Shown here piece after piece: positions 1 to 63,836 of a stretch of DNA of 63,836 nucleotides (the stretch's first letter is position 1; each line of letters starts with the position of its first letter). Source of the stretch: a virus; IMG/VR virus record IMGVR_UViG_3300032285_000409, positions 1 to 63,836 of that record; one strand, given 5' to 3'. The position numbers were made by a program, and so were the translations under genes. The notes beneath the pieces are model-generated. The model did not search any database. It worked only from the letters and a program-made list of their open reading frames with translations, and was not told where the DNA came from.

Positions 1-123
1 AGCTGTACGCAGGCAAGGTCACGAACAACGTGGTGCAGGGCACTGCGCGGATTGTGATGACGGACGGGATGCTACGCACATCGAAGAAGTACTTCGTGGC
101 GGGCACGGTGCATGACGAGCAGA
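1..123. repeat. Left copy of 123-bp terminal direct repeat
   Basis: These bases are identical to 63714-63836. The reading frame of the DNA polymerase gene continues across the joint without a shift, so the overlap marks a circular or circularly permuted molecule of about 63,713 bp. An assembler overlap is more likely than a true short terminal repeat, because the joint lies inside a coding region. Confidence 0.93.
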
Positions 124-266
124 TCGTTGTGGTGCCGGACGCAGAGGTGGAGGACGCTAAGACTTGGGTCTTGGCGCAGATGGTTATGGAACCAAAGTAC
201 ATGCCGGGGATTCCCTTGGCCGCTGACGGTGGTGCACACCGTAGATATGGGTTAGCTAAAAACTGA
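1..266 (+). CDS. DNA polymerase I (family A), C-terminal end across the contig joint
   Basis: This is the end of the polymerase gene that starts at 62012; codons run in phase from base 3. It holds motif C, V-H-D-E-Q, at bases 108-122, whose aspartate binds the second catalytic metal in family A polymerases. The last residues, GGAHRRYGLAKN, end at the stop at 264-266. Joined through the repeat the protein is 655 residues. An ATG at 30 is an internal codon, not a start. The next gene begins 9 bp downstream behind an AAGGAGAAAG ribosome site. Confidence 0.93.
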   Translation, partial: LYAGKVTNNVVQGTARIVMTDGMLRTSKKYFVAGTVHDEQIVVVPDAEVEDAKTWVLAQMVMEPKYMPGIPLAADGGAHRRYGLAKN

Positions 267-275
267 AGGAGAAAG

Positions 276-584
276 ATGAAACAAGCAACACTACCAAAGA
301 AAATCAAGGTGGGTGACAGGTGGTACAGCGTCGAGGTCGTTGAGGCCATGCGCGACAAAAGTGAGATGGGCCGTGTCCACTACGACAAGGGCGTCATTGA
401 GCTAGGCAGACGGACACACCACGGTGTGCCGTTCAAGTTGTCAGCGTTGCACGACACGTTCTGGCACGAGGTAACACACGCCATCCTACACAGCATGGGT
501 GAACACCAACTCAATAACCGTGAGGGGTTTGTCGAGGAGTTTGCCAGCAGACTGGCCAAAGCAATTCAATCAGCGAGGTTCTGA
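276..584 (+). CDS. Small zincin-like metallopeptidase (HExxH)
   Basis: This 102-residue protein has the zinc-peptidase signature H64-E-V-T-H68, with acidic residues in EGFVEEFAS (about 83-91) that could supply the third ligand, as in ImmA/IrrE-like phage zincins. There is no signal peptide, so it should act in the cytoplasm. The start at 276 follows AGGAGAAAG. The stop shares one base with the next start. Its place between the polymerase and a recombination nuclease makes it an early-arm gene. The substrate is unknown; cleaving a host regulator is one possibility by analogy with ImmA. The family call rests on the motif alone. Confidence 0.75.
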   Translation: MKQATLPKKIKVGDRWYSVEVVEAMRDKSEMGRVHYDKGVIELGRRTHHGVPFKLSALHDTFWHEVTHAILHSMGEHQLNNREGFVEEFASRLAKAIQSARF

Positions 585-1252
585 TGACCAATGTGACGTG
601 GAGCCATAGCTCCTTGAAGGATTACGAGGGGTGCCCTCGCCGCTACCATGAGGTGAAGGTGTTGAAGAACTACAAGTTCGAAGACACGCAAGCCACGCTG
701 TACGGCAAGGAGCTTCACGAAGCTGCGGAGTTCTACATCAAGGACGACAAGCCACTGCCGCCGCAGTTCGAGTTCATCAAAGACACGCTTGACGCGCTCA
801 AGGCCAAGCCCGGGCGCAAGTTGTGCGAGTACAAGATGGGGGTGACAGCAGACCTGCGCCCTTGTGACTTCTTGGCCAAGGATGTGTGGGTGCGCGGCAT
901 CGCTGACTTGCTCATCATTGACGACGAGAACCTGACTGCGCGGGTGGTGGACTACAAGACAGGCAACAACAAGTACCCTGATCGGGAGCAGTTGAAGCTG
1001 ATGTCGATGATGGCCTTCGCCCACTTCCCACATATCCGGCGGGTCACATCGGCCTTGCTGTTTGTGGTGAAGAACGATATGGTTAAGTCCAGCATGCTGG
1101 TGGGTGAAGCTGCCGATGCTTGGTGGGATTATCGGGAACGCGTTGCCCGCATTGAACAAGCGCATGCAACGGGCGTATGGAACCCCAAGCCCACGCCACT
1201 ATGCGGCTGGTGCGCGGTCAAGACCTGCGAATACAACACGAAACGGAGCTAA
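584..1252 (+). CDS. PD-(D/E)XK nuclease, Cas4/RecB-like, probable Fe-S protein
   Basis: This 222-residue protein has the layout of Cas4/AddB-type exonucleases. It opens with the SSLKDYEGCPRRY motif carrying C17. H44 follows, then the catalytic string D107, D122-Y-K124 and Q135. The C-terminus has C207, C210 and C215 in LCGWCAVKTC. The four cysteines are placed as in enzymes that bind a 4Fe-4S cluster. A role in end processing during phage recombination or replication is expected, and the helicase at 1506 may be its partner. The start overlaps the stop of the zincin gene by one base. Confidence 0.88.
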   Translation: MTNVTWSHSSLKDYEGCPRRYHEVKVLKNYKFEDTQATLYGKELHEAAEFYIKDDKPLPPQFEFIKDTLDALKAKPGRKLCEYKMGVTADLRPCDFLAKDVWVRGIADLLIIDDENLTARVVDYKTGNNKYPDREQLKLMSMMAFAHFPHIRRVTSALLFVVKNDMVKSSMLVGEAADAWWDYRERVARIEQAHATGVWNPKPTPLCGWCAVKTCEYNTKRS

Positions 1253-1254
1253 AC

Positions 1255-1488
1255 ATGACACAGACAAATGGAAAACGCGACTACAAACATGCTTACAAAT
1301 TGCAAAAGAAATCTGGAGAAACAGACGATCAGATTGAGCGTCAAAGAGCGCGTCGTGAATACGACAAGAAGGGCGTGGATCGAGCAGGCAAACACATCGA
1401 CCACATCAAGCCCCTCCGCGCAGGCGGCAAGTCAACACCGGGCAACACCAGACTGCGCAGCCCCAAAGCCAACATGAGCAATAAATAA
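1255..1488 (+). CDS. Small HNH-type endonuclease-like protein
   Basis: The 77-residue protein is very basic and ends with an HNH-like core: H-I-D49-H50-I-K-P-L-R-A-G-G, then N64 and N73. This matches the DHI.PL..GG...N pattern of small HNH nucleases. Some of the usual zinc-binding cysteines are absent, so catalysis is not certain. The ATG at 1255 follows GGAG; an in-frame ATG at 1177 lies inside the upstream gene and has no ribosome site. It sits between the Cas4-like nuclease and the SNF2 helicase, which suits a DNA-processing role. Confidence 0.75.
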   Translation: MTQTNGKRDYKHAYKLQKKSGETDDQIERQRARREYDKKGVDRAGKHIDHIKPLRAGGKSTPGNTRLRSPKANMSNK

Positions 1489-1505
1489 AAACACGGAGAA
1501 AGCAA

Positions 1506-3065
1506 ATGGAAATCTTAGAAGACAAAGCTCTGGTCTTCCGCACTCGCAACCCTCACAAATACAAGATCATCCCCAAGCACAAGATCGTTGAGCGCGAGGA
1601 TGGCGGCTACGACGTAGCAGTGTTCTGGGGTCTTGATGAGGTTCGTGTTCTTAAGAACATGGGTGTGCGTGATGTGCCTTCGCCCATCGTTCGGCGCTAC
1701 GACTGGCCGGGCAAGTTCAAACCGATGGCGCACCAGACCGAGACCGCTGCGTTCCTGACGCTCCACAAGAAAGCGTTTGTCTTCAGCGAACCGGGCACTG
1801 GCAAGACACTAGCGGCACTGTGGGCTGCGGACTACCTGATGAAGCGTGGCGAGGTTCGTCGCTGTTTGATTCTGTGTCCGCTGTCCATCATGCAGAGCGC
1901 GTGGCTTAACGACTTGAACAACAGCATCATCCATCGCTCGGCCATTGTCGCGCACCACGCGCAATCTAGTCGCCGCATTGAGATGATTCAGCAAGACTAC
2001 GAGTTCGTCATCTGCAACTACGACGGGCTTAACTTAATCTCACAAGAGATCGTCAATGACGGGCGCTTTGATCTCATCATTGTGGACGAGGCCAACGCTT
2101 ACAAGACCATCACAACCAAACGATGGAAGACACTCAAGTCCATCATGCGCCCTGATACGCTGCTGTGGATGATGACAGGTACGCCTGCATCGCAGTCGCC
2201 TGCTGATGCGTACGGTCTAGCCAAACTGGTGAACCCAGACAACGTGCCCAAGTTCTTCACATCATGGCGCGATCAGGTGATGAACAAGATCACCATGTTC
2301 AAGTGGGCACCCAAGCCCAACGCCCCCGAGATTGTGCACAACGCTTTGCAACCGGCCATCCGGTTCACCAAAGACCAATGCCTTGACCTGCCGCCTGTCA
2401 TCACCATGACGCGCGAGGTGCCACTCACACCGCAGCAGAAGAAGTACTACGACCTGCTCAAAGATCGCATGCTGGTGCAAGCAGCAGGTGAGACCATCAC
2501 AGCGGTCAACGCCGCTGCTGGCGTGAGCAAGCTGCTACAGATTTCCTGTGGCGCTGCTTACACCGATGACAAAGAGGTGGTTGAGTTCGATGCGGCTCCC
2601 AGATTGGGAGTTTTGGAGGAGATTCTGGAGGAGACCACACGCAAAGTCATCATCTTTGCCATGTTCCGCAGCACCATTGTGGGCATCCACAGTCACCTGC
2701 TCAAGAAAGGCATAGCCGCAGAGATCATCGATGGTAGTGTGACAGCCAGCAAACGAGGCGACATCATCCACCGCTTCCAGAACCAACCTGACCCCCGCGT
2801 GTTGGTCATGCAGCCGCAAGCTACCGCCCACGGGATTACCCTAACTGCTGCTGACACGGTGGTGTTCTATGGCCCGCTGATGAGCGTGGAGCAGTACGTG
2901 CAGTGTATCGCCCGCGCTGACCGCAAAGGTCAGAATTCTGACAAGGTTACGGTGGTGCACATTCAGGGTTCGCCCATCGAGAAGCGAATGTTTAAGGCCC
3001 TCGAGAACAAAGTGAGTGATAACTCACTTCTGACCGAGATGTTTGAAACAGAAATAAAGTCGTGA
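1506..3065 (+). CDS. SNF2/DEAD-like superfamily 2 helicase
   Basis: A 519-residue helicase with both RecA-like lobes. Walker A is S-E-P-G-T-G-K-T (94-101), the DEAD-box position reads D-E-A-N (194-197), TGTPASQSP is motif III and QCIARADRKGQ (466-476) is motif VI. The order and spacing match phage SNF2-type ATPases, which move along double-stranded DNA and often assist recombination or replication. The start at 1506 follows GGAGAAAGCAA. Its neighbours are nucleases upstream and a likely single-strand-binding protein downstream. Confidence 0.93.
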   Translation: MEILEDKALVFRTRNPHKYKIIPKHKIVEREDGGYDVAVFWGLDEVRVLKNMGVRDVPSPIVRRYDWPGKFKPMAHQTETAAFLTLHKKAFVFSEPGTGKTLAALWAADYLMKRGEVRRCLILCPLSIMQSAWLNDLNNSIIHRSAIVAHHAQSSRRIEMIQQDYEFVICNYDGLNLISQEIVNDGRFDLIIVDEANAYKTITTKRWKTLKSIMRPDTLLWMMTGTPASQSPADAYGLAKLVNPDNVPKFFTSWRDQVMNKITMFKWAPKPNAPEIVHNALQPAIRFTKDQCLDLPPVITMTREVPLTPQQKKYYDLLKDRMLVQAAGETITAVNAAAGVSKLLQISCGAAYTDDKEVVEFDAAPRLGVLEEILEETTRKVIIFAMFRSTIVGIHSHLLKKGIAAEIIDGSVTASKRGDIIHRFQNQPDPRVLVMQPQATAHGITLTAADTVVFYGPLMSVEQYVQCIARADRKGQNSDKVTVVHIQGSPIEKRMFKALENKVSDNSLLTEMFETEIKS

Positions 3066-3071
3066 AAGGAG

Positions 3072-3099
3072 TTGCAAACCACAGAAAACTATGTAAACT
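3072..3099 (+). promoter_or_regulatory. Candidate sigma70-type promoter
   Basis: TTGCAA (3072-3077) and TAAACT (3094-3099) are 16 bp apart in the 68-bp gap before the gene at 3134. The string ATGTAAACT around the -10 also occurs in the candidate promoter at 51560-51588, which suggests a shared recognition element. This is inferred from sequence only. Confidence 0.4.
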
Positions 3100-3133
3100 G
3101 TCTAACCCTTGACAACAAAAAATGGAGAAAGCA

Positions 3134-3538
3134 ATGAGTACCACAGAGGAAGAAGAGGTCATACCACTCGACAGATTGGTTGTGATCCACAGCAAAATCA
3201 AAGGCCGCATCGAGGCGCTCGACAGTCAGATCGCAGCACTCGAAGAGCAGCGCACGGAAGTGCGTATGGCCATCAAAGACCGTATGAAAGCCCAAGGCGT
3301 GAAGACGGTCAGTACCGATTCGGGGACGGTCTCCCTGATTACAAAGACGCGCTACAACACGCAGGACTGGGACTCCTTCAAGAAATTTATTCTTGAGCAC
3401 GAAGTCGTTGACCTGTTGGAGAAGCGCATCGCGCAATCAAATATGGCGACCTTCCTTGAAGAAAACCCGGGGGTTGTTCCTCCGGGCATGAACTCTATTA
3501 CCGAGTTCGACATCCGTGTAACTAAGTCCAGAAAGTAA
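3134..3538 (+). CDS. Conserved phage early protein, coiled-coil N-terminus
   Basis: The 134-residue protein starts with an acidic stretch, followed by a long amphipathic helix (about 20-55, IKGRIEALDSQIAALEEQ) that should form a coiled coil. A compact domain containing VSTDSGTVSLITKTRYNTQDWDSF follows. The layout of a helical N-terminus plus a GT(V/I)S strand recalls Gp157-type phage proteins, but I cannot confirm that family. ATG 3134 is chosen because it follows GGAGAAAGCA; the ATG at 3122 overlaps that ribosome site. It lies just upstream of the SSB-like gene, which suggests a replication accessory role. Confidence 0.8.
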   Translation: MSTTEEEEVIPLDRLVVIHSKIKGRIEALDSQIAALEEQRTEVRMAIKDRMKAQGVKTVSTDSGTVSLITKTRYNTQDWDSFKKFILEHEVVDLLEKRIAQSNMATFLEENPGVVPPGMNSITEFDIRVTKSRK

Positions 3539-3546
3539 ACCCCATC

Positions 3547-4506
3547 ATGAGTAACGTAACGCTTTTTAACGCATCCAAAGTACCCGCATTTGCCCGCAAC
3601 AACGAACTGTCTGAGACAGCCAAAGCCCTCACAGGCGGCGGCACAGGCCAGAGCATCAAGCGCATCTCCATCAAAGGTGGTGTGTTCCGTCTGGTCGCTG
3701 GCGGTAAGGAGATGGCATCCATTGACGACCGCCACCTCGATGTCATCATCGTTAAGGCTGCGCCCAAGGTTAGCCGTATCTTCTACGCTAAGTCTTACGA
3801 TGCTGACAACATTGCTGGCCCTGATTGCTGGAGCAACGATGGCGAGAAGCCTGATGCGTCTATCACGAACCCGCAAGCTACCACATGTATGAGTTGCCCT
3901 CAGAACGTGGCTGGCTCTGGTCAAGGCAATAGCCGCGCATGCCGCTACCAACAGCGCATGGCTGTCGTGTTGGAGAACAACCCCACAGGGGACGTGTTGC
4001 AGTTGACGCTGCCTGCTACGTCGATCTTCGGTAAAGAGGAAGGTGACAAGCGCCCCTTACAGGCATACGCCCGCTACTTGGCGCTGCAAAGCCCACCCAT
4101 CAACCCCGAGCAGATCGTCACGCGCATGCGCTTCGACACCAAGGCAGAAAGCCCCAAGCTGTACTTCCAACCGGTTCGCTGGCTGGAGGAGAGCGAGTAC
4201 GAGACGGTGCTGCAACAAGCTGAATCCGCTGATGCACAGCGTGCAGTTGTGATGACTGTGGCGCAGGTCGATGGCGTTAAGGGTAAACCCGCAGCAGCCC
4301 CCTTGGCTATCCCCGGCAAGAACCCCGCAGCTACCAAGGTCGAAGCTGAAGAGGAAGAAGCACCCAAGGCCAAAGCCCCCAAGACCAAGCCCGTAGCCGA
4401 CATGGATGACGAGCCAGAAGTCCGCAAGGCACCCGCCAAGGACACCGCAGTGCCCGCCAAGAAGAGTAAACTGGCAGACATCGTGTCTGACTGGGATGAT
4501 GAGTGA
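3547..4506 (+). CDS. Probable single-stranded DNA-binding protein
   Basis: This 319-residue protein has a central domain with cysteines in PDCWSNDGEKPD, TTCMSCPQN and RACRYQQR that could hold a zinc ion. The C-terminal 90 residues are low-complexity, rich in Ala, Lys, Glu and Pro. It ends in an acidic tip, SDWDDE, the same kind of tail that single-strand-binding proteins use to recruit replication partners. Similar cysteine-cluster proteins occur next to replication genes in other podoviruses. Position between the SNF2 helicase and the primase supports the call. DNA binding itself is inferred. Confidence 0.7.
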   Translation: MSNVTLFNASKVPAFARNNELSETAKALTGGGTGQSIKRISIKGGVFRLVAGGKEMASIDDRHLDVIIVKAAPKVSRIFYAKSYDADNIAGPDCWSNDGEKPDASITNPQATTCMSCPQNVAGSGQGNSRACRYQQRMAVVLENNPTGDVLQLTLPATSIFGKEEGDKRPLQAYARYLALQSPPINPEQIVTRMRFDTKAESPKLYFQPVRWLEESEYETVLQQAESADAQRAVVMTVAQVDGVKGKPAAAPLAIPGKNPAATKVEAEEEEAPKAKAPKTKPVADMDDEPEVRKAPAKDTAVPAKKSKLADIVSDWDDE

Positions 4507-4514
4507 GGCCCACC

Positions 4515-4745
4515 ATGAGTAAAGATATTGCAGCAGAACGCTTCGCTACACCCGTGTTTGTCTTGAACGGCATACCGCACCTACCCCACTACCGCAACAG
4601 CAGCGTGTACGTTGGCCCCGGCTATCCACGCCAGAATCAGAAGTTTTATTCTGAGGAAGAGTTGATGCAGGCCGGAGCCGTCAAATCGTCTGAGTTGTTG
4701 TGGCATCGAGGCACCACGGGCACCATAAGCCCGGGCAATTTGTAA
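4515..4745 (+). CDS. Small hypothetical protein
   Basis: A 76-residue protein, MSKDIAAERFATPVFV..., with no recognised domain and many aromatic and proline residues. Two starts are possible: GTG 4503, which overlaps the preceding stop, and ATG 4515, which follows GAGG by 6 bases and is preferred. It sits in the replication block between the SSB-like gene and a helix-turn-helix gene. Confidence 0.6.
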   Translation: MSKDIAAERFATPVFVLNGIPHLPHYRNSSVYVGPGYPRQNQKFYSEEELMQAGAVKSSELLWHRGTTGTISPGNL

Positions 4746-4827
4746 GGAGTATCGGGGGGAAAGCGGATGCTGGCGCTAATGTGGGTTCATCCACGACCGG
4801 TGCAGCGAGTACCCCCACCTACCAAAT

Positions 4828-5106
4828 ATGGCCTATTCACAAAGAATCATCGACACTGTAATGGCAGCGCCCAAAACCCCCGGCAATCAGTTGGGGCGAT
4901 GGGCTATTCACCTTGACTTCCCTGTCACCAAGATAGCGGAAGCGTTGGGTGTTACACGACAGACGGTCTACAACTGGTTCGAGGGCAAGGACGTGTTCGT
5001 TGCCTACCAAAACCGTGTGGAACTTTTACTAAAAATTATGCAGTCGTCACGCACAGCGGACGAGGCTTGGAGAAAAATATGTCAAGAATACAACCTAGAA
5101 CCCTGA
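4828..5106 (+). CDS. Helix-turn-helix DNA-binding protein
   Basis: The 92-residue protein carries a clear helix-turn-helix at about 29-52: TKIAEALGVTRQTVYNWFEG, typical of Xre/Cro-like or transposase-type heads. A conserved tryptophan in QLGRWAIHLDFP precedes it. The remainder is helical and could dimerise. No strong ribosome site precedes ATG 4828, so translation may be low or coupled. It is the only compact Cro-like candidate on the early arm and could recognise one of the palindromes described at 52159-58672, but nothing in the sequence proves that. Confidence 0.8.
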   Translation: MAYSQRIIDTVMAAPKTPGNQLGRWAIHLDFPVTKIAEALGVTRQTVYNWFEGKDVFVAYQNRVELLLKIMQSSRTADEAWRKICQEYNLEP

Positions 5107-5270
5107 GTAACAGTGAGCTTATCAGCCTCTGTGTTGATTATCTGGATGATCCTGAAGGTTTCCCCCACGCAGTTCAACACGAGCTACTGCGCCGTTTCAT
5201 TGCGCTTGCGCCTCTCAACGAGTTTCCTCCCAAAGACGAACGCCAACTCGACCTGTTCTTAGACAAGTAA
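5079..5270 (+). CDS. Small hypothetical protein overlapping the HTH gene
   Basis: A 63-residue acidic protein, MSRIQPRTLSNSELISLCVDYLDDPEGF..., probably all helical. ATG 5079 follows GGAGAAAAAT, a good ribosome site inside the previous gene, and the two coding regions overlap by 28 bp. It ends 14 bp before the primase gene, which suggests co-expression with replication functions. No family recognised. Confidence 0.7.
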   Translation: MSRIQPRTLSNSELISLCVDYLDDPEGFPHAVQHELLRRFIALAPLNEFPPKDERQLDLFLDK

Positions 5271-5284
5271 CCTGAAGGATTGTT

Positions 5285-8176
5285 ATGACCCCGCTTGAGT
5301 TTCTAGCGGTAGTCCTGCCGTCCCCGGGTGATGGGTACTATTGCGCGGCAGGATTTACAAAAACAAAGAAGGAGCACAAATATGAGCAATCGTTGGAGAA
5401 CTTACTCGCCCCTATAGGGGCATGGCACAACAAGAAACAAGACTGCTATTTCGCACTGGCGACCTTTGCCGAGGCAGGTAGTCGTGAGGCAACCAACGCC
5501 ACGCACCTGCGCAGCCTGTTCATTGATATGGACGGCTACGCCAGCAAGAAGGAAGCTGCCGCTGCACTTAACGAGTTCTTGGCCAAGACTGGTCTGGACT
5601 TGTTGGGTACGCCCTACATCGTGGGGTCTGGCGGTGGTCTACACTGCTACTGGCCACTGACGGAGGACGTCGAGGTGTCGGAGTGGAAGCCCGCTGCTGA
5701 AGCGCTCAAGCGCCTGTGTAAACAGGAAGGCATGCGCATCGACATGGCTGTGACGGCTGACGCTGCCCGCGTACTGCGGGTGCCTGATACCACCAACTTC
5801 AAGCCCAAGTACGATACGCCGCGCCCAGTGCGCCTACTGGCGGAGGGTGACACCTTCGACTTCCACGTACTGGCTGACCACATCAAGAGCATGCTCAAGG
5901 CTCCAGTACCCACCTTGCCCGGGGCATCGCTGGCCCTGCCGGGGAAGAGGCCGACCAGTGTCACTCCTTCTGCTACGGCGGTTAAGCTGTTTGAGAACAG
6001 CGTGACCAAGTTCAAAACCATCCTGCGCAAAACCAAAGACGGTCAAGGCTGCGGTCAAATCCGACACTACATCGAGAACGCAACTGATGACGAGATGGAG
6101 CCGCTCTGGCGTGCCGCATTGAGCATTGCGCAGAAGTGCGAAGAAGCGCCCAAGGCTGTGGTCTGGCTGTCTGACCTGCACCCGTACGACCACAACCGGA
6201 TGAACCAGAAGTTGCACAGCATCAAGGGGCCATACTCCTGCGTGTCGTTCGACTCTATCAACCCGGGCATCTGCGAGAACTGCCAGCACTGGGGCAAGAT
6301 CACCAACCCGCTGGCGTTGGGGCGCGAGACAGCCGTCAGTGTCGAAGCTAAAGAGATCGAGGTGCCGGACAAAGTGGACGGCAAACCCCGCAAGATGCTG
6401 CGCCCAGAGCCACCCAAGGGCTACGTGTACGGCAACCAAGGCGGTATCTACATCGAGAAGGAAGACACCGACCAGCAAGGCAACGTGAGCAAGCGCCATG
6501 TCATGCTGCTGCCGTACGATATGTTTCCTGTGGACATCCTCAACGAGAACGGTGACCACTTCGTGCTGATGTATGCGTCTCGTAGCAGTGGGTTTGTTGA
6601 CATCAAGCTGCCGCAGAAATGCGTGGCTAGTCCTGACGAGACGATCAAGTTCCTGATGAACAAGAACATCGTGGCTTCGTTCGGTCGGGGCAACGACAAG
6701 AACCTGTTTGATTACGTTCGCGCTTCTGTTGAGAAACTCAGCATGGAGAAGAACCCCATCGTTATCCCGCAGAGCTACGGCTGGCAGGAAGACGACACCT
6801 ATGTGTTTGCAGGGTCTATCTACGCAAAGGACTCCGAGCCTATCGCCGTGCCGATGCAAGGGCTGGAGAACATCGTGGCTAACACCAAGCCCACCGGGGA
6901 ACTGGACAAGTGGGTCAAGGTCATCAATATGATGATCCGCCGCAAGATGTGGGATCACTTAACAATTATGTTATTTGGTGCTGGCGCTCCGCTGATGCGC
7001 TTCACGGGTCTGTACGGCATGACGGTTCACTGCGCATCAAGCGAGTCGGGTACTGGCAAGTCTTTGGCACTGGATACTGCCGCTTCTGTGTGGGGTCACC
7101 CAGTGCACTACCGTACCGGTTCTGGTACGTCTGCTGTGGCTATGCAACAACGCCTTGGCCTGCTGCGCAGCAACCCGCTCATCACCGATGAGATCACCAC
7201 CAACAACCGCGTGGACTTTGAGTGGTTCCCTGCCTTCCTCTTCAGTATGAGCGAAGGGCGCGGCAAAGAGCGCATGGAGTCGGGTGCCAACAAGGAGCGT
7301 CTGAACCTCTCGATCTGGCAGACCGTCGCCATCATGTCCTCGAACCGCCCTGCGGTGGACTATATGACCGGTGCGCGGCAACACTCATCTGAGGGTGAAC
7401 TGCGCCGTCTGTTGGAATACATCATGGACGAGAAGCTCGACTGGTCACCGGAAGAGATCGAAATCATCAAGTCTTTGCAGCAGAACTATGCGGTAGCTGG
7501 CGACGTGTTGGTGCGCTACTTCGTGAACAACGTGGGCTATTTAAAGACGCTGCTGCCCGAGACCGTGCAGCAGATGTACCGGGAGTTCAAAGCGCCCAAC
7601 GACGAACGCTTCTGGATGGCTGGCTGTGCGTGTGCTGTGGCGGCTGGGATTTTGTTCAACAGCAAGCATACCGGGCTGGTGGACATCCCCATGCAGGAGA
7701 TCATCGAGAGCCTGCGCGGTCACATCAGCACCATGCGCTCCAGTATCAAGGGTGGCAAGCGCACCGCCGAGGACGTGCTCAACGGCTTCATTCAAGAGTA
7801 CCAAGGCCGCTTCGTGGTGGTCAAGTTTGGCGAGAAGGCTGGCCCATTGGCGCACTTCCACGACGGTTCGATTGTTGGCAAAAATACAACACGGGCCGAA
7901 GTTATGGGGCGTGTGGAACACGGCGTCACGGCTGGCTGCGTGGACTTCTTCATCGAGGAGAGATTGTTCAAGGCGTACTGCTCGAACATGAGCTTTAGTT
8001 ACACAAATTTGAAGAAACAGCTTGAGGCGTTGTTTACGGTGAGTTATGTTCCGAAGAAAGACATGATGGCCAAGACTGATGCGCCACCGATGCGGGTCTC
8101 AGCCATGAAGATAAGCCGCAAGATCAACGAGCATGAAGAAGCTATTAACAGTCAACTACCCGTGGTCGAAAACTGA
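5285..8176 (+). CDS. Primase-polymerase (AEP) fused to DUF927-type helicase
   Basis: A 963-residue replication protein. The N-terminal part is an archaeo-eukaryotic-type primase: L-F-I-D81-M-D83-G gives the metal-binding D-x-D, and S-G-G-G-L-H120-C-Y-W gives the conserved histidine. A central part with PYDHNRMNQKLHSIKG and a GICENCQHWG cysteine pair follows. The C-terminal half is a DUF927-like ATPase with Walker A ESGTGKS (about 586-593) and ITDEITTNN downstream. Such fusions prime and unwind DNA at phage and plasmid origins. ATG 5285 follows GAAGGA. With the polymerase, SNF2 helicase and SSB-like protein it completes a self-sufficient replisome. Confidence 0.9.
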   Translation: MTPLEFLAVVLPSPGDGYYCAAGFTKTKKEHKYEQSLENLLAPIGAWHNKKQDCYFALATFAEAGSREATNATHLRSLFIDMDGYASKKEAAAALNEFLAKTGLDLLGTPYIVGSGGGLHCYWPLTEDVEVSEWKPAAEALKRLCKQEGMRIDMAVTADAARVLRVPDTTNFKPKYDTPRPVRLLAEGDTFDFHVLADHIKSMLKAPVPTLPGASLALPGKRPTSVTPSATAVKLFENSVTKFKTILRKTKDGQGCGQIRHYIENATDDEMEPLWRAALSIAQKCEEAPKAVVWLSDLHPYDHNRMNQKLHSIKGPYSCVSFDSINPGICENCQHWGKITNPLALGRETAVSVEAKEIEVPDKVDGKPRKMLRPEPPKGYVYGNQGGIYIEKEDTDQQGNVSKRHVMLLPYDMFPVDILNENGDHFVLMYASRSSGFVDIKLPQKCVASPDETIKFLMNKNIVASFGRGNDKNLFDYVRASVEKLSMEKNPIVIPQSYGWQEDDTYVFAGSIYAKDSEPIAVPMQGLENIVANTKPTGELDKWVKVINMMIRRKMWDHLTIMLFGAGAPLMRFTGLYGMTVHCASSESGTGKSLALDTAASVWGHPVHYRTGSGTSAVAMQQRLGLLRSNPLITDEITTNNRVDFEWFPAFLFSMSEGRGKERMESGANKERLNLSIWQTVAIMSSNRPAVDYMTGARQHSSEGELRRLLEYIMDEKLDWSPEEIEIIKSLQQNYAVAGDVLVRYFVNNVGYLKTLLPETVQQMYREFKAPNDERFWMAGCACAVAAGILFNSKHTGLVDIPMQEIIESLRGHISTMRSSIKGGKRTAEDVLNGFIQEYQGRFVVVKFGEKAGPLAHFHDGSIVGKNTTRAEVMGRVEHGVTAGCVDFFIEERLFKAYCSNMSFSYTNLKKQLEALFTVSYVPKKDMMAKTDAPPMRVSAMKISRKINEHEEAINSQLPVVEN

Positions 8177-8330
8177 AAGGGGGCAGGGGTTCTTTGTCCC
8201 CTGCCTCGACACGGACGCCATCAAGTTGGCTGGACTGAATGCGGCGCTGACGCACCGCATCCTTAATGCCAAGGCTTACGCTGGCATTAAGGACGGTTTG
8301 ATTGGCGTGTGGTTCTTCAGGCCCGGTTAG
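8133..8330 (+). CDS. Small conserved phage protein at the end of the early arm
   Basis: A 65-residue protein with the string GQGFFVPCLDTDAIKLAGL, then LTHRILNAKAYAGIKDG and a C-terminal GVWFFRPG. Small proteins of this pattern recur at the ends of replication blocks in other phages; the function is unknown. ATG 8133 lies inside the 3' end of the primase gene, with a 44-bp overlap. Its stop codon lies 14 bp inside the convergent giant virion gene, so the two arms overlap tail to tail. Confidence 0.7.
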   Translation: MKKLLTVNYPWSKTERGQGFFVPCLDTDAIKLAGLNAALTHRILNAKAYAGIKDGLIGVWFFRPG

Positions 8331-11300
8331 CAATCAAGTTGAAGCGTTTCAAGAAACGGTCAGCCGTGTCTTGTTTGGCCTTCTCCAACTCCTCCCTGCG
8401 CACTGCTTTTTGAGCGGCTGTAAGGTCGTTGCGGGATTCGAGCCTGCGCATGTCAAGGTTGATGCGCCCAATTGCCTGCTGGTACTGGCCTGCTGCTTGC
8501 GCAGACTGTATCTCAGCGCGGTGGCGTTCAAAAAACTCTTTGGCTTCGTCGGGGCGACCTTCTTTGCGCATGCTGTTGTACGTGTTACGAGCTTGCTCAG
8601 ACGCTTTGGCCAGTCGGTACATGGTGTCGGAATCAGCGCCGCCGTAAGTTTTCTGGAACATACCGCCAAAGAACGGCAGATCAGACGCACGCATCTCAGG
8701 AGCCTCGCCCTTGCCTGCTGGAGCAAAAAGCTGGTTGGCTGCGGCAAACGCCGCCAACGGCCCAACACCCAGATACGCTCGGGTAAGGTGCTCAATCTGA
8801 ACAGGGGACAGCAGCGGAAGGGCTTTGCTCAACTGCTTGGCAAACTCAGTGGTGTTTGAGTTGTACCGTTGCGTAATGTCCAAGTTCTCCATACGCGCAG
8901 ACTCGATGGGTGCACCGCTGAATGTGTTCTTGTTCATCCAGACTTCGTAGACAGGCTTAACCATCTGCGGCAACCCGCTCGATGACCAGCCGGGTATGGA
9001 CTGCAAGAACATATTGCGCACAGCTTCCCACTGCTCTTGGGTGTTGGTCTCTGCCTTCATGGCGTCCACTGCCGCTACTGCCAGCGAGAAGAAGTAACCC
9101 GCCTCGAACGGTGTAGGAATCTTGACGGGTTCATCAACCCCCGGCAAGTGCAGGAAGAAGTTGGTGTACTTGTCCCGAGGACGTGCGTTCTTGAACGTCT
9201 TGTCGTCGTCCATCGCCATCGCATAGAGCAAACCCGTACCAAACAAAAACACGGCGTTGTTGAAGAACTTGCGCTTGATGTCGAGTTGTTCTTGGTACGG
9301 CATCTGGCCTTTGGCGGCTTTGTACAGCACGTTCAAGCCCTGAATCTGCGCGTTCAAGAACGGGATCAGGCGGTTGCCGTACTGCACTACAGGGTTCAAA
9401 CCGCGCTTGTAAAAGTTCATGGACTCCATCGTCATCATGTCTGCCTGAACCTCAGACAAACCGTTGGCAATAGCGTTTTCGTACACAAGCACGCGGGTAC
9501 TAGCATCGGCACGCATTGCCGCCTTGTCCATCGCCGCAAACACTTTGTTCAGCGTTGACTGGTCACGCTCGTCTGCCATTTGCAGCGCAATCTTTGACAC
9601 GTCGTCAGCATCCCCTGTAAAGATACCGCTTTGAATCAAACCTTTTTCAATCAACTTAGCAGCCGTGGCGCTGCTGCCTTGGTACTGGCGAATAAACTCA
9701 CGCCCAGCTTTGGCAACTGCCCGCAGCGGGCCGTAATTCAAACCGGCAGTGAACGAAGATGCCATTGGGTCACGAATCAACTGGCGCAAGATGTAGGGAG
9801 GCATGCGGGTAACACCCGAGCGCAGCACATCAGAGAACGCACTAGCCATTTTCAAGAACGCAGGCAGCGGCAAGTGTGCGCCTTCCATGCTCTTAACCAC
9901 CAGTTCAGCGGGCACACCTTCAGCCAACGTGCCTTTGGTGTCGATCTCAATCCAACGCTTGCCGTTGTCCTTGGGGTCGTTTAAATCAGGCTCACTGTTG
10001 AAACGGAACACTTTGTTACTGGCAGGGCCATCACCTTTGCGAATAGCCATCTTGTCACCGGGCTTGCCGGTAATCGTGTTGACCTCACCTTTGCCTTTAC
10101 CCATTGCCTGCAAACCGTAAGCCACAGACTTCTTGGCCATGTTCGTCAGCGCCATATCTGTCAGCAGCAACGTGTTGCGATACAGCGACTCGTTCAGGGG
10201 CATGAGCTTTTCTTCGCCACCTTTGAGTGCGTTGAGATACGGTTGGTTTTTGATGTCGCCAATGCTGACAGACACATCGTCCGAGAAAACCAACTCAGCC
10301 ATACCGTTATCACGCACGCGGTAGAAAGGCACATAGTCGCCCTCACGCAACAACTTGGCAGCCAACGCTTTGGGGATAGCGCCGGACTCAGCCGCAAAGT
10401 TAATAAGCCCCTCGTTGTATGCGTTGTACTTATTGCGGACGTTTTCAAGCGCAGCTTTGAGCGCAGGGTCAGCGTTAACTTGGTTCATCACGGCCTGAAG
10501 TTCTTCTTCAGTCACGCCCAAAGCACCTGTATCAAGACGCGATACACCCTTGTTCAACGCACGGTGTGCAGCCAAATACGAGGTAGCAAGGTTGACTTTG
10601 GCCTGTGGCGTATCTCTAGGAACGTCAGCTATGGCTTTCAGCACATCTTTGCCGGAGTTTTTGTTGGTGCTGCGAACACCGTAAAAACCTTTTTCGTCTT
10701 TGTAAAACTCCAACGGCCCACTGTTCATCACCGTAAATACCTGCGGCAATTTTTGGTCAGCTTTCAGTACGTTGTACATTGCCTGCTCAAACAGCCTGTC
10801 ATCCCCATGTTTGAGAACTTCGCGCAATCCAGCACGCATATCCACGCCCTGCATTTCAGCTTCGAGGGCTACGTTGTTACCCATGCGCTCTTTAAAGGTC
10901 TTGGGCTGGGCAATGATTTTTCCAGCCAGAGCGTCGAGCGGCGATGCCGCCTGTGCAGCCGATGCTGCTGCAACGGGGGCGCTGATCTTTTTGGATGGCA
11001 GGTATAGCTGCTCAACCAGCTTGCTGGCTTGTTCGCTGGTGGTCTTGATACCAACCAAACGCATCAAAGCAGAGAACATGCGCAAGTACCAAGGCTTCTT
11101 GTCCAATAGAGCACGGAACTCGGCATTGGATTGCACCTCAGACACAAACTCTTTCAAGTTCTTGCGGGCATACTGGCCTTCAAACTTGGGGTCTTTCTGC
11201 ACTTGTGCGTGCATGGCAGCAAGCTCTTGCTTGGCCTTGCGCTGGTCAGGCGTCAACTCAGCATCTGGCATCTCCAACGCACGCATGGTGGCAGCGTGGG

Positions 11301-14300
11301 TCACTTCGTGGATGATGTCTTCTTCCGACAGTTCTGCCGGACGGAAGATAACCGTGTTGGTGCGTGGGTCGTACGCCGCAGGGATAGGTTCGCCTTTGTC
11401 CGTCAGGTTAGGATCAAACGCTACCTTGGTGCGCAGAACAAACGGGCGCAGTGCTTCGGCGTTTTTGCGAATCAACGGGTTCTCAGAGGCTTTCGACAGG
11501 CTGTCCAGCGCATCCAACAGACGCCCATCAAGCAAGGCTTCTTCGGTCGGCAAGTCCACCATCGTGCGGGTAGCTGTGCTGTACTGCACAGGCTCAAGCT
11601 CGTTGTATACGTCGCCAACGGCCTGTTCAGCCCTAGTAACGGGCGCTCCCTCAAGGTCTTGCGTAACCGCTTCGGCAGCTTCTTCTGTAGCCGTAGGCAT
11701 CGTGGCCTTGAGCTTTTCGCGCTCATGCGCCCGCATCATGTCGTCAATACGCTTCTCAATGCGGTCACGAGCATCCACGGCAGCGTCAAAGTCAGACTGT
11801 GCCAAGGCAATACGGGCCGCATCGTTAGCTTGTTCAGCTTCATCCAAACGGGTAGCCGCTGCGCGGATGTCCGCCTGCACTTCACGAAGGTTTTCACGCT
11901 GGGCAATGATGGCCAATGTCGGGCCGCTGCCAAGCAAACGCTCACCTTCAGCCACACGAGCATCAATCTCCGACTTGCTCAAGTTGGTCGTGGCTTCTTT
12001 GTACTTTTCTTCAAGCTCGTCTTTGCGCTTGCCCTTGGCTGCGGACAGTTGTTTTTTCAACGTAGCCAAACTAATGGCGTTGGCGGCATCCACGGAAAGG
12101 TCAAACGTGCGCAGACGAACAGCGCCAACTTGTGTTGGGCGGTTGCCTTTGCCAATTGCTTCACGCGATTCAGGCGTGCCAGTAACAAACTGCGACGGGG
12201 CTTGTTTGCTTGTGCGAACCACCGGGCCTTCACGACGACGCGCACTGCGGGTACCGGGTGCAACGGGTTGCGTAGCCTCACGAGCCACAGCTTCGCCGGG
12301 TTCAATGGGGGTAGTAACTCGTTCGCCAAGCTCTTGCACTTGTTGCACTTGGCGTTCAAAGTCTTGAACACGCAACGTAGCACGGCGCACAGCCACAGGA
12401 TCGCCAGACTTGCGGGCGTCTGCCAGTTCTTTTTCAGCAATACCCAGCATCTTGCGGGCGTTGGTGCTGGCAGCTTGTGCCAGCTTGGCGGTCGTGTCAA
12501 TCTCGCGGCGGACACCGGGCAAACCCAAACCTTCACGAGCACGTTGCAGCGCAGCGCGTTCTGCGGCATCGGATGTCGTAGCCTCTTCTTCTGCCAAAAG
12601 TTTGGCCCTGCGTTCAGCTTGCAACTTCTCAGCCGCATCGTCCAGCTTCTTCTGCATACCCTTCTGGGTGCGCACAAGCTCGTTGATCTTGGCGTTGAGC
12701 GCAGGCATTTGAGCCGTCAACCCCGCCAACTTCTCGCCTTCTTGAATCAGCGTCTGGCGTAAGTCGTTGCCAAAAGTCTTAAGCAACGTAAGCTGCTCGG
12801 CTCGGGCAACCATGTACTTCTGCTGCGTCTCACGATGCTCACCGCTCAAGAAGTCAGAGTACTTATCAAACGCCTGATCTATCTTGAACTGCGCGTTAGA
12901 AAGTTTGGCCGCAGTAGTACCGGTATAGGGCGCGGCATAGATAGCGTCATGTTTGGCTTGTGCGTCTTGCACAGCTTGATAGAGTTTGCTGACCTCTGTC
13001 TCGGCAAACGTAATGTCCGCAGCCGCTTCTACCACCTTCTTGTTGGTGTCGGTGATGAGGGCGTTGAACTTGTCAGGCGCAACATCTTTGTACGCCTTCT
13101 CAACATTCTTGAAGTTGTCTGCCACTTCGGGATGCGCGGCATCCAAAGCCGTGCGTAGCTTAGACAGTTCTTCATCGGTAGCCGTAGCCACGTTCTCTGG
13201 ATACACTTGTTTGAGCGTACCTTCCAATTGTTTGTACCGTTCCGACGCCTTGGCAATTTCTTTCTGCAAATTGTTGCGCTTGGTCTCGGTGCTTTCTGCC
13301 AACGAACCCAAGTCTCTTACGGGTTGCGCAAAAGTTTTCTGTGCCTCTACGACAGCGGTGTGTGCTTTTTCAACCTTGTTTGTGGGCGACAGCGTTTGTT
13401 TTGTCTTAGCAACCGGTTTGAGACCCCAGCTTGACAGCTTTTTAGGTTCAGTGCGGACGTTGCCATAAACATTTTTGTAACCCTTACCTTCGGTAAGACG
13501 CTTTGCTTCGGCTGTGCCGGGCGCTTCTCCGGCAATAACTGCCTGTTGCTGCTCGTACGCACGCGCACGCGATTCCAGCTTATTAATTTCAGCTTGCACT
13601 TTTTCTTGTTGGACAAGCGTCTGCTGCAACGCGGCTCGAACTGCTTTTACGTTCTTGCCTTTTACTAAGTTGTTGAACTTTTTGATGTCTCGTTCAAGCT
13701 GCTGGTAGTACGCTTTGTCCGCAGGCGTTTCTTGCTTTTTCTGCGGGTGCTGTACGCTCAAAATTTTGATTAGCTCGGGTGCCATGCCAGCGGTCTGATC
13801 GGTTTCAACCCGATGGATGTCAAGCTCTTCTTGTTTCTGAACGGCAACCTGTCGCAAGTACCTTGTAGGGTCACCCGCTTGGTCAGCAATAGCGCGGCGC
13901 AGGCTCTCTTCTTCGTTGCGCAAGTTCACCAGTTTTGTGAGCGCCGTTTTCAAAGCCGCTTCTTCTACAGGACGAACACCAGCTTTGCGTTCAAACCCGG
14001 GCAATGTGCGTTGCTTACGTGAAACTTCTTCTTGCTGGCGATCAGCTTCGCGCTGCGCTGCAAAGGCGTCGTAGCGTTCACTGACTTTGCCGGACACGCG
14101 TTCCAGTTCTTTTTCAGTGCGCTCGATTTCGTCTTCAATGTTGCGCAGGCTGGGTGTGTCTTTGGAATACTTGTCCACCAAAGCCTGAAGCTGTGGCGTT
14201 TGTGCAATCTGCTGGCGACGTGTCAGGTCTTGTTTGATCTGGTCACGGCGGTCGTACAAGTCTTTGAGGTCTGCACGGATGCTGTTGGCTTCGCCTCGAA

Positions 14301-17001
14301 CTTCTTCCAACGGGCCAAACAAGTCGGTTTGTTCTTCGGCACGGGCACGGGGCTGCGCCAAATCGGATGCGCGGTTGTACGTTGCACGAATGTTGGCAAT
14401 GTCACGCTGCAAAAACTCACGCAGTTCTTTCAGGGCACTAAGCTCCAGAACTTTTTCTTTGTCCGTGGGACGGCCAGCTTTTTGAATGCGCTCGTTAAGT
14501 TCTTCAAGATTCTCTTGGGCACCGCGCAGCTTTGTCAGTTGTTCTTGCGCTGCCTCAATAGGCGACAACTGTGCAGCAGTCGGAGCGGGTGCTTGTCGGA
14601 CAGGGCGCTTCTCACCAGCACGCACAATGCGGCTGGGTGCTTCCGTTGGCTGAACGGCACGGGGCAACAAACGGTCAATCAGATCTTCAACACGGGCGTT
14701 AATTAACTGCGTGTTGCTCGGGCCTTCTTCTGCGCGGGTAACACGGGAATACTTTTGCCCAAGCTCAATGCGGCGCTGCACATCATCCAAGGCCGCTTGC
14801 TTGGCCTTCAGTTCCAAGTTTGTGTTGGTCGTATCAGTGCCAGCTTTTTGTTCTGCCTGCGCTTGCTTCTGCAAACCTTTGATCTCATCCTGCAACGAGT
14901 CACGCACGCGCTCCCGATCCATCTGGTACTCAACACTGTCAGGCTTGAGTCGCAGTTTTTGCCAGTCCTGATTGTGGTTGTGGGACATGGTGAGCGTTGT
15001 GCCTTTGCGCACCACCTTGGTGACATCAAAGTTTTTGAGCAAGTCTCGGGCTTGCTGCAAGTCACGCTCTTTGCGGGCTTGTTTAACAGCCGTTGAACCA
15101 AACTCAGGTTCTTTGTAGGCGGCAATCTTTTGCAAACCAGCCACTTCGTTGCGCACTTTTTCACGCGCTTGGCGGGAATCTGCAATAGCGTTGGCAATCT
15201 CAGCATCACGTTGCGCCATCTGGGCTTGTGTGTCGGCTGAAAAAAAGTCGGGCTGACGCTCTAGTTCTTTCAGTTGCACCAGTTTTGAACGCAGCTTGGC
15301 GGCATCTTCTGGTTGTGACACCCCGAGTTCTTGCAGTTTGGCAATTTCATTGCGCAGCTTGTTAGCATCGGCCTTGGGCGCGGCAACGGTTGTCTTTGCC
15401 ACAAACGGTTCAAACTTTGCCAGTTCTTGTTGGGCGTTAGAGTAGCGGTCAAAAGAGTCCAGCGCCGCTTGCATCTCGTCCGGCGTTTTGGCATCAGCAA
15501 GGTTCTGCTGCGCTTGCTCAACATACTGGTTCAAACGGGCGTTTGTTGCGGCGTAATCTTCTTGCGACGGCACCAGTTTGCTGATTGACTGCTCCAAGTC
15601 GTACCGCTGGTTGGTCAGAATCTGACGCTCTTGCGGTGTTGTGGCAGCTTTGATCTTGGCATCCAACTCACCCGCTTGATCTGCCAACCGTTGCACTTGC
15701 GCCATAGGCGTCAGGTCTTGGACTTCAGGCGCACCAAACAAATCTTGCTGGGCACCGGGCTGTTTCATGATCTCAGCACGGCGGGCGTCTTCTACTTGCT
15801 GCGCTTCCTGCGCCTGTATTTGTGGCAGCACGGAGCGGTAGTTTGCTACTGCTTCACTGAACTCAGGGGATGCTTTGAGTTGGGACAGCTTTTGGCGGGC
15901 CTCCCGCACATCTGCTTGCGCAGCAAAATCGTTTTTGGCAGGCTTTACGTCTGCCTGTTTTTGCAACTCTTCAATCTGCTTTTGCAAATCGTCGTAAGTA
16001 GTTTTAGCCTGCGTCACAAACTCAGGGGTTTGTTTGAAGGCTTCTTTCTCAGCGGCTTGTTGATCAGCCAACTGCTGCGCCTGTTGATCTGCGGCAACCC
16101 TAGCTTGTTTGGCAACGGCAGCTTCCTGTCCAGCTTGTTTGCTGCGCTCCACGTAACGACCGGCAGGGGCCAGCGCACCGCCAAGGACGGCACCGCCTAT
16201 CAAACTGTCCCAGTACTCGTTGCGGGCTTTTTCGTCGGTCAGGTTCAAACCTGCCTGCATGCGCTCAAGAACCTGTTGTCCGGCTTCCGTCAGGCCTTCA
16301 GCCCCCATAGCCGTACCGGTGGCTTTGGCGTAGTCCGTTGCCACTTTGGACAAGGCTTGCTTGGCAATTTGTTCTGCGCCTGCGTCGGTGACTTGTTTGC
16401 CCGCAGCACCCATGATGCCCCGAATACCCGGAAGCATTTTGAAGCTGACAATATCAAGGGCTGCTTGAGGAACCGCCGCCAGAGCAGCAGAACCAAGCTC
16501 GGTCTGCCCGAGCTTTTTGCCCTCTTCCATTTGACGCGATATGTTGGAGCCGGTGAACTGCGCAGCAGAAGCCAAACCAGCCAAACCCAAACCAGCCGCA
16601 CCGGGGGCTAAACCCGCAACAACGGGCGCTGCCATGTACGGCAGTGAGCCACCCAACAGTTCTTTGACTTTTGTGAAAGGCGCTTCACCAAAGGTTTCAG
16701 TGGGCTTGAAGGTTTTCTTTTTGTACTCTTCTTGCTCTTGGATGTACTTTTCGGCAGCAGCCTCATCCATCAAGCCAGTACGTCCGGCAAGCGCGGCAAC
16801 GTCGCCTTTAAGTCCGGCAATGCCTGCTTTGAGGGCTGGTGTAAACCCTGACTGGGGTTGTTGCGCTGGGGCAGTTTCTTCTTTCTGCAACCCAAACGCG
16901 TCAGGGTACATGCGCTTGGCACGCTCCCAAGTGTCTTCGGGAGTTTCCCCCTCGCGGATCGTTACTGTGGAACCGTCTGGAAGCGGAAGTGCTTTTGCCA
17001 T
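8317..17001 (-). CDS. Giant internal virion (polyvalent-type) protein with metalloprotease motif
   Basis: At 2894 residues this is the largest gene and the last one of the late arm. It opens with LPDGSTVTIREGETPEDTWERAKRMYPDAFG. A hydrophobic Ala/Gly segment (about 110-185) follows that could enter a membrane. Then come well over 1000 residues of Gln/Ala/Glu/Lys-rich coiled coil, a zincin motif H1898-E-V-T-H1902, and a C-terminal globular part with NPVVQYGNRLIPFLNAQIQG resembling the large polyvalent protein-associated LPD38 region. Proteins of this kind are packaged in podovirus heads and ejected with the DNA. The start follows GGTGAAAAC. It could process host cell-wall or membrane proteins during entry; that is inference. 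Confidence 0.85.
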   Translation of the reverse strand: MAKALPLPDGSTVTIREGETPEDTWERAKRMYPDAFGLQKEETAPAQQPQSGFTPALKAGIAGLKGDVAALAGRTGLMDEAAAEKYIQEQEEYKKKTFKPTETFGEAPFTKVKELLGGSLPYMAAPVVAGLAPGAAGLGLAGLASAAQFTGSNISRQMEEGKKLGQTELGSAALAAVPQAALDIVSFKMLPGIRGIMGAAGKQVTDAGAEQIAKQALSKVATDYAKATGTAMGAEGLTEAGQQVLERMQAGLNLTDEKARNEYWDSLIGGAVLGGALAPAGRYVERSKQAGQEAAVAKQARVAADQQAQQLADQQAAEKEAFKQTPEFVTQAKTTYDDLQKQIEELQKQADVKPAKNDFAAQADVREARQKLSQLKASPEFSEAVANYRSVLPQIQAQEAQQVEDARRAEIMKQPGAQQDLFGAPEVQDLTPMAQVQRLADQAGELDAKIKAATTPQERQILTNQRYDLEQSISKLVPSQEDYAATNARLNQYVEQAQQNLADAKTPDEMQAALDSFDRYSNAQQELAKFEPFVAKTTVAAPKADANKLRNEIAKLQELGVSQPEDAAKLRSKLVQLKELERQPDFFSADTQAQMAQRDAEIANAIADSRQAREKVRNEVAGLQKIAAYKEPEFGSTAVKQARKERDLQQARDLLKNFDVTKVVRKGTTLTMSHNHNQDWQKLRLKPDSVEYQMDRERVRDSLQDEIKGLQKQAQAEQKAGTDTTNTNLELKAKQAALDDVQRRIELGQKYSRVTRAEEGPSNTQLINARVEDLIDRLLPRAVQPTEAPSRIVRAGEKRPVRQAPAPTAAQLSPIEAAQEQLTKLRGAQENLEELNERIQKAGRPTDKEKVLELSALKELREFLQRDIANIRATYNRASDLAQPRARAEEQTDLFGPLEEVRGEANSIRADLKDLYDRRDQIKQDLTRRQQIAQTPQLQALVDKYSKDTPSLRNIEDEIERTEKELERVSGKVSERYDAFAAQREADRQQEEVSRKQRTLPGFERKAGVRPVEEAALKTALTKLVNLRNEEESLRRAIADQAGDPTRYLRQVAVQKQEELDIHRVETDQTAGMAPELIKILSVQHPQKKQETPADKAYYQQLERDIKKFNNLVKGKNVKAVRAALQQTLVQQEKVQAEINKLESRARAYEQQQAVIAGEAPGTAEAKRLTEGKGYKNVYGNVRTEPKKLSSWGLKPVAKTKQTLSPTNKVEKAHTAVVEAQKTFAQPVRDLGSLAESTETKRNNLQKEIAKASERYKQLEGTLKQVYPENVATATDEELSKLRTALDAAHPEVADNFKNVEKAYKDVAPDKFNALITDTNKKVVEAAADITFAETEVSKLYQAVQDAQAKHDAIYAAPYTGTTAAKLSNAQFKIDQAFDKYSDFLSGEHRETQQKYMVARAEQLTLLKTFGNDLRQTLIQEGEKLAGLTAQMPALNAKINELVRTQKGMQKKLDDAAEKLQAERRAKLLAEEEATTSDAAERAALQRAREGLGLPGVRREIDTTAKLAQAASTNARKMLGIAEKELADARKSGDPVAVRRATLRVQDFERQVQQVQELGERVTTPIEPGEAVAREATQPVAPGTRSARRREGPVVRTSKQAPSQFVTGTPESREAIGKGNRPTQVGAVRLRTFDLSVDAANAISLATLKKQLSAAKGKRKDELEEKYKEATTNLSKSEIDARVAEGERLLGSGPTLAIIAQRENLREVQADIRAAATRLDEAEQANDAARIALAQSDFDAAVDARDRIEKRIDDMMRAHEREKLKATMPTATEEAAEAVTQDLEGAPVTRAEQAVGDVYNELEPVQYSTATRTMVDLPTEEALLDGRLLDALDSLSKASENPLIRKNAEALRPFVLRTKVAFDPNLTDKGEPIPAAYDPRTNTVIFRPAELSEEDIIHEVTHAATMRALEMPDAELTPDQRKAKQELAAMHAQVQKDPKFEGQYARKNLKEFVSEVQSNAEFRALLDKKPWYLRMFSALMRLVGIKTTSEQASKLVEQLYLPSKKISAPVAAASAAQAASPLDALAGKIIAQPKTFKERMGNNVALEAEMQGVDMRAGLREVLKHGDDRLFEQAMYNVLKADQKLPQVFTVMNSGPLEFYKDEKGFYGVRSTNKNSGKDVLKAIADVPRDTPQAKVNLATSYLAAHRALNKGVSRLDTGALGVTEEELQAVMNQVNADPALKAALENVRNKYNAYNEGLINFAAESGAIPKALAAKLLREGDYVPFYRVRDNGMAELVFSDDVSVSIGDIKNQPYLNALKGGEEKLMPLNESLYRNTLLLTDMALTNMAKKSVAYGLQAMGKGKGEVNTITGKPGDKMAIRKGDGPASNKVFRFNSEPDLNDPKDNGKRWIEIDTKGTLAEGVPAELVVKSMEGAHLPLPAFLKMASAFSDVLRSGVTRMPPYILRQLIRDPMASSFTAGLNYGPLRAVAKAGREFIRQYQGSSATAAKLIEKGLIQSGIFTGDADDVSKIALQMADERDQSTLNKVFAAMDKAAMRADASTRVLVYENAIANGLSEVQADMMTMESMNFYKRGLNPVVQYGNRLIPFLNAQIQGLNVLYKAAKGQMPYQEQLDIKRKFFNNAVFLFGTGLLYAMAMDDDKTFKNARPRDKYTNFFLHLPGVDEPVKIPTPFEAGYFFSLAVAAVDAMKAETNTQEQWEAVRNMFLQSIPGWSSSGLPQMVKPVYEVWMNKNTFSGAPIESARMENLDITQRYNSNTTEFAKQLSKALPLLSPVQIEHLTRAYLGVGPLAAFAAANQLFAPAGKGEAPEMRASDLPFFGGMFQKTYGGADSDTMYRLAKASEQARNTYNSMRKEGRPDEAKEFFERHRAEIQSAQAAGQYQQAIGRINLDMRRLESRNDLTAAQKAVRREELEKAKQDTADRFLKRFNLIANRA

Positions 17002-17050
17002 GTTTTCACCAAATTTTTATGGGTAGCAACGGGCTACCGAACCGTGTAAA

Positions 17051-18709
17051 TTATGGGCGAGATTTGCCCGTAGCGTCAACTGCTGCCGGTGGTTTTGACC
17101 CCAGCATTGAGATTTGTTGTATTTGTTGGTAGTACTGTTGCGGCGTCAACATGTTGCCTGCCGTTGTGTCTTTACCAGCCCATGCTTTAAGGTAGTCTTC
17201 GTACGCCTGCTGCATAGTTTTCTTACCGGCTTGAATCTGCGCAACGACTTCCAGACCGGATTTTAATTTGGCTTGCTCAGTGTTGCCAGTACCCAACATC
17301 ATGGCTGTACGGGCTTCGCCGGGCAACATACCAGCAATGTCTTTTTGGCCCTGCACAGTCATAGCAGTGCGTTTGTTCTGTTGTTCTTGTTCAAACACAG
17401 TTAAACGGTTCTGCGACAGTGTTTTGAATACGTCTGTGGCCTGTTGCTCGTTGAGTTTCCACTTATCAGTCAAAGCAGCAACACCCAACTGTTCAGCTTC
17501 AATTGCTGGTTGTTTAATTCTTTGTTGTGCCGCACGACGTTCTTTGTCGTTCATGGTGTTTTCTGTGCGGCGGTATTCTTCAATGCGCCCAAACGCATCA
17601 TCTAACTTGTCTCGTGCTTCAGCCAAATCTTTAAGACCAGCTTTGTACGACTTCAAGCCCACAGTAGCGCCCGCGCCAATATTTTGCAGTGCGTATGGGG
17701 AAGACCCGCCCATGATCGCAAGTCCGGCTTCAATCAAAGCCATTGGCCCGGTTTGAGATTCTTCTTTACCAAGACGTGTTTCGCGCTCTTTCAGTCGCGC
17801 TTCACGGTCTGTAAACGCTTCACCGCGTTTGGCAATATCCGCTTCGAGTTGTGCCAAACCTTCTTTTTCCGCAGCTTCTTTGAGGTTGGCAATACGGGCG
17901 TACCCTTCGGTAAGCTGTGTGGGAACCGACATATTTTGCCCAGAAGCAATAGCTTCGCGTTGCTTTATTGCAGCTTCGGGGGTTAAAGCAATATCAGAAA
18001 TACCACCAGTACGGGGAGCCGCAGGAGCCGCAGGAGCCGCAGGGGGTGCGGGCGGGGTTGGGGGAGGCGTTATTTGTTGCGTTTGTTGGTTTGCACTAGC
18101 GCTGGGGCCAGCCGCAGGAGGTGTCTGGCTGGTGTTTGCCGCAGGCGGAAGAGTTATTGCAGGCGCTGGAGCAGCCGCTGGTGCGGGGGTTTGTGCTTTA
18201 TCCGGTGCATAGTTTTTTGCCGCGCCGCGTTTAGGAGCTTTTTTTGCTTCTTCAAACAAACGCCAAAGCAAAGGCATATCTTCTTGCGAACCTTCTTGCG
18301 GAGTTACGCCAAGTTGCGTTGCTCCGGGGCCAAAACCGGGAATTGCATAAGGCGAACCTGCCGAAGGCATCTGAACTAAACCCTGACTCTGATACCGTGG
18401 AACTTCGCCACCCTCATCAAACGCCACGATGCCGCCTGTAGCCATGCCTTGCAGATTTTGAGCCGGAAGCTGACCGATACCCACGTTTTCGGGCATAGGC
18501 TGTGCCATGCCTGCCAGTTCTTGGTCAACAACTTTGGGTTGCTGGGGCGCGTTCATCTGTGCGCCAGTACGGATTTCTTTACGGCGGTTGGCTTCAGACA
18601 AGGCAAGCGACACGATGTACGGGTCGCTCTTGTTCATCTGGGCGTAACGCTGTAATGCCGCGTCAGGCATGCGGGCCATTTGTGCTGTGATCTGGTTGAC
18701 GTTAATCAT
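17051..18709 (-). CDS. Virion-associated protein with Pro/Ala-rich linker
   Basis: This 552-residue protein begins MINVNQITAQMARMPDAALQRYAQMNKSD, a helical start seen in structural genes of aquatic podoviruses. A Pro/Ala/Thr-rich linker runs from about 165 to 240. A predicted coiled coil of more than 150 residues follows (KEAAEKEGLAQLEADIAKRGEAF and on), then a helical C-terminus. No enzyme motif is visible. It lies between the Gln-rich virion gene and the giant internal protein, in the slot where T7-like phages encode their ejected internal core proteins, so a similar structural role is inferred. Confidence 0.75.
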   Translation of the reverse strand: MINVNQITAQMARMPDAALQRYAQMNKSDPYIVSLALSEANRRKEIRTGAQMNAPQQPKVVDQELAGMAQPMPENVGIGQLPAQNLQGMATGGIVAFDEGGEVPRYQSQGLVQMPSAGSPYAIPGFGPGATQLGVTPQEGSQEDMPLLWRLFEEAKKAPKRGAAKNYAPDKAQTPAPAAAPAPAITLPPAANTSQTPPAAGPSASANQQTQQITPPPTPPAPPAAPAAPAAPRTGGISDIALTPEAAIKQREAIASGQNMSVPTQLTEGYARIANLKEAAEKEGLAQLEADIAKRGEAFTDREARLKERETRLGKEESQTGPMALIEAGLAIMGGSSPYALQNIGAGATVGLKSYKAGLKDLAEARDKLDDAFGRIEEYRRTENTMNDKERRAAQQRIKQPAIEAEQLGVAALTDKWKLNEQQATDVFKTLSQNRLTVFEQEQQNKRTAMTVQGQKDIAGMLPGEARTAMMLGTGNTEQAKLKSGLEVVAQIQAGKKTMQQAYEDYLKAWAGKDTTAGNMLTPQQYYQQIQQISMLGSKPPAAVDATGKSRP

Positions 18710-18716
18710 GTTTGCC

Positions 18717-20546
18717 TCACGCCATTTTCATAAGTGCTAAGTCTGCCAGACCGGCAGCGGTATTGTCTTTGGCTGGTTTAATTTTCTCAAAGTTCTTGGG
18801 CAGACCACCCTTTTTACCGCCAGCCAATCTGTATGCGCCTGCACCTGCAAGACCCAAACCAGACAACTGAGACAAAGCGCTGGGTGCAGCTTGGTAACTT
18901 TGCGTGGTGGCAGTCTGTAACGGCAGACCGCGCAGCATCGAGTTCATAAACGCCAACTGCTGTTGCGGGTACTGCTGCGTGTTAGCGTAATTCTGAATAG
19001 CTTGGTTGAGCACGTTTTGGTTATATGCCTGCTGTTGCTGACCAAATTGGTTTTGCAAACCAAGAATACCTTGCTGTGCTTGTAACTGCTGACCACCCAA
19101 GTTGCCCAAAGTGCTGGCACCTTGGAGTGCGGCCTGTGCACCTTGAAGACCCAAACCTGCACCATATTGGCGAGACTGTTCTCCAAGTTGTTGTCCAGCC
19201 AGACCGTACTGCGCACGTTGTTGGGCTGCGGTCATTGCTTGACCTGCACCAAATTGACGCGACTGTTCTGCTGCTTGTTGCGCGGCTTGCAACGCCTGCT
19301 GGTTAGCCAACTGAGCTTGAAGGTTTTGACCAGCGCCCAACTGTTGAATACCTAACTGAGCGCCAAGATTCTGTTGACCAACAGTCAGACCAGCCTGTTG
19401 ATTAGCCAGCGCCGCTTGCAACGCCTGTTGGGAGTTCATGCCCTGTGCCTGCAACTGAGCGGCTTGGTTCTGCACTGCGGCTTGCTGTTGGTTGTTCAGG
19501 TTAGCCAACGCCATCTGAGCGCCGGTCTGAGTACCTAATTGTTGGATACCTAACTGAGCGCCAAGGTTTTGCTGGCCTACAGTAAGCCCTGCTTGTTGAT
19601 TGGCAAGAGCAGCTTGCATGTTGGCTTGCTGCTGCGCGTTGAATTGCTGTTGGGCATTCTGGAACGCGGCTTGCTGACCCGTGGCTTGGATGTCGCCCAT
19701 CTGGGTAGCCAGATTACGCTGGCGCTCTGCTTCCAACAGACCTGCGCGGGAACCACCAAAGGCACCAGACTTAACGGCCTGACCGGCCTGCTGCGTACCA
19801 GCAATATCAGATGCACGCTGTGCTTCGCGTTTCTGAATGTCCACCACATTCTGCATGTAGGGAGACATGTACTGACCGACGTTCTCGCCAGTGTAGGACT
19901 GCGTGCCAACTTGTTGGGCTGGCCCCATTTGGAACTGCTGCAAGTTAGGGTTGTAACCAGTCTGTGCAGCTTGCATCTCGGGAGTACCAACACCCATCGC
20001 ACCAACGCGCTCGGCTGGCCCCATCTGGTATTGCTGCAACTCAGGCGCTTGTGCTTGCGCCATCGAGAACTGACCGGGTGTGTACTGACCGGGAGCGCGG
20101 AATTGGTTGCCAAATCTACCTGCTTGGTAGTTTGTGCCCAAGGCTTGTTGTGTAGCTTGCGCTGCCGCATTAGAAGCATCGCCAATCTGGCCGGGCGTTT
20201 GTAGCCCAGCTACGCCTTGATACGCCTGCAACTGTAAAGGATCAAACCCAGCAAACGCGGACTGCGCGGCTTGCATTTCCCCAGCGCCAAGACCTGCGCC
20301 TTGCTGCCCAAACGCTTGGTAGGGTTTGACGCCTGTAATGTCTGTGCCGCCCTGCGCGTTTTGCTGGGTGTTAAACAACTGCTGCTGAGTAGCGCCCAGC
20401 ATAGTTTCTACGTACGGACGTGCGTACTCAGGGACATTGGTGTTTTGAACCGTGGTGTTAGAGGGGCCACCGCCACCACTACCGCCGCCACCCATTAGAT
20501 AACCGCCCATAGGCAGCAAGCGTTGTTTTTCACGCAGGATATTCAT
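18717..20546 (-). CDS. Gln/Ala-rich repetitive virion protein
   Basis: A 609-residue protein dominated by Gln, Ala, Leu and Gly. After a Gly-rich head (GGGGSGGGGPSNTT) it contains a MSPYMQNVVDIQKREAQRASDIAGTQQ segment and near-perfect copies of LANQQAGLTVGQQNLGAQLG. Such heads and the SPYMQNVVD motif occur in internal virion proteins of short-tailed phages from water. The repeats should form long helices. ATG 20546 overlaps the stop of the GNAT-like gene by 4 bp. It is probably an ejected or head-internal protein; no enzymatic motif is seen. Confidence 0.75.
   Translation of the reverse strand: MNILREKQRLLPMGGYLMGGGGSGGGGPSNTTVQNTNVPEYARPYVETMLGATQQQLFNTQQNAQGGTDITGVKPYQAFGQQGAGLGAGEMQAAQSAFAGFDPLQLQAYQGVAGLQTPGQIGDASNAAAQATQQALGTNYQAGRFGNQFRAPGQYTPGQFSMAQAQAPELQQYQMGPAERVGAMGVGTPEMQAAQTGYNPNLQQFQMGPAQQVGTQSYTGENVGQYMSPYMQNVVDIQKREAQRASDIAGTQQAGQAVKSGAFGGSRAGLLEAERQRNLATQMGDIQATGQQAAFQNAQQQFNAQQQANMQAALANQQAGLTVGQQNLGAQLGIQQLGTQTGAQMALANLNNQQQAAVQNQAAQLQAQGMNSQQALQAALANQQAGLTVGQQNLGAQLGIQQLGAGQNLQAQLANQQALQAAQQAAEQSRQFGAGQAMTAAQQRAQYGLAGQQLGEQSRQYGAGLGLQGAQAALQGASTLGNLGGQQLQAQQGILGLQNQFGQQQQAYNQNVLNQAIQNYANTQQYPQQQLAFMNSMLRGLPLQTATTQSYQAAPSALSQLSGLGLAGAGAYRLAGGKKGGLPKNFEKIKPAKDNTAAGLADLALMKMA
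19343..19618 (-). repeat. Direct coding repeats in the Gln-rich virion gene
   Basis: About 78 bases at 19343-19420 recur at 19541-19618, offset by 198 bp, with scattered third-position changes. They encode two copies of the ANQQAGLTVGQQNLGAQLG unit. The synonymous differences show that the protein repeat is kept by selection. Confidence 0.7.
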
Positions 20547-20971
20547 ATCAACACCTCAACAAGAGTGTTACGCGGTTCAAAGTTATAGCGTTTCCAAAGA
20601 CGCACAATCGACTCTCGACCATAGCCTTGGATTTTCGTAGCCCCGCGCAGTTTCAAAATAGTTTTCAGTTGCTCAAACGTGTCTTTGCTTGAGATCAACT
20701 TGCCGCCAATAGCCGTCACAAACGCCACCCGGTGCAGAGGGTAGTTGATAAAAGACACCGTAGCGGCACCTTGAATCTGCCCTTCATCCACTGCCACCAG
20801 CAGCAACCACTGCCCGCTGGTCAAATACATTTGAATGTGGCTCACGTTATAAGAGTGCGCCCACTCAGGAAAGTCATGCCCTTTTTCCAACGCGTCGGCT
20901 AAATAGCCCTCGACCAACGGCCAGACTTGCTGGACAGTGTTGGTGTCAACGTGTTGGATTTGTACGCTCAT
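20543..20971 (-). CDS. GNAT-like acyltransferase-fold protein, virion gene block
   Basis: The 142-residue protein fits a GNAT fold in length and pattern: an N-terminal helix pair, WLLLVAVDEGQIQGAATVSFINYP as the central strand pair, and a C-terminal IQGYGRESIVRLWKRYNFEPRNTLVEVLI. The usual acetyl-CoA loop Q/R-x-x-G-x-G/A is not clear. T7 places a GNAT-like protein, gp13, in the same position upstream of its internal core genes, so this may be an assembly factor, not an active enzyme. It overlaps both neighbours by 4 bp, which argues for translational coupling. Confidence 0.75.
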   Translation of the reverse strand: MSVQIQHVDTNTVQQVWPLVEGYLADALEKGHDFPEWAHSYNVSHIQMYLTSGQWLLLVAVDEGQIQGAATVSFINYPLHRVAFVTAIGGKLISSKDTFEQLKTILKLRGATKIQGYGRESIVRLWKRYNFEPRNTLVEVLI

Positions 20972-22056
20972 GCTGGCAGGTATTTAGCGGCGCTGGTATC
21001 TTTAGCCATCTTACCCTTACCGGTGGTTTTTCCACGAGCTTTTTGCACACGATCCATCATGGCGTACAACTGCTTGGCACCAGCGTCGGTAGACCCGTTA
21101 CCCAGTTCGGACACGATGCGGGCGGGCACTACAAACTCACCGTCAGCCAAACGTGCGGGTTGACGGTTGCCGATAGTAGCGGGGATGGAATCTGATACGC
21201 CATCGCCGGGGCCGCGAAGTAAGCGCCCACCATCAGAGTAACCGCCCAAAGACGCGATACCACCGCCAGCCAAACGCTCTTGACCGGTATAGGGGTCTAC
21301 ATTTGTTTCCTCTGTGCCGGACAGCACATTCTGAGAAACGGGCGTCTGGTATGGCGTAGCGTATGCAGCGGTGTGCATGTTAGCCATTGGGAAACCTGTG
21401 TTTGCACCGGTAGCGTTTTGATTGGACATTTGCTCCACGGGGCCGCCGCCAGCGTAGGATTTGTAAGAATACGGGGTGTATGCGCTAGGGTCGTAGCGGA
21501 ATTTGCTCAACGGGCCTTCGTACTTTTCTTGGCCGGGAGGAGCGCCGTAACGCGAACGCTCTGCACGCATGCCTTCCATCAAGCCAGCACCACCCCCAGC
21601 AATAGCCATTTCTTTGCCGGTCAAGTCTCTACCACTACTGAGGAAATCCGCAATCCCGCCACCTGTTGTAGCCGGTGCTGCCGAAAGACTGGCTGGGGGT
21701 GGGGTGTACAAAGGTGCAGGGGCTGCACCAACGGGTGCCGTAAACCCGCTGGTTGCACTGTTTGTTAAGTTTGCTGCTGTGTCAAAAGCGGGATTTAAGC
21801 CACCGAGACCGCCGGTATTGTTCATTATGCTGGCGTAAGGGCCAGAACCCCCAGCCGCACCAACTTTGCTGGCTTCGGCTGCGGCATTCACCGCTTCGGG
21901 CGTGGCAGACATCAAACCGCCAATACCGCTCATGGCTCCGCCAGTCAGGCCGCCCATAAGCGCACCGCGCATGGGATCGCCACCAGTAACCGCAGATGTG
22001 CCTGCACCAATCACTGCGCTGTATAGCGCCGCTTCTCCAATACCGCCATCAGCCAT
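20968..22056 (-). CDS. Virion protein with glycine-zipper head
   Basis: This 362-residue protein starts with a small-residue hydrophobic stretch (about 5-60, AVIGAGTSAVTGG...GGLTGGAMSGIGGLM) resembling glycine-zipper membrane segments. A Gly/Ala/Pro-rich middle follows. The C-terminal block reads SIPATIGNRQPARLADGEFVVPARIVSELGNGS, which I recognise as common in structural genes of marine and freshwater podoviruses. It may insert into the host membrane during DNA entry, but this is inferred. It ends with a Lys-rich tail and overlaps the GNAT-like gene. Confidence 0.75.
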   Translation of the reverse strand: MADGGIGEAALYSAVIGAGTSAVTGGDPMRGALMGGLTGGAMSGIGGLMSATPEAVNAAAEASKVGAAGGSGPYASIMNNTGGLGGLNPAFDTAANLTNSATSGFTAPVGAAPAPLYTPPPASLSAAPATTGGGIADFLSSGRDLTGKEMAIAGGGAGLMEGMRAERSRYGAPPGQEKYEGPLSKFRYDPSAYTPYSYKSYAGGGPVEQMSNQNATGANTGFPMANMHTAAYATPYQTPVSQNVLSGTEETNVDPYTGQERLAGGGIASLGGYSDGGRLLRGPGDGVSDSIPATIGNRQPARLADGEFVVPARIVSELGNGSTDAGAKQLYAMMDRVQKARGKTTGKGKMAKDTSAAKYLPA

Positions 22057-22090
22057 GATGTGCTCCTAAAAGTGTGGTCATTTTACGCAG

Positions 22091-22417
22091 TTATGCCTTG
22101 ATACGTAAGGGGTAGCTAGTAGCAACACCCCCAGAAGTGTCGTAGTAAACGTCCCCAGAACGCAAATTTGCAAAGTCGGCCTGTGTTGGCAGACTAATTT
22201 TTTGTTGGCCGGGATTTGTACTATCCGGTTGCGCAAAAGTCATTGCCGTAATAACCGCCGTTGTGCCTACGCCCTGAGATGCGGCAATCATTGGGGCGGG
22301 GTTGTCAAGCTGCGCAAAATACAAACGTAGCACATTGTTAAGTTGTTCTATAAACCTTTGGTCGTATTCGACAGGCGCTGCTGGTAAACGCGGGGCAACG
22401 GTGTTTTTTTGCGCCAT
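22091..22417 (-). CDS. Small structural protein
   Basis: A 108-residue protein, MAQKNTVAPRLPAAPVEYDQRFIEQLNNVLRLYF..., with a helix of about 20 residues followed by a beta-rich C-terminus containing LRSGDVYYDTSGG. Similar small proteins lie directly after the gp10-like tail gene in related phages. Its start follows a GGAGATAAGT ribosome site at the end of that gene. The function is not known; a tail or neck component is likely. Confidence 0.7.
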   Translation of the reverse strand: MAQKNTVAPRLPAAPVEYDQRFIEQLNNVLRLYFAQLDNPAPMIAASQGVGTTAVITAMTFAQPDSTNPGQQKISLPTQADFANLRSGDVYYDTSGGVATSYPLRIKA

Positions 22418-22419
22418 AC

Positions 22420-24450
22420 TTATCTCCTGCCGTCCGGTGTAACGTCAAGGCGCGGAGAGCCAAGCTGCCAAGCCACGCCCAGATTGCTGGAACCTACTTT
22501 GAACGCCATCTGACGTCCACGGATACGCACGTAGACCTGCTGGGTGAACTGCTGCACGTTATATGTGCGCTGGCCCGCATAGTTGTTCACGCTGACAACC
22601 GCAGGATTGTCCGATGAGCCGTAGTTGGCACCGGGGTTTGTGCGTGGCAGCACAGTGAAATTCACCTGCGGCGCAGCGACGTTGGAGCCGTCAAAGGTAA
22701 TGTCGGGGATCAGACGCCAGACGAAGCCAAAATTATGGCCGTCGCCAATATCAAAATCAGAAGACTGAACATAGGAGGTAATGGGAGAAGCGGGCGTTGT
22801 GGTGCCATCATCGTTGCCGCTCTCGTGGTAGATCAACTGACCATTGTAGCCCGCAGCCATCGGGTTCTGGCGCAGAGGGCTGTCTCTCCACGCGGTTCGT
22901 GCCATCGTGCCGTAATACCAAGTGCGCTCAAGGTGGTTATAGATAACGTACTTGTCCACGGTGGTGGAGTTGGCCGAGCAGTAGTACCACCAAATTTCGT
23001 TGTAGCCCTCGTTGGTACCAGCAAAAACTTGGTAGCCTTGGTCAAGGTTGATGTCATCAAAGATGTACTGACGCAAGGCGCAAGGCAGCGTTTCCACACG
23101 GCCTGAGTACATATAGAACTTATCAGCGCCCATCCAGTAGGTTACGTTGTTTACCGTAATGATGGCGTTGGGGCCAATGATGGAGATGTTGTCACCCATG
23201 ATCTGGAAGCCCCAGACATAGGGAGCGCCCAAATACTGCATGGAGTAGATGGCGGCGTCGGTCAGCACCAAAATTTCTTGGCGGGTCTGAATAGCGGTGA
23301 CAATTTGCGAACCGGTACTCAAGCGGTAACCACCGGCCTGATTGGTAATTTGCGGTAACCATGTGCTAAAAGATTCTTGGTCAGACCAACGAATCTGCAT
23401 GGGGTCAAGCACTGTTGTGGCATACACACCCGTGGGGTCATTGCAGCCAAACGCAATCGTAAAGCGTGAAGCATCCGAAGTAGCTACAAAGTTAACCAAA
23501 GACGGTGTAGTTGCGTCACAAACAATAGATGATCCACGAACAGATACTGTTCCACCGGCGGCAATAACTTGTCCACGGTCATAGTTTGTGGGTGTGACAT
23601 TAACCGCCCAGTAATACATGGGGCCATTTTGGGCACAAAAAATCAAGTCTTCGCCAAAGTTTGATTGACTCCAAAGGCGCAAGTTAACGCCAATTCCGGT
23701 TGCGGCAGATAAACCCCAGCCCGTACTTGTAGCGCCTGTAGTGGCACCACCCCAACCACCAGCACCCCAACCCGTAGCCACAACGAAAGTTTCGGCACCG
23801 CTGTTAATTTGGTACGTAAATGTGGCTGACACTGCGGGTGTTGAACTTGCCGATGCTGTGCCAAGCACTCGAATGGTGTAGGCGTTATTGCTGACAATAG
23901 TTTGAATTTGGTATTCGGCTTGAAGCGTAGCGGCTGTGATACCGTTAACCGTGCCGGACACGCTCGTAATACAAACAAAGTCTCCTGCTACAGCGCCGTG
24001 GGCTGGGTCGTTAACAGTGATGGTTGTGTAGCCACCGCTATTGGTTGCGGTGCTGGTGGTAAAGGCGTTTGCAATAGCTGTGTCTGTCTTACGAATTGGC
24101 GTTACATCGTAGAAGCTGCCATTGACAGAGTTTTGAATGTAGTACTTTAGATTGGTGCCTAAAGCAACCAAATTGTTCCCAGCCAGTGTGACCCAGTTAA
24201 AAAGCGCCCGGCAAGTGCCCCAAAAAGAACCGGTGGGTGGCGTAGCGGCGGTAGAAGTTCCACCCGCAACAAACGTACCTGTAGGTACGGGCGTGTATGC
24301 AGTGCCAGTATCTTTGACCCAGCCGCCCAACTTCTCGGGGTAGCCGGAACGGAAACGGATTTTGTCGCAGTCAAACCAACCGCCCTCGTTGGAGAGAGTG
24401 GTGCCTTCGCGGTTTACGCCGGGTCTGAATTGGAGTTTTTGTAAGGGCAT
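22420..24450 (-). CDS. Tail protein, P22 gp10-like stabilisation/tail-hub type
   Basis: The 676-residue protein begins MPLQKLQFRPGVNREGTTLS, followed by GGWFDCDKIRFRSGYPEKLGGW, a hallmark of the gp10-like hub protein of short-tailed phages. The rest is beta-rich, as expected for a propeller-type tail tube or plug. Motifs include QIRWSDQESFSTWLP and a C-terminal YVRIRGRQMAFKVGSSNLGVAWQLGSPRLDVTPDGRR, also typical of the family. It would close the head and form the distal tail with the adaptors at 38101-40570. The endolysin gene lies 9 bp upstream. Confidence 0.85.
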   Translation of the reverse strand: MPLQKLQFRPGVNREGTTLSNEGGWFDCDKIRFRSGYPEKLGGWVKDTGTAYTPVPTGTFVAGGTSTAATPPTGSFWGTCRALFNWVTLAGNNLVALGTNLKYYIQNSVNGSFYDVTPIRKTDTAIANAFTTSTATNSGGYTTITVNDPAHGAVAGDFVCITSVSGTVNGITAATLQAEYQIQTIVSNNAYTIRVLGTASASSTPAVSATFTYQINSGAETFVVATGWGAGGWGGATTGATSTGWGLSAATGIGVNLRLWSQSNFGEDLIFCAQNGPMYYWAVNVTPTNYDRGQVIAAGGTVSVRGSSIVCDATTPSLVNFVATSDASRFTIAFGCNDPTGVYATTVLDPMQIRWSDQESFSTWLPQITNQAGGYRLSTGSQIVTAIQTRQEILVLTDAAIYSMQYLGAPYVWGFQIMGDNISIIGPNAIITVNNVTYWMGADKFYMYSGRVETLPCALRQYIFDDINLDQGYQVFAGTNEGYNEIWWYYCSANSTTVDKYVIYNHLERTWYYGTMARTAWRDSPLRQNPMAAGYNGQLIYHESGNDDGTTTPASPITSYVQSSDFDIGDGHNFGFVWRLIPDITFDGSNVAAPQVNFTVLPRTNPGANYGSSDNPAVVSVNNYAGQRTYNVQQFTQQVYVRIRGRQMAFKVGSSNLGVAWQLGSPRLDVTPDGRR

Positions 24451-24458
24451 CGTGAGTC

Positions 24459-24935
24459 CTACGACAAGAACATGGCGCGTTCGTCAATGCGACGATTTTG
24501 CAGCCCTTTGAGTATTTTGCCACCCGCCATGCAATACTTCAACAGTTCTTCTGCCGCTCCCGCTTTATCTCCGCGATTAAGTTTCGCACGGAGCGTACTA
24601 CGCTGTAGTGTGCCAAGGCCGACATTAAAAGAAAAAGATACAAGGCAATCATACATGCCTTGTGTGAGTGGGACAGTGGCCAGCTTTCTAACACCCGATT
24701 CAAAACGAGCCAAGTCTGCACGAAGTATTCCATTCACTTCTTCGGCAGAAAAAACTCGGTCATCTTCTGGGCGTAGTCGGTAGCCATCTCTTGCATCAAT
24801 TCGTAAAACTGCTTGATCCGGGTAAAGTACATGTCCAACTCCTATTGTCCAAAGTTTTGCTGGGCAGCGGTAAGGCTTATTCCTTACGCCTTCGTGGTGG
24901 CGGATGACTGCAATGGCTTTGTCACTGATCTGCAT
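24459..24935 (-). CDS. Endolysin, glycoside hydrolase 24 (T4-lysozyme type)
   Basis: This 158-residue lysozyme cuts the N-acetylmuramic acid to N-acetylglucosamine bond of peptidoglycan. The triad spacing is intact: E15, eight residues, C24, five residues, T30, followed by TIGVGH. The cysteine at the position of T4 lysozyme D20 is common in P21/P22-type members. FSFNVGLGTLQRSTLRAKLN and the C-terminal GLQNRRIDERAMFL are standard family motifs. There is no signal sequence, so it needs a holin for export. The start shares TAATG with the stop of the small membrane gene upstream, so the two are translationally coupled. Confidence 0.95.
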   Translation of the reverse strand: MQISDKAIAVIRHHEGVRNKPYRCPAKLWTIGVGHVLYPDQAVLRIDARDGYRLRPEDDRVFSAEEVNGILRADLARFESGVRKLATVPLTQGMYDCLVSFSFNVGLGTLQRSTLRAKLNRGDKAGAAEELLKYCMAGGKILKGLQNRRIDERAMFLS

Positions 24936-25078
24936 TATCGTACCGCCATGAACAACCCAATGTTAGAAAATGCGTAACCTGCGTACATCAGCCCACCGCC
25001 TACGTTTCCTTTATATATCTGCTCTAGCGCGATATATGCGTAAATTAAGCCGACGAGAACAATGAGGGGTGCACTCAT
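24935..25078 (-). CDS. 47-residue membrane protein coupled to the endolysin
   Basis: This short gene fills the gap between the phosphoesterase and the endolysin. It reads MSAPLIVLVGLIYAYIALEQ and ends GYAFSNIGLFMAVR. Two hydrophobic segments (about 4-18 and 27-45) are joined by the polar turn EQIYKGN. Its ATG overlaps the upstream stop as ATGA and its stop overlaps the endolysin start as TAATG. Both overlaps show it is translated. Size, topology and position fit a holin or pinholin partner, but the larger protein at 26715-27230 is the more standard holin. Confidence 0.8.
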   Translation of the reverse strand: MSAPLIVLVGLIYAYIALEQIYKGNVGGGLMYAGYAFSNIGLFMAVR

Positions 25079-26058
25079 TCTGCAAACAACCTGCCTCTGA
25101 AATAGGCTTTGCCGTTGTCCCGCACAGCACAGAATTCTGGGTGGAGCAGCATGCCGTCAGCCCATGTTAACACAGCGAAGCCAGATTGCCAATTGAATCC
25201 GGGTTTGCTCAAGCGGTAAGAAAATTCGTCCTGATCCTCATCAGCCAGCATCCCCGTCTTCACCCCAAAATGGGTAGACTTAAACCCTTTATGGGCTTTT
25301 GCACCAAGTTCGTGCGTATGGCCTGTGACTACAGTACAGCCACCCTTGAGTGTGTCATTCCATCCTGAGTGGATGCCAGAGTGCCAGTCATGGATCACCA
25401 CACAATCATCATTGATGTCGATGCGTTCCGAGTCCGTCCAGTGGGGCAAGTGGTCTTTCAACAAGAACCCGCCAATGCCCTCAAACTCTGGCACCTGACC
25501 AGACAGTCTAGTCTCAAAGCGCATGTCGTGGTTGCCGTAAGTTCGCAGTAAGTGAGCGCCGGGTGGTCGAACTTTTTCAATGTCGCCAAGACGTTCCTGC
25601 ACCGCTTCGAGTTCTTGTTTGACGGTAGGCGCTTTTTTCCAACCAATGCGGCTATGACGGGAGATGGTTCCCCCATCAAGGATGTCCCCGTTTAGAATGA
25701 TGGCTCGGATGTCCCTGCTATATTCTGCGACCACGTTACACAGGGCTTTGTGTGCCACAGGAATAACGCCGGGAGAGTAGTGGGCATCCGACCCAATAAT
25801 AACCATGCCGCTGTCGATGCTGAACTTATTCACCTCCTTGCGGGAGGACATGATTAAGTTGCCGGTTTTGTGGTTGTGCTTTGGCGACCCCCGAGTCTCA
25901 AGCGCAGGCAAAACTACTTTTTGTTTAAATTCAACCCGCTTGCGCCGAGCATACACTGCGCGTTCGCCCATGTTCAAAATTCTAGAAATCTCAGACGCAG
26001 ATGGGTGTTTTTGCCATAGCGCGACGAATTCGGCATCTGTTAAGATAGGTTTTCCCAT
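25075..26058 (-). CDS. Calcineurin-like metallophosphoesterase with N-terminal HTH
   Basis: A 327-residue protein. Residues 15-42 form a helix-turn-helix (HPSASEISRILNMGERAVYARRKRV). Residues 84-327 are a calcineurin-type phosphoesterase with all metal motifs: D91-x-H93, G-D125-I-L-D, G-N-H-D (175-178), H224 with HSGIH downstream, and G-H-T-H (246-249). It could cleave a phosphodiester in nucleic acid or a nucleotide. The link of a DNA-binding head to this enzyme suggests action on DNA. It is placed oddly inside the lysis block and overlaps the upstream zincin gene by 19 bp. Confidence 0.88.
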   Translation of the reverse strand: MGKPILTDAEFVALWQKHPSASEISRILNMGERAVYARRKRVEFKQKVVLPALETRGSPKHNHKTGNLIMSSRKEVNKFSIDSGMVIIGSDAHYSPGVIPVAHKALCNVVAEYSRDIRAIILNGDILDGGTISRHSRIGWKKAPTVKQELEAVQERLGDIEKVRPPGAHLLRTYGNHDMRFETRLSGQVPEFEGIGGFLLKDHLPHWTDSERIDINDDCVVIHDWHSGIHSGWNDTLKGGCTVVTGHTHELGAKAHKGFKSTHFGVKTGMLADEDQDEFSYRLSKPGFNWQSGFAVLTWADGMLLHPEFCAVRDNGKAYFRGRLFAE

Positions 26059-26408
26059 TTTTTTCCCAAAAGTTTTTCAAGCACGTTGATGACACGATGT
26101 TCTTCATTCTCCATCCGCGCATCGTTATTGCTGCGGGCGGTTTGAATGAGTTCGTAGAGGAAAACATGAAGCACTTCATGCAGTGCTGTCATTGAGAGTG
26201 ACTGAGAGTCTATGGTTGTTCCGGCAAAATCCCCTAGTCGCAGGGTTGCCAGTCTGGCTCCGTCGTCCATCTCGACGGAAGCCATTGCGTTCTTGGCGGG
26301 CTTGGTTCCCCGTTCAATTCGCCAATCATGCAAGTTCAGGAGGGTCTGCCAACGCTCGATGTGGGCGTCAAATTCCTTGGCCTGCTCTTTGTTGGGGATG
26401 TTTTTCAT
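26040..26408 (-). CDS. Small zincin-like protein (HExxH), late arm
   Basis: The 122-residue protein has the zinc motif H77-E-V-L-H81 preceded by SLSMTALHEVLHVFLYELI. An N-terminal helix contains FDAHIERWQTLLNLHDWRIE. Late acidic residues in ARMENEEHRVINVLEKLL could give a third zinc ligand. The arrangement recalls SprT- or ImmA-like phage zincins of about this size. It is not related in sequence to the early zincin at 276-584 beyond the motif. Its place just before the phosphoesterase in the lysis region is unexplained. Confidence 0.75.
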   Translation of the reverse strand: MKNIPNKEQAKEFDAHIERWQTLLNLHDWRIERGTKPAKNAMASVEMDDGARLATLRLGDFAGTTIDSQSLSMTALHEVLHVFLYELIQTARSNNDARMENEEHRVINVLEKLLGKKWENLS

Positions 26409-26442
26409 GGTTCAATTTTGATAGCAAACCATGACGGATACA

Positions 26443-26718
26443 TTACACCTTCACATCCACATGGCTCATTGTTTCATTGTGGGCACCATTTTTTAGCGCA
26501 TTTGCACCCAAATAGGCTTCTTGCGCTTGTCTGACCCTGTCCCATTTAGCCGCTTCCAACCGTTGTGTTTCACGCTGCTGTTCCACGTTCTGAATGGTCT
26601 GACGGTTCATCTTTTGCAGATTTTTCAAGTTTTCGTGATGGCGTACTTGCGCCTGCTCTTGATAACGCTGCGCGTTAATAAAGCCGTAGTTCTGTGGGAC
26701 AGAATTTGTGACTTTCAT
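26443..26718 (-). CDS. Small coiled-coil protein in the lysis block
   Basis: The 91-residue protein starts MKVTNSVPQNYGFINAQRYQ and is almost entirely a Gln/Arg/Glu-rich helix (about 15-75) of coiled-coil type. It has no membrane segment, so it is not a typical inner spanin by itself. The start is set at 26718, where ATGA overlaps the stop of the holin-like gene; a longer frame upstream would run inside that gene. The function is unknown. Confidence 0.7.
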   Translation of the reverse strand: MKVTNSVPQNYGFINAQRYQEQAQVRHHENLKNLQKMNRQTIQNVEQQRETQRLEAAKWDRVRQAQEAYLGANALKNGAHNETMSHVDVKV

Positions 26719-27230
26719 TTTCCAAACGCACGGCCCCCGAAGTGGAATGCGATGATGCTGGCGAACAGGGCTTGGGTGTCGTTGTCCCAAAGCTGGTCGG
26801 CAAGCTCGTTAAAAGATGCGCCAGAAACAATACCATGATAAGCAAGGCAGGCGTCGATCCCGACAAGGAGAAAGAAGAATCCGTAGGTAATAACCGGGCG
26901 AACGCTGGCGCGTAAGTCTTTCATCCATGTGCTTGTCCCTTCGTTCAAGGCTGTGTCGTGGGCGTACACTGCTTGCATCTCAGCTTGTTGGGCGCTAATC
27001 AATGACTGCTTCTCAGCCGACTTCGTTTCTATTTCAAGTTGTTGGGTATGGATATGCTCAACCCGTTCTTGAGCCTCAAAGCCCAATTTCCGCAGTTGCA
27101 TCTCACGATCAACCTGCAATTGAGCCAAGTCAAATTCGTGTCTTTTGTCCTGACGATCTTGTAAGAAGTCGAGTAACTTTGGCAAGCCGCCCATTAGGAA
27201 GGAAATTAAGGTTGAGAGCAGAGTAAGCAT
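26715..27230 (-). CDS. Holin candidate with three membrane segments (GTA-holin type)
   Basis: The 171-residue protein has a hydrophobic start (1-21), a long charged coiled coil (about 25-95) and two C-terminal membrane segments (VITYGFFFLLVGIDACLAYHG at about 113-133 and FASIIAFHFGGRAFG at about 156-170). The SVRP motif before the second segment is shared with the three-segment holins of gene transfer agents and many phages. It would form the inner-membrane lesion that releases the endolysin at 24459. TAATG couples it to the secreted protein upstream and ATGA to the coiled-coil protein downstream. Confidence 0.8.
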   Translation of the reverse strand: MLTLLSTLISFLMGGLPKLLDFLQDRQDKRHEFDLAQLQVDREMQLRKLGFEAQERVEHIHTQQLEIETKSAEKQSLISAQQAEMQAVYAHDTALNEGTSTWMKDLRASVRPVITYGFFFLLVGIDACLAYHGIVSGASFNELADQLWDNDTQALFASIIAFHFGGRAFGK

Positions 27231-27490
27231 TATTTCTCCAGTGCTTTAGATAACAGATACCGCCACTGTGGCGTGTCGGCTGTCCCCATCAAATCCGGGC
27301 TGTTGTTCCACAGCCAAGTCAGTTGTTCTTCGGTGCATTGACTGTGTGTAATCCACCAGATAGCAAAGCTGTGACGTTCGCTGGGGTTGTGAATTGTCCG
27401 AGCTTTGTACTCGAACGCCGCTATATCGCAGCCCCTTGGTTTCGCTGCTACCAAACCAAACAGAAGGAGTAGTAACAACGTCCATCTCAC
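27230..27490 (-). CDS. Small secreted protein in the lysis block
   Basis: The 86-residue protein starts with a classical signal peptide: MRWTLLLLLLFGLVAAKPRGC, with likely cleavage after VAA. The mature part is about 69 residues with aromatic clusters (FAIWWITHSQC, LTWLWNNSPD) and two cysteines that could pair in the periplasm. There is no lipobox, so it is not a standard outer spanin. The GTG start overlaps the stop of the upstream gene as GTGA. A role in late envelope disruption is inferred from position only. Confidence 0.7.
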   Translation of the reverse strand: MRWTLLLLLLFGLVAAKPRGCDIAAFEYKARTIHNPSERHSFAIWWITHSQCTEEQLTWLWNNSPDLMGTADTPQWRYLLSKALEK

Positions 27491-28197
27491 TTTGCCATCT
27501 CTGTTGCAGCAAGGTTTATACGGGTCTTGACTGCGCCTAAGTCTGACGGTTCTTCGGTGAAACCAACGCTGATATAGCCCTCAAAAGCTCCCATCTCGGG
27601 AGGAACACCACCTCGGCAGATGTATTTGACGCCGTTCTTGGCTTCCCAGTCAGAGGTCTTGCCGCTCACTTCCAGTTTGTCGCAGTGAACTTCCCCGTTC
27701 ATCATGGCTACCACCGAGGCATTGCGCTGGGGGTCTTTCCCAAACAAAGTGGAGTTGTACCCGTCAAGCAAGTTGTCGCGGCCTTTGGCGTTGTACGCCA
27801 GCAGCGTAGTTCTGCCATTAACCACAAGCACCACTTTATGCACCACCACGGTCTGCGCTTCCAAGTCTTTTTGCAGCACCTGAGCAACATGCTCCAACAC
27901 TTTGACTTCTTTCATCTGCGCTTCGTGCTTGGCGTTAGTGATGGCATTCAGAATTACCACCCGGCTATCCCATACCAAGGCCGCAGTGCCCAGCACCAGC
28001 GTCAACACAATGACTGCCACCAGCTTGAACGGACTGTCCACCCATTTGATGAGGTCGATGGCTTGCGCCACCATTGTGGTCTGGGTCTTGATGGGTTTGG
28101 CTGGGGTAGCTACCTTGGGCGCAGCGCGTTTAACCGGAGCCTTTTTAGCTGCCGGTTTCTTGGCTGGGGTTTTAGCTGGCGTCTTGGCGGTAACCAT
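27487..28197 (-). CDS. Single-pass membrane protein with Lys/Ala/Pro-rich cytoplasmic tail
   Basis: The 236-residue protein opens with about 40 residues of alternating Lys, Ala, Pro and Thr, like histone-tail or nucleic-acid-binding segments. A membrane segment (LVAVIVLTLVLGTAALVWD, about 58-76) is followed by a helix and a periplasmic domain with cysteines in GEVHCDKLEV and VKYICRGGVPPEMGAFEGYISVGF. It starts just after the tail-fibre stop and overlaps the secreted protein. It could be an inner spanin-like or superinfection protein; I do not recognise the family. Confidence 0.7.
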   Translation of the reverse strand: MVTAKTPAKTPAKKPAAKKAPVKRAAPKVATPAKPIKTQTTMVAQAIDLIKWVDSPFKLVAVIVLTLVLGTAALVWDSRVVILNAITNAKHEAQMKEVKVLEHVAQVLQKDLEAQTVVVHKVVLVVNGRTTLLAYNAKGRDNLLDGYNSTLFGKDPQRNASVVAMMNGEVHCDKLEVSGKTSDWEAKNGVKYICRGGVPPEMGAFEGYISVGFTEEPSDLGAVKTRINLAATEMAK

Positions 28198-28199
28198 TA

Positions 28200-30044
28200 T
28201 TAACGAAGCTCAACCCAAAAACCACCGGTAAGAGTTTTATTACCTGAAACAGAATAGACTGAACCCGGTGGAACAATGGCCGATAAAGTTGCACCAGCCG
28301 CTCCGTTGGTGGTGTCACCATTGGCGTAACTTACTAGAACACTGTCTACAGTTAAACTAGAATTAGAACTTGCGCCTACGTTAGCTAAGAAAACATTCAC
28401 CATAATGGGCTTACCTGTACTATTGGTGTAGTCGGTATTTTTAGCGCGGCTAGCAGTAACATCTTGCCAAGTCTGGCCCCAACCCAAACCCATGTTTTGC
28501 ACGTAAGCCGTGGTCGCAATCTTGGTGCTGTTATCACCGTTGGATTGCGTAGTACCGGTCGCGCCTGAACTTACAGTAGTTGAAACCGTTGTAGCGGTGG
28601 TTGCGTTCGTGGCGTTTGTAACTGCTGTAGAACCAATAGCCGACGCAATCTGAGCGCCCGTAGCCGCAGTAAACGCCGATGTGCCGTTGCCATAAGCAAC
28701 ACCTGTCAGGGTGGAGACTCCAGAGCCGCCGTTGGCAACTGGGAGCGTACCTGTCACACCGGTAGTTAAGGGTAAACCCGTAGCATTAGTTAGTACTGCT
28801 GCACTTGGTGTACCAAGGTTGGGGGTTGTCAGAGTGGGACTGGTAGACAGGACGTTATTGCCCGAACCGGTAGAAGAGGTCACACCCGTACCGCCCGATG
28901 CAACAGCCAAGGTGGTCGACAAACCAGCAGCCGTACCGGTTGTATTTTGATTTAACGTAGGAATGTCCGCTGCCACGATGGCACGGAAAGTTGGTACCCC
29001 TGCGGAACCATTGGGTGCGGCAAGGACATAGTTGGCAGTTTTGCTGGCATAGGGGTTGGTGGTGTCGCCGTAACCAGAAGCCAAGCTGATAGCCGGAGTT
29101 GTACCGCCCGAAGACACTACGGGAGATGTGCCAGTAACCGAAGTAATTGTGCCGCCCGAACCTGTAGCAGAAATTGTGATGGCCCCAGAGGTATTGGAGA
29201 TGGAGACGCCCGACCCGGCAGTCAGCGTAGTCCGGGTGAAGCCCGTACCGTTGCCAATATCCAAAGCACCGTTGGCCGGAGTAGTTGTCAGACCAGTACC
29301 GCCGTTCGCAATTGGCAGCGTGCCTGTCACCCCAGAAGTCAAAGGCAAACCTGTCAGGTTAGTGGCTGTGCCGCTAGAGGGGGTTCCCAATGCACCACCG
29401 TTAACCACAGGAGCGCCAGCAGTACCGACATTCACCGCCAGTGCAGTGGCTACTCCGGTACCCAAACCTGACACGCCGGTAGAAATTGGCAAACCCGTGA
29501 CGTTGGTCATGACCCCAGAGGCAGGAGTGCCGAGTGCGGGAGTTACCAGCGTAGGACTGTTAGACAATACTGTGCTACCCGTACCAGTAGAGGTGGTCAC
29601 GCCCGTACCACCGGAAGTCACTGGCAAGGCAGTATCGAGACTGAGCGCGGCCATGTGGTTGGTGGCCACTACAACGTCGGTGCCGTTGTTGACCAAAGAC
29701 ATCTTTTTGCCTGCGGGGACGGATACACCGGTCTGACCGCTAACCTTGACCGTGATGGCGCTGGCTGTGGCGTTGTAGATGAAATACAACTTCTTTTTAG
29801 CAGGCACTTGGACTGTGCCGCCACCCGTGCCGGTGAACTCGATGAACATGTTACGGGCCGTGCCGTCCGCGCCATCGGGGATTGTGATGACATCAGTGCC
29901 ACCTGTGCAAGCGTACTGCACGTAACCAGAAATACTCTGCTCAAGCAGAGTGCCCAAATTTGTATTGGTCGTGGTGCCCCATGTACCGGCTTGTTCGCCC
30001 GTACCGATCAGGGTAAGGCCAAGGTTGGTTGAATACGTACTCAT
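28200..30044 (-). CDS. Tail fibre protein with Thr/Gly/Val repeats
   Basis: The 614-residue protein begins [40 protein letters not shown], a conserved N-terminal attachment domain of short-tailed phage fibres. About ten repeats follow of the type [20 protein letters not shown] or [22 protein letters not shown], which make trimeric beta-helical shafts. [15 protein letters not shown] near 500 is a typical shaft-to-tip junction. The C-terminal 100 residues are probably the receptor-binding tip. It lies beside the larger adhesin, so the virion probably has two host-contact proteins. Confidence 0.88.
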
Positions 30045-30053
30045 TTATTTTCC

Positions 30054-33000
30054 TTACGTGTCGATTGGCGTCCAGCCCGGGTTTTGGGATATGTCGATCA
30101 CCGTCCAGCCTGACGACTGGGCATTATTGATATTTTGCCAGTTAGCGGTCTGGCTGTCATCTATCACGTTCCAAAGATATGCGCCAATCACGGAATCCAA
30201 AGCCGTGGCGCTATCCACAAAAGCGGCATTGAGGACGCCGTTAGATGCGGGACTGTCGATGGCTGTTATGGCTTCCTGAACCTGTGGTTTGAACACCGAG
30301 GGGGCAACCAACGTCACGTCCGTCACCGTACCAGTCTCAGCAATCTGGCCCAAGAAGTTCATCAAGGAGCTGGTCAAATCGCTGGCTGTAGCGGTTTCAG
30401 ATACACGGCCCACAAAGATAACGACTGACCGGGTTGTATCTGTGGCTGTAGCGGTTTCGGCGATTGCGCCAGTGGTTGTACGGTTAGCAGCGGGGCTGTC
30501 CGTTGCCGTGGCTGTCTCTGCCACACTGGGCTTGAATATGTTGTTGGCTGTGCTAGTCGCATCAGTAGCCGTGGCTGTCTCCGCAAGGCTTGGATTAAAC
30601 GTATTGTTGGCTGTGCTGGTTGTGTCTGTGCCTGTGGCTGTTTCTGCAAGGCTTGGATTAAACGTATTGTTGGCTGTCAGTGCTGCGTCTGTAGCTGTGG
30701 CAGTTTCTGACAGAGAAGAAGTTAAGTACAATCCACCCAATATGATGTCCGTGCTTGTAGCAGTTTCTGCCACGCTTGGGTTGGCTGTGTATTGTGCAGA
30801 CTGAGCGTCAGTTGCTGTAGCGGTTTCGGATACGCTTGGGTTAGCCGTGTATTGGGATGAAATGGCGTCCGTACCCGTGGCTGTCTCAGCCGTAGCAGGG
30901 TTGAACGTGTTGTTGGCTGTCAGCGTGGTATCCGTTGCTGTGGCCGTTTCAAAAATAATTCCGGCAAACGCAAACTGACTGGCTGTTGTATCTGTAGCTG
31001 TGGCCGTCTCAGCAATGTTGCTGCTGATTAGGAATGTCGTCGATACCGTGTCCGTGCCCGTAGCTGTTTCTGCCACTTGGGCCAGCAAAGTTAAAACGGA
31101 AGAAAGCGCATCAGTTGCCGTTGCGGTTTCGGACAGGCTGGAGTTAAAAGTGCCAGTAGTAGAAACGCTGTCTGTGGCTGTAGATGTCTCAGCGATGGTT
31201 GACAAGAACGCTTGGATCGCAGCAAACGCATCGGACGCTGTGGCTGTTTCAGACAGGCTGGAGTTGTAAGTTGTTCCACCCGGTGTGTAGATGATGAAGA
31301 TCATGCCCTGACCACCAGCACCGCCAGCATTTACGCCTGTAGTTGCACTATTTCCACCGCCACTGCCACCCGCACCATAAGCCGTGCTTGCTCTACCCGG
31401 CTGGTTTCCACCGGGGCCACCAGCACCGCCGCCACCGCCTACAGTGCTGGAAATTTCAATGCTTGAACCGCCAACAGCGCCCAAGTTACCGTTAGCACCA
31501 CCACCACCTCCACCACCGTTTGTACCCGCAGTGCCTGCTGCATTGGTACCGCCAATACCACCACCTGTGCCGCCAAAATTGTTACCGCCAGTACCGCCTA
31601 CGTTAGATGCGCCTGCCGTACCAGCGGAACCCCCGCCATTACCCCCGCCACCGCCGCCAGCAGATAATGAAATATCGGAAGTACCAGCGCCACCTGCCCC
31701 ACCTGCACCGTTGGGGCCAGCAGAACCTCCGCCACCACCGCCGCCACCGCCAGTACTACTAACGGTAGTGATACCCCCTGCGCCACCGTTACCACCTGAA
31801 TAAGTGCCAGTGCCCCCTGTTCCACCTACAGAAGTTGGGGTTGCAGTTGTAGAACCGCCACCACCACCTGTTGCAGTTTGAGCATTAAATGTGGTTGTGC
31901 CGCCACTGCCACCCGTACCACCGGCCGAAGTCCCTGCTGTACCCGCAGCACCTACGGAGTAAGCAATAGCGCCTGAAAGCGTCTGATTGGTCAGTACGCG
32001 ATAACCACCACCACCACCTCCGCCACCCGCAGCTTTATTGGTAGCACTTGTGTAGCGTGATCCACCACCGCCACCGCCACCACCAATCAAGTGAATGGTG
32101 TTATTTGAACTATTCCAATCAGCAGGAACTGTCCAGCTTGAGCCTGACAAAAGTAAGTAAGCTACGACCGTGGAAGCAGCAAACAAGATGCCGCTGTTGT
32201 TACCTGAATTAGTAGAGTTTGCCCCTGCGTACCATTTGTAAGGCGCTGTACCGTTTGTAGCAAATGGGGTGAATGACAGGTCTTGGACATTGAGGTAGTC
32301 AGTGGATACTGTGCCACCGCCTGTGAGGGCAATCGTTGCTTGTGTACCTGCTGTAGAGCTATTAAGCGTCAACAAATTTCCCGCTATACCTGCCGCTGTA
32401 AATGCTGCCACTGTGGTTGTCGTAGATGCAGGAAACGTAATTGTTGTTGCACTAGTAGCTGTGTAAGTTGCGGTAATGTTGTTAAAAGTATTTGCACCAG
32501 TAATGGTCAAAGCACCAGCTCCGCCATTGTTAAGCGTACAGTTATAAGTAGCACCATTACCATTAAATGTTTTAGCAGATGCACTTGTAAGGCTAATTGT
32601 TCCAGTACCTGTTCCAGCTGTGCTAGTAAATCCCGTTGAATTACCATTAAATGGATTTACACTAGCAGAACTAAGAAGCAAAGTTCCACCATTAAATGTT
32701 AAATTTTTTGTTCCTGCTGTTATTGAAAAAGCAGCAATTAAACCAGATAATGTTAATGTTTTACCATTTAGATCAAGCGTTCCATTTCTAAGTGAAAATG
32801 CGCCTGCGCCCGAAGCGGTTGATAATAACGCATCTTGTAAAGTAACCGTACCTGATGGCGAGTTAATTACTAAACCTTGAGTAAATGTAATACCAGCGCT
32901 TGTGATTTGCTGCGTAATACGTCCACTAAAAAACATTTGACCCGTACCACTCAACGTAGTGCCAGTTCCGTTAATCCAGTTACCGTAAATTGCAGGTGTA

Positions 33001-36000
33001 CTCGAACTTGTAGCCAGCGTCATTGTGTTGCTGGTACGGGCAGACATATCTATCGTGCCAATGTTGTAGTTGGCGTTGACGGTGACGGTTGCTGCTGAAT
33101 TAAGTCCAGTTGATTGAAAAATTGCCGTATCTTGGGCAAGAGGAAAATTGTTGATGGCTGGTGTACCACCGCCCGTTGTTGCCCAGCCAATTGCACCGCC
33201 CCAGTTACCACCAGCAGCAAGATTCCAATATTTGTTTACACCAGCGCCAAACGTAATACCGCTGTTGCCTTTGCAGTCACCAAGGCGAGTGCCTGATGCT
33301 GGAGCCGCTGCACCTGCAATCGTGATGTCTTGGAAGTCAGTATCTGTAAAAGATACCGCAGCGCAAGTTAATGTGCGCGCTGTGCCTACTGTGTCTGACT
33401 GCGCAAACGTGCGCATTGTTGCATCTGTACCAGCGGCAAGCGTAAAAGTTCCGTTAATGGTTTGATTTGCGCCAAATGCAACAGGTTTTACACCGGCTGC
33501 CGTTGTGTTATTAATAGTTAAATTATTAAACGTGTTAACACCAGTAATTGTTGTTGTGCTAATTGAAGTTGCTGTACTGGTTACGTTGTAATATGTTTGT
33601 CCACCGCCAGCAAATGTTGCAGGAGTAACAGATAAATTTATTTGAGATGTGCCAGCATTTAAGGTTCCGCTGGTATAACTAAAAGGTGTAGTAGTACTTA
33701 AAGTTATTGTTGATGCATTAAGTGTTAATGTGCCGCCACTAACCGCAATTCTCCCTGATGAAACAGCATAATTACTTGCAGAAGTGCTAAATGTTCCACT
33801 AGTTACTGTAATAGAATTTGTAGAATTATTTATTGCACTTCCAAGCGTCCAACCGCCTCCTGCACCATTAAAATTTATATTGCAATTTAAGGTTGTGCCA
33901 TTGGTTGTAATGGTTTTTCCTGTGGCTGTAGCATTAAATGTTATGCCACTGCCCGCTGCATTCCACACCGTAGCTGCCACCAATGACATCGACCCGCTAA
34001 TGGCAAACGATGGCACAGTACCATTACCAAACGTCACCGTACCTGCTGACACGGTAATATCGTTACAAGTCAAAGCACCCGTACAGGTGACTGTGTAGGT
34101 AGTTGCTGAATCAAAGAATACGTTGTCTTGCGGAATTGGTACCGATGCGCCACCACTGCCACCTGATGTAGCAGACCAGTTAGTTGTAGAGGTTGTGTTC
34201 CATGTACCTGCACCGCCAACCCAGTAACGGCTTCCAAAAGTAAAATTCCAACCAGTGTTGTTACCACCGTTGGTTGATGCTATTGCGTTCCACGTTGCTC
34301 CGCCTGTGGCAGTGGAGTAGCTAATGGATGTGTAATATGCAGCAACAGTTCCAGAAGCTTTGGACAGCGTGAAGGCCGATGTGGTCGTGCTGCCCAGCGT
34401 TAACGTACCTGTAGAAGTTCCCGTTGCTGAAAAGTTGCTTACTGTGGTGGTTGTGCCAGCGGTGAAGGTAATAGCCGTTGCACCAGTCGTTGTATACGTC
34501 GCGGTAATGTCGTTGAACGTATTTGCGCCAGAGATGGTCAAAGCTCCCGCGCCACCTTGGTTCAAGGTGCAGTTATAGGTAGAGCCACCGCCAACAAATG
34601 TTTTGGCGCCTACAGAAGTAAGTGTAATTATACCAGTTCCCGTGCCTGCCGTGGTTGTAAATCCGGTTGGCGCAGCATTGTTAAAAGGTGTTGTAGCCGA
34701 GGCAGCAATTGATAATGTTCCGCCATTAAATGTTATATTTTTTGTTCCAGCGGCAGTAATAAAACCACCATTTGCATTAGATATTGTGTAGGTTTTACCA
34801 TTTAAGTTTAATGTGCCGTTAGTAAGTGTAGTTGTTGGGCCTAAAGTGCCATCATTTGTAAAGTTATCTTGAAATGTTATTGTGCCGCCGGGGGAGTTAA
34901 AGATAACATTAGTAAATGTTTGCCCAGATGTGGTAATTGATTGACTTCCACGACCTGAGAATGTAGTGGTTCCATTTGAAAATGTAACACCTGTACCTAA
35001 AATCCAGTCCCCTGATATATTCATTGCTGCGCTACCAGCACTCAATGTCATTGTGTTGGTTGTGCGGGCAGATGTATCAAGAGTACCAACGTAATAACTG
35101 GAGTTAACAGTAACAGTGGCTCCTGAATTTAATCCGGTAGCTTGAACAATAGCTGTGTCTTGTGCGAGAGGGAAATTGGTTGTTGCAGGAGTTCCACCGC
35201 TTGATGCCGCCCAAGCCACATCACTCCAGTTGCCGCCAGCAGCAAGGTTCCAATAAACAGTTTTAGCTGCGGGGAACGTAATACCACTATTACCTTTACC
35301 ATCTCCAAGGCGTGTACCTGTAAATGGTGCTGCTGCGCCTGCGCCTGTGATGTCTTGAAAATCAACGTCAACTAAAGATACAGCAGCGCAAGTTAATGTG
35401 CGGGTTGTACCAATTGCATCTGTTTTAATTACCATTCGGTATCCAGCATTTGCATTGCCAGCAAATGTAAGGGTGCCGTTAACGGTTTGGTTAGCACTTA
35501 AAGTTAAGCTACCAATACCAATAGTTGCAGTTCTTGGGTTAACTGTTAAATTGTTAAATGTATTTGCACCCGTAATTGCTGGGCCTGTAGCTACCGTGCT
35601 TGTATTTCCAGTAAAAGATACGTTGTAATAAGTTTGACCACCACCAGCAAAAGTTACTGCGTTAGTAGCAGAAAGATTTATTTGCGAAGTTCCAGCGGTA
35701 ATAGTTCCGCTGGTATATGTAAATGGTGTGGCGTTTGTTAATGAGACTGTTGAACCATTTAGCGTTAATGTTCCACCTTGAACAGTAATTTGAGTGCCTG
35801 TTAGCGCATAATTGCTTGCGGATGTGCTAAATGTGCCAGCAGTACAAGTAATAGAAGAACTTGTTGTTAGCGCACTACCAAGTGTCCATGCACCACCCGA
35901 ACCATTGAAAGTTAATGCGCCTGATAATGTAGTGCCATTAGTGGCAATTGTTTTGCCTGTGGTTGTGGCATTAAAAGTAATTGCACCAGTGGCACTCCAT

Positions 36001-36845
36001 ACTGTGCCAGCCAGCAAAGACATAGAGCCGCTGATAGCAAATGTGGGTGTGGTACCTGTAGAAAATGTTACCGTACCTGCTGACACAGTAATGTCTCGGC
36101 AAACCAAAGCACCCGTACAGGTGACTGTGTAGGTGGTTGCTGAATCAAAAATTACGCTGTTTGATGCTGTGGGTACAGGTTGTCCACCCGTACCGCCTGA
36201 TGCTGTTGCCCAGTTAGTTGTTGTGGTTGTGTCCCATGTACCTGAACCACCAACCCAATAGCGATCACTTGGAATAAGCGAAATAGAAACTGCCGCCAAT
36301 GTGCTAGACGCTGAAACCGTAGCAGTTCTAGCAGTTGTAGTGCCCGCAGCAGCTTGTGCCTCATCAACAACCAATATGCCATTTACTGTGCCAGTAGAAG
36401 CTGAACTAACTCGGCTGGTTGTTGAAACTGGAGCAACCCATGTCGCTGACGTTGGAGTACCACAATAAAAACTTATAACGTATTCATTCGTGACAGTTGT
36501 TGTGCCTGTCAATGTGGCTACGGTTAATCCTGTTGCCGTGTTGATGGTTGTGGCAATGTCAACGCCAGTAGAACCACGATAAGCAACCATGACAGCGCAA
36601 GTGCTTGCGCCAGCTACAGTTAGTGCAACAGAAGCTTCAGATGCCGTTGCTGTCTTTGTATATACGTTTAAGTTGTTGCCGCCAGCCTGACTTCTTTGAC
36701 GAGTCCATCCAGATGGTGTTGTTGGTGTCGCAGAGCCTGTAGTAGTGATAATCAAAATATCACCAGCCGCATAACCTGTAGGTACAGGCACAGTCGGGTT
36801 AGTACCCGTGACTACAGCACCAGCAGCAACAAACGAAATTGGCAT
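30054..36845 (-). CDS. Giant repetitive adhesin / tail fibre
   Basis: A 2263-residue receptor-binding candidate in four parts. Residues 1-200 are a beta-rich head with PTTPSGWTRQ and a SLIPSDRYWVGG junction. A Thr/Ser/Gly-rich solenoid comes next, in two copies of about 675 residues, each opening RYWVGG(S/A)GTW. Residues of roughly 1580-1850 are Gly-rich (runs such as GGGGGGG with GAGGAG and GGTGG). The last 400 residues hold 16 clear ETATATD-type repeats and end in four W..I....Q units. There is no signal peptide, as expected for a virion part. The start follows a weak AAGAG site. Similar mosaics occur in environmental phage fibres; the receptor is unknown. Confidence 0.82.
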   Translation of the reverse strand: MPISFVAAGAVVTGTNPTVPVPTGYAAGDILIITTTGSATPTTPSGWTRQRSQAGGNNLNVYTKTATASEASVALTVAGASTCAVMVAYRGSTGVDIATTINTATGLTVATLTGTTTVTNEYVISFYCGTPTSATWVAPVSTTSRVSSASTGTVNGILVVDEAQAAAGTTTARTATVSASSTLAAVSISLIPSDRYWVGGSGTWDTTTTTNWATASGGTGGQPVPTASNSVIFDSATTYTVTCTGALVCRDITVSAGTVTFSTGTTPTFAISGSMSLLAGTVWSATGAITFNATTTGKTIATNGTTLSGALTFNGSGGAWTLGSALTTSSSITCTAGTFSTSASNYALTGTQITVQGGTLTLNGSTVSLTNATPFTYTSGTITAGTSQINLSATNAVTFAGGGQTYYNVSFTGNTSTVATGPAITGANTFNNLTVNPRTATIGIGSLTLSANQTVNGTLTFAGNANAGYRMVIKTDAIGTTRTLTCAAVSLVDVDFQDITGAGAAAPFTGTRLGDGKGNSGITFPAAKTVYWNLAAGGNWSDVAWAASSGGTPATTNFPLAQDTAIVQATGLNSGATVTVNSSYYVGTLDTSARTTNTMTLSAGSAAMNISGDWILGTGVTFSNGTTTFSGRGSQSITTSGQTFTNVIFNSPGGTITFQDNFTNDGTLGPTTTLTNGTLNLNGKTYTISNANGGFITAAGTKNITFNGGTLSIAASATTPFNNAAPTGFTTTAGTGTGIITLTSVGAKTFVGGGSTYNCTLNQGGAGALTISGANTFNDITATYTTTGATAITFTAGTTTTVSNFSATGTSTGTLTLGSTTTSAFTLSKASGTVAAYYTSISYSTATGGATWNAIASTNGGNNTGWNFTFGSRYWVGGAGTWNTTSTTNWSATSGGSGGASVPIPQDNVFFDSATTYTVTCTGALTCNDITVSAGTVTFGNGTVPSFAISGSMSLVAATVWNAAGSGITFNATATGKTITTNGTTLNCNINFNGAGGGWTLGSAINNSTNSITVTSGTFSTSASNYAVSSGRIAVSGGTLTLNASTITLSTTTPFSYTSGTLNAGTSQINLSVTPATFAGGGQTYYNVTSTATSISTTTITGVNTFNNLTINNTTAAGVKPVAFGANQTINGTFTLAAGTDATMRTFAQSDTVGTARTLTCAAVSFTDTDFQDITIAGAAAPASGTRLGDCKGNSGITFGAGVNKYWNLAAGGNWGGAIGWATTGGGTPAINNFPLAQDTAIFQSTGLNSAATVTVNANYNIGTIDMSARTSNTMTLATSSSTPAIYGNWINGTGTTLSGTGQMFFSGRITQQITSAGITFTQGLVINSPSGTVTLQDALLSTASGAGAFSLRNGTLDLNGKTLTLSGLIAAFSITAGTKNLTFNGGTLLLSSASVNPFNGNSTGFTSTAGTGTGTISLTSASAKTFNGNGATYNCTLNNGGAGALTITGANTFNNITATYTATSATTITFPASTTTTVAAFTAAGIAGNLLTLNSSTAGTQATIALTGGGTVSTDYLNVQDLSFTPFATNGTAPYKWYAGANSTNSGNNSGILFAASTVVAYLLLSGSSWTVPADWNSSNNTIHLIGGGGGGGGSRYTSATNKAAGGGGGGGGYRVLTNQTLSGAIAYSVGAAGTAGTSAGGTGGSGGTTTFNAQTATGGGGGSTTATPTSVGGTGGTGTYSGGNGGAGGITTVSSTGGGGGGGGGSAGPNGAGGAGGAGTSDISLSAGGGGGGNGGGSAGTAGASNVGGTGGNNFGGTGGGIGGTNAAGTAGTNGGGGGGGANGNLGAVGGSSIEISSTVGGGGGAGGPGGNQPGRASTAYGAGGSGGGNSATTGVNAGGAGGQGMIFIIYTPGGTTYNSSLSETATASDAFAAIQAFLSTIAETSTATDSVSTTGTFNSSLSETATATDALSSVLTLLAQVAETATGTDTVSTTFLISSNIAETATATDTTASQFAFAGIIFETATATDTTLTANNTFNPATAETATGTDAISSQYTANPSVSETATATDAQSAQYTANPSVAETATSTDIILGGLYLTSSLSETATATDAALTANNTFNPSLAETATGTDTTSTANNTFNPSLAETATATDATSTANNIFKPSVAETATATDSPAANRTTTGAIAETATATDTTRSVVIFVGRVSETATASDLTSSLMNFLGQIAETGTVTDVTLVAPSVFKPQVQEAITAIDSPASNGVLNAAFVDSATALDSVIGAYLWNVIDDSQTANWQNINNAQSSGWTVIDISQNPGWTPIDT
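30195..31260 (-). repeat. ETATATD-type tandem repeats in the adhesin
   Basis: On the minus strand this segment encodes 16 clear copies and two degenerate copies of a unit ending (S/A)ETAT(A/G)TD, mostly 22-26 residues apart. DNA copies differ mainly at third positions (GTGGCTGT, GTAGCGGT, GTTGCCGT variants), which argues for age and selection on the protein. Recombination between units could change fibre length. Confidence 0.85.
31286..32095 (-). repeat. Glycine-rich segment of the adhesin
   Basis: About 270 codons in which glycine exceeds half of many stretches, with polar Thr, Ser and Asn between them. Such regions form polyglycine-II sandwiches in receptor-binding tips like phage S16 gp38. 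Here that fold is inferred from composition. The segment starts at the Trp-containing SWTVPADWNSSNNTIHLIGGGGGG and ends at MIFIIYTPGG, the usual borders of this kind of insert. Confidence 0.75.
32300..36270 (-). repeat. Internal duplication of a ~2-kb solenoid module in the adhesin
   Basis: Two modules, about 34235-36270 and 32300-34235, encode the same order of landmarks: RYWVGG.GTW, TYTVTCTGAL, DITVSAGTVTF, YWNLAAGGNW, NFPLAQDTAI and NTMTL. The copies differ throughout, so the duplication is old. The borders are approximate. Confidence 0.8.
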
Positions 36846-36848
36846 GCG

Positions 36849-37025
36849 TTACTCTTGCGGAACTTCTTCAACAGGGGGAGCGGTAATCAAAGCCAGCCAG
36901 TTATCCAAGCGTTGCTGTTTCATGGCTTCAATTTCAGCATCACTGGGCATTTCTGCATCATCAGGAAACCACAAAGCGTCTGCAAATTTGCCGTACTGGG
37001 TTTCAAATTCAAAGTCGATTTTCAT
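36849..37025 (-). CDS. Small acidic protein upstream of the adhesin
   Basis: The 58-residue protein, MKIDFEFETQYGKFADALWFPDDAEMPSDAEIEAMKQQRLDNW..., has an aromatic N-terminal strand pair and an acidic helix. It ends 3 bp before the adhesin start. ATG 37025 is preferred to a GTG at 37037. Position directly before a fibre suggests a chaperone for fibre folding or an attachment factor, but no family is recognised. Confidence 0.65.
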   Translation of the reverse strand: MKIDFEFETQYGKFADALWFPDDAEMPSDAEIEAMKQQRLDNWLALITAPPVEEVPQE

Positions 37026-37038
37026 GGAAATCACCAAG

Positions 37039-37064
37039 TAAAAACACCCGCGCTGGGCGGGTGT
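37039..37064 (-). terminator. Rho-independent terminator (minus strand)
   Basis: The stem ACACCCGC/GCGGGTGT (37044-37051 with 37057-37064), with a 5-base loop, is followed on the minus strand by TTTTT. It lies 26 bp past the stop of the gene at 37090-37668 and separates the structural group from the fibre genes, so some read-through or a further promoter is needed for the adhesin. Confidence 0.8.
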
Positions 37065-37089
37065 AGTTTAGCCTATGCAAGCCGAGCTA

Positions 37090-37668
37090 TCAACCAGCCA
37101 AGCTCAGTGTGTAGGTCACGTTGAGCGTATCACCGGAAGCCACCGAACGATCACCCGGTGCCGAAAAGTCAGCAGCCGAGAACAAAGTGCCGGTCGTACC
37201 AGATTTGGTACTGTTGCTAACCAAGAACGCGCCGCCCACAGTGGAGGTAGCGTTGATGTTGAACACAGCCACAGAAGCCGAGTTGGTAGCCACTGAGGGG
37301 TTAGCAGTCGTTGCGGTAGCAAACGTGCAAGTGGGACGGGTCGCGTTGCTGTAAGGCACCACTTCAGTCCAGCCAGCGTGCGAAGCCATTGTGTCACCAG
37401 CAGCGGGAGTGTTAGAAGCACCTGCACCGTACAGGCCGATGTACCAAGTGGTGATCTGGGTCACGCTGGTCAAGGCGGTACCGCACATGTATTGCAGACC
37501 TTGGTTGACCACGAGGTTGTGGTTCTCGTCTTCCCACTTCAGCTTGCCATCCTTGTCATAGCACTGAATGGTAAACTTGCCCATAGCCATCATGGCTTCA
37601 CCGGCACCTGTACCGGCAATCAGACCGCTGGAAACGGTGTCTGTGGATTTAACTTTTTCAATAGACAT
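37090..37668 (-). CDS. Structural protein, beta-rich, probable head or tail decoration
   Basis: The 192-residue protein starts MSIEKVKSTDTVSSGLIAGTGAGEAMMAMGKFTIQCYDKDGKLKWEDENHNLV. YMCGTALTSVTQITTWYIGLYGAG follows, then a Thr/Ala/Ser-rich beta domain. Proteins with this WEDENHNLVVNQGL start occur in structural blocks of related phages. ATG 37668 follows AAGGAG; a longer frame to 37764 has no such site and overlaps the next gene. A strong terminator follows the gene. Confidence 0.75.
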   Translation of the reverse strand: MSIEKVKSTDTVSSGLIAGTGAGEAMMAMGKFTIQCYDKDGKLKWEDENHNLVVNQGLQYMCGTALTSVTQITTWYIGLYGAGASNTPAAGDTMASHAGWTEVVPYSNATRPTCTFATATTANPSVATNSASVAVFNINATSTVGGAFLVSNSTKSGTTGTLFSAADFSAPGDRSVASGDTLNVTYTLSLAG

Positions 37669-37678
37669 AATTCGCTCC

Positions 37679-38101
37679 TTATGCGAGTCGTATGATTGCT
37701 GATGTGTTGGTGCTTGCGGGGAACTGCACCGTGAACGTGTTAGTGGAAGTTTTATCTGCGCCAAAGTCTAGCACGCAAACGGTTGGATTACCACCCCCAA
37801 CCTTGTAAATCAAAGCCCCACGGGCTGTGATTGCACCTGTCCAAGCCGCGTTGGAAAAGTTAATGTACGCCACTGTGCCCGAAGTTCCCGTAGTAGGAGT
37901 CTGAGATACAGTCAGCGTCGTGCCGCCAGCTACATAGCTACCGCCCGTTGCTTCATTGGCAGAGGTGTATGCCGCCGTAGTTGGCCCTAACGTGGCGTTG
38001 CCGTTGTACAGCGCGATCTTGAACGTGTCCGTCGTGAAGTTGTACGAGCCGTTCATCATGCCTGTCTTGAAGGCGTTGGTTGCGGTTTGCTGAATTGCCA
38101 T
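37679..38101 (-). CDS. Structural protein, paralogue-like neighbour of the preceding gene
   Basis: A 140-residue beta-rich protein, MAIQQTATNAFKTGMMNGSYNFTTDTFKIALYNGNATLGPTTAAYTS..., with VAYINFSNAAWTGAITARGALIY. The FKIALYNG pattern recurs in small virion proteins of phages and could form an immunoglobulin-like or tip domain. The start shares one base with the preceding stop. Its function is inferred only from neighbours and the domain pattern. Confidence 0.72.
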   Translation of the reverse strand: MAIQQTATNAFKTGMMNGSYNFTTDTFKIALYNGNATLGPTTAAYTSANEATGGSYVAGGTTLTVSQTPTTGTSGTVAYINFSNAAWTGAITARGALIYKVGGGNPTVCVLDFGADKTSTNTFTVQFPASTNTSAIIRLA

Positions 38102-38817
38102 CAGACGACCCCGTTATTTTGAGGCAGTGGCGCAACACGCGCCTGACCGTTGCGGTACGCATCCGATCTCTCAAGGCCGTCGCCCAGACGTTTAGCCAGA
38201 CCAAGCGCTTCCATGTACTTGTTGTTGTACAGAGCTATCAAGTCTTGCTCACCCTTCATGAAGGTGTAGGCTTCCACCAAACAACCATACAGCAACACAG
38301 TATCAAAGTTGTCGCCCAACCAAGATGTGCCCGCAGTTACAATTGAGGCTGGGTAGTAGTAATAGTGCAACTCAACACCATACACCGCATCAGGCGTAGG
38401 GCCAAGAATGAACGACAACTCATTGGTGATGGTGGTGCCAGAGGTTGTTGGGCCAAACAAAGCATAGTACTTGGGAATAGCCGTGTCTGTAGGAGTCGGA
38501 TACGCCTGCCTGATGAAGTTCACGTCTTTGTTCAGCAAATACTCGTATGCGCCTGTAGCGTCAATCACTGCCATCGAATACACCGACAAAAAGTCCCCCG
38601 GGCAAGAAAGGTACTTGTTATTGGTGGCTGTAGAACCTGTGACGTTCTTACGCAGCGAAGGAAACTGAACCGAGTTGTATATGCGTTGTTCAGCCTGCTC
38701 GATGATGCGGTTAATCTGTTGAGTAGATGTAACCGCTGAACCATCAGCAAGGTACGTATCGGGGAACTGGTTCTCCGTATACGCCTGAATAGCCGTAACA
38801 AGCTCGGTATAAGTCAT
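38101..38817 (-). CDS. Head-tail adaptor, tail tubular A-like
   Basis: The 238-residue protein starts MTYTELVTAIQAYTENQFPDTYL and has an IIEQAEQRIYNSVQFPSLRKN helix. A beta part with ELHYYYYPASIV follows, then a C-terminal helix LLYGCLVEAYTFMKGEQDLIALYNNKYMEAL. This is the layout of adaptor or gatekeeper proteins that join the portal to a short tail. ATGA couples it to the gene upstream. It probably works with the protein at 39620-40570. Confidence 0.78.
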   Translation of the reverse strand: MTYTELVTAIQAYTENQFPDTYLADGSAVTSTQQINRIIEQAEQRIYNSVQFPSLRKNVTGSTATNNKYLSCPGDFLSVYSMAVIDATGAYEYLLNKDVNFIRQAYPTPTDTAIPKYYALFGPTTSGTTITNELSFILGPTPDAVYGVELHYYYYPASIVTAGTSWLGDNFDTVLLYGCLVEAYTFMKGEQDLIALYNNKYMEALGLAKRLGDGLERSDAYRNGQARVAPLPQNNGVV

Positions 38818-39032
38818 GCCATCGGGCCTCGGGACATCAGACCTTTAGTGGCTGCGCCAGTACCGCGCATCTTGATGCCGCTGGTTTTCATACCGTTGTA
38901 GTCGTTGCTGTGCTCATTGGCAACAGCCACGTTGGCATCTTTGAGGTGCTTTTTGTTAGGCACTTCTTTGAGCACAGACGCAGGAGCAGAGGCAGGCACA
39001 GGACTGCCGGGAGTTTTCTTGCTGGTGGCCAT
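38814..39032 (-). CDS. Small Lys/Ala/Pro-rich protein
   Basis: A 72-residue protein, MATSKKTPGSPVPASAPASVLKEVPNKKHLKDAN..., disordered at the N-terminus with a GMKTSGIKMRGTGAATKGLMSRG basic end. The GIK(M)RGTGAATKG string is widely repeated in small virion genes of aquatic podoviruses. The start at 39032 is used because a longer frame would run inside the preceding gene. It is one member of the small-protein series at 38814-42113. Confidence 0.75.
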   Translation of the reverse strand: MATSKKTPGSPVPASAPASVLKEVPNKKHLKDANVAVANEHSNDYNGMKTSGIKMRGTGAATKGLMSRGPMA

Positions 39033-39033
39033 A

Positions 39034-39219
39034 TTAACCCCCGCGCTGGTTGGCTGCACGAGACAGGTTACGACCCATCTTCATGCGATCCATGCTGGTG
39101 GGGCCACCGGCTTTGAGTTTCAAAGTGGTGCCTTTACCGCCTTTGTGCTCTTGTTTGTCGTGCTGTTTGAAAGCCTTCTTAATGAGGGCTTTATCTTGTG
39201 CCAAGTCTTTCTTGTCCAT
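39034..39219 (-). CDS. Small basic protein
   Basis: A 61-residue Lys-rich protein, MDKKDLAQDKALIKKAFKQHDKQEHKGGKGTTLKLKAGG, ending TSMDRMKMGRNLSRAANQRGG. The last string (MGRNLARAANQRG type) is a conserved tail I recognise from other phages without a known role. ATG 39219 follows AGGAGT. It may bind DNA or RNA given its charge, or act as a small head protein. Confidence 0.78.
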   Translation of the reverse strand: MDKKDLAQDKALIKKAFKQHDKQEHKGGKGTTLKLKAGGPTSMDRMKMGRNLSRAANQRGG

Positions 39220-39229
39220 TTTCGACTCC

Positions 39230-39619
39230 TTATGTCGTTGCAATTGTAACTGTACCAATTTCCACGCCAATCACCAAGTAATTTGGCGTAAGCCCTGCAT
39301 CATTTAAGCTAGAACCGCCAACAGGGTTCCAACCCCACTGGAAGTCCCTGCTGCCTTCGCCCGGATAACCGTCAGTCAACAGACCAGACTGCGTGTAGCT
39401 GATGTCTGGACGCGGATCGCGCACACCCTGCGGATCATCCACTGGGTACATGCCCAACTGCAACTGCGGCTGGTCTGGATCCCAGCAAGATGGGCAGACC
39501 TTGAGGTTGAACACCTTGGTCTTGATGATTTCCTTCTTGAGTTCGTGCAGTTTGAAGCGAAACCCACAACGGTCACACTCCGCAATCGAGAACTTGCCAG
39601 AAGAAAACCGATTGCCCAT
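39230..39619 (-). CDS. Zinc-ribbon structural protein
   Basis: The 129-residue protein carries C15-D-R-C18 and C42-P-S-C45 spaced as a zinc ribbon, followed by WDPDQPQLQLGMYPVDDPQGVRDPRPD. The C-terminal half is beta-rich. Proteins with this ribbon plus the WDPDQPQ block sit next to head-tail adaptors in many podoviruses, so a neck role is likely. It starts immediately after the adaptor gene stop. Confidence 0.8.
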   Translation of the reverse strand: MGNRFSSGKFSIAECDRCGFRFKLHELKKEIIKTKVFNLKVCPSCWDPDQPQLQLGMYPVDDPQGVRDPRPDISYTQSGLLTDGYPGEGSRDFQWGWNPVGGSSLNDAGLTPNYLVIGVEIGTVTIATT

Positions 39620-40570
39620 TTAGTAGGCACTCCCCACGTACTGACGACGCGGCACCAAACGCACGGCTGCGGTCTCACGGTCTTGATCTGCGGCCAACTG
39701 CCACGCCTCATCGTACTGCTGCTTGAGCACGCCCAAACGATCCATAGCACCGGGCACTTTGAGCGCGATGTAGTAGGCCAGACCTGCCACCATGCAAGGC
39801 ACGAAACGGAACGGCACATCCATAATGTTCACACCGCCACCGGCATCCTGCACGCGACGCATGCGCCAGTACACGAACTGGTAGGTGATCCCGGGATTGG
39901 GGGTAGGCCACACAGTGATGGACTGTTTCTGTGCCAGCTTGATAGCATCGCTTGTTGCGTGCGTTGTGGCTGTGGTGCCGTCCTGACCACGAGTGCAGTT
40001 GAGCAGGTACGCAGGCGTAGCGCCGCTGGCTGGGGTTGTTTCGTTAAAGCCAATCAGTTCCGAGCCGATCTTGATGAAACCGGCAGTGGGCACACCCACC
40101 AAGGAAGTGATTGGGATGCTTGTATCTGTGGCAGAAATGCCTGCCTGCAAGGTGCCCACAAGGGTGGAGTCCTGCGCCGTCAAACGCTGAATCCAGACCT
40201 GAATTGGACGGCCTTGGATGAGTTTGTTGGGGATCGTGGCATAGGTCGGCATGCTGATCCGTGTGATGGTCAGGTCTGCTTGGTTGTTAGCCACATTGGC
40301 GTTAGTGCGGATCACATGATCGAGCACATCCACCGTGTCATCTGGCAGTGCGTAAGTGGGCTGGCCTTCGGAGAGCGTGATGGTGTTTTGCTCAAACGTC
40401 CACATGTTCACGCCACGGTTGGCCCAGTCAGCAAACAGTAAGTTCAAAGACCGACGTGCCGTGCGCAGGTCGTAACCCGTGCGCAACTCCGAGCCACAAC
40501 GCTCAAACGCCTCCTCGACCAACTCAGACAGGTCGAGGTTAAAGCCAGAGGTGCCGGAGGTTTGTGCCAT
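39620..40570 (-). CDS. Head-tail connector / neck protein
   Basis: The 316-residue protein starts with FNLDLSELVEEAFERCGSELRTGYDLRTARRSLNLLFADWANRGVNMWTFE, a highly conserved adaptor start in short-tailed phages. An inserted beta domain (about 120-215) containing IPITSLVGVPTAGFIKIGSELIGF follows. The C-terminal helices VPFRFVPCMVAGLAYYIALKVPG and QQYDEAWQLAADQDRETA are usual for proteins docking under the portal. It is the probable first adaptor of the tail (P22 gp4-like position). Confidence 0.82.
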   Translation of the reverse strand: MAQTSGTSGFNLDLSELVEEAFERCGSELRTGYDLRTARRSLNLLFADWANRGVNMWTFEQNTITLSEGQPTYALPDDTVDVLDHVIRTNANVANNQADLTITRISMPTYATIPNKLIQGRPIQVWIQRLTAQDSTLVGTLQAGISATDTSIPITSLVGVPTAGFIKIGSELIGFNETTPASGATPAYLLNCTRGQDGTTATTHATSDAIKLAQKQSITVWPTPNPGITYQFVYWRMRRVQDAGGGVNIMDVPFRFVPCMVAGLAYYIALKVPGAMDRLGVLKQQYDEAWQLAADQDRETAAVRLVPRRQYVGSAY

Positions 40571-40573
40571 AGC

Positions 40574-40753
40574 TTACTTCTTCAGACCTTTGAGGGTTTC
40601 AGCCAGACGTGCGCGTTGGCTTATCTTACCGGGCTTCTTAGCCGCTGCTGCCAGTTTCTTGGCAGGGATGGGTTCACCCTTTTTGGCACCAAGCTCAGAG
40701 CGCAGGGCACCGGGCTTTTTGATTGCGTCTTTGATCCAGTTCTTAGTTGCCAT
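40574..40753 (-). CDS. 59-residue basic protein, KPGALR family
   Basis: This gene lies between the neck protein and the gene at 40753. It reads MATKNWIKDAIKKPGALRSE, then LGAKKGEPIPAKKLAAAAKK, and ends RARLAETLKGLKK. The pattern KPGALR..LG.K.GE.IPAKKL is a family I recognise across phages, always small and near other short basic genes. TAATG couples it to the upstream stop. The net charge is strongly positive, so binding of packaged nucleic acid is possible. Confidence 0.85.
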   Translation of the reverse strand: MATKNWIKDAIKKPGALRSELGAKKGEPIPAKKLAAAAKKPGKISQRARLAETLKGLKK

Positions 40754-40986
40754 TATCTAAACCCCGCTGTTTTCTTTGCAATCGCTTTAGGCTGGGCTAC
40801 GAACTGTTTCCCAGCTTTTTTGCCTGCACGCTTCGCCTTGGTGGTAGCTGCGTACTCGGCAGCACTCAAGGACTTTATTGCCTTCTCAGGCAAATACCGC
40901 TCACCAGTTTTGCTCGACGGCTTTCCACTCTTGGTGCGCCATTTCTGGTCGCCCCAGTCTTTGAGGGATTGCTGCGGCGCTTTCAC
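40753..40986 (-). CDS. Small basic protein, DUF5872-like
   Basis: The 77-residue protein begins with a GTG directly after the upstream stop and reads VKAPQQSLKDWGDQKWRTKS, then GERYLPEKAIKSLSAAEYAATT and a basic tail KQPKAIAKKTAGFR. The W..QKWRTKSGKPS...GERYLPEKA pattern is the one I associate with DUF5872. In other genomes I recall it fused to the domain encoded here by the separate gene at 40988-41263. The function is unknown. Confidence 0.8.
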   Translation of the reverse strand: MKAPQQSLKDWGDQKWRTKSGKPSSKTGERYLPEKAIKSLSAAEYAATTKAKRAGKKAGKQFVAQPKAIAKKTAGFR

Positions 40987-40987
40987 A

Positions 40988-41263
40988 TCAGTCCTTGTAC
41001 CCACCACCAGCGGCTTTATACTTCTTGGCCACAAGCTGCGCTTTGCGTGCTGACCACTGGCCAGCGCCTGTGCCTTGAGTTGCTGCGGCTTTTACCTGCG
41101 AAACAATCCGCTTGCGCAGACCGGGCTTGGTGTAATTGCCAGCAGCATTGACCTTACCGCCTTCCGCATATTGCGTGAAGTCAGTATCGTCGCGGCGTGC
41201 TTTATGCACACCCTTGGGCATTTTGGAGGGGGCGATCGCCCCCATCCCACGGCTTGCCATCAT
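40988..41263 (-). CDS. Small basic protein with GQWSARKAQ motif
   Basis: A 91-residue protein with a Met/Lys/Asp-rich N-terminal half containing VHKARRDDTDFTQYAEGGKV. The conserved C-terminal block is NYTKPGLRKRIVSQVKA and GAGQWSARKAQLVAKKYKAA. That block occurs in phages, bacteria and giant viruses in the same company as the DUF5872-like block, which is encoded immediately downstream. It is therefore likely one functional pair. No enzymatic residues are evident. Confidence 0.8.
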   Translation of the reverse strand: MMASRGMGAIAPSKMPKGVHKARRDDTDFTQYAEGGKVNAAGNYTKPGLRKRIVSQVKAAATQGTGAGQWSARKAQLVAKKYKAAGGGYKD

Positions 41264-41264
41264 A

Positions 41265-41597
41265 TTAGCACTTGGCCATGCCGCCTTTTTTCATAACCAT
41301 GCCACCTTTTTTCATACCCAGAGGCTTGCCCATTGGGGACATCTTGACCTCTTTACCTTTGGTCTTGCCCTTTTGAGCCATGCCGTCGCGGCTAGGGGCT
41401 GCGGTCTTGACTGCGCCCATCTTTGCTTTGGTGATGTTTTTCTCTGCCATGATTCCACCTTTAGAAAATTTGCGGCCCTTGTCCGCGTTGGAAAAATCTT
41501 TGCCCACAGATTGTGGGACACCTACTTTCTTCGCAAAAGCCGGGCTATGCGCCACGGCTTCCATGAAGTTGTGCTGCTTTTTACTGCTGCTCGGCAT
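41265..41597 (-). CDS. Small basic protein with AHSPAFAKKVG motif and KGGM repeats
   Basis: The 110-residue protein starts MPSSSKKQHNFMEAVAHSPA, followed by FAKKVGVPQSVGKDFSNADKG, a conserved block of many phage small proteins. Its C-terminus has repeated Lys-Gly-Gly-Met units (GMKKGGMVMKKGGMAKC). Starts at 41597 or at the internal ATG 41450 are possible; the conserved block requires 41597. It overlaps the membrane-protein gene by 17 bp. Confidence 0.78.
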   Translation of the reverse strand: MPSSSKKQHNFMEAVAHSPAFAKKVGVPQSVGKDFSNADKGRKFSKGGIMAEKNITKAKMGAVKTAAPSRDGMAQKGKTKGKEVKMSPMGKPLGMKKGGMVMKKGGMAKC

Positions 41598-41793
41598 CTT
41601 TTGACATCTTTTTCATGCCCACCAACACCGAAAACTCTTTGCCGGTCACCATCTCTGTGATGCGCATACCAGTCCAAACGATGGTAAATAATGCGGCAAC
41701 TGCTGGCAAAAGTTCTGCCAAAGTTCCCACGACCGTTATAACCGACAAGCCATCGCCGACTTGTTTAACAATTTCAGCGGTTTCGGGTTTCAT
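41581..41793 (-). CDS. 70-residue membrane protein, holin-like topology
   Basis: The protein MKPETAEIVKQVGDGLSVITVVGTLAELLPAVAALFTIVWTGMRI... has a polar start and one long or two short hydrophobic segments (about 15-46). A charged tail MKKMSKDAEQQ follows. Proteins like this (IAALFSIVWTGIRIYE type) occur inside structural blocks of related phages, away from the endolysin. It could be a second holin, an antiholin or a virion membrane peptide. It overlaps both neighbours. Confidence 0.75.
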   Translation of the reverse strand: MKPETAEIVKQVGDGLSVITVVGTLAELLPAVAALFTIVWTGMRITEMVTGKEFSVLVGMKKMSKDAEQQ

Positions 41794-42113
41794 ACCATCC
41801 TACCTTTGGTTTTACCCTTAGTGGCGATGCCATCGGCGGCTTTGATATACCCCCCTTCAGCGCAATTCCAAGCCCGCAAAGACTTGTTGATGCGGCTGTC
41901 AGGATCGTTGGCGGTTTTGGCGGAGGTCAGCTTGGCTTTCATGCCCTTCATCCGGGCACAAAACGAGTCGCGCCGGGAGCCACCTTCGGGTTGCGGGGCT
42001 TTCAGCCCCGGCTTGCCCGGGTTTGCTCGGTTGTAAGAGGCGCGGCCCTTGGCGTTCAAGCCACCGGACTCCGACTTCCCTTCCTTGCGCTGCCATGCTG
42101 GGGTCTTAGCCAT
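41790..42113 (-). CDS. Small basic protein, DUF6321-like
   Basis: The 107-residue protein has the block PAWQRKEGKSESGGLNAKGRAS, then LKAPQPEGGSRRDSFCARMKGMK and SRINKSLRAWNC. This WQRKEG..GGLNAKGRASYN...SFCARMKGM...LR.W.C pattern is, as I recall, DUF6321, found in small phage proteins. After it comes a basic tail with KGKTKGRMV. ATG 42113 is preferred because the longer frame lies inside the gene at 42106-42396. The cysteines C78 and C93 might pair or bind metal. Confidence 0.8.
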   Translation of the reverse strand: MAKTPAWQRKEGKSESGGLNAKGRASYNRANPGKPGLKAPQPEGGSRRDSFCARMKGMKAKLTSAKTANDPDSRINKSLRAWNCAEGGYIKAADGIATKGKTKGRMV

Positions 42114-42396
42114 AATAAACCGTGATTGAAGCGATGCCTGTGAGCGTGGCGTAGATGTTGGTAGAGAACTTAACGCCCTCCCCCGGCACCAGCGTGTAGA
42201 ACGAGTTTGGATTGGAGTTAGATGGGATGTCCACCTCAATCAAAGTCGTTCCGCCTGAACCGCCATCTTTGAGCAAAAGCGTGCCCGCAGTACTGGCTGT
42301 AGCGCAGATCGAGAAGCCCTTGACACGCGCAGCCTGTCCGAAGACAGAGCCGGACGCGTTCAGGTGCGCCGATTTGACGTCATATTGCATCGTCAT
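42106..42396 (-). CDS. Small beta-rich structural protein
   Basis: A 96-residue protein, MTMQYDVKSAHLNASGSVFGQAARVKGFSICATAS..., with LLLKDGGSGGTTLIEVDIP and VPGEGVKFSTNIYATLTGIASITVYYG. The KDGG...PGEG.KF...IYATLT pattern is common in small virion proteins in this gene position and suggests a compact beta barrel, possibly a capsid decoration. ATG 42396 follows a GGAGTGCATC site. Confidence 0.75.
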   Translation of the reverse strand: MTMQYDVKSAHLNASGSVFGQAARVKGFSICATASTAGTLLLKDGGSGGTTLIEVDIPSNSNPNSFYTLVPGEGVKFSTNIYATLTGIASITVYYG

Positions 42397-42409
42397 GATG
42401 CACTCCTAA

Positions 42410-42892
42410 TCAGTTCTGCTGACCGACAGGGTAGCCCACGCCGTCAGAGCCACGCACAGTGTATGTAACCACCAAAGTACCTGCACCAGCCGTCACGGTA
42501 GTGCCGCTTACGGTGTAGGTCACAAACACGTCAGTTGTGCCTACGTTGCTCATCAGTGCCAAGTTAGCAGCAGTAGTCGTAGCAGTCATGGTGTACAAAC
42601 CAGCGGTGCCGCTGGTAGGTGTGATCGTACCAATGGTGGTAGAGCCAACTTTGATAGTCAGAGTGGGGGACGTGCCGTTGAAAGCAGTGGTGTCAACATA
42701 CAGTTGAACAGCCGTAATCAGTGAACCTGCGGGGAGTGCAGCCAGATTAGTGGCAGTTGTTTCGGCGTAAGTGACGGCTTTGCTTTGCAAAACAATGCTG
42801 GAGCCGGTGTTACGAGTGGTGGCGGCGGTAGTGCCGGTGGTGTCTTTAATGGTGCCCAGAAGCCACGGGCCGAGGTGTGTTGCGAATCCCAT
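42410..42892 (-). CDS. Structural protein, Thr/Ala-rich
   Basis: The 160-residue protein MGFATHLGPWLLGTIKDTTGTTAATTRNTGSSIVLQSKAVTY... is rich in Thr and beta strands with an AGTLVVTYTVRGSDGVGYPVGQQN end. The GPWLLGT start is shared by head or decoration proteins in related phages. ATG 42892 follows AAAGGAACCC. Terminator-like hairpins lie upstream on the minus strand, so a promoter may exist between 42893 and 43020, but I could not pick one out. Confidence 0.72.
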   Translation of the reverse strand: MGFATHLGPWLLGTIKDTTGTTAATTRNTGSSIVLQSKAVTYAETTATNLAALPAGSLITAVQLYVDTTAFNGTSPTLTIKVGSTTIGTITPTSGTAGLYTMTATTTAANLALMSNVGTTDVFVTYTVSGTTVTAGAGTLVVTYTVRGSDGVGYPVGQQN

Positions 42893-42990
42893 GATGGGTT
42901 CCTTTCATGCGTTGGGGTACGTCTATCTGCATGAGGTCAGCCGGGCCTGTCAGACGTACCGGAGAGTCCCGGTTTGAAGCAATATACTCC

Positions 42991-43015
42991 AAAAGAAAAG
43001 GGGGCACAAGCCCCC
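42991..43015 (-). terminator. Terminator after the small acidic gene
   Basis: The stem GGGGGC/GCCCCC (43000-43005 with 43010-43015), with a 4-base loop, is followed on the minus strand by TTTTCTTTT. It stands directly after the gene at 43020-43241 and closely matches the terminator at 43306-43335. Confidence 0.8.
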
Positions 43016-43019
43016 CGCA

Positions 43020-43241
43020 TTATTTTTCTTCCGCTTTGTCAGTTTCTTCGTCTTCGACTTCGACTTCTTCGTCGTCATCTTCGTCTTCAGCATCTTCGAC
43101 GGTTTCATACTCACCAAGCCATTCGACCGAGTCTTGCCACTCAACAAAAGCCTGCATGACGTTAACGATACTAAAGTCACTTGTTTCAATGGTGATTTTG
43201 TTATCGCCCCACAAACCAAATTCAATTTCAACTTTGTACAT
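43020..43241 (-). CDS. Small very acidic protein between two terminators
   Basis: A 73-residue protein with an ordered start (MYKVEIEFGLWGDNKITIETSDFSIV) and a C-terminus of almost only Glu and Asp. The net charge is about -25. It is flanked by two near-identical hairpin terminators, so its expression is set apart from the capsid genes. It could mimic DNA or act as a chaperone for the very basic small proteins encoded next. Both ideas are inference. Confidence 0.75.
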   Translation of the reverse strand: MYKVEIEFGLWGDNKITIETSDFSIVNVMQAFVEWQDSVEWLGEYETVEDAEDEDDDEEVEVEDEETDKAEEK

Positions 43242-43305
43242 TTTTAACCCCAGTTATTGCAGCAAAAGCACCGCAAACTTATGCTATGCAAGAAAAATGA
43301 CAAAC

Positions 43306-43335
43306 AAAAGAAAAGGGGGCCAAAGCCCCCTTTTC
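43306..43335 (-). terminator. Terminator after the major capsid gene
   Basis: The stem AAAAGGGGGC/GCCCCCTTTT has loop CAAA (43321-43324) and ends 11 bp past the stop of the capsid gene. On the minus strand it runs into TTTTCTTTTG. The A/T pairs at the base make it usable in both directions. Confidence 0.88.
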
Positions 43336-43345
43336 AGACAAACGC

Positions 43346-44275
43346 TTACGCGCCTGCGGAACCCCAGATGCCGAGGGGATCAGACCAGCCGAAGCTGTAA
43401 CGCTCACGAGCCTTGTAACGGACGTTGCCGGTATCAAAGTCGCCGTCCATCGAGTTAGCCAAAGGCATACGCTCGAAGTGCTTCAGGCCGTTAGGCACGT
43501 CAGTCAACAGGAACCAACCGTTTGTGTCGGTCAAGAAGTGGTTGACAGAGTAGCCTTCGGGGATAGCGCCCATCTGTTTCAACGCGTTGATGTCGTTGTC
43601 AGTGGTGCCAACACGCAGTTCGGTGTCCAGCAGACGCTTGGCCACGAACATGAGTGCCGGAGGCACAATCATCTTACGGGGCTTGGCAGCGATCAACAGG
43701 CCACGCTCATCAGTCCATGCAGCGATCTGGATCACGGCATTTTCCAACGAAGTCTCGTTGAGGTCAACGCCCACGGTGGGGCTGTTGTAGTTCACACCAC
43801 CGTTAACGAGTGGGTGACCAACGCGGGTGCTGGAGCTATTGTTACCGAACAAGGTAACGCCGTCACCGCCGAGGTAAGAGCCGTTGAAACCGTTGTTGAT
43901 AACGGCGGCAGCTTTCACCTGCTTGGTGTAGGCCATAGCGCGGGCCAGAGCTTTGGTGTAACGAGCAGACAGGCTGTCGTACAGGTTGTCTTCGATTGCC
44001 TCTTCGGTGATCGAGAAACCCAAAGCGATGGTCTCGTGGCTGTAACGCGCAGTGAATGCCTCTTGAGCATTGTCGTACGCGATAGCTGCGCCCTCGTTCT
44101 TGACGGGAGCAGAGCCAAAGCCAGCCAGCTTGGTCTCTTCTTCGAAGCTACGCTCAGATTTCTCTGTTTCGTAGATTTCTTTGTGCTCTTCGCCGTAACG
44201 AGCGTATTCCATACCGAACAAAGCGTTCAGACCGGGCAGGAGTTCTTTAAGTAGTTGCGAACGTGAAATAGCCAT
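43346..44275 (-). CDS. Major capsid protein
   Basis: The 309-residue protein reads MAISRSQLLKELLPGLNALFGMEY, then YARYGEEHKEIYETEKSERSFEEETKLAGFGSAPV and ARYSHETIALGFSITEEAIEDNLYDSL. These landmarks match the Mu gpT-type HK97-fold capsid proteins common in environmental podoviruses. The C-terminus FERMPLANSMDGDFDTGNVRYKARERYSFGWSDPLGIWGSAGA forms the P-domain edge. The start follows AAGGAGTAAATTAAA, and a terminator follows the gene, as expected for the most abundant late product. The scaffold at 45370 and the GroES-like protein at 46340 are its likely folding partners. Confidence 0.88.
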   Translation of the reverse strand: MAISRSQLLKELLPGLNALFGMEYARYGEEHKEIYETEKSERSFEEETKLAGFGSAPVKNEGAAIAYDNAQEAFTARYSHETIALGFSITEEAIEDNLYDSLSARYTKALARAMAYTKQVKAAAVINNGFNGSYLGGDGVTLFGNNSSSTRVGHPLVNGGVNYNSPTVGVDLNETSLENAVIQIAAWTDERGLLIAAKPRKMIVPPALMFVAKRLLDTELRVGTTDNDINALKQMGAIPEGYSVNHFLTDTNGWFLLTDVPNGLKHFERMPLANSMDGDFDTGNVRYKARERYSFGWSDPLGIWGSAGA

Positions 44276-44288
44276 TTTAATTTACTCC

Positions 44289-44909
44289 TTAGACGCCAGT
44301 GGCGAAGTAGTACGAGTGCGTACCGAAGTTGAACTTGACGATCAAATCGGGGTACGCATCGGTTGCAGTCTCTTCCACAAAGTCCACCACACGCATAGCG
44401 AGAGTGGCAGTAGAGGCCAAAGAGCCGCCGTTTGAGCCAACCACGAGGTTGACAGACGAGTTGCCAGTGGAAGTGCTGCCACCAAAGTTGCCCAAAGCAG
44501 CGTTCTTACCGATAGCGCCGTAGGCACCGTTGGTCAGAGAGCCGAAAGCGGCAGAGCCTTGCACTTGGAACAGCGCATCTGGATCTTCAGTCACACGGAT
44601 GTACACGTCAGTGTAACCAGCGGAGATTGCACCAGCGGGGCAGAACTGAGCGTACTGCGGCTGATTCAGACCGGGGGTCACATAACGCACGCCAACGCAA
44701 ACACCAACGATACCGGCAGTGGTGCCAGCAGTGGGGGTCGCGGTCAGCGATTGGGGGTTACCAGCAGAGGTAAGCTGGACGATGTCGCCATTGTAAATAG
44801 CGTTGCTGTTGTTGGTAGACAACTTGTATTCGCGGAACGCACCCGCGAAGACCTGACCGCCGATCAAATTGATCGGACGCAGGCCGTAAGGCGTAGAGGT
44901 CGATGCCAT
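44289..44909 (-). CDS. Capsid-associated or decoration protein
   Basis: A 206-residue protein, MASTSTPYGLRPINLIGGQVFAGAFREYKLSTN..., beta-rich, with AGIVGVCVGVRYVTPGLNQPQYAQFCPAGA and a C-terminal VDFVEETATDAYPDLIVKFNFGTHSYY. The PYGLRPINLIGGQ start is conserved next to capsid genes in marine and freshwater podoviruses, where the product is usually taken as a head protein. The ribosome site AAAGGAGTCCTTAA precedes the ATG. Confidence 0.78.
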   Translation of the reverse strand: MASTSTPYGLRPINLIGGQVFAGAFREYKLSTNNSNAIYNGDIVQLTSAGNPQSLTATPTAGTTAGIVGVCVGVRYVTPGLNQPQYAQFCPAGAISAGYTDVYIRVTEDPDALFQVQGSAAFGSLTNGAYGAIGKNAALGNFGGSTSTGNSSVNLVVGSNGGSLASTATLAMRVVDFVEETATDAYPDLIVKFNFGTHSYYFATGV

Positions 44910-44924
44910 TTAAGGACTCCTTTG

Positions 44925-45377
44925 TTACTTTGAACCTGAACCAAAACCCGCACCACGACTGGATGACGACTTACGGTCGGCAAACAGCGGCATGCGCGGA
45001 TCGTTGTTTCGCATGAAGTGGTTATCCACTGAGTCCATCTGGTTCTGAGCTTGACGGTTGTAGTACTCGTCACGGGCTTCCGCCTGTTCTTTGACCATCT
45101 TGCAAAGCATGAGGCCACCGATCTCGACGTTACCTGTGACAGCATTGCCAACAAGCATCAGTTCTGGATGGTCTACTGCCTTCACCGGCTCCCAGCCTTC
45201 GCGCATCTTACGAGACACGTTGGTTGGTTCGGCCTGTCCCAGCACATGTGTCGCTACCCAGCGATACACGTAGCCCGGTTCAGGTGTCGGGTCTGGCAAT
45301 GAGGTGGGCGGTACGTATACAGCCCGGGCAGTTTTTTCGCGCGACGCCATGTCACGATTAGTACGGTTTTCAGCCAT
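44925..45377 (-). CDS. Head protein of unknown role
   Basis: A 150-residue protein starting MAENRTNRDMASREKTARAV, with PPTSLPDPTPEPGYVYRWVATHVLG, MREGWEPVKAVDHPEL and a Ser/Gly-rich end. The P.PGY.YRW......G..D..N.SRK.REGWEPV pattern is a conserved small head protein in phages with this capsid type. ATG 45377 follows GGAGAATCAAA; a longer frame upstream would overlap the scaffold gene further. It may be a head-completion factor or decoration protein. Confidence 0.75.
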   Translation of the reverse strand: MAENRTNRDMASREKTARAVYVPPTSLPDPTPEPGYVYRWVATHVLGQAEPTNVSRKMREGWEPVKAVDHPELMLVGNAVTGNVEIGGLMLCKMVKEQAEARDEYYNRQAQNQMDSVDNHFMRNNDPRMPLFADRKSSSSRGAGFGSGSK

Positions 45378-46329
45378 TTTGATTCTCCAATTTAGCAACT
45401 TCAGCAGCATACTGCTGGGGGGTCAATCCATATTTCTTAGCCAGCGCAATTTGCGTGTGGGTAAGCTGAATTTTCTTTGCACCTGACGAACGAGACGCAG
45501 GTGCAACCACCGATGCTGGTTTTCTCGGAGCATCACCGGACTTCGGCTTGTCGCTGTTACCACCGAACATATCAGGGAACGTAGACTTCATGCGAGCGTC
45601 AATTTGCTCGAAATATTCATCACTTCGCGGGTCAAGACCCGAATTGACTAGTTTTTGGTGCAGCCCTAGTGCGTAGCTGGTGTATTCCTCAAACCCGTTT
45701 GAGCCAAACCACTGGTTTTTTGCCTGCCAGCGCAGCGTCTTTTCGTCGGCCTGAACTCGTTGAGTTTGGATTTGTTGTGTTTGTACCTCATCTCTGTCAT
45801 CTTGTAAAGGGGGTGCTTTGAAATTTTTCGCAGCATTCACCTTCATCTTGGCATCCATGACAGCTTCTTGGGCAGAAATGATGGCATCGGTGTCAAACGA
45901 TTCCTGTGCTGCCTTCAGACTGCGGCGGGCCATCTCCAGTTCTTGGTCAGCGGCTGTTTGCAAAGTCGCTGCGTATTGCTGGGTGCCTGTGTCCACGTAC
46001 TGTTTGAGCCGTTTGTTCTCCTCCAACATGTGTTGTGCAAGACGCTCAAGCTCTTGCTTCTCACGCGCCAAAGCCTCTTTGGCCCTGCGCTCGTCGTGAC
46101 GGGCATGGGTCAAGTCCTTGATGCGCTTCTTTACGCCTGCGGAGTAGTTCTCGATCTCGTCGTCGGTGGGGTCTTCTACCTCCCTGTCCAGCGGTTTGCG
46201 GCCTCTGTCCTGTTCGGGGGTGTCATCGACAATCTCAATCTCGATGTCTGCTTCTCCCCCTTCAGCCAAAGCTGTGGGGGTCTCGTTCTCAAGTTCGTCG
46301 GGGAACTTGAACTGATCGTTACCAGCCAT
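45370..46329 (-). CDS. Scaffolding protein
   Basis: The 319-residue protein has an acidic N-terminus (about 1-60) and a long coiled-coil helix from about 65 to 160 (KKRIKDLTHARHDERRAKEALAREKQELERLAQ). A linker and a C-terminal basic domain SSGAKKIQLTHTQIALAKKYGLTPQQYAAEVAKLENQ follow. Acidic head, coiled middle and basic helix-turn-helix tail are usual for scaffolds of P22/T7-like heads, the tail binding the capsid protein. It lies between portal and capsid genes, the typical place. No protease motif is present. Confidence 0.85.
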   Translation of the reverse strand: MAGNDQFKFPDELENETPTALAEGGEADIEIEIVDDTPEQDRGRKPLDREVEDPTDDEIENYSAGVKKRIKDLTHARHDERRAKEALAREKQELERLAQHMLEENKRLKQYVDTGTQQYAATLQTAADQELEMARRSLKAAQESFDTDAIISAQEAVMDAKMKVNAAKNFKAPPLQDDRDEVQTQQIQTQRVQADEKTLRWQAKNQWFGSNGFEEYTSYALGLHQKLVNSGLDPRSDEYFEQIDARMKSTFPDMFGGNSDKPKSGDAPRKPASVVAPASRSSGAKKIQLTHTQIALAKKYGLTPQQYAAEVAKLENQNG

Positions 46330-46339
46330 TTCCTACTCC

Positions 46340-46774
46340 TTATGCGCGGGTTAAACCGCGAGGGTCTTGCACAACACACTCCACCTGATCGTCGTTAATC
46401 ACGCGGAACTCTTTGCCGAAAATCTTGAAACGCGTACCTGTGTAGGTGCGAACAAGAACAAAGTCGCCTTCCTTGCACCATGCTCCGGTGGGGAATCGTT
46501 CGGGGTCTTTGTAAGCGGATGGGCCTGCACGCAGAACGAAAAGCACGGTTGTGGCGTGTTCTTCTTGGCGCATGGTCGCCATGTCTCGAACCAAATCAAG
46601 TGACGTACCAGCAATCTTTTCATCGACTTCAGGCACAACACACAACAGCTTGTGGCCTACCGGGGTGGGCAACGCACTGGCTTTGGCTTCGTTGTCAGCA
46701 TCCTCATCGGGCATATCGACCGGTTGGATGTGGTCAGGCAACTGAATGCCCGGAGGCAGGAGGATTTCACTCAT
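46340..46774 (-). CDS. GroES-like co-chaperonin
   Basis: The 144-residue protein has a GroES fold signature. The beta-strand pair PVGHKLLCVVPEVDEKI (38-54) is followed by a mobile-loop-like stretch (52-70), and then the barrel GAWCKEGDFVLVRTYTGTRFKIFGKEFRVINDDQVECVVQDP (98-138). The last part follows GroES closely: GD.V......G.....G.E....ND..... An extra acidic N-terminal arm of about 35 residues is present. Phages such as T4 replace host GroES for capsid folding; this one is placed between portal and scaffold, so it probably guides the major capsid protein. It overlaps the small gene upstream by 8 bp. Confidence 0.83.
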   Translation of the reverse strand: MSEILLPPGIQLPDHIQPVDMPDEDADNEAKASALPTPVGHKLLCVVPEVDEKIAGTSLDLVRDMATMRQEEHATTVLFVLRAGPSAYKDPERFPTGAWCKEGDFVLVRTYTGTRFKIFGKEFRVINDDQVECVVQDPRGLTRA

Positions 46775-46961
46775 CTGATTTCTCTACTTTCTCTGCAAGG
46801 TCGATGATGTAACGCTCTGCGACTGCGAGACCCTGAATCACGCCGCAGAGTTTTTGGTATTCCTCGAAGGAACGGCACGAACCACCAGCCAAATCATCGG
46901 CATAGTTGTTCATGTCTTTACGTATTTGTTCGCGCAATACGCGTGCGAAGTCTTGGATCAT
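46767..46961 (-). CDS. Small helical protein downstream of portal
   Basis: The 64-residue protein MIQDFARVLREQIRKDMNNYADDLAGGSCRSFEEYQKLCGVIQGLAVAERYIIDLAEKVEKSDE is all helix. The pattern SFEEYQ.L.GVI.GLA.AER...DL matches a small protein common directly after portal genes. ATGA couples it to the portal stop. A portal or scaffold accessory role is possible; none is proven. Confidence 0.75.
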   Translation of the reverse strand: MIQDFARVLREQIRKDMNNYADDLAGGSCRSFEEYQKLCGVIQGLAVAERYIIDLAEKVEKSDE

Positions 46962-49402
46962 TTAGAGGGCTTCTCCTTGGGTTGGTTAATTTCTCGTTCT
47001 GTTTGCTTGAATTGGCCAGCTTTGGCCAGTGCGTCAACCTGAAGTTTGCGGTTGTCGTATTTGAATTGACCGGCCTTGTTCATGGCGTCGATCTGCATCT
47101 TGCGCTCCTCCAGAGCCAGACGTGCTTGCTCAATCTGATTCTTGGCTTGCATGTCCTGCGCTTTGATCTGGACTTCCTGCTGCTTGATCTGCAACTCTTG
47201 CTGCTGCATCTGCACAAGCGGGTCTTGCTGTTGCTGCTTGGCCTGCTGTTGAGCGGCTTGCGACTGGCTTTGCTGGAGCACTTGTTGTGCAGCCTGCGCC
47301 ATCATGGCTGACAACTGCAACTCCACTTCCGGTGGTAGCTTCTCGTCCTCGGGTGGCAGGGGCATGCCCAACTGCTGCTCGATCTTCATGCGGTAAGCGA
47401 AGCCAACGTGCTCGGCAACGTGCGCCATCATGGCACCCTGAATCTGCTGCGCCTTGGGATTCTGACCGATCAATTGCATGACGGTTGGGTCTTGCATGGC
47501 CGACATGTGTACCTTGATGTGGGACTCATGGTCTTGGTACTTGAACGCCTTGAGCGGCTCCATCTTGAGAGCGGCCATATTCTCAGACACAGGGTCTTTG
47601 GGCTTCTGGTCGTCTGGCAACGGCACCAGCTTATCCGGGTTCTTGATGCCCAACACCTCCAACATGCGACGGTGCAACTGCGGCAGGTCGTAAATGTCCG
47701 GTGCCATCTGCGCCATCTGAATGACGGCTTGGTATTGCACCACACGCTGGGAGAGGGTGGCTGCGTTGGGGTCGCTGACGGGGATGATGTCAACGTGAGC
47801 ATAGTCCGACTTACGAGCTTTACGTGTGCCAGTATCTGGCTCGTAGTTGTAGTCCGGGTCGGTGTAGTCCTCAATGATGTCGGTGAGCAGACGCAACTCT
47901 TGCTTGAAGCTGTAGTGCAGACGGGACTGCACGGCGGTCATCACCTTGAGGGTGCGCTCCAAAATTGCCAGTGTTGTGCCCACCGGCGCTTGAGCAGACA
48001 TGTCGCCAATTTTCACATCTGCTGTGGCAGCGAAGCGACGGCCTTCCTCGACAATCTTGTCCAGCAACCCCGCCAAGACGGTGCTTGGCTCTTTGTACGG
48101 CAGCGGGAGAATGTTGTCTCTTAATGCTCCCGATCCCAGATCAACGTCTCGGAACTCACCCGGGGCAATGGGCGTGTCATCACCCTTAATGCGAAGCCCA
48201 CGCGTCTTAAGTCCGCCGGGCAAGTTAGACAACGTGCCTGCATCAACCAGTTGGCGGATGATAGATGTGGCCGATTTGGCGAAGCCGCCAATAAGATGGA
48301 AAAGACCGAACCCGTACGCTCCGAAGCCGGGGATGTACTGGTAGTGCACGAAGTGCTGGCGTTTTGCCCGCAGGTCGTCGTCTTCTCTCCAGTTTCGTCG
48401 GATGGCAAGGACATCGTTACTTCCTTTGATGAGGGTCACAACATACGGCAGCATGATCCCGGTGGGTTCATCGTCGTCGTTCTTATCTTCGAACCCTTTC
48501 AAGTCCAAGTCAACATGAACTTCGTACAGGGTATAACGGTCGTCGTTAAGGTCGCTGAAGCCCGTCTCTTTGTCCTTGGCTTTCTTGATGTCGTCCTGCT
48601 GCGCCTTCAGAGGATCAGGCAGGTCAAAGTCACGGTAGAACCCAGCCTGCTGCAACTTGATGATGTCGTTCTTGGTCTTGCGCATGACGTGGGTCAGGCG
48701 GTAGCAAGTGTCCAAGTCTGTGGTGCCGTACGGCAGGATGATGTCCTCTGCGGGGATGAACATACTCACCTGACGGCCAAGGTTGGGGTCGTAGTACACC
48801 TTCTTGAACGCCGAGCCAGTCGCAGGCAGGCTCCAGAGCATGCGCTCATGTTCAGGTCGGAACTCGCGCATCACATCTGTTAGCTCGTAGTTCAAGTCCT
48901 CCTCAACACGTCGAGCAGCTTCTTTCTTCTCGGTGGTTTCTTTGCCCAAGATTTTTGTACGCACGGGGCCTTGTGCCGGGAAAGTCTCGGTGATGGTCTC
49001 TGACTGGAACCGCACCACGGCTTCTGTAATCATGGGGTGGAACACACCACAAGCGCCATCCCACGGCTCTGTACGATCTTCGTACTGCAAGCCCAACAGC
49101 TTCAAACCTTCGGTGTAGGACTTCTCCCACTCCTTGCGGCTGGCTTTGTCCTGATCTATGTCGCCCACCAAGTCACCGGCCATGCTGGCAAGGGCGCTCT
49201 CGTCCATCTCCTCGGCCAAGTTGGCGTTGAACTCGTCTTCGTCTTCACCGGGGTTGATGCTGATGTCCAGATCACCAGCGTGGATGTTGACCGCCTCGGG
49301 GTCAATGATCTCAATCTCTATCGGTTCAGCGCCGCTTTGGTCAGCCAAGTCCTCGATGCCCTGCGGTGCCTGATTCAGCGCCTTATCTATATTAGTAGCC
49401 AT
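46958..49402 (-). CDS. Portal protein
   Basis: The 814-residue protein is of P22-like or podoviral portal type. It has an acidic N-terminal arm (1-60), followed by a core with YEDRTEPWDGACGVFHPMITEAVVRFQSETITETFPAQGPV. A crown with MFIPAEDIILPYGTTDLDTCYRLTHVM follows, then the stem region LVDAGTLSNLPGGLKTRGLRIKGDD. The last 130 residues are a Gln-rich coiled coil that can extend into the head as a barrel. Twelve copies form the DNA channel at the packaging vertex. It follows the large terminase by 8 bp. Confidence 0.93.
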   Translation of the reverse strand: MATNIDKALNQAPQGIEDLADQSGAEPIEIEIIDPEAVNIHAGDLDISINPGEDEDEFNANLAEEMDESALASMAGDLVGDIDQDKASRKEWEKSYTEGLKLLGLQYEDRTEPWDGACGVFHPMITEAVVRFQSETITETFPAQGPVRTKILGKETTEKKEAARRVEEDLNYELTDVMREFRPEHERMLWSLPATGSAFKKVYYDPNLGRQVSMFIPAEDIILPYGTTDLDTCYRLTHVMRKTKNDIIKLQQAGFYRDFDLPDPLKAQQDDIKKAKDKETGFSDLNDDRYTLYEVHVDLDLKGFEDKNDDDEPTGIMLPYVVTLIKGSNDVLAIRRNWREDDDLRAKRQHFVHYQYIPGFGAYGFGLFHLIGGFAKSATSIIRQLVDAGTLSNLPGGLKTRGLRIKGDDTPIAPGEFRDVDLGSGALRDNILPLPYKEPSTVLAGLLDKIVEEGRRFAATADVKIGDMSAQAPVGTTLAILERTLKVMTAVQSRLHYSFKQELRLLTDIIEDYTDPDYNYEPDTGTRKARKSDYAHVDIIPVSDPNAATLSQRVVQYQAVIQMAQMAPDIYDLPQLHRRMLEVLGIKNPDKLVPLPDDQKPKDPVSENMAALKMEPLKAFKYQDHESHIKVHMSAMQDPTVMQLIGQNPKAQQIQGAMMAHVAEHVGFAYRMKIEQQLGMPLPPEDEKLPPEVELQLSAMMAQAAQQVLQQSQSQAAQQQAKQQQQDPLVQMQQQELQIKQQEVQIKAQDMQAKNQIEQARLALEERKMQIDAMNKAGQFKYDNRKLQVDALAKAGQFKQTEREINQPKEKPSK

Positions 49403-49410
49403 GTTTACCC

Positions 49411-50946
49411 TTAGTAGTACGCCACACGGCGCTGCTTGAAGAATTTCGGTTCGTCTGGCTCGTCAGAGTCCAGAGCGATGAACCCACCTTGCCGGAAGCG
49501 CAGCAGGGCTTGAGATGTCGTATCCACGAAGTCGTCGTTCTCGCCGTTGGGAAAGGACGCCACCTCCTCGATCACCTCCCGCGCCCAGCGGGTGTCCGGT
49601 GCCCACACTCTACCCGAAGCGAACAAGTCCGCCACCGCGTTGAGTCGCACAATCTTATCGTTTCCCCGGCTAGGCGTAAACTCCTGCACCGGTATGCCCA
49701 TCGCCCGTAGCTCTTGGATCAGTGGTGCACCAGCAGCCTTCTTCTCCACAATGAACGCATCCGGCTCCCACTCCTTGTAGTGCTTGAGCGCCGTGGTCTT
49801 GAGTTCTGGGAACGCCATCCTGTCCTTGAACGCGTCTAGCAGAATGACTTGTGCCTGATCGCGCTCTTCCTCGTTATAGAACACACCCCACGTTGTGCAC
49901 GCGGAATAGTCGGCTGTCGTCTTGGCTTCAAACGCCGTGTCCCATGACTGGATGATGTACTCGCAGGTGGGCGGCTTGTCTGACGGCCATGTTCTCCACC
50001 TACTACGCGCAATGATCGCTGCGTTGTTGGACACCGGGTTCTGCATGTACTGGGCGTTCCAGTACTGGGGATCCATCGCGGCCTTCTTCTGCTTGAGCGA
50101 CTCCAGCGGCCACTGCTCTGGCCAGAGCGATTTCTCGTTTGGCTCGTCTTCATTCAGGATGGCGGGTAGCTCCACCAACTCCCACGGATCAGACTCTGGG
50201 TTCTTGGTCTGGTAGTCCAGTAAGCGCCCCGTCAGGTCGAGCTTAGACCAGCGCGTCATGATGATAATGATCGCGCCTCCCGGCATCAGACGTTGTAACG
50301 GCCCTGTTTGGAACCACGACCAAGCGGTGTCGAAAGCGAGTCGAGAGTTGGCCTTGACGTCCTGCTCCGAGTGAGGGTCATCAATAACGAACAAATCAGC
50401 GCCACGACCAGCAAGAGCACCACCGACACCAGCAGCGTAATATTGACCGCCAGCGCTTGTAGACCACTTACCAGCAGCTTTTTGATCGTCTGCCACCTGA
50501 GTTCTGGGAAAAAGCTCATGGTATTCCTCACCGTCAATCAGATTTCGCACCCGGCGACCGAAGTCTTCCGACAAACCTGCGGTGTGCGTACCCATAATGA
50601 TCTTCTTCTCAGGGAAATTCCCCAAGAAAAACGCCGGGAACAAGTAAGAGGAAAACTCAGACTTACCCATACGTGGCGCAATGTTGATAATCACCCGCTT
50701 TTTCTTGCCGGAAATCACATCACTGAAGATTCTGGCGAGTTTCTTGTGGTGCGGCCCCACCTTGAACCCGGGATACACGGATTTTGCGAATGCAAGCATA
50801 TCTGTGCGGGCGCTGTCTTTGATTTTGTGTTCTTCCGCCTTGTCGAGCATCTCCAAATACTCGAGTTTCTCCAAGGGCGACATCTTCCCAATGTTCTGGA
50901 ACAGCGCGGAGGCTTGCTCAGGCGTCAGTGGTGGATTCGTCGTCAT
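49411..50946 (-). CDS. terL: Terminase large subunit (packaging motor and nuclease)
   Basis: The 511-residue protein has the two standard domains. The ATPase part has Walker A I-A-P-R-M-G-K-S (89-96) and Walker B D-L-F-V-I-D-D (184-190), followed by IIIIMTRWSKLDLTGR. The RNase H-like nuclease starts with S-W-D336-T-A and continues FIVEKKAAGAPLIQEL and NDDFVDTTSQALLRF for further metal ligands. It cuts and pumps DNA into the prohead through the portal. It overlaps the small subunit gene by 29 bp. The family resembles terminases of headful-packaging phages, which agrees with a circularly permuted genome. Confidence 0.95.
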   Translation of the reverse strand: MTTNPPLTPEQASALFQNIGKMSPLEKLEYLEMLDKAEEHKIKDSARTDMLAFAKSVYPGFKVGPHHKKLARIFSDVISGKKKRVIINIAPRMGKSEFSSYLFPAFFLGNFPEKKIIMGTHTAGLSEDFGRRVRNLIDGEEYHELFPRTQVADDQKAAGKWSTSAGGQYYAAGVGGALAGRGADLFVIDDPHSEQDVKANSRLAFDTAWSWFQTGPLQRLMPGGAIIIIMTRWSKLDLTGRLLDYQTKNPESDPWELVELPAILNEDEPNEKSLWPEQWPLESLKQKKAAMDPQYWNAQYMQNPVSNNAAIIARSRWRTWPSDKPPTCEYIIQSWDTAFEAKTTADYSACTTWGVFYNEEERDQAQVILLDAFKDRMAFPELKTTALKHYKEWEPDAFIVEKKAAGAPLIQELRAMGIPVQEFTPSRGNDKIVRLNAVADLFASGRVWAPDTRWAREVIEEVASFPNGENDDFVDTTSQALLRFRQGGFIALDSDEPDEPKFFKQRRVAYY

Positions 50947-51514
50947 CTGGTTTTGCTTCTACGTCCAACACATCGGCGTCGCTCACGTTCATGAACTTGG
51001 CCAGCTTCTCTTTGAGCTTCTTGTCGATCTCGTCTGCCGTCATTTCAGTCTTCTTGACCTCAATTTTCTCGGTGAACAGCCCGACTTCCGTGACTTTGCC
51101 CAGCAAACCAAGCGCCTTCAGGCGAATATTGGCGTTGGGGTGTTGCGTTTCTTCCACAAGTTTGGCCACAGTGTACCCGCGCAGTTCTTTGGCCTGCTGT
51201 ACAAACTCCCAGTCATAGGCGGTGAGCATGCCGACCAGATGTCGGACGGCCTCGGGGGTCTTGATCTCAGCTAACTGGTGGTGGGTGTGGGCGTCGGGGG
51301 CTGCGGTGACGACACTATTAAATGCTTGGCGTGCAGCCTCTGTCTCTAAACGGGTGGTTACTTGGTCAACATCAACAGCGCCAAGGGCTTTGAGCCAGTC
51401 GGCGGTTTGTAATTTGGCATCAATGACTTCGACCGCACTGACTTTATCCACAGGCACGGCAACGCCGGGGTGAGCGCTCACTTCGGGTTCAAAGTCTAAC
51501 AAGTGTTCCAGCAT
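50918..51514 (-). CDS. terS: Terminase small subunit
   Basis: The 198-residue protein is first on the late arm and overlaps the large subunit. It has an N-terminal region with AKLQTADWLKALGAVDVDQV, a central helical domain PEAVRHLVGMLTAYDWEFVQQAKELRGYTVAKLVEE, and LRLKALGLLGKVTEV-like helices. It ends in an acidic tail KPDDDESTTDA that may contact the large subunit. Such proteins form rings that recognise the packaging site. That site could lie in the adjacent gap 51515-51982. Confidence 0.82.
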   Translation of the reverse strand: MLEHLLDFEPEVSAHPGVAVPVDKVSAVEVIDAKLQTADWLKALGAVDVDQVTTRLETEAARQAFNSVVTAAPDAHTHHQLAEIKTPEAVRHLVGMLTAYDWEFVQQAKELRGYTVAKLVEETQHPNANIRLKALGLLGKVTEVGLFTEKIEVKKTEMTADEIDKKLKEKLAKFMNVSDADVLDVEAKPDDDESTTDA

Positions 51515-51559
51515 TCCACGTCCTGACAGTTGCGTGCGTTTGCCCCCGCACGGGTGGGG

Positions 51560-51588
51560 TTGTGAAATTCTTATGCGTAATGTAAACT
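51560..51588 (+). promoter_or_regulatory. Candidate plus-strand promoter
   Basis: TTGTGA (51560-51565) and TAAACT (51583-51588) are 17 bp apart. The extended string ATGTAAACT matches the one at 3091-3099. Transcription would start near 51595 and meet the terminator at 51649-51680, giving an RNA of about 85 bases. Confidence 0.35.
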
Positions 51589-51612
51589 AAAACTGAGTGG
51601 GTGCGCAAGCAT
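51571..51612 (-). CDS. 13-codon leader ORF in front of the terminase genes
   Basis: On the minus strand, ATG 51612 is preceded by GAGGAGAAAGCAA, the best ribosome site of the whole phage, yet the frame holds only MLAHPLSFSLHYA before a stop. It lies 56 bp upstream of the small terminase start. It could be a leader peptide or the stub of a lost gene. Its complement forms part of the candidate plus-strand RNA. Confidence 0.4.
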   Translation of the reverse strand: MLAHPLSFSLHYA

Positions 51613-51648
51613 TTGCTTTCTCCTCGGTTGGGTTACTCCTCCGTTCAA

Positions 51649-51680
51649 CCCCGGCTGCGTATGCGGACGGGGTTTTTTTT
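51649..51680 (+). terminator. Rho-independent terminator (plus strand)
   Basis: The stem CCCCG/CGGGG, with GC pairs inside the loop (GCGTATGC), is followed by eight T. It points in the direction of the early arm but lies upstream of the main early promoter, so it ends either a short RNA from 51595 or stray transcription antisense to the late arm. Confidence 0.8.
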
Positions 51681-51713
51681 CGCCTGTCAACCGTTAGACA
51701 AAGGTATTTTTGG

Positions 51714-51729
51714 AATTTTTTAAAAAATT
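51714..51729. repeat. 16-bp A/T palindrome
   Basis: AATTTTTTAAAAAATT is a perfect inverted repeat in the divergent gap. Such tracts bend or melt easily and can bind IHF/H-NS-type proteins. A role in packaging, promoter control or origin melting is possible; none is shown. Confidence 0.6.
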
Positions 51730-51900
51730 TTGGGGTGGGTATAGGTAGTTTTACGTAGTCTTTGCTGGGGTTTTGGGGCTGGTTTGTATAAGGTTTTACA
51801 AAATACTGGGTGCGGGTGGGGAATAGTGTTTCGGGTCGGTACCGGCTTCGCTACATAAAGGGGTTGGTGGGGGTACGGTGGGGTTATCAGATGGGGCTTT

Positions 51901-51928
51901 TTGACCTTCCCCAGACCCCCGTTATGTT
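51901..51928 (+). promoter_or_regulatory. Main early promoter
   Basis: TTGACC (51901-51906) and TATGTT (51923-51928) are 16 bp apart, a good match to the bacterial sigma70 consensus. A start near 51935 gives a leader of about 48 bases before the gene at 51983, which has the ribosome site CTGGAGAAAC. This fits a promoter read by host polymerase just after entry. Confidence 0.7.
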
Positions 51929-51982
51929 TAACTGAAGGTGTTGATGCACTCTCGCACAACATAACCAACTGGAGAAACTTCC

Positions 51983-52411
51983 ATGACTATTCGTACTATC
52001 GCTAAATCAATCGGTGCACAAGAACGTAACACCGAAGCCGCTATGTCCACACATATCAAGGCATACACCAAAGCCAAGCCCGAGGCGCAGGCTGAGATGC
52101 GCCGCGACTATCAGGTGGGCTACATCGCAGGCAGGGGCAAGGTGAGCATGGCTGAGTCAGAGAGAATTCTCTCTAACGGCAAAGGTGCGGCTTGTGAGAG
52201 CGAGGCGCACATCAAGCTCATCGACCAAGCCACCGCCTCATTCAACTACTGGTTCAAGTCCACGCCCAAGCAGGCAACGACGACGAGCCACGCACGCATC
52301 AGCAAGCAACATCGTGAGGCGGCTACCAACTTCCTTGCCGAGTTTGAGGGCGAGACACTGCAAGAGCAAATCAACGCCGCTATCGCAGTCTTGCGTGCAA
52401 TGACCAAGTGA
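51983..52411 (+). CDS. First early gene, unknown function
   Basis: The 142-residue protein, MTIRTIAKSIGAQERNTEAA..., is helical and moderately basic. A motif GYIAGRGKVSMAESERILSNGKGA lies in the middle and a C-terminal helix LQEQINAAIAVLRAMTK. Proteins of this kind head the early operon in other podoviruses, where they often act on host functions, but no activity is known to me. Codons 59-64 contain the first AGAGAGAATTCTCTCT palindrome in the coding region. Confidence 0.8.
   Translation: MTIRTIAKSIGAQERNTEAAMSTHIKAYTKAKPEAQAEMRRDYQVGYIAGRGKVSMAESERILSNGKGAACESEAHIKLIDQATASFNYWFKSTPKQATTTSHARISKQHREAATNFLAEFEGETLQEQINAAIAVLRAMTK
52159..52174. repeat. 16-bp palindrome, site 1
   Basis: AGAGAGAATTCTCTCT, perfect, inside the first early gene. 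It is identical to site 2 at 52764-52779. Confidence 0.85.
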
Positions 52412-52510
52412 GTTTTTTCAACCAAGCGGTACAGCGTGGGCTGGCCGCTGTTCCCTTTCGTGTCCAACGAGAATCGTAATGCGAACACAAACGCAAATCA
52501 TTATCAATCC

Positions 52511-52529
52511 GTGGGACACACTGTCCCAC
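52511..52529. promoter_or_regulatory. 19-bp palindrome with TGTCC motifs
   Basis: GTGGGACA-cac-TGTCCCAC is a perfect 8-bp inverted repeat 8 bases before the ribosome site of the gene at 52549. It carries the same GGACA/TGTCC core that is repeated in 52784-53102, so the same protein may bind both. As RNA it is a hairpin that could limit translation. Confidence 0.7.
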
Positions 52530-52548
52530 CAAACTTAGGAGAAATCAA

Positions 52549-52764
52549 ATGTGCTTCAACACTCAACCCACCGTTAAAGAAGTCGGCATCTTGTCCCTGC
52601 GTGGTCAAGACTATCACTGCCAGCGAATCACCTATGGCACACGCCATCACATCCATGTGTTCCGCAAGGGCGAACTGCACAAGCACGGCTTGGTGTTCAC
52701 CACGCAGGCAGAGTACCAGCACTGGCTCAAAGGCTTAGGCAAACAACTCGAACTGTTCAATTGA
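52549..52764 (+). CDS. Small early protein, His-rich
   Basis: The 71-residue protein MCFNTQPTVKEVGILSLRGQDYHCQRITYGTRHHIHVFRKGELHKHGLVFTTQ... has a small beta-rich core with six histidines and two cysteines, so metal binding is possible. ATG 52549 follows TAGGAGAAATCAA. The 16-bp palindrome site 2 begins on the last base of the stop codon. No family is recognised. Confidence 0.75.
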   Translation: MCFNTQPTVKEVGILSLRGQDYHCQRITYGTRHHIHVFRKGELHKHGLVFTTQAEYQHWLKGLGKQLELFN

Positions 52765-52779
52765 GAGAGAATTCTCTCT
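52764..52779. repeat. 16-bp palindrome, site 2
   Basis: AGAGAGAATTCTCTCT, identical to site 1, overlapping the stop codon of the gene at 52549 and opening the long non-coding block. Confidence 0.85.
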
Positions 52780-53085
52780 GTCTGGGGTGTCCGCAAACTA
52801 AAAAATTTGGACAGCACTGGCGGTATCGTGCAACCCGCATGGATACTAGCGTTTCCAAAAAACTGTCCATACTATCTATCTATTTCTAATCTTTTATATA
52901 TAGATAAGAGTGTTTACCCACGGACACCCCAACAACTTTGTCCGCCTTAGCTTTTCTTTGTCTAACCCCTTTGCTCTTTCGCAAACCGATAGATACTTGG
53001 GACAGTTGTGCCTTTTCTGTCCCGCAAACCGCATGAATACTGGCGTCGCAACTATCCAACAACCCTGTCCAAATTTTTTAGTTTG

Positions 53086-53094
53086 TGGTAACAT
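53086..53094 (+). promoter_or_regulatory. Extended -10 promoter
   Basis: TGGTAACAT is an extended -10 (TGn-TAACAT) 31 bp upstream of the gene at 53125, with no good -35. GGACA motifs surround it and the right arm of the 21-bp inverted repeat ends next to it, so it looks controlled by the protein that binds those motifs. Confidence 0.45.
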
Positions 53095-53108
53095 CGGACA
53101 CCTTCTTA

Positions 53109-53124
53109 ACTAAAGGACTTTAGT
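53109..53124. promoter_or_regulatory. Palindrome over the ribosome site, copy 1
   Basis: ACTAAAGGACTTTAGT is a 7-bp inverted repeat with a 2-base centre lying immediately before ATG 53125 and containing the only Shine-Dalgarno match (AAAGGA). A copy with one change is at 53367-53382. Confidence 0.65.
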
Positions 53125-54093
53125 ATGGACAATTTACTACCAAAGCTCGTTGCCATGAGCCACAACGATGCACACAACTACCTAATGAGCCTTGACCTGC
53201 CCGTGGATTTGCGGGTGTCGCTGGCTGAGAAGGTAAGCGCATACCGCAAGCTCAAAGGCAAGGCGAACAAGCAAGCCAAGCTCACGCAGGTCTACCACGC
53301 AGAGCTATGGCATCGGCTCATTGCCCCGCTCAAATACGAACTTAGTAACGCCAAGGTGGGACGTGAACTAAAAGACTTTAGTGATGCACCCGAAAGACAC
53401 AAGGCGTTCAGCGAATACATCACGCTCATGGAGAAGCTGTTGGCTGGCTTGCAGAAACTTCAGATAGACGAGGGTAGCAAAGCCAGCGTGTCGGTGTTCG
53501 AGCGTGGCAACGCCGACCCCAAGGCGCGTACTGAGTACGCCAAGACACCGGCAGAGATAGCCCAAGCGCGAGAGCTACCCAACAAGGGAGCGCATTGGAC
53601 GAACTGGATAAACGAGCGCACCAAGAACCGCATCCGCGAGTTGTTCGACGGCATCCCATACACCGGCAAGAAAAGACCTGTGCCGTTTGCCTACCGCATA
53701 CCACCTGCGATGTTCAAGCGTGACCTTGCCGCCTTGCAAAAGCGCACTATCAAAGAGTATGACATTGCCAAGCAGGAACTAGAGATGCTACGCAAAGCGA
53801 TGGATGTAGCCACGCCCGAGCAGTATGAGCAAGAGGTCAAGCTCGATGACACCTTGAGGCGTATGCAGTTCGTGCTCAAACACATCACATATCACATGAA
53901 GAACGAACCTCTGCCCCCAACATGGCACGGACTTGCGCACCTGTATGAACCGCCAACAAAGCCGGTAGAAAAGCTGGTCGAGGACTGGGACAACGAAGAC
54001 AACCTGATTGAAACCTTGCGGCTGGCACTTCAGCTTGTTGAGCCTGAACCACCCAAGAAAAAGACAAACCGCCCCAAGCGGTACAGAACTTAG
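53125..54093 (+). CDS. Early helical protein beside the iteron block
   Basis: The 322-residue protein, MDNLLPKLVAMSHNDAHNYLMSLDLPVDL..., is mostly helix, with ARELPNKGAHWTNWINERTKNRIRELFDGIPYTGKKRPVPFAYRIPP in the middle and a Pro/Lys-rich basic end. No enzyme motif is visible. It is transcribed straight out of the iteron block, as replication initiators often are, so a DNA-binding role at that block is a testable guess. Its ribosome site is inside the ACTAAAGGACTTTAGT palindrome, which suggests tight control. Confidence 0.75.
   Translation: MDNLLPKLVAMSHNDAHNYLMSLDLPVDLRVSLAEKVSAYRKLKGKANKQAKLTQVYHAELWHRLIAPLKYELSNAKVGRELKDFSDAPERHKAFSEYITLMEKLLAGLQKLQIDEGSKASVSVFERGNADPKARTEYAKTPAEIAQARELPNKGAHWTNWINERTKNRIRELFDGIPYTGKKRPVPFAYRIPPAMFKRDLAALQKRTIKEYDIAKQELEMLRKAMDVATPEQYEQEVKLDDTLRRMQFVLKHITYHMKNEPLPPTWHGLAHLYEPPTKPVEKLVEDWDNEDNLIETLRLALQLVEPEPPKKKTNRPKRYRT
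53367..53382. promoter_or_regulatory. Palindrome copy 2, inside the gene at 53125
   Basis: ACTAAAAGACTTTAGT differs by one base from 53109-53124 and lies 258 bp downstream, inside codons 81-86. Paired copies across a start region are typical of looping repressors. Confidence 0.6.
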
Positions 54094-54107
54094 AGAGAAA
54101 TCTCTCT
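54092..54107. repeat. 16-bp palindrome, site 3
   Basis: AGAGAGAAATCTCTCT, beginning in the stop codon of the gene at 53125 and followed by GAC, like sites 4 and 5. Confidence 0.8.
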
Positions 54108-54110
54108 GAC

Positions 54111-54146
54111 GTACTGGCATGGCTACGCCGCTCACCATGCCGGTAC
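54111..54146 (+). other. Intergenic RNA hairpin
   Basis: GTACTGGCATGG (54111-54122) pairs with CCATGCCGGTAC (54135-54146) in RNA, including one U-G pair, with a 12-base loop. There is no T run, so it is not a simple terminator. It lies 26 bp before the ribosome site at 54172. Confidence 0.7.
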
Positions 54147-54184
54147 TACCTCAACGAGCGGCACCTGAAACTAGGAGAAAGCAA

Positions 54185-54343
54185 ATGAACGAAGAACTTA
54201 TTGACGCTGTTATCGAGCAGATGATGCTCGACATTCAGGCAGACGACTGGACTGCCATCGCTGAGTTATTGAACCGCACACACGAGGACGTGCTCGTAGC
54301 GTTCCTGTCTGACTGCGGTATGCCCGAAGGAGAAAGCAAATGA
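54185..54343 (+). CDS. 52-residue acidic early protein
   Basis: MNEELIDAVIEQMMLDIQAD, then DWTAIAELLNRTHEDVLVAFLSD, is a helical acidic protein. ATG 54185 follows the perfect consensus TAGGAGAAAGCAA. An ORF from 54119 in the same frame has no ribosome site and covers the hairpin. It overlaps the next start as ATGA. Unknown function. Confidence 0.8.
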   Translation: MNEELIDAVIEQMMLDIQADDWTAIAELLNRTHEDVLVAFLSDCGMPEGESK

Positions 54344-54540
54344 ACAACAAACACTTAGCCCAACAGCTACGCAACAGCCTGTTCGCAGACCGAGGCACAG
54401 ACCTAGAGCAAGCGTTCAAGGACGCCTACCACCTCATCGACAGGGGCATCACCCCTCGTGACCGCATCAGTGCATACACCGCACTGCACATCGTCATCAA
54501 CACGATAGCCAACAAACTAACCGAAGGAGAAGAGAAATGA
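54340..54540 (+). CDS. 66-residue helical early protein
   Basis: MNNKHLAQQLRNSLFADRGTDLEQAFKDAYHLIDRGITPRDRISAYTALHIVINTIANKLTEGEEK is helical with a central ITPRDR turn. AAGGAGAAAGCAA precedes it, and both ends overlap neighbours as ATGA. This tight coupling suggests equal amounts with the proteins on both sides. No family recognised. Confidence 0.8.
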   Translation: MNNKHLAQQLRNSLFADRGTDLEQAFKDAYHLIDRGITPRDRISAYTALHIVINTIANKLTEGEEK

Positions 54541-54710
54541 AATACAGAGCAACGCTTGTCGCTACCTGCTACCAAATCGTAGAGGTCGAAGCCCCATCAA
54601 AGGAAGAAGCCGCACGTCTCATGCTCAATGAGTTCGTAGGCGTTGATGCTGAGTGTGCACAGCTACATATTGACGGTGGCTGGCGCAACATCGAAGAAGT
54701 TAAAGAGTGA
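54537..54710 (+). CDS. 57-residue early protein
   Basis: The frame MKYRATLVATCYQIVEVEAP, SKEEAARLMLNEFVG, VDAECAQLHIDGGWRNIEEVKE is closed by TGA at 54708. ATGA overlaps the preceding stop and AAGGAGAAGAGAA is the ribosome site. Strand-helix-strand with VEAPSKEEAARLML suggests a small ferredoxin-like fold, a pattern common in short phage proteins that bind RNA or protein. Confidence 0.8.
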   Translation: MKYRATLVATCYQIVEVEAPSKEEAARLMLNEFVGVDAECAQLHIDGGWRNIEEVKE

Positions 54711-54714
54711 ATCA

Positions 54715-54730
54715 AGAGAGAAACCTCTCT
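54715..54730. repeat. 16-bp palindrome, site 4
   Basis: AGAGAGAAACCTCTCT, in the gap between 54710 and 54785 and followed by GACG as at sites 3 and 5. Confidence 0.8.
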
Positions 54731-54738
54731 GACGCCCA

Positions 54739-54761
54739 GTCGGGCGGCGTTCAAGCCCGAC
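54739..54761 (+). other. Intergenic RNA hairpin
   Basis: GTCGGGC and GCCCGAC pair (54739-54745 with 54755-54761) around a 9-base loop, 10 bp before the ribosome site TTAGGAGAAACC. Site 4 plus hairpin plus ribosome site repeats the order seen at 54092-54185. Confidence 0.65.
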
Positions 54762-54784
54762 ACTAGCAACTTAGGAGAAACCAA

Positions 54785-56188
54785 ATGAGTAACTATGACA
54801 ACGACGTTATGCGCGAAATCATGCGCAATACCATCCGCATCCTCAAACATGGCGTTGAGGTGCGCGACGAGCAAACACGGAGGTGGACATACACCTGCCG
54901 ACCACGCACTTGGTTCAGCAACCTTGCCTATCGCTTCGACTTCCATAAGGCTGTATGGGACGCAGTCATTATGACCCGTCCTCGTGACTGGCAACAGCTT
55001 GTGCTTGAGTATCCACACAAGGCAGAGACTGACCCCAACCGCATCGCTTACACACGTGATGAGCGTGCAGGCGAGGCCGATAAGCAGACGGTGACTACCA
55101 TCGGTAAATACTTGATGCGCCACTTCGACCTGCCTGACCACGAGATACGCGACATCGTTGCACGCTACACCAGCAAGGGCGAGATGTATTTCGTACACAC
55201 AGTCGACGAGATGGTGCACGTGGTCAACAACGGCCCGCACTCATGTATGAAGTGGAGCAGCCGTGGCGGTGTCAACTGCGACGACGGTATCAGGCGGCAT
55301 CCGTATGCGGTGTATGCCCCCAAGTATGGCTGGCACATGGCTGTTCGCAAGGACGGTGATGAGATTGTCGGTCGTGCTCTGTGTATCAGCAACGACGACG
55401 GCAAGTACTGGGTGCGCTCGTTCAAGAAGGGCGAGAGTTACAGCTACACCGACGAGATGCTCGAGGCATGGCTCAAGTCTCAAGACTACAAGCACGAGAG
55501 TGGGTATATCGAGGGGCAGAAGATTGCCAAGATTCCCGCTGAGTGTGGCTACCTTGCACCGTACCTCGACGGTGATGCTCAGTGCGTGAGCGATGGCGGT
55601 GACCACCTGTTCATCGAGGAGCGTGGTGATTACAGCTTCAACGAGACGCAAGGCTATGTCAGTGATGGCAACGACAAGGTCGAGTGCGAAGACTGTGGTG
55701 ACATGGTCGACGAAGACGAGTACTCCTACGTGGGTGCTTACGAAGACCGATGCGTGTGTCACAACTGCATGGAGAACAGCTACACAAGCGTCATATCCCG
55801 CAACGGGCGGGAGCGTTACATCCATGACGATGACGTTGTTTACGTCCAGTCTCAAGATGCGCACTACGACGTCAACTACCTGTCCACCAACAGCATCGTC
55901 GAGCTTGACAACGGCGACTATGAGCACATCGACAATGCCGTGTGTGTTGACGATACGTGGTATCACGTCGAGGATGAGCGCGTTGTCTGCGACCACCAAG
56001 GTGACTACCAGCTACGTGAGAACTGTTCACAGCTACACGATGGCGAGTGGGCGTTAGATGACGAGTGCTGGTACTGCGAGGGGTCGCAGGAGTACTACCT
56101 GTACGAGGACGAAGACCCTGTGTACGTTGATGGTGATATGTACCACCCCGACCATGTGCCAACAAGCGAAGAGAACCAAGGAGAATAA
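54785..56188 (+). CDS. Conserved large early phage protein with zinc-ribbon-like cysteines
   Basis: The 467-residue protein has an N-terminal domain with NNGPHSCMKWSS and RRHPYAVYAPKYGWHMAVR, then GRALCISNDDGKYWVRSFK, landmarks I recall from early proteins of many lytic phages without assigned function. The C-terminal half is rich in Asp, Glu and Tyr with C-E-D-C and C-V-C-H-N-C pairs that may hold zinc. Repeats of the HIDDAVCV..T..H type follow. The many acidic residues (net strongly negative) suggest contact with a DNA- or RNA-binding host protein. It is coupled closely to the peptidase gene downstream. Confidence 0.75.
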   Translation: MSNYDNDVMREIMRNTIRILKHGVEVRDEQTRRWTYTCRPRTWFSNLAYRFDFHKAVWDAVIMTRPRDWQQLVLEYPHKAETDPNRIAYTRDERAGEADKQTVTTIGKYLMRHFDLPDHEIRDIVARYTSKGEMYFVHTVDEMVHVVNNGPHSCMKWSSRGGVNCDDGIRRHPYAVYAPKYGWHMAVRKDGDEIVGRALCISNDDGKYWVRSFKKGESYSYTDEMLEAWLKSQDYKHESGYIEGQKIAKIPAECGYLAPYLDGDAQCVSDGGDHLFIEERGDYSFNETQGYVSDGNDKVECEDCGDMVDEDEYSYVGAYEDRCVCHNCMENSYTSVISRNGRERYIHDDDVVYVQSQDAHYDVNYLSTNSIVELDNGDYEHIDNAVCVDDTWYHVEDERVVCDHQGDYQLRENCSQLHDGEWALDDECWYCEGSQEYYLYEDEDPVYVDGDMYHPDHVPTSEENQGE

Positions 56189-56190
56189 CC

Positions 56191-57342
56191 ATGAACAAAC
56201 ATTCAATGCTTTACAAAACCCTAGCGCGTGCCTTGTCCATCAAGCGCCCGCATAACTCCATCGGTACGCAAGAGCTAACCGCTTGGCTCATCAACAACGT
56301 ACCCAAGACACTACGCACCAAACCTTTGGTCGATGCCGCTGGCAATCTGCATATCGATGCACGACAAGGCAAGCACAACAGGACTCTCTTTGTCGCTCAC
56401 GTTGACACGGTGCACCGCATCGCTGGCCCCAACAAGATACGCAAGACCAACACCATGTGGTATGCCCACGCTGACGCGCCTCTCGGTGCAGATGACGGTG
56501 CTGGCGTCGCCATGCTTATGCACTTGCTTCACGGCGGGGTACCCGGGTACTACATCTTCACGCAAGGCGAGGAGTGTGGCGGCATTGGTGCTACGCACGT
56601 TGCCGAGCACAAGAAGAAGCTACTCAAAGAGTTCGACCGTGCCATCGCGTTCGACCGTCGTGGTATCGACAGTGTGATTACTCACCAAGGGTATGGCCGC
56701 TGCTGCTCCGACAAGTTTGCGCAGTCACTCGCTGACCAGCTTAACGACGACATGACGCTCATGTATATGCCCGACGACACAGGTGTGTACACAGATACCG
56801 CAGAGTTCACTGACATCATCCCCGAGTGCACCAACATCAGCGTAGGCTACTACTCTGAGCACACAGTCAACGAGAAGCTCGACATCATCCACCTCCAGCA
56901 GTTAGCCAACCGCTGCCTGCTCATTGACTGGGACAACCTGCCAACCGACCGCGACCCTTCTGTGCACGAGAGCAAATGGCACAAGTCGTGGGGTTCGTGG
57001 GACTACGCGTCCCACGATGACAAGACATGGGACAAGGGCTGGCAAGACAAGATGTGGACGACCAGTGTCAATAACTCTTTTGACCCTTACGCAGACGATG
57101 ACGAGTACGACCGCGAGGTTTTGCGTGAAGCCATCTACGATGCGCAAGCTGGCTTCATGGATTACCTGATTGAACTCATGTGCGACTCGGTGTATCCTGA
57201 AGACCCAGACCTAGCACGCAAGTTTATCAATCCGAAGGACTTGACCGAGGAACTACTCACGCAAGCGATGGAGTGGTCAGACACCTATGACGTTGACACT
57301 GTGTTGTCTTCGCTCTTTGACGCATCGCACATCGAGGCTTAA
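56191..57342 (+). CDS. Zinc peptidase/amidohydrolase, M20/M28-like
   Basis: The 383-residue protein shows the two-metal peptidase pattern: H70-V-D72, D101 in LGADDGAG, E127-E128 in TQGEECGGIGA, D155 in AFDRRG and H224 in SEHTVNEKLD. These match the ligands and the catalytic acid pair of M20/M28/M42 families, which remove amino acids or acyl groups from small peptides. The last 120 residues (WDNLPTDRDPS to the end) are an Asp/Trp-rich extra domain. ATG 56191 follows AAGGAGAATAACC. Phage-encoded enzymes of this class are unusual and the substrate is unknown. Confidence 0.85.
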   Translation: MNKHSMLYKTLARALSIKRPHNSIGTQELTAWLINNVPKTLRTKPLVDAAGNLHIDARQGKHNRTLFVAHVDTVHRIAGPNKIRKTNTMWYAHADAPLGADDGAGVAMLMHLLHGGVPGYYIFTQGEECGGIGATHVAEHKKKLLKEFDRAIAFDRRGIDSVITHQGYGRCCSDKFAQSLADQLNDDMTLMYMPDDTGVYTDTAEFTDIIPECTNISVGYYSEHTVNEKLDIIHLQQLANRCLLIDWDNLPTDRDPSVHESKWHKSWGSWDYASHDDKTWDKGWQDKMWTTSVNNSFDPYADDDEYDREVLREAIYDAQAGFMDYLIELMCDSVYPEDPDLARKFINPKDLTEELLTQAMEWSDTYDVDTVLSSLFDASHIEA

Positions 57343-57354
57343 TGAATACCGTGG

Positions 57355-57371
57355 CCCCTGCGGTTCAGGGG
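57355..57371 (+). other. Intergenic RNA hairpin
   Basis: CCCCTG and CAGGGG (57355-57360 with 57366-57371) form a 6-bp stem around a 5-base loop between the peptidase and DUF932 genes. A ribosome site AAGGAGAAAG follows 19 bp later. Confidence 0.6.
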
Positions 57372-57403
57372 TAATTTATGTTCGTAACTGAAGGAGAAAG
57401 AAA

Positions 57404-58372
57404 ATGGCTCACGAAATTAGCTTTAACAATGGCGTCGCTCAATACGCATCCACCCAGCGCGAGTGGCATGGCCTTGGTCAGATGATGACCGCAGGTGCAT
57501 CCATCGAGGATTGGCAGAAGCAAGCAGGCATGGACTACCGTATCCAGCGCAGTGTCATCCGCTACGCCACGGAGAGAAACCTCTCTGACGCATCCGCGTT
57601 CCGCACAGTCAACGACAAGCACGTCTTGTTCCGCTCTGATACAGGCGATGCACTGGGTGTTGTCAGCGAATCGTACAAGGTGGTGCAGCCTGCCGATGTG
57701 CTGGAGTTCTTCCGCGAGTGGGCAGACCAAGGCGGCTTGACGCTGGAGTCTGCGGGTGTCCTGTTCGGTGGTCGCCGTTACTTCGCCACGGCCAAGCTGT
57801 GCGATGCCGTTGCCATCGACGGTGCTAAAGACAGAGTGGTGCCCTATGCGCTGCTCTCAACCTCGGCTGACGGTTCGCTGGCAACTGAGTGCAGGTGGAC
57901 AACGGTGCGCACGGTGTGCAACAACACGCTGACGATGGCGCGTAAGGGCGAGGCTACCTACAAGGTGTCGCATCGCTCTGTGTTCAAGCCCGAGGATGCC
58001 AAGGCTGCGGTGGAAGCTGCGCATGAGGAGTTCGGTGCGTTCATGACGATGGCGCGTGACCTTGCCAACATCAAGATGGAGCGTGAGCGTGCTGAGTCTC
58101 TGACCGTGGCGCTGTTGATGAAGTCGAGTGAAGAGGTGGCGCGTGAGAGTGCTGCGTTCACACGCATCATGGACTTGTTCAATGGCGCAGCTAAAGGCTC
58201 ATCGTTCGAGACCGCACACGACACGGCATGGGGTTGGCTCAACAGCGTGACCGAGTACGCTGACCACCACGTACGTGCACGTAGCGACGAGAACCGCAAG
58301 GCATCCGCACTGTGGGGGCCGGGCGATACACTCAAGAACAAAGCGCTCGAGTTGGCGCTGGCACAGGCTTAA
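57404..58372 (+). CDS. DUF932 phage/plasmid-related protein
   Basis: The 322-residue protein is recognisable from its start, MAHEISFNNGVAQYASTQREWHGLGQMM, followed by NDKHVLFRSDTGDALGVVSESYKVVQPADVLEFFREW and the CNNTLTMARKG block. These define DUF932 (TIGR03299), found on plasmids and phages. Members are large, early and abundant, with an unclear role in DNA metabolism. Codons 57-61 carry palindrome site 5. A strong UUCG hairpin follows the stop. Confidence 0.88.
   Translation: MAHEISFNNGVAQYASTQREWHGLGQMMTAGASIEDWQKQAGMDYRIQRSVIRYATERNLSDASAFRTVNDKHVLFRSDTGDALGVVSESYKVVQPADVLEFFREWADQGGLTLESAGVLFGGRRYFATAKLCDAVAIDGAKDRVVPYALLSTSADGSLATECRWTTVRTVCNNTLTMARKGEATYKVSHRSVFKPEDAKAAVEAAHEEFGAFMTMARDLANIKMERERAESLTVALLMKSSEEVARESAAFTRIMDLFNGAAKGSSFETAHDTAWGWLNSVTEYADHHVRARSDENRKASALWGPGDTLKNKALELALAQA
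57571..57586. repeat. 16-bp palindrome, site 5
   Basis: GGAGAGAAACCTCTCT followed by GACG, inside the DUF932 gene. It differs from site 4 in the first base only. Confidence 0.75.
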
Positions 58373-58378
58373 TTAACA

Positions 58379-58394
58379 GGGGGCTTCGGCCCCC
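58379..58394 (+). other. UUCG hairpin after the DUF932 gene
   Basis: GGGGGC and GCCCCC pair around a TTCG tetraloop, a very stable RNA hairpin. No T run follows, so it may protect the 3' end of the upstream message or slow the polymerase without ending transcription. The next ribosome site is 7 bp away. Confidence 0.75.
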
Positions 58395-58411
58395 ACAACT
58401 AGGAGAAAGTG

Positions 58412-58573
58412 ATGGACATGGGACAAATCAAACGCTGGTTCATGGAGAACGTCGACGATGACTTTGATGCCGTTGAGGAGGAGATGTCACGCGTTGCCGA
58501 GGAGATGGTCGATGCCGAGTTCGACCGCATAGCAGAGGAGAAAGCAGATGCTAAATCTAAGAGAGAAAGTTGA
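58412..58573 (+). CDS. 53-residue acidic protein
   Basis: The protein MDMGQIKRWFMENVDDDFDA, VEEEMSRVAEEMVDAEFDRI, AEEKADAKSKRES is a single acidic helix after a basic start. ATG 58412 follows TAGGAGAAAGTG. The function is unknown; the composition suggests a small partner or inhibitor of a nucleic-acid-binding protein. Confidence 0.75.
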   Translation: MDMGQIKRWFMENVDDDFDAVEEEMSRVAEEMVDAEFDRIAEEKADAKSKRES

Positions 58574-58637
58574 ACGGTTGGTGTTTCTACTGGGCATGGT
58601 CGTGCTTGCGCTCGACCTGTTCTATTGGAGACCTTAA
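58548..58637 (+). CDS. 29-residue single-pass membrane peptide
   Basis: The frame MLNLREKVERLVFLLGMVVL and ALDLFYWRP has a basic helix followed by a membrane segment (about 11-25). ATG 58548 follows GAGGAGAAAGCAG, a consensus ribosome site inside the preceding gene. Tiny membrane peptides of this type occur in early phage operons and may act on a host membrane enzyme. This is inferred from topology and signals only. Confidence 0.55.
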   Translation: MLNLREKVERLVFLLGMVVLALDLFYWRP

Positions 58638-58652
58638 TTTTATGTCCAACGC

Positions 58653-58681
58653 TTGACAGACCTCGGTCTGTCGAGTAATCT
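58653..58681 (+). promoter_or_regulatory. Sigma70-type promoter with an 18-bp operator in the spacer
   Basis: TTGACA (58653-58658) and TAATCT (58676-58681) are 17 bp apart. The spacer and the -35 edge hold the palindrome GACAGACC-tc-GGTCTGTC (58655-58672), a perfect 8-bp inverted repeat with a 2-base centre. A dimer bound there would block polymerase. It drives the genes from 58703 on: the winged-helix protein, the nuclease and the polymerase. Confidence 0.8.
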
Positions 58682-58702
58682 AGCAACTCTAGGAGAAAGT
58701 AA

Positions 58703-58861
58703 ATGAACACAAATGCACTGCGCCACGTGCGCCAGCTATGGAACGTAGCCTACGTTCCTCGTGAAATCAACCGTGCCAACCAACTTAAGTGGGTGCGCTC
58801 CGTGCGCCTGCTCGGGGACAAGTGGCTACTTGCACAGTACGTTCAAAAACTGGAGCACTGA
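58703..58861 (+). CDS. 52-residue basic protein
   Basis: This frame reads MNTNALRHVRQLWNVAYVPR, then EINRANQLKWVRSVRLLGDK and ends LAQYVQKLEH. ATG 58703 follows TAGGAGAAAGTAA. The RxxNQLKWVRSVRLLGDKW(L)LA string is, from memory, a short conserved phage protein with no assigned role. It is the first gene behind the operator-containing promoter, so it could be its regulator; it is basic enough to bind DNA but has no clear helix-turn-helix. Confidence 0.8.
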   Translation: MNTNALRHVRQLWNVAYVPREINRANQLKWVRSVRLLGDKWLLAQYVQKLEH

Positions 58862-59689
58862 GTGTCTTACAAACGTGGGCGTGACATGCTCACCCCTGCC
58901 GAGGTAGAGCGACGTCTTTATGGCGCTCCTTTACCCGACATCAACCGACCACCACCGCTAACCAGCATAAGTGCTGGAGCCGCCGAAGCGCGTGCCACCC
59001 TTGAAAAACTAATGAAGGCTAATCAACCGAAGGAGGAAACTGAAATGCCTGATATGCAGACCGCACTCTTGAGCGCTATTAGTAACTGGGACGATGAACC
59101 CAACCCACGACCAACCACGGAGAAAACCATGACACAACCCGCAGTACAACCCGCAGAGAAAAAACCCTTGTTCACCATCACAAACAACATCAGCCGCGAG
59201 ACATTCAACTGTGTGCGCGATAACCCCGGCTGCACCTACAAACAGATTGAAGGTGTCATCAAAGGCAAAGGACTCAACGTCAACTCAGTCTCGTCGCTGC
59301 TCTCGCAGATGTACAAGCAAGGCATGATTGCCAAGCAAGGCAAAGGCGGCAAAGCTACCTACTTCCCCCGCCTCAAAGAGTACGTGCCCATCAAAGCCAC
59401 AGCCACGCTGCGCAACATGGCGGCACGCCAAGCAGCCGCAGCCAACGGCATCGCCGCGCTCAAGCCCGCTACTAAAGCAAAGCCCTTGGGTGAGCAGCTA
59501 CGCGACAAGCTCGAGGAGAAACGCACAAGCCCACTTGCACACGGCGATGACGCAGCCGCGTACACACAAGCAAAACAGTCACGCATGGTGCTGCTCACCA
59601 CACAAACGCCACAACAGATTCTCTCAAGCCTCAACATCTTGCAAGCCCGCGCCTTGTACGACGAGTTGAAGAAAGTGTTTGGAGGTTGA
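58862..59689 (+). CDS. Winged-helix protein with disordered N-terminus
   Basis: The 275-residue protein starts at GTG 58862 right after the previous stop, with GGAG eight bases upstream. The first 95 residues are mostly disordered. A MarR-like winged helix lies at about 100-165 (SRETFNCVRDNPGCTYKQIEGVIKGKGLNVNSVSSLLSQMYKQGMI, then a wing QGKGGKATYF). A basic linker and two C-terminal helices (SLNILQARALYDELKKVFGG) follow. It probably binds DNA as a regulator or replication factor. GTCTGTC-type operators upstream are possible targets. Confidence 0.78.
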   Translation: MSYKRGRDMLTPAEVERRLYGAPLPDINRPPPLTSISAGAAEARATLEKLMKANQPKEETEMPDMQTALLSAISNWDDEPNPRPTTEKTMTQPAVQPAEKKPLFTITNNISRETFNCVRDNPGCTYKQIEGVIKGKGLNVNSVSSLLSQMYKQGMIAKQGKGGKATYFPRLKEYVPIKATATLRNMAARQAAAANGIAALKPATKAKPLGEQLRDKLEEKRTSPLAHGDDAAAYTQAKQSRMVLLTTQTPQQILSSLNILQARALYDELKKVFGG

Positions 59690-59690
59690 T

Positions 59691-59933
59691 ATGAATGATC
59701 TTATCGAAGCAATTGCTGGCGTTATTTTTTGCTTGGCTGCGCTTGCCGTACCTGTGGCGGGCATCATCTGGCTGGTTGAGGTGTACGAAGAGAAGCAGTG
59801 CAACACCTACAGCCAAGTCACCGCCCGCGCTACCCAGTACCGCACAGGTATGTGCTACATCAAAGACGGCGGTGAATGGTACGCATGGAGCGAATACAAA
59901 AGCCGCAACGCAACGACAGGGGTGAAGCCATGA
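59691..59933 (+). CDS. Small membrane protein
   Basis: The 80-residue protein MNDLIEAIAGVIFCLAALAVPVAGIIWLVEVYEEKQCNTYSQ... has one long hydrophobic segment (about 8-28) and a hydrophilic C-terminal domain with two cysteines (C38, C57) that could pair in the periplasm. ATG 59691 follows GGAGGTTGAT. It is the only early gene here with a full bitopic layout; a role in superinfection exclusion is a possibility. Confidence 0.75.
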   Translation: MNDLIEAIAGVIFCLAALAVPVAGIIWLVEVYEEKQCNTYSQVTARATQYRTGMCYIKDGGEWYAWSEYKSRNATTGVKP

Positions 59934-60148
59934 TGGACTTAACAGTTATCGGTTCTGCGCACCTACTCGAAGAACCCAAAGGCGCTAACGGTGGAACCCC
60001 GCCAGTCATAGAGCAACCCGTAGCTTGGATTAGCAGGGAATCCCTGTGGCGATTGAAGCAAGGCGGCAACCATGCTGGTGTAGTCCCTGTCCATGCCAAG
60101 CGTAGCAACACATCGTACATAGCCCTGTATGTTAAGGAGGTCGCATGA
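59930..60148 (+). CDS. Small hypothetical early protein
   Basis: A 72-residue protein, MMDLTVIGSAHLLEEPKGANGGTPPVIEQPVAWISRESLWRLKQGGNHAGVVPVHAKRSNTSYIALYVKEVA. The VAWISRESLWRLK...VPVHAKRS...ALY pattern is common among small phage proteins of unknown use. ATGA overlaps the membrane-protein stop; ATG 59930 is used because an upstream frame from 59876 lies inside the previous gene. Confidence 0.78.
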   Translation: MMDLTVIGSAHLLEEPKGANGGTPPVIEQPVAWISRESLWRLKQGGNHAGVVPVHAKRSNTSYIALYVKEVA

Positions 60149-60447
60149 CCGATGACCTTGTTTTACGTTTGAGAAAACGCGCAGAAATCCGCCGCCAAAT
60201 CGCAGACAGGAAGAGCGTGCAAGAGGGCAAGCCCGACCGCATATCCGACCTACTGGAAGAAGCTGCAAACGCACTGGAGCAAGCAGAAAAGCCTCAAGTT
60301 TGGGCTGGCGTTGACTTTGACATTAAAACTAAACCACAGCGTGAGTGGGTTGGGCTGACTGCTCAAGAAGCGGCTGATTGCTGGACAACTAGCGCAACAC
60401 AAACGTGGAAAAATTTTGAAGCCAAACTCAAGGAGAAGAACACATGA
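60145..60447 (+). CDS. Small hypothetical early protein
   Basis: The 100-residue protein starts MTDDLVLRLRKRAEIRRQIADRKSVQEGKPDRISDLLEEAANALEQAEKPQ, two helices, followed by WVGLTAQEAADCWTTSATQTWKNFEAKLKEKN. DRI..LLEEAANALE is typical of small phage proteins that share this helix pair. The strong site AAGGAGGTCGC precedes ATG 60145, and ATGA couples it to the gene before it. Function unknown. Confidence 0.8.
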   Translation: MTDDLVLRLRKRAEIRRQIADRKSVQEGKPDRISDLLEEAANALEQAEKPQVWAGVDFDIKTKPQREWVGLTAQEAADCWTTSATQTWKNFEAKLKEKNT

Positions 60448-60668
60448 AAATAAAAGCACTCATCCAACTGTTAAAAACCCTTGACCCTGAGATGGAAATC
60501 ATGCGGCATGGGTACGAGGGTGGTGTGGATAGCGTCACCCAAGTTGTTGTTGAACAGGTGGCTTTAGACGTCCATTTGGAGGAGTGGTACTACGGCAACC
60601 ACGAAGTCATTGACGAAGATGACAAATATCCCGGTAAGGAAATTATCAGCGCTGCAATTGTGTCTTAA
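60444..60668 (+). CDS. Small hypothetical early protein
   Basis: The 74-residue protein MKIKALIQLLKTLDPEMEIMRHGYEGGVDSVTQVVVEQVALDVHLEEWYYGNHEVIDEDDKYPGKEIISAAIVS has the LI..L...DP..E.......GG.... start of small phage proteins and an acidic end. AAGGAGAAGAACAC precedes ATG 60444. Its last 15 codons are copied downstream at 60674-60718 as a non-coding fragment. Confidence 0.8.
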   Translation: MKIKALIQLLKTLDPEMEIMRHGYEGGVDSVTQVVVEQVALDVHLEEWYYGNHEVIDEDDKYPGKEIISAAIVS

Positions 60669-60718
60669 ATGAAAAATATCCCGGTAAGTAAATTATCAAC
60701 ACCGCAGTTTTATTTTAA
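60624..60718 (+). repeat. 50-bp tandem duplication of a gene end
   Basis: Bases 60624-60668 (the 3' end of the gene at 60444 with its stop) recur at 60674-60718, offset by exactly 50 bp, with about nine mismatches. The second copy has an in-frame stop early on and no good start, so it is a relic. It also supplies part of the ribosome-site region of the next gene. Confidence 0.8.
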
Positions 60719-60727
60719 GGAGAACCC

Positions 60728-60964
60728 ATGAAAACAATTGTTCACGTTAACCAGCACGTCATCAAATCCAACCGGACAAATGGCGAGAACAACCCTGTGC
60801 TGACGGTCAAGACCTACAAGTCCAACACCTACGCGCATGAGGTTGTGATCCACGGCCCGAGCCGTATCATTTACAGCCCGGACAAGCCACTGTCTTGCGG
60901 TGCGCACGTTTGGATTGAGACCGAAGCCCCCGTCGAAACTTTCACAACAGAGGAAACTGTATGA
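60728..60964 (+). CDS. Small hypothetical early protein
   Basis: A 78-residue beta-rich protein, MKTIVHVNQHVIKSNRTNGENNPVLTVKTYKSNTYAHEVVIHGPSRIIYSPDKPLSCGAHVWIETEAPVETF..., with the string IKSN...GE..PV.T.K.....YA....I.GPS..(I/V)Y.P.KPL.CGA.VWIET. I recall this pattern as a widespread phage family of unknown function. ATG 60728 follows AAGGAGAACCC, and ATGA couples it to the next gene. Confidence 0.82.
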   Translation: MKTIVHVNQHVIKSNRTNGENNPVLTVKTYKSNTYAHEVVIHGPSRIIYSPDKPLSCGAHVWIETEAPVETFTTEETV

Positions 60965-61158
60965 ACCCCTTATATGAACTGGAACAACCTTTATTGCAAG
61001 CCGCTACTATGCCGGACGATTTGCGCCTGCTGGTCAAGGTCAATGCTGCGCCGGAAGAGTATTTAGCTTTGGCCACGGTGTACGATATTAAGTTCACACA
61101 TTTGTGGGACTTGTTCGAAGAAGTCTTGCGCACAAAAAAGGAAAAGCCCGGTGTTTAA
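60961..61158 (+). CDS. Small hypothetical early protein
   Basis: A 65-residue helical protein, MNPLYELEQPLLQAATMPDDLRLLVKVNAAPEEYLALATVYDIKFTHLWDLFEEVLRTKKEKPGV. ATG 60961 follows GAGGAAACTGT within the preceding gene. It overlaps the next gene by 8 bp. No motif recognised. Confidence 0.75.
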   Translation: MNPLYELEQPLLQAATMPDDLRLLVKVNAAPEEYLALATVYDIKFTHLWDLFEEVLRTKKEKPGV

Positions 61159-61429
61159 ATCACGCTACTGGCCCGGCACCAACATCCTCAAGAGTACGAA
61201 CAACGACTTCAACTGGCAGCAGCGGGAGTCAAAGTTGATGGAAGTCATGTCCGATCACATACAGCGTTCGCAAGCTGGCAAAGCAGGCGCAAAGACTCGA
61301 GCGGAGATTGGCGCAACTAGGGGTGAGCCTTACTACATGACGCCCTTGGAGAAGGCGTTTCAGAAAACCTTTACCACTTACAGCAAGGCAGTGCCCAGTG
61401 TGTTTAACGGCAAAGGTAAAAAGGTATGA
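61151..61429 (+). CDS. Small hypothetical early protein
   Basis: The 92-residue protein begins at GTG 61151 with AAGGAAAA upstream. It has an SRYWPGTNILKSTNNDFNWQ start, and its middle, SQAGKAGAKTRAEIG, then GEPYYMTPLEKAFQK, is basic. A DNA-binding helper of the nuclease encoded next is possible from position, but no family is recognised. Confidence 0.72.
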   Translation: MFKSRYWPGTNILKSTNNDFNWQQRESKLMEVMSDHIQRSQAGKAGAKTRAEIGATRGEPYYMTPLEKAFQKTFTTYSKAVPSVFNGKGKKV

Positions 61430-61716
61430 CCACGCCAGAAGTTAAAGTAAAAAAGCAGATACGCAAGATACTCGATGAGCATGGCGCATACTACGCCATG
61501 CCTATCGGCACGGGCTACGGCAACTCAGGCGTGCCCGACTTCTTGGTCTGCTGTGGCGGTGAGTTCCTTGGTATCGAAGCTAAGGCAGGCAAGAACAAGC
61601 CCACGGCGCTGCAAGAGGCACACCTTCAGCGCATCAGGGATGCAGGGGGCAGGGCGCTTGTCATCAACGAAGACAACCTACACGAACTAACAGAGGTACT
61701 CAAATGGATGAAATAG
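61426..61716 (+). CDS. VRR-NUC domain nuclease
   Basis: The 96-residue protein is a stand-alone VRR-NUC domain of the PD-(D/E)XK fold: G-Y-G-N-S-G-V-P-D38, E51-A-K53 and Q63 in ALQEAHLQRI, the usual metal and base residues. Phage members cut Holliday junctions or other branched DNA. It stands just before the polymerase gene, which suits resolving replication or recombination intermediates before packaging. ATGA couples it to the gene upstream. Confidence 0.92.
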   Translation: MTTPEVKVKKQIRKILDEHGAYYAMPIGTGYGNSGVPDFLVCCGGEFLGIEAKAGKNKPTALQEAHLQRIRDAGGRALVINEDNLHELTEVLKWMK

Positions 61717-62015
61717 ATTTACACGAGATGCGATCAGCATCAATGACCGAAGCCGAACTCGAGGCGCATATTGCCTCGATGTCAGTTGCCGAGAAGCAAC
61801 ACTTCAAGCTGCTGATCTGCACGCTGGCCCGATGCTATGGCGAGAAGCCTGAGTTTCAAGGGTTGGTCTTACTGGGTATACCCGAGAAGGCAGCATGCAG
61901 CGTGTTGTCTTTGAACTGTGAAGAAATGGAGGGAGCCAGAATGTTGCAAGCGGCCACTGATTTTTTCAGCTTTATCAATACCCAAGACGCACCCCCAAAG
62001 GAGATGTTTAATTGA
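61704..62015 (+). CDS. Small hypothetical protein before DNA polymerase
   Basis: The 103-residue helical protein MDEIDLHEMRSASMTEAELEAHIASMSVAEKQHFKLLICTLARCYGEKPEFQGLV... has a C-rich middle (C39, C44, C65, C72). ATG 61704 follows GAGG inside the nuclease gene. Its stop overlaps the polymerase start, so it may set polymerase expression by coupling. No domain recognised. Confidence 0.78.
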   Translation: MDEIDLHEMRSASMTEAELEAHIASMSVAEKQHFKLLICTLARCYGEKPEFQGLVLLGIPEKAACSVLSLNCEEMEGARMLQAATDFFSFINTQDAPPKEMFN

Positions 62016-63836
62016 CCAGACCTTACGACCAAATAATGGCGGTGGATTTTGAAACTCGCTGGAGTAGCAAAGACTACACGCTGTCCAAAATGACAACCGA
62101 GGAGTACATACGTGACAACAGATTCAAAGCCTTCGGCGCTTGTGTCCATGTATACGGAAGCGACGAGCCAATTAGATGGGTTAGCGGACGAGAGCTACCT
62201 GAGTTCTTTTCTGGAATCGACTGGGGACGAACCGCAGTGCTTGCGCACAACGCACAGTTCGATGTATCCATTATGGAGTGGGTCTACGACGTACACCCCT
62301 GCTTCATCTTCGACTCGCTATCAATGGCACGAGCTTTACGGGGCGTGGAAGTTGGCAACAGTCTCGCCAGACTTGCAGCAGATTTCTCTCTACCCGCAAA
62401 GGGCACAGCGGTTTATTCAACTGATGGAGTTCACGAGTTGGAACCGGGAGTTGAACGAGAACTCGCTGAATACTGCAAGCATGATGTGTTTCTGTGCGAA
62501 GAGATATTCAAACGGTTGGCTGTTGCCTATCCATCGTCGGAACTCAGACTTATTGACATGACGCTGAAGATGTACACGCGGGCTTGCCTCGAGCTTGACA
62601 CCGCTATGTTATTCAAAGCACTGACCGAAGAAGGAGAACAACGTGAAGGACTTTTACAGAGGCTCGGCGTGGAGGAGGCTGAACTGGCTTCAAACCCGAA
62701 GTTTGCTGCCCTACTTCAATCGCTCGGGGTGGAACCCCCGAAGAAAACAAGTAAAACTACCGGGAAAGAAACACTCGCGCTGGCTAAAAACGACGCCCTC
62801 TTCCAAGCGCTCCTCAATGGTGAACGTGAAGACATTGCCATTCTTTGTCAAGCGCGTCTTCGGGTTAAATCTACCACCGAGCGTACTCGAGCACAGCGTT
62901 TCCTCGACATCAGCCAGCGTGGCCCACTCCCAGTTCCGCTTTCGTACTATGGTGCTAAGTCAGGGCGCTGGTCAGCGGCTAAAGGAAGTGCCATCAACAT
63001 GCAGAACCTCAAGCGAGGTAGCTTCCTGCGCAAAGCGATTATGGCTCCCGAAGACCATCAACTCGTCGTGGGGGATCTCTCACAGATTGAACCGCGAGTA
63101 CTCGCGTGGCTTTCGGATTACCACGAAATGCTCGACATCTTCCGGTCAGGCGCTGACCCTTACGCGGCGTTCGGTGCGCAGATGTTTAACATACCCGGAC
63201 TTAATAAGGAATCGCATCCCGATCTACGGCAGTCTGCGAAAAGTGCGCTCTTGGGCTGCGGTTATGGCCTCGGTTGGGCTTCGTTCGCGGCGCAACTACT
63301 CGTCGGCTTTCTTGGTGCGCCGCCCGTCAGATACGACAAAGCGTTTGCGAAGAAACTTGGCGTGGATGCAGCGTACGCTGATCGATTCTTAGAGTGGGAC
63401 GACAACGTCAAGAAGATGTTGGAGATTCCCCACACCTGTACGCAGAAAGAGTTGGTCACCCACTGCCTTGCAGCCAAGAAGATCATCGACATCTACCGCA
63501 GCACCGCGCACCCCGTGGTGGCCTTCTGGGACATGCTGGGTGGGCTGATCGAAACTTCTCTTGCGGGCGGCAAGGAGTTCGTGTATAAATGTCTTACCTT
63601 CAAAAAGGGGGAGATAGTGCTGCCTAATGGCATGTCACTGCTGTACCCCGACTTGCGTCAGCAGAAGGACGAGAACGGTAGGAGCCAGTGGGTATACGGG
63701 CCAGACGCTACCAAGCTGTACGCAGGCAAGGTCACGAACAACGTGGTGCAGGGCACTGCGCGGATTGTGATGACGGACGGGATGCTACGCACATCGAAGA
63801 AGTACTTCGTGGCGGGCACGGTGCATGACGAGCAGA
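62012..63836 (+). CDS. DNA polymerase I (family A) with 3'-5' exonuclease, runs off the window end
   Basis: The gene starts at TTG 62012, which shares bases with the upstream stop and follows AAAGGAG by eight bases; the first in-frame ATG (62036) would remove only eight residues before the exonuclease. Exonuclease motifs are D12-F-E14, H-N80-A-Q-F-D84 and Y154-C-K-H-D158. Polymerase motif A is D355-L-S-Q-I-E360, motif B has R406, K410 and Y418-G419, and motif C (V-H-D606-E) reads through the contig joint. Joined with bases 1-266 the protein is 655 residues, so the 5'-nuclease domain of bacterial Pol I is absent, as in T7-type polymerases. Confidence 0.93.
   Translation, partial: MTRPYDQIMAVDFETRWSSKDYTLSKMTTEEYIRDNRFKAFGACVHVYGSDEPIRWVSGRELPEFFSGIDWGRTAVLAHNAQFDVSIMEWVYDVHPCFIFDSLSMARALRGVEVGNSLARLAADFSLPAKGTAVYSTDGVHELEPGVERELAEYCKHDVFLCEEIFKRLAVAYPSSELRLIDMTLKMYTRACLELDTAMLFKALTEEGEQREGLLQRLGVEEAELASNPKFAALLQSLGVEPPKKTSKTTGKETLALAKNDALFQALLNGEREDIAILCQARLRVKSTTERTRAQRFLDISQRGPLPVPLSYYGAKSGRWSAAKGSAINMQNLKRGSFLRKAIMAPEDHQLVVGDLSQIEPRVLAWLSDYHEMLDIFRSGADPYAAFGAQMFNIPGLNKESHPDLRQSAKSALLGCGYGLGWASFAAQLLVGFLGAPPVRYDKAFAKKLGVDAAYADRFLEWDDNVKKMLEIPHTCTQKELVTHCLAAKKIIDIYRSTAHPVVAFWDMLGGLIETSLAGGKEFVYKCLTFKKGEIVLPNGMSLLYPDLRQQKDENGRSQWVYGPDATKLYAGKVTNNVVQGTARIVMTDGMLRTSKKYFVAGTVHDEQ
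63714..63836. repeat. Right copy of 123-bp terminal direct repeat
   Basis: Identical to bases 1-123. It ends inside motif C of the polymerase gene, and joining the two copies restores one uninterrupted reading frame. Confidence 0.93.

Follow-up and report, generated by a model that had tools for sequence, protein, structure and literature searches.

The window, i.e., the whole 63,836-nt stretch of viral DNA analyzed here (IMG/VR record IMGVR_UViG_3300032285_000409), repeats its first 123 bp at its end (1–123 and 63714–63836, within a DNA polymerase gene), which shows that the genome is complete and circular, with a length of 63,713 bp. Late genes run leftward from 51514 and early genes rightward from 51983, and 0.8–1.1 kb inside the early arm lies a non-coding block of 345 bp (52780–53124), directly followed on the + strand by a gene for a 322-aa all-helical protein (53125–54093). 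The block is framed by a perfect 21-bp inverted repeat, CAAACTAAAAAATTTGGACAG (52794–52814 and 53065–53085), embedded in extended 36-nt arms that are 83% complementary (52779–52814, +; 53065–53100, −), the left one ending with a GGACAG box and the right one starting with a CTGTCC box. Nine TGTCC/GGACA boxes, candidate initiator sites, are distributed between 52788 and 53100, five as TGTCC (52788, 52864, 52939, 53018, and 53066) and four as GGACA (52809, 52922, 53000, and 53096); their count is the highest among all 345-bp intervals of the genome, enriched over a background expectation of about 0.7. A stretch with 80% A+T (52858–52907) constitutes a candidate unwinding region. The inverted repeat with its extended arms, the roughly nine cores and the A/T-rich centre on which the original prediction of a replication origin had relied were thus confirmed, and the block combines clustered repeats and an A+T-rich region in a non-coding stretch as iteron-type origins do. 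Long gene-free intervals, whose rarity was also invoked in that prediction, are not limited to the block: according to rough gene calls, further gaps of 300–336 bp exist at 37765 and 26409. Gene-poor gaps of 259–336 bp were noted at 51724–51982, 37765–38100 and 26409–26714. Two short frames cross the block (52910–53113 on the + strand and 52894–53094 on the − strand); the former did not cluster with frames at the equivalent place in related phages. Neither a sigma-70-like promoter nor a terminator was found in the block.

The block also harbors a direct repeat overlooked in the first reading, CCGCATGGATACTAGCGT and CCGCATGAATACTGGCGT (52835–52852 and 53029–53046; 0.08 chance matches expected), whose 23-nt copies are 87% identical. 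Its core, CCGCATGRATACTRGCG, is confined to two sites of the window, 52835 and 53029, even with two mismatches allowed. Copy 1 of the resulting core motif spans 52832–52854 (+; AACCCGCATGGATACTAGCGTTT, the same sequence being found in about 40 related contigs) and copy 2 spans 53026–53047 (+; AAACCGCATGAATACTGGCGTC), 194 bp after copy 1 and in direct orientation, while the A+T-richest 50 bp of the block begin 23 bp after the start of copy 1. The extended form of the motif reads (CTG)AAACCCGCATGRATACTGG(S)TTT. A coding explanation was considered, the two R positions coinciding on the reverse strand with wobble positions of the peptide ASIHAG, and was discarded for lack of a consistent frame.

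Searching viral contigs for the core yielded about 35 non-coding homologous modules, to which a second scan added more; about half of the first scan with CGCATGRATACTRGCG consisted of coding matches in tape-measure genes (LDRMNTGGG), which were excluded. About 40 related contigs share one gene order: portal and terminase genes come first, and the opposite strand then carries two small genes, followed by the block and a member of the 53125 family. The block lies near the divergent terminase/early boundary. In essentially all the relatives examined the 53125 orthologue is the next conserved gene, directly after the block. One block per record was present in all of the 31 relatives tested, usually with two motif copies, the number of copies per genome being one or two. 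Where two occur, they are mostly inverted and 165–202 bp apart, in contrast to the direct copies of the window, and the A+T-richest 50 bp (76–92%) start 18–45 bp past the start of motif 1 in about 25 of 29 representatives. Enrichment of TGTCC/GGACA boxes was clear in the window and in roughly half of the relatives, and not seen in the others. Across the phage clade, the block is kept in place and in plan.

The product of the gene at 53125 had no match in Pfam, PHROGs, PDB sequences or PDB folds; the fold search returned no PDB match below E 0.1 and, in BFVD, only uncharacterised phage proteins. The family is composed of two branches, homologous by profile comparison (E 1.6e-9), one of which has an N-terminal CxxC…CxxC segment. 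On the basis of synteny, this product is a plausible candidate initiator that would bind the block.

The motif is not confined to this clade and recurs, as a sequence family, in other phages, in plasmids and in prophages. The exact 19-mer AAACCCGCATGRATACTGG was found in at least 100 further IMG/VR contigs (1–2 expected), and the 20-mer AACCCGCATGRATACTRGCG in 23 of 85,000 species genomes, where about 2 would be expected. Across 61 genomes of a single family, the 20-mer matched 22 times with two mismatches allowed and its reversed control once; a 23-mer version gave 52 vs. 0 in 399 Burkholderiales genomes. Approximately 440–470 plasmids carry the motif, mainly 4-kb Escherichia coli plasmids; across 5,426 E. 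coli genomes it occurred 138 times on plasmids and hardly at all on chromosomes (one copy, at the search sensitivity used). In pSE11-6, the one plasmid examined, it lies upstream of the Rep_3 gene. Known phages carrying it in unannotated gaps include phiEcoM-GJ1 and its relatives (Chaseviridae), RaK2-like Klebsiella phages, with two tandem copies within inverted repeats, and Pseudomonas phages. In phiEcoM-GJ1 the motif is located amid GCATGTAATATTGTGACAATATT-like repeats that fill a gap of 1.2 kb without genes, just past the RNA polymerase gene (L254:2849–4045); this gap is likely the origin of Chaseviridae. A dnaA-box neighbourhood on an Acidovorax chromosome was dismissed, the flanking gene being priA-like and not dnaA. 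A patch significantly rich in repeats (above 95% of its own contig) surrounded the motif in 34 of the 77 distinct viral contexts tested, against the 5% expected, and in 16 of 68 contexts of a mixed bacterial, plasmid and known-phage set, about half of the contexts elsewhere having no repeats. The repeats differ from locus to locus while the core stays the same, a pattern that fits a lineage-specific initiator array combined with a shared signal.

The AAA and TTT at the opposite ends of the motif are complementary, and several copies outside the clade fold strongly (−12.9 kcal/mol for a copy in IS66; terminator-like in L225 and L233), in line with a core acting in transcripts as an RNA or DNA hairpin, i.e., a leader, a terminator or a protein-binding loop, with its origin-like placement being secondary. 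We consider this improbable, as the two copies of the window fold no better than shuffled sequences, the complementarity of the flanks is barely above that of mismatched flanks at 8–12 nt (z 1.5–2.2, and 5 at 20 nt), and no known structured RNA family reached the Rfam gathering threshold. A conserved hairpin as the identity of the motif, for which support was modest, was set aside.

Using 13 queries, partly drawn from the tested loci, the motif was found within the 250-bp flank of a primase-helicase homologue in 16 of 20 distinct loci, with 1.0 expected, and in 6 of 10 (0.56 expected) when the loci supplying the queries were left out. Ten motif neighbors picked by eye all matched PHROG primase/helicase families, and the neighbor in L286 matched the same families as the protein encoded at 5285–8176 (+) in the window, a phage primase/helicase with DUF927 (PHROG 25314 and 8841). 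In many other carriers the motif sits beside the 3′ end of the primase-helicase gene; in the window, a long distance on the circle separates the DUF927 gene from the block, and its product probably serves as the replicative helicase-primase at the origin.

This distribution bears on two further interpretations of the block. One is a promoter/operator switch of the early operon, where a regulator of the phage or the host would bind the repeats and control the 53125 gene, and the core would be its operator. The position of the block speaks for this, as it immediately precedes the first conserved early gene and lies within the early arm, some 1 kb from the divergent boundary. The block is also compatible with a regulatory region of the downstream operon, which counts against an origin; nonetheless a switch seems unlikely, since the block contains no sigma-70-like promoter, the surrounding repeats vary between lineages around a constant core, and a single operator would not explain the core at primase-helicase 3′ ends and in Rep_3 plasmid replicons. 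The other is a packaging (pac) or recombination site, suggested by a genome that looks circularly permuted and by the likely small-terminase gene, which is 1.3 kb away; it is very improbable, the same core being present in terminase-free plasmids and beside primase-helicase genes.

The arrangement can instead be compared with origins already described. PICIs have a tested origin immediately 3′ of their replication gene, in which two sets of iterons surround an A+T-rich stretch (PMC6092414). The pri-rep-ori organization of PICIs and SaPIs resembles the present one in the repeats flanking an A+T-rich stretch and, for other motif carriers, in the site adjoining a primase-helicase gene (PMC6092414), but the primase-helicase gene of the window is far from the block and PICI papers describe no shared core 20-mer, and the near absence of the motif from E. 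coli chromosomes is a further difference; a site immediately 3′ of the primase/replication gene, the placement of PICI-type origins, was seen in many other motif carriers and not in the window. The oriV of the IncQ plasmid RSF1010, with ssiA and ssiB, similarly has a pair of sites close to an iteron-bearing A+T-rich region and follows the logic of a helicase with an archaeo-eukaryotic-type primase (PMC4434180). However, the core 20-mer is absent from it, the best gapped oriV match is weak (27 vs. 23 elsewhere), and the phage primase/helicase protein has no RepB_primase match in Pfam; with neither similarity to ssiA/ssiB of RSF1010 nor a RepB′-type primase, an IncQ ssi site was rejected. Rep_3 iteron plasmids of the pIGWZ12/MOBQ4 type carry the motif near the replication region (PMC6856555), and in pIGWZ12, the prototype related to pSE11-6, the origin has iterons, an A+T-rich region and DnaA boxes upstream of rep (PMC6856555). 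They differ from the phage in the Rep_3 initiator, which is absent among the phage proteins tested.

Given the established origins of PICI and pIGWZ12 type and a core that is constant amid changing repeats, we favor the interpretation of the 345-bp block as an origin. Its place and plan are conserved in the clade and its core recurs in repeat-rich, primase-helicase-adjacent and gene-free regions of unrelated replicons, and on these sequence comparisons the block is probably the origin of replication of this phage, in agreement with the original prediction, although on grounds that were not available to it. The skew check proposed there was uninformative: the cumulative GC skew of the window had a range below that of shuffled blocks, the GC skew minima of three relatives disagreed, and AT skew likewise gave no information on the origin position. 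Some observations speak against an origin, namely the same-direction copies in the window, which misfit a simple two-strand priming site and are inverted in most relatives, the motif contexts elsewhere that show no repeats (about half), the relatives in which TGTCC/GGACA boxes are not enriched (again about half), and the presence of some motif copies in IS elements, MITE-like repeats, terminators and beside tRNA genes.

As a possible mechanism, an early phage protein, either the 53125 product or the DUF927 primase-helicase, would bind the repeats, the A+T-rich stretch would then open, and the exposed core motif would mark the start of primer synthesis or of primosome loading. The core may thus be a priming or primosome-loading site, a tentative assignment that we infer, as the less probable outcome, from the diversity of the initiators sharing it and from the CTG/CTA within its ACTRG end, these being the triplets at which DnaG primases start. 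In this respect it could resemble the single-strand initiation sites of DnaG and PriA (G sites and PAS of F, R100, and ColE2), short sequences starting priming on exposed strands, although the G site of R100 was discarded as a counterpart, no core match with fewer than three mismatches being present in the R100 region searched, which includes the replication region. Since the core is common to replicons with very different initiators, its reader is more likely to be a replication protein of wide conservation (host DnaG, PriA or similar) than a factor specific to the phage. The core CCGCATGRATACTRG looks like an undescribed shared start signal, and an open-access literature search, missing most subscription papers, returned no relevant match for the motif sequence. 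Its broadest form, in which AAACCCGCATGRATACTRG(S)TTT would be a signal for replication initiation that is shared widely, recognized by a conserved primase or primosome of the host and placed in the differently repeated origins of unrelated phages, satellites, plasmids and some IS/MITE elements, is conceivable, with the chances somewhat against it. If true, a common “start here” word would exist in the mobile DNA of several bacterial phyla, raising the question of which conserved protein reads about 20 letters across DUF927, DUF5906 and Rep_3 initiators. Lineage-specific repeats make phage origins hard to find from sequence; if the core marks them, hundreds of uncultivated phages and prophages, Chaseviridae included, could be searched for origins directly by text.

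Individual copies of the motif were observed in other settings. In one group of loci (L191, L205, L211, L212, and L234) these comprise IS5-like elements, in which the motif lies within a GC-rich hairpin some 90 bp ahead of the transposase gene, and an approximately 100-bp MITE-like repeat, present in at least 10 copies in one genome, with the motif between its CTAGTGTAGTG and CACTACACTAG ends. In L145, L147, L148, and L233 the motif abuts the 3′ end of a tRNA gene or forms a terminator-like hairpin after it, and one motif-bearing viral contig carries a Type-P5 twister ribozyme (L047:3097–3152, +; RF02684, 55 bits).
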